This document shows, piece after piece, positions 1-7,798 of a stretch of DNA of 7,798 nt; position 1 is the first letter of the stretch; the number at the start of each line of letters is the position of its first letter. Source of the stretch: Deltaproteobacteria bacterium (lineage in GTDB: Bacteria > Desulfobacterota > Desulfobacteria > Desulfobacterales > ETH-SRB1); the NCBI GenBank assembly GCA_019314185.1, contig JAFCZU010000137.1, forward strand, positions 1-7,798. Direction: 5' to 3'. Position numbers and translations under genes: made by a program. Under the pieces are notes generated by a model. The model saw only the letters and a list, made by a program, of their open reading frames with translations. It was not told the DNA's origin and did no database searches.

Positions 1-254
1 TGGTCTGTCATAAGTCTTTTTTGGGAGTTGCCAAAGACAGCATCCACTTCTTCATCTCCTTCAATTAAAAGAGAACCAAAGTTCCCTTCTCCCCAGTGAA
101 CAAACTAATTCTCTCGGAAAAATACCCTTCTGCTCTGCTCAATGTATATTCTTGCCGCTTCTCGCAAAAAATCAATATAACCATAAACAAGGGCTTTTTC
201 GAGTTTATCAAATTTCTGTTTGGTTTCTTGCCAAAGTGATTTAAGTGGTTTCAT
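1..254 (-). pseudogene. Unidentified gene interrupted by an in-frame TAG, 5' part only (runs off left edge)
   Basis: Reading leftwards from the ATG at 254-252, 49 codons (MKPLKSLWQ... to ...VFFREN) are followed by a TAG at 107-105. The same frame then stays open for 34 more codons to the window edge and reads FVHWGEGNFGSLLIEGDEE, then VDAVFGNSQKRLMTD. Both halves look coding: the first is a charged amphipathic helix (KFDKLEKALVYGYIDFLREA), and the second is rich in purine-first codons with a soluble, acidic composition. This suggests one gene with a nonsense mutation (CAG to TAG would restore Gln), a recoded amber codon, or a sequencing error. An in-frame TGA lies just upstream of the ATG, so the start is bounded. 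The gene begins 36 bases after the stop of the small helical gene and is probably co-transcribed with it. The SD is poor (only AAGA near the ATG). I do not recognise the family. If the TAG is a true end, the product is a 49-residue peptide. Confidence 0.5.
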
Positions 255-290
255 GTTCTTAACTCATTTGAATATGGAAACTGACCTTCT

Positions 291-761
291 TTAGCGCAAA
301 TTATATAAGCATAGTACTGCTGCCCAACCAGACGGCAGCATCTCCGGCGGCTCATCTATCTCCTTTCCATATTTGACAACCATCTCCAGAAAAAATTTGG
401 CGTGGAAAAAGGCTTCAACAAATGGCCGTGTATGATGTGTCCATTTCTCATTGTGTTCATGTTCAAATTCCTTTCCACCGGCGCCCTCCTTGATGATTTG
501 CTCAAATTCCTTACAAAGTGACCGGCCTTCTGGCGCCAGGTCTCTCAATGCATCAACGATTCTCCTGGTTATATTTTGAAGCCCATATACTTTGAAAGAG
601 TGATGATAGAAGCGGTAGATGGAATCTTCATAACCCCAATGAGAACTCACTTCTTCTACAAGCGACTCAAGTTCGGAAAGCTTTGCCTTGATATTAGCAA
701 GCAACTGATTTTCTTTTTCTTTCAGGTCAGTGAAATAATCAGGGATATCTTTTTTACCCAT
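291..761 (-). CDS. Small helix-rich protein of unknown function
   Basis: The product is about 156 residues counted from the ATG at 761-759. An in-frame TTG at 782 would add seven residues, but no SD precedes it, whereas GGGGA sits six bases before the ATG. The protein is soluble, with no signal peptide or membrane segment. A charged helical or coiled N-terminus (residues 5-40) is followed by an aromatic block, WGYEDSIYRFYHHSF, at about residues 42-56. A histidine-rich stretch (FEHEHNEKWTHH) comes next at about 99-110. After this come RPFVEAFFHAKFFLEM and a C-terminal PPEMLPSGWAAVL block. The blocks look like those of a widespread uncharacterised bacterial family of about 150-160 residues; that is recollection, not a search. 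The spaced Arg and His (RPFVEAFFH) do not fit the HEPN R-x4-6-H pattern, so I assign no catalysis. It lies 115 bases downstream of the sacsin-like ATPase gene on the same strand. The stop is TAA at 293-291. Confidence 0.85.
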   Translation of the reverse strand: MGKKDIPDYFTDLKEKENQLLANIKAKLSELESLVEEVSSHWGYEDSIYRFYHHSFKVYGLQNITRRIVDALRDLAPEGRSLCKEFEQIIKEGAGGKEFEHEHNEKWTHHTRPFVEAFFHAKFFLEMVVKYGKEIDEPPEMLPSGWAAVLCLYNLR

Positions 762-876
762 CTGTTTTCCCCATGAACACAAATCACGCAGTCAGCCCGC
801 CGCCGGGTTTTGGCCATGACAGAACTGGCCGGGAACATGGAAGTGAACGCTCTTCTGCAATGGACAACACGCGTCT
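762..876 (-). other. Intergenic gap between the sacsin-like ATPase gene and the small helical gene
   Basis: The gap is 115 bases and noticeably more G+C-rich than its flanks around 795-835. It contains two short minus-strand inverted repeats: GGCCA/TGGCC around a nine-base loop, and CCCG/CGGG around a four-base loop. Neither is followed by a T-run, so neither is called as a terminator. I found no -35/-10 pair with reasonable spacing. The small gene may therefore rely on read-through from the two-gene operon, or on a promoter too weak to see. Confidence 0.5.
768..772 (-). promoter_or_regulatory. Shine-Dalgarno site deciding the start of the small helical protein
   Basis: GGGGA on the minus strand is six bases upstream of the ATG at 761. 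The upstream TTG alternative at 782-780 has no comparable purine tract, and an in-frame TGA lies at 794-792. The site therefore favours the shorter protein. Confidence 0.4.
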
Positions 877-3800
877 TCATTCTTGAGCCTCGATGATCGT
901 TTTTATGTCCCGAAAGTGGATATCGACGAACCGGACGCTTGTGCCCAGCTCTCCGAGCTTCAGGGGAACTTCAAGATCTTCCGAATTCATCAAATCTTTT
1001 TTCAAGGACTCCATGGCTCCTTCGTCATGCTTCACAAATTCATTGTACATAGCCGCACATAGGGGACACAGGGCGAGGAATTGCGCCTCATGTTCCTTGG
1101 CGAAATGATCTCTGGGAAGCACCTCCACCGCCTCGAAATAGTATTCCCCATCGCGTTTCCTAAAAGGCATCTCTTCTTTGCAGATCTGGCAAATCATCTG
1201 ACCCGCGTCGTTCGTATATTGTTCCTTGAGCCACTGTTTCTCATCAATTGTTTCCTTCGTAATCCGCACGCTTCTGTTCCGTTGTTCGTATTTCTTCTCT
1301 GGGGCCTCGTTTATTTGTTCCGCAAGTCGCTCCTGTCGTCGTTCAGGATTTGTAGAAATTCTTGTTGGGAATGTTGGCTTTTCCTTCTTTGCTAAGATGG
1401 TCGCCTTCCACTGCTCGAACTCTTCGGGATGTCTCCTCAGCAATTCGATGTCTTCAAGAGCAACGTCGAGTTCAGAAGCTCGTTGATTCCGGCGCTTATA
1501 TTCTTCACTACGTTTTTTGGCGTTTTCACCAAATCTTACTCTCTCTATCCATTCCATCCCTTCATCAAAAGGAAAACCTTTGGGCAATTCTTCGCGGGCG
1601 GCATCACAAGGTCGGACGAATTCACCATTCTTCTGAGGGACCCAGGCCTTTTTTTTCAAAACATGTACAAGCTGAGAGTCGGCATATCTTGCCCCGTTGC
1701 TCCAATTCTTCTGGTACTCTGCCTGAAGGTATCGTGGATCCAAAGAAGACATTGTCTTCCAAACCAGATTTGAAAGCTCTAATGATGGGGACTCAAGTAA
1801 CTCATCCAAGCGTTCAATTACATAGTCTCGATTAATAGGAGAAGTGTATCTCTCGCCTGGTACACTCCTGAGATAGTCCAACTGCGGGTTTTCATAACAA
1901 TTAGTATCTGTAACCGGCAATATGTGCTTTACACCAACAGTTTTTGCAAAAGTCACGAGCTTTTCCGTGATTATTTGCTTATTACGGTAGAAATCTGAAA
2001 GTTTTCTGGGGAAATCCTTGTCACTCAACTCGTCATAATATGCTGACAGACCGGTTCGCAAATATGGAGAATCTAAGTATACTTGAGAGGGCTTTGACCA
2101 CATGTCATCGGCTCGCTTGAAGATATAGAAGCCCTCAAACTTTCCCGCCTTAGTTGGGTTTTGTTCAACGAGCTTGATAAAGCGGCGGAGGTCTTTGAAA
2201 TAGGTTTCTTTGTTTGGAATATTTGCTTCATAAGTGTACCGTGATTTCAAGATCCCCTCGATCTCCTCAGTCTCACCAACCTCCCGGACTCCGATTTTTT
2301 CCAAAAACATTCGTGCGGTTGCCTGCTGAGTTTTTTTCTTTCCGGATAGGTATGTCTGGCTGTTTACTCGTGGTAAAGTTTCGTCATGTTCAACACCGTT
2401 ACCTGGAAAGTAACAGCTTTTTCCTATGCTATAGTATCCATCTCTTAGGCGAACAATACGGACATATTCAAGTCGATAGAAATCGTTATCTTCGTTTAAC
2501 TCCTTATAAAGCGTCGAATACATTTGTTGGTGCCATTCTGGTGGGTTAGCAGATAGCCATGCCATGAAGTTTTCATAAGGTCCGTAGGGATACCTCTTTT
2601 TAGATACCTTGTCACAGAGCAAATCTATAAACTCTTCTATATCCCACTTCTCAATTGCCAACCCGGCAAGAAAACGATCCTGATTACTGTTGCGCTGAGA
2701 TGCTCCGATAGCCCACTTGGGCGGTTCATCTTCTTCAACAAGAAACTCAAGGTCTTTTTCCGACAGAAGTTCCTTCAGTGAAGCCTTGGCCTGGAGAAGG
2801 TGCCGCGCTGGGGCATGGGATTTCGAATGTGTTGGCGTCAATGGTTCATTGTTCATCGCCTCGATAATGGATTGACGGATAGGCTCATATCGTTTGGGAA
2901 GGGTATCCACAGGGTTCGGCAGGACGCTAAGAAATTCACCAGTCAGCAAACCAAGATCCCGAATGTCATGCAGAGAAGAAGCCGCTAATTCCGCAAGCAG
3001 GTTGAATAAAGGATCATTGGCCGATGTTTCCTTGATACTAGCGCGACTTAACTCGGGAACAAATGGTGCGTGCAAGTGAAAGCGGAGGCCGGACGTTTCC
3101 TTTTCGGCAGGGAAAAAGACCGCTACGTGACCAAGATTGGCAGGCACGATTTTAAGTTGTTTCGACAGAGCCTTCTTCTGAGAAGTAAAGTCAGAAATCT
3201 TGGGGAGGAATTCGAGGGCATACGCAATGGAAACGCTCGGAATAGGCCTGCCGTCAATCTCTATTGGTGTCGCGAAGAGTAAAAAGTGGGAGCTGGAAGT
3301 TTCCTTGTTACCGGTCTGCTTAAGCACTTCCACATGGTGATCAGAGTGTTGAATCCTCAGAACCTCTCCAGAAATACGACCGCTTATCTTCCAGCTAATA
3401 GCTTCGATGTTGCGCAGGAAAAGCAGTGTGACTTCTGCCAATTCTTCTAGTCCTGCAGCAATTTCCGCGAAGGCAACTTCTGGGGACTTTTGGGGATTAT
3501 TGAAAGGGAATTCAAACCGCGTTTTATTGCCAAGATTTTCGCTTGGTGGAATCTCGACAGGCAGAACTAATTGCTCTATTTTGAAAGAAAAAGTGGGGGA
3601 CCAAATACGTGGGGTTTCAGAGTAGGCGAAAACCGCTTTAAACCCGACCCCAAATCGTCCAATCTTATTCTCCTGACTTTCTTTAGCACCCTTACCGATG
3701 TTTGTAATTCGTTCCACATCCTCCTTCTCAAAGGAACGTCCATTATGTTCGAAAAACAGTGTATTATCGTTGAGGAAAAAGTTTACCTCCGTCGCTCCGG

Positions 3801-3951
3801 TGTCTTCCGCATTTTGAAGTAGTTCATAGATAAAATGCGCTCGGTCGGGGTAGAGCTCCTCAACAATTCTACGGATTCCATAGTACTCTTCGTCAGCAAG
3901 AACATCAGCTAGTTTCTTGCGCCTGCCGTAAAGATTGTCCAAGAAGCTCAT
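877..3951 (-). CDS. Sacsin/HSP90-type (GHKL) ATPase with C-terminal zinc-finger/HNH-like cluster
   Basis: This 1024-residue cytoplasmic protein has an N-terminal GHKL ATP-binding fold of the sacsin/HSP90 type. The N-box is YELLQNAEDTGAT (E43, N47). The second motif is FFEHNGRSF (66-74), where HNG replaces the usual DxG. The lid motif is IGRFGVGFKAVF (97-108). The ATPase module and its transducer-like part extend to roughly residue 300. Residues 300-800 have no motif I can name. Residues 800-890 are strongly charged and probably helical. Near the C-terminus, CQIC (C921, C924), H949, H954 and CPLC (C962, C965) form a treble-clef or HNH-like zinc cluster; the final HNH histidine after CPLC is replaced by AAM, so nuclease activity is doubtful. 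The ATG at 3951 overlaps the upstream SNF2 gene's TGA by four bases and is preceded by GAGGGG. Related sacsin-type ATPases occur in defence and conflict loci. A switch or chaperone-like partner for the SNF2 motor is inference. Confidence 0.9.
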   Translation of the reverse strand: MSFLDNLYGRRKKLADVLADEEYYGIRRIVEELYPDRAHFIYELLQNAEDTGATEVNFFLNDNTLFFEHNGRSFEKEDVERITNIGKGAKESQENKIGRFGVGFKAVFAYSETPRIWSPTFSFKIEQLVLPVEIPPSENLGNKTRFEFPFNNPQKSPEVAFAEIAAGLEELAEVTLLFLRNIEAISWKISGRISGEVLRIQHSDHHVEVLKQTGNKETSSSHFLLFATPIEIDGRPIPSVSIAYALEFLPKISDFTSQKKALSKQLKIVPANLGHVAVFFPAEKETSGLRFHLHAPFVPELSRASIKETSANDPLFNLLAELAASSLHDIRDLGLLTGEFLSVLPNPVDTLPKRYEPIRQSIIEAMNNEPLTPTHSKSHAPARHLLQAKASLKELLSEKDLEFLVEEDEPPKWAIGASQRNSNQDRFLAGLAIEKWDIEEFIDLLCDKVSKKRYPYGPYENFMAWLSANPPEWHQQMYSTLYKELNEDNDFYRLEYVRIVRLRDGYYSIGKSCYFPGNGVEHDETLPRVNSQTYLSGKKKTQQATARMFLEKIGVREVGETEEIEGILKSRYTYEANIPNKETYFKDLRRFIKLVEQNPTKAGKFEGFYIFKRADDMWSKPSQVYLDSPYLRTGLSAYYDELSDKDFPRKLSDFYRNKQIITEKLVTFAKTVGVKHILPVTDTNCYENPQLDYLRSVPGERYTSPINRDYVIERLDELLESPSLELSNLVWKTMSSLDPRYLQAEYQKNWSNGARYADSQLVHVLKKKAWVPQKNGEFVRPCDAAREELPKGFPFDEGMEWIERVRFGENAKKRSEEYKRRNQRASELDVALEDIELLRRHPEEFEQWKATILAKKEKPTFPTRISTNPERRQERLAEQINEAPEKKYEQRNRSVRITKETIDEKQWLKEQYTNDAGQMICQICKEEMPFRKRDGEYYFEAVEVLPRDHFAKEHEAQFLALCPLCAAMYNEFVKHDEGAMESLKKDLMNSEDLEVPLKLGELGTSVRFVDIHFRDIKTIIEAQE
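1057..1191 (-). other. Domain: CxxC...H...H...CxxC zinc cluster of the sacsin-like ATPase
   Basis: This stretch encodes residues 921-965 of the ATPase. Two CxxC pairs (921/924 and 962/965) flank LPRDHFAKEH, which contributes H949 and H954. The layout matches a treble-clef fold as in HNH endonucleases, including the LALCPLC knuckle. The usual catalytic or metal-binding histidine following the second knuckle is absent. I read it as a structural or nucleic-acid-binding zinc finger, possibly a degenerate HNH. Confidence 0.6.
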
Positions 3952-6900
3952 CTGTCAGACCCCTCAACAGAGATTACCCCATATGCAACCGGCTGAGCAG
4001 TAATATCAGCTCTTTCCATTGCGATATCCAATTCTTGAATGCGACGCGCGTAATCCGCTTCAGCCGAATCAATCTGAGACTGCCGCATCCGTCTTATTTT
4101 TTCATCAGTTGCCTGATTAAGTTGGTCTTTAAGTAAGGCAATTCGCGCTCGGTGGCTGATTGTCAGACTTTCACGTCGATATTGTGCCAATTCCTGTGTC
4201 AGGCGCTGGTGTTTTTCGCGCGCCTCTGACCAGAGCTTATAGTGGTGAGCATCAAGCTCGTCCCAGGCTGAGGGTTTGGGGATATTATCTTCGCCGGTTG
4301 GATTCTCTTCAGCTTTTTCAAGGAGTTTGCCCAAATGAGGCGTAACCCGCTCTGAACTTGAAACTGGACACAGAACCATGTCTTCCCTGATACCGTGAAA
4401 CTGCCATTGGTAGATTGCAAACAGGCAATCTCCACGAGGGACAGACCGATCTTTCACCTTTAGTGTTGTTACTACCAGTTTTGTGGTGTCGAATGCTCTG
4501 GACGCTTGTCTTACCAAGGGATGCAAGGGCATGATGAATGCCGTTTCCGGATGCTGGGATGCACAAACAGCATCAAAGGTTACAAGTAGGTGAGGATTGC
4601 CATCCTTTAACCAGTTTTCCCATTCTCTGTACGAGGATGTGTTTTGTCTGAGTAGCTTATGAAAATCCTTCAATAACCGGTTACGGGCCTCCTGGGACAA
4701 GCGCAACGTCTTGAGCGGTTTCTCCCCAAGAATGAATTCCTGCTCTTTTCCAAAGAGTTTCTGTAGATAATTCGTAATAAGATTGCGGATCGCTTCTGGG
4801 GAAAGCCAAAAGCTCGACGCCTCGTTAATCTCTTTCTTCATCTGATCTTCAGGCAGGCGAATGCCAAACAGCTCAACCTGTTTCTGTTCGAGCTCTTCCT
4901 GTTCCTGTATCAAGCGGATTTGATTGTCCGCCAACTGCTGTAGTTTTTCACGGCGTTCGTCATCACTCAGATTGAAATTCTCAGCGATGTTGCGGATTGC
5001 ACTGCTGATTTCACCTAATATCTCTTCGCTGCTACCGAGGGCGTTGTTGAAAACTCCTATGCGCAGCAAACACCGTTCATAAATGTCTGCGTCAACCGTC
5101 CCAGGCGTAATCAGGTTGAAAATAGCGACACTCTCACTTTGTTGTCCCCAGCGGTCGATACGCCCGATTCTCTGCTCGATTCGCATGGGATTCCAGGGTA
5201 AATCGTAATTAATGATACAATCACAGAACTGATAATCCAATCCCTCGCTGCCAATTTCAGAAAACAGCATTAAATCTAAAGCGTTATTGTCTTCCCGCTT
5301 CAACTCAAAACGATTGCGCATTTCGGCACGCTCTTCATCCGGTACACCACCATGCACTAATCCTACGCGGAAACCATCTGCCTTTAGGTGTTGATAAAGA
5401 TAGTTAAGCGTGTGCCGAAAACTGGAAAAGAGCATGACCTTGTTATTGAGTAGCCCTTGTTTGTTCTTAAGAATCTTTCTGATGGCCTCAAGCTTTGGAT
5501 CCTCAGGATCAAGGTTACGCGCTTGTTCCAGAATCATTTTGATTCTTGTTTCTATGACCTCGACCGTTGTCGCAGATGGAGCCTCTCCCGTATTGTCGGC
5601 CTCTTCCCATGCCAATTCGTCAACATGACGATTAAGTATCTCCTGGAGGAAAGGGACAAGGCCGTATAAACAACTCGCTGCCTGCCGTCTGATTGTTGTC
5701 ATCATGAACTTGACATTGGTATCTCCATGAATCTGGCTGAATATTTCTGCTTGAATCTGAAGCAGATCGTCATGGAGCTTCTTCTGTGCCGGGGTAAATT
5801 CAATGACGACAGTTTCCGGTTTTCTTAACGTGAAGTCGCCAATATCCCTCCTGCGGGTTCTGTTAATTATTCCAGCGAATGTATGCAGCGCTTCGAGGTC
5901 AGTAATCGTTTGCACACGCTTTCCTGATGTAATATCGCCACGGAAGAGTTGATTGCGTATTCGGGAGAATTCCGGATTGTTTTGCAGCAATGCCTGTCCC
6001 CACGATGTTGCAGCAGCCCCATCAAGTGCCTCGGCGGCTTTTGCGGTCCATTCCGCCCCCTGACCGCGTGCAAGGTTTACTGCGCGATTTATAAACGGAT
6101 TCGGCTCTGCCATGTGCTCAAAGCTCTCTTGGTCGATAATGAGATCAGGGCGCAGTACATTGAGTAAAATAAAGAGGTCGTAAGTACCCATCTGTATCGG
6201 CGTGGCAGTCAAAAATACGACTGCTTCAGCGTGGTCACAAAAGAATCTTACAGCTTTATGTCTAAATGTATCTGTGTTTCGGATGTGATGGGCTTCGTCC
6301 ACAATAACCAGATCAAACCGGGGCGGTGGGTCCAAATCCAGCAGACCCTTTTTACGTTTTCGCTTGCTATCCGGGCTTGTTCCGTAAAGGAGAGCCTCGT
6401 CAAACAAGGAATAGGGCATGATGACTTTCTGGTATTGCTCGGGCCAAACTCCTTCCATGTCCATTTCGTTAATGCAGTAACGAAGCATCTTGCCATCAAG
6501 ATGACTGAAACGCTCTTCAAAACGTTTCATCTCAATTTGCCATTTGCGTTCAGTTACCAATGGACGAGGGCAAATGATGAGGATGGAACGGACATCACGC
6601 CTGGCCTGTAGCTCACGCAGAATCAACCCTGCTTCAATGGTTTTCCCCACACCAACCCCATCGGCAATGAGTAATCGCGGTCGGTCGGATCGGATAAATT
6701 TCAGAACAGGCCTGAATTGATATGGAATAAAATCAACGCGGGCCGCATTAAGAGAATAAAGCGTCGATAATCCTGGATGTTGTATTTGAAGAGCGGTGAG
6801 ATAGGAGTGGAATTTGTGACAAGGCAAAATAATAGAGTCCTTATCTTTCCGTTCTTTAGCCTGTAACTGGGAGACATAGAATATTTGCGTCTCACCATCA

Positions 6901-7517
6901 ATGAACACGTTGTAACGATTTTCCGGTTTACCCGGCATAATCGACACAACCGCTCCCTTTATTTCAGGATTTGATTTCAAAAAGACAATCTGGCCAGGCT
7001 CAAACTCGGCTGCTTGTGTTTCTTTCCCTGGAGTTGGTTGTGCTTCGTTTGCAGGGGCTTTCGAAATAGAGGTCGCACGCCTTTCGAGCAATGATGTTTT
7101 TGCTGCACGAATCTCCTGAATAAAAGCCTCTTCGGCCTCAATCACCGTGGCGAACCGCTGCAGGGTGTCCATGTCCCGATATACATCTTCCAGCGGAAAT
7201 CCTTCTGTGCCTGCGTGAGCACACCTGTTCCGGACGGTTTGCATCTCTTTAACAAAACGACGAGATTCCGGGGACAGATTCATCTTCATTGAAATCTGGT
7301 ACCAATTTTGATCCAACACCCGAAAAAGAGCAGCAAGATCCAATGATGAGAGGGAGACCATTCCTTTTTGTTCGACTCGTCGCTGTTGCTGAAAGGACAG
7401 CTTGTCCACCACAGCATCTTTCCACCAGTTATCGAAAAGTGAAGGCAGTACCCTTTCAAGGTATCTTACTATATGCTTGGTTGCCTTTTGTAGCAAAATA
7501 TTCAAAATTTTTTCCAT
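3948..7517 (-). CDS. SNF2/RapA-type DNA translocase with N-terminal Swt1-like HEPN domain
   Basis: This is a 1189-residue, soluble, multidomain protein. Residues 1-130 are helical and contain VRNRCAHAG (95-103), whose R96-N97-x3-H101 is the HEPN ribonuclease signature, in a Swt1-type context. Residues 173-218 (FEPGQIVFLK... RYNVFIDGE... VSQL) resemble a small Tudor/SH3-like barrel. The SNF2 core follows: GVGVGKT (287-293, Walker A), VDEAHH (406-411, motif II), LTATP (436-440, III), FSSF (697-700, IV), SEIGSEGLDYQ (753-763, V) and EQRIGRIDRWGQ (781-792, VI). All key residues are present, so ATPase and duplex-translocation activity is expected. The C-terminal 350 residues include charged, coiled-coil-like stretches at about 850-895 and 1090-1165 and end in a RapA-like tail. 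The ATG at 7517 has an in-frame TAA twelve bases upstream, which fixes the maximal frame; its SD (AGAAG, three-base spacing) is weak. It is the first gene of the pair. RapA itself lacks a HEPN domain, and no DISARM core gene is present. A defence role is inferred. Confidence 0.93.
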   Translation of the reverse strand: MEKILNILLQKATKHIVRYLERVLPSLFDNWWKDAVVDKLSFQQQRRVEQKGMVSLSSLDLAALFRVLDQNWYQISMKMNLSPESRRFVKEMQTVRNRCAHAGTEGFPLEDVYRDMDTLQRFATVIEAEEAFIQEIRAAKTSLLERRATSISKAPANEAQPTPGKETQAAEFEPGQIVFLKSNPEIKGAVVSIMPGKPENRYNVFIDGETQIFYVSQLQAKERKDKDSIILPCHKFHSYLTALQIQHPGLSTLYSLNAARVDFIPYQFRPVLKFIRSDRPRLLIADGVGVGKTIEAGLILRELQARRDVRSILIICPRPLVTERKWQIEMKRFEERFSHLDGKMLRYCINEMDMEGVWPEQYQKVIMPYSLFDEALLYGTSPDSKRKRKKGLLDLDPPPRFDLVIVDEAHHIRNTDTFRHKAVRFFCDHAEAVVFLTATPIQMGTYDLFILLNVLRPDLIIDQESFEHMAEPNPFINRAVNLARGQGAEWTAKAAEALDGAAATSWGQALLQNNPEFSRIRNQLFRGDITSGKRVQTITDLEALHTFAGIINRTRRRDIGDFTLRKPETVVIEFTPAQKKLHDDLLQIQAEIFSQIHGDTNVKFMMTTIRRQAASCLYGLVPFLQEILNRHVDELAWEEADNTGEAPSATTVEVIETRIKMILEQARNLDPEDPKLEAIRKILKNKQGLLNNKVMLFSSFRHTLNYLYQHLKADGFRVGLVHGGVPDEERAEMRNRFELKREDNNALDLMLFSEIGSEGLDYQFCDCIINYDLPWNPMRIEQRIGRIDRWGQQSESVAIFNLITPGTVDADIYERCLLRIGVFNNALGSSEEILGEISSAIRNIAENFNLSDDERREKLQQLADNQIRLIQEQEELEQKQVELFGIRLPEDQMKKEINEASSFWLSPEAIRNLITNYLQKLFGKEQEFILGEKPLKTLRLSQEARNRLLKDFHKLLRQNTSSYREWENWLKDGNPHLLVTFDAVCASQHPETAFIMPLHPLVRQASRAFDTTKLVVTTLKVKDRSVPRGDCLFAIYQWQFHGIREDMVLCPVSSSERVTPHLGKLLEKAEENPTGEDNIPKPSAWDELDAHHYKLWSEAREKHQRLTQELAQYRRESLTISHRARIALLKDQLNQATDEKIRRMRQSQIDSAEADYARRIQELDIAMERADITAQPVAYGVISVEGSDR
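3960..3965 (-). promoter_or_regulatory. Shine-Dalgarno site of the sacsin-like ATPase gene
   Basis: GAGGGG on the minus strand is eight bases before the ATG at 3951. It lies inside the last codons of the SNF2 gene, so the ATPase gene can be re-initiated on the same message as well as translationally coupled through the ATGA overlap. Confidence 0.55.
7128..7517 (-). other. Domain: Swt1-like HEPN domain of the SNF2 protein
   Basis: This encodes residues 1-130 of the translocase. The domain is helical with a terminal VRNRCAHAG block, where R96 and H101 form the R-x4-H catalytic pair typical of HEPN RNases (codons at 7232-7230 and 7217-7215). N97 directly after the arginine is the commonest form of an active motif. 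Swt1-type HEPN domains are known from the eukaryotic Swt1 endoribonuclease and from prokaryotic conflict proteins. Catalytic activity is predicted from the motif only. Confidence 0.65.
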
Positions 7518-7695
7518 ATTCTTCTTTTAGGAAATACTTATGAGACGTTCCTCAGTTTATAAATTTGTATCATCAAGAATGGAATAGCTAAATCCCTTTT
7601 TTTAGTTCATAGTTCCAGCTCTCGTTAAATGCTTGTTATAATGATCATATCTTTTATTCGCTTTAAAAGCAAATACTGTGATGGCCGGCATTGAT
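7518..7695. other. A+T-rich intergenic region upstream of the SNF2 gene
   Basis: This 178-base region holds the candidate minus-strand promoter, the ATGATCAT palindrome, a run of seven T (plus strand) near 7597-7603 with no hairpin before it, and a plus-strand extended -10 (TGTTATAAT, 7634-7642) lacking a good -35. GCCGGC at 7684-7689 is an isolated palindrome. I see no credible gene in it. Confidence 0.5.
7644..7672 (-). promoter_or_regulatory. Candidate sigma70-type promoter for the SNF2-ATPase operon
   Basis: On the minus strand TTGCTT (7672-7667) is followed after exactly 17 bases by TATGAT (7649-7644), which differs from TATAAT at one position. The -35 is only a partial match. It lies between the stop of the upstream gene and the SNF2 start and would give a leader of about 120 bases. 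The region is A+T-rich, and the -10 overlaps the palindrome ATGATCAT (7641-7648), a possible operator core. A second -10-like TATAAA nearer the gene has no matching -35. Confidence 0.35.
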
Positions 7696-7798
7696 TCATC
7701 TCAGTATCGTCAACCCTGAAAACTTGAAGTTGTCGTCAAACTTAAACAGCACTGGAAAATGTTTCAGGTCTTTCTTCCTTAGCTCAAAAGCAAAGCTG
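7696..7798 (-). CDS. C-terminal end of an unidentified upstream gene (partial, enters from right edge)
   Basis: On the minus strand a frame is open from the window edge for 33 codons and ends with TGA at 7698-7696. It reads SFAFELRKKDLKHFPVLFKF, then DDNFKFSGLTILR. The alternation of charged and aromatic residues looks like a real protein tail, and the other minus-strand frame I checked stops after four codons. It is too short to assign to a family. The end lies 178 bases before the SNF2 start, so it is a same-strand neighbour and possibly part of the same island. I see no terminator between the two. The reading could be chance, since 33 open codons are not strong evidence alone. Confidence 0.4.
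   Translation of the reverse strand, partial: SFAFELRKKDLKHFPVLFKFDDNFKFSGLTILR

Follow-up and report, generated by a model that had tools for sequence, protein, structure and literature searches.

Organization and conservation of the A–B locus

The window, meaning the whole stretch of 7,798 nucleotides analysed, holds three candidate genes, and all features described below lie on its minus strand. Gene A (positions 3948–7517) encodes an HEPN-SNF2 protein of 1189 amino acids and gene B (877–3951) a sacsin-type GHKL ATPase of 1024 amino acids with a degenerate HNH domain; both frames are open and lie where they were originally predicted. They share an ATGA stop/start overlap (3948–3951; junction ...cagATGAgc), the ATGA being common to the TGA of gene A and the ATG of gene B, and the tight coupling first proposed was found as claimed. 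An overlap of exactly 4 nt occurs in 38 of 83 distinct pairs (L019 being identical to L085 and L075 to L108, each was counted once).

At E ≤ 1e-3, 6969 relatives of gene A and 2871 of gene B were found, in each case among approximately 8000 scored candidates. Gene A lies upstream of gene B at 71 of 77 informative B loci and, reciprocally, gene B lies downstream of gene A at 26 of 27 informative A loci (19/20 once loci common to both tests are removed). Homologues are therefore nearly always neighbours, and A and B form an obligate-looking operon by these comparisons. No named system model covered the pair in profile searches, again as anticipated, the best single-gene matches being DrmD for A and TmtA for B; nor was a paper on the pair found in a literature search whose coverage excluded most subscription journals and bioRxiv.

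Gene C (291–761), a small same-strand ORF 3' of gene B, was considered as a further component and set aside: no Pfam, NCBIfam or PADLOC family scored above any cut-off shown. It had no BLAST match at E ≤ 1e-4 across 84 loci, and none in 10 genomes of related loci in a search run without a positive control. Promoter and terminator scans of the window stayed within shuffled expectation, Rfam and tRNA scans were empty, and repeats were short and two-copy only.

Gene A encodes a predicted RapA/DrmD-type SNF2 motor

Gene A matches Pfam SNF2-rel_dom (63 bits) and Helicase_C (75.1 bits), with an SNF2 translocase core at amino acids 233–845 (4983–6821). The residues K292 of Walker A (ADGVGVGKT, amino acids 285–293; 6639–6665) and D407, E408 and H410 of Walker B (DEAH, 407–410; 6288–6299) are present in all 121 rows of an alignment of the window with its 120 nearest relatives among the matches listed. 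The core is preceded by a small beta-rich domain (172–230; 6828–7004; model strands at 177–220), which may be Tudor/SH3-like by analogy with RapA and the BR helicases as treated in the available part of PMC12839542. It is followed by a C-terminal alpha/beta region of RapA-like kind (888–1068; 4314–4856), in which inspection by eye recognised no nuclease motif, and by long, coiled-coil-like helices (1082–1168; 4014–4274). RapA aligns over amino acids 226–1187, and the small N-terminal domain, SNF2 core and C-terminus of a RapA-like architecture all align. By these comparisons the gene A product is an SNF2 protein of the RapA/DrmD type, and its helicase motifs are intact.

The closest single model is DrmD of DISARM class 1, which is of the same SNF2 type and is both the best PADLOC match (388 bits over amino acids 172–1151) and the best NCBIfam match, the latter at 307.3 bits, short of the curated cut-off (610); RapA scored 184 bits against an NCBIfam equivalog cut-off of 576. 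Compared with DrmD, gene A has an extra HEPN domain and a GHKL ATPase partner. DISARM comprises DrmA, DrmB, DrmC and a methylase, and the 7.8-kb window, which may be incomplete, encodes none of these in its three candidate genes; with the same proviso, it has no DUF499/BrxC, methylase or PglZ of BREX/BR. A small N-terminal beta domain, SNF2 core and RapA-like C-terminus are shared by gene A with RapA, BREX type 3 BrxHII and the BR/Hma helicases, but unlike the arrangement in BREX/BR (Hma), the HEPN domain sits on the helicase itself and the partner is sacsin-type.

The HEPN domain usually keeps its predicted RNase motif yet is optional

An HEPN_Swt1 domain (PF18731; 59 bits, cut-off 27.5) occupies amino acids 15–126 of gene A (7140–7475), with the motif RNRCAH at R96–H101 (7215–7232); relatives mostly read RN[RK]WAH. 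In the 121-row alignment of the window and its nearest listed relatives, all 120 gap-free rows keep R96 and H101. Position 99, missed originally, is W in 115 of the 121 rows and C in the window. Across 52 distinct and more diverse HEPN-bearing A genes, R-[ND]-x3-H is present in 50, the exceptions being the HEPN domains of L033 and L054. The 2013 HEPN survey lists the same fusion, HEPN-SWI2/SNF2 (WQE_15321), as active, and the part of it available mentions neither a sacsin-type partner nor HEPN optionality (PMC3710099).

Besides the window, 52 of 82 distinct scorable pairs have an N-terminal HEPN domain in A; the other 30 lack it, and these include 14 poribacterial pairs and close relatives of the window (L078, L080 and L087). 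Mapped on the tree, this pattern needs at least 10 changes, 7 of them forced by well-supported (starred) branches. HEPN is likewise optional in type-1 BR systems, where it is carried on DUF499 in 1370 of 2446 taxa according to the accessible part of PMC12839542. An ORF of 176–184 amino acids precedes HEPN-less A genes in rhizobia; Pfam gave no support for reading it as sigma-like, which was our own impression.

The original prediction made the HEPN RNase the essential effector, with A sensing foreign DNA and B licensing HEPN cleavage in abortive infection. The near-invariance of the motif where the domain exists, and the presence of the domain in most scorable pairs, fit that model; its absence from 30 pairs, near relatives of the window included, and the at least seven forced gains or losses indicate instead that HEPN is an optional effector and not part of the core. 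We therefore consider the model unlikely. Its coupled and intact gene pair, the adjacency of homologues and the lack of a matching named system were all supported; the obligatory HEPN mechanism, in the form proposed, was not.

Gene B combines a sacsin-type GHKL ATPase with a degenerate McrA-like domain

Gene B scored above the cut-offs for Pfam SACS (76.9 bits versus 32.8) and P_loop_sacsin (96.3 bits versus 50). Its GHKL domain (amino acids 26–200; 3352–3876) has an N-box, ELLQNAED (43–50; 3802–3825), that is invariant in 87 of 87 aligned B sequences, catalytic E43 and N47 included, and a G box, GRFGVGFK (98–105; 3637–3660). With HEPN, Walker A and B and these residues present and conserved, the key motifs of both ATPases are intact, as first reported. 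A further GHKL box at amino acids 69–71, which was overlooked, reads H69-N/D-G71 in all 87 sequences; its ordinary form is DxGxG.

The best PADLOC match to gene B is TmtA of Tiamat, at 211.5 bits over amino acids 26–782; the model, for which no curated cut-off is shown, aligned over positions 30–802 of 1302. Tiamat works as a single gene and TmtA models are longer (1063–1782 positions), whereas B is tied to gene A. Human sacsin also combines HEPN with a sacsin-type GHKL ATPase, but in the present pair A, not the ATPase, carries HEPN, and B has a degenerate HNH domain; no DnaJ or ubiquitin-like part was found. GHKL ATPases occur elsewhere in defence: VcSduA (Shedu), with tested phage defence and proposed control of the effector, unites its GHKL domain and an active PD-(D/E)xK nuclease in one protein and has no SNF2 partner, as far as the available part of PMC12137116 describes it. 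GHKL, SWI2/SNF2 and HNH-type components occur together in predicted restriction operons, where the GHKL protein is MORC-type, a branch other than that of B; neither 'sacsin' nor 'HEPN' occurs in the partial text of PMC2292703.

Amino acids 913–988 of B (988–1215) have a McrA-type HNH fold, aligning to residues 204–281 of Escherichia coli McrA (6ghc; E 1.1e-6). The zinc ligands are kept (C921 in 87/87, C924 in 86/87, C962 in 87/87 and H or C at 965 in 85/87). The catalytic His pair is replaced by V942/E943, McrA having EVHH where B has EAVE, and none of the 87 aligned sequences has His at 942/943; because of this, a standard HNH nuclease activity is improbable for gene B despite the McrA-type fold, and an active HNH nuclease was rejected as a candidate. 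The zinc cluster of the original prediction thus keeps its ligands, its identity being revised to a degenerate McrA/HNH domain. A zinc motif was detected by pattern in 73 of 85 sequences, and a loose 'HH' pattern matched 11 of these; by our reading of the sequences, the His residues concerned lie C-terminal to the position of the McrA catalytic pair and not at it. The other 12 gave no zinc motif, some because their ORFs are cut or longer-ended.

Mean pairwise identity among the 83 distinct pairs and the window is 52% for A and 35% for B, with A the more similar in 98.5% of 3486 comparisons. This faster divergence of B could also reflect weaker constraint and not recognition. A module at amino acids 547–675 (1927–2313) occurs in tandem copies in some relatives.

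Distribution and genomic neighbourhood

Gene A at ≥ 700 bits is sparse in three groups (3/289, 4/369 and 5/343 genomes) and was found in 17 of 84 Poribacteria genomes. Plasmid records matching B numbered 22, three of them over at least 80% of B; A–B relatives occur on rhizobial plasmids, one of which is conjugative. A search of viral contigs with a single B sequence found no relative. Some relatives adjoin BREX, type I or type III restriction, or Drt genes, and several poribacterial pairs adjoin ordinary-looking genes. Of 114 flanking proteins, no more than 7 had a PADLOC match at E ≤ 1e-100, versus 1 of 127 control proteins, and the enrichment over matched controls is modest. Control regions too hold weaker defence-type matches.

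At five loci B lies in an operon with another DrmD-like SNF2 gene, a type III methylase (Mod) and a type III Res; the gene order in L014 is Mod-Res-A-B, and hsdR is upstream of the pair in L087. Together with the closeness of A to DrmD, these arrangements would fit A and B as DNA-processing subunits of a restriction-modification-like system that rely on a trans-acting nuclease or methylase, on the pattern of DISARM or type III systems. Among 85 pair rows, however, BLAST with Mod and Res of L024 found both genes in L014 only and Res alone in L082, and we consider such an accessory role unlikely. A further alternative is that the pair serves in stress, with a RapA-like A remodelling RNA polymerase and B acting as a chaperone of the Hsp90/sacsin kind. 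A distribution that crosses phyla and is mostly sparse, carriage on plasmids, the optional toxin-like domain and restriction genes beside some loci all argue against it, and we regard it as very unlikely.

Of 10 poribacterial genomes tested, 7 have an Hfq-like protein (E ≤ 1e-49) at A–B or no more than about 3 kb away. It takes four positions, among them the B open frame at either end; in G1072 it is on a different contig. At the same threshold 8 of the 17 A-bearing genomes have it, and so do 11 of the 67 without A (one-sided p 0.012), a control that weakens it as a component. The 12 Hfq-like loci from genomes without A are usually beside the same kind of gene, presumably export-type; four of them encode it as a fusion with an A-like small domain, and L132 retains a B-like C-terminal piece. 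Instead of being a partner, the Hfq-like protein may be the marker of a shared site.

Interpretation

We infer, at about even confidence, that A and B together make up a two-component module that defends against mobile DNA, and we read B as the sensor and gate, A as the conserved motor and HEPN as a detachable RNase. B would be a fast-evolving sensor and ATP-driven clamp whose variable middle and zinc domains recognise a trigger of phage or plasmid origin, and which engages A once it has bound ATP; A would then move on double-stranded DNA and block or strip the replication or transcription complexes of the invader. In HEPN-bearing pairs the activated complex would also let HEPN cut RNA and halt the cell, a second and self-directed layer; in HEPN-less pairs the block alone, or another module, would act.

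The two-way adjacency, the greater divergence of B and its tandem middle module, the occurrence of B in type III restriction operons, the patchy presence of an HEPN domain whose motif is kept, zinc ligands retained without the catalytic His, sparseness in three of four groups and plasmid carriage all favour the defence reading. Against it are the modest PADLOC enrichment in the flanks, the ordinary neighbours of several poribacterial pairs, RapA being a housekeeping RNA-polymerase factor, the two diverse HEPN domains without the motif, the possibility of weaker constraint on B, and H69 in place of the usual Asp, which bears on the nucleotide preference of B. More tentatively, the pair may represent a distinct type of defence that joins two ATPases from different superfamilies: a conserved RapA/DrmD-type DNA motor and, as its gate, a hypervariable GHKL sensor of sacsin type in which a nuclease-dead McrA-like zinc domain would read the trigger. 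Interchangeable add-ons would be attached to these (the HEPN RNase, DUF4926/DUF6883 and perhaps RNA binders of the Hfq kind). Such a type would place a bacterial sacsin relative, together with HEPN, in phage defence.

The A–B pair, carried together in many bacteria, looks like an undescribed two-part defence against viruses or plasmids. If so, it would add a widespread two-gene system to SNF2-centred defence. Effectors would be swapped on a constant motor, and HEPN-bearing and HEPN-less pairs could separate the block of the invader from shutdown of the cell. It would also offer a small bacterial setting in which to probe a sacsin-type GHKL ATPase with HEPN, the combination found in human sacsin.

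Conserved features of the gene pair

Gene A (7517–3948, minus strand) encodes a protein of 1189 amino acids and gene B (3951–877, minus strand) one of 1024 amino acids, and an ATGA is common to both at their junction. Residues 15–126 of A match HEPN_Swt1 in Pfam, with SNF2-rel_dom and Helicase_C also above their cut-offs; profile matches place B among sacsin-type GHKL proteins. Some 115 nt downstream of B on the same strand lies gene C, a small ORF of 156 amino acids from an ATG (761–291, minus strand; from a TTG at 782 in the ORF listing), which matched no known family; BLAST against the first 84 loci gave no match to it either.

In an alignment of A with the 120 closest relatives listed, the arginine and histidine of HEPN were conserved in 120/120 gap-free rows and the Walker A and DEAH key residues in 121/121. 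Residue 99 of A, within the HEPN motif, is a near-invariant tryptophan (115/121 rows); the window has a cysteine there (C99, 7221–7223), as do 4/120 relatives. Across 52 distinct and more diverse HEPN-bearing A genes, R-[ND]-x3-H was present in 50 (exceptions in loci L033 and L054). In 87 B sequences E43, N47, D50 and the GxFGxGFK residues were invariant, and the box at the usual GHKL DxGxG position reads H-[ND]-G.

Association of A and B

The original prediction of a tightly coupled module was upheld by sampling from either gene. A GTDB scan with B gave at least 467 confirmed loci, and in the best 80, which represent its closest relatives only, neighbours were scored by BLAST of locus ORFs. 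A lay upstream of B in 71; 64 were complete pairs and in seven A or B was cut or split (L021, L034, L041, L047, L066, L067 and L070), with A–B gaps of 132 nt in L015 and 512 nt in L068. Five others (L023, L024, L028, L038 and L058) had the operon order SNF2 (a different, DrmD-like protein)–type III Mod–type III Res–B, one (L049) had B without any SNF2, and in three (L027, L030 and L052) the locus started too near B for the upstream gene to be scored. An Abi_C gene lies between SNF2 and Mod in L024, with a homologue in L023.

Searching four genome groups with A at a threshold of ≥ 700 bits gave 29 matches (3/289, 4/369, 5/343 and, in Poribacteria, 17/84 genomes), 26 of which had B downstream on the same contig. 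In genomes G628 and G1076 the A gene stops at the contig end, and G1075 (L093) carries a decayed pair, with A shortened and ending early and B reduced to a short fragment. With the seven genomes already in the B-anchored set removed (G001, G011, G018, G019, G022, G089 and G1053), B was downstream in 19/20 informative cases. A-to-B distance was 1.2–3.7 kb in 5/26 (L095–L099), the genes in between being an AAA ATPase, a 672-aa frame of unassigned family, a 613-aa frame ending in a B-like stretch, another GHKL and a short one of that type; the interposed genes of L097, L098 and L099 are GHKL-type (second, partial or split). B gave no match at E ≤ 1e-15 in five of the six genomes with SNF2 matches < 400 bits; in the sixth, G108, it was on a different contig.

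Divergence within the pair

There were 85 complete pair rows, 83 of them distinct (L019 = L085; L075 = L108). With ORFs taken from the first start, the overlap was exactly 4 nt in 38/83 and the genes were ≤ 60 nt apart in 69/83. With the window included, A sequences shared 52% pairwise identity on average and B sequences 35%; A was the more similar of the two in 98.5% of 3486 comparisons (3655 with duplicates kept).

HEPN was found in the window and in 52/82 scorable pairs, L020 being cut. The A tree, a quick one with several long branches, requires at least 10 changes in HEPN presence, gains and losses taken together, seven of them forced by starred branches. Alignment of most HEPN-less A genes to A begins near residue 157–175; L079 has an unrelated start without a Pfam match, and in L080 a DUF4926 domain replaces HEPN at the N-terminus. 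We suggest that the constant part of the system is the motor (A) with its GHKL partner (B), HEPN being an add-on. A DUF6883 gene precedes and overlaps the DUF4926-bearing A (L080:6199–7061), and in rhizobial L001, L002, L003 and L015 a 176–184 aa ORF of unknown family overlaps the start of a HEPN-less A.

By BLAST, a module of B (547–675) is present in three copies in B relatives P0010–P0014 and in two in P0029. Since B diverges faster, is sometimes module-expanded and is also found with other restriction machinery, it may be the component more likely to carry out recognition, although its faster divergence may instead reflect weak constraint.

Some poribacterial B frames include an Hfq-like part (e.g. 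L101, 29.6 bits against a cut-off of 27). The Hfq-like domain shifts position around poribacterial A–B loci (L053, L094, L098, L101, L104, L105 and L107); it also occurs without A–B (L123–L134), fused to an A-like small domain in 4/12 such loci. In a control survey at E ≤ 1e-49 the domain was present in 8/17 genomes with A and 11/67 without (one-sided p 0.012), which weakens the case for it as a component.

Neighbourhood and published relatives

That the pair should lie among defence genes was borne out modestly. PADLOC scans set 114 proteins flanking 11 pairs against 127 controls drawn from those 11 genomes; two further genome pairs (L041 and L056, each with its control) were left out. Among the first 25 families listed per scan, at a best E ≤ 1e-100, at most seven flanking proteins matched (PDC-S68, PglZ, BrxL, type III MTase, type III REase and Drt2) versus one control, the regulator RtcR (one-sided p 0.023); at E ≤ 1e-15 the count was 77 PADLOC families versus 47, and control matches included type II methylase, type IV Cas7 and reverse transcriptase. 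The Mod–Res of L014, one of the scanned pairs, probably accounts for the flanking type III MTase and REase. Neighbours in plasmid loci were an ABC-three-component set, a Cap4-type nuclease or, on a conjugative plasmid, a RecB-like nuclease.

Our literature search found no paper on the A–B pair. A 2013 HEPN survey (PMC3710099) catalogues Swt1-HEPN fused to SWI2/SNF2 and treats HEPN in sacsin; a 2026 BREX study (PMC12839542) describes the RapA-like helicases of BREX type 3 and of BR systems, with a DUF499-borne HEPN as backup effector; and for a GHKL-Shedu protein phage defence has been demonstrated in tests (PMC12137116). The closest published idea found, in a 2008 study, connects GHKL proteins of the MORC type with R-M operons, some of which include SWI2/SNF2 helicases and HNH nucleases (PMC2292703), but concerns a different GHKL branch from B. 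From a distribution that is mostly sparse, its presence on plasmids, family resemblance and modest evidence from neighbouring genes, we infer that the A–B pair may have a role in defence.
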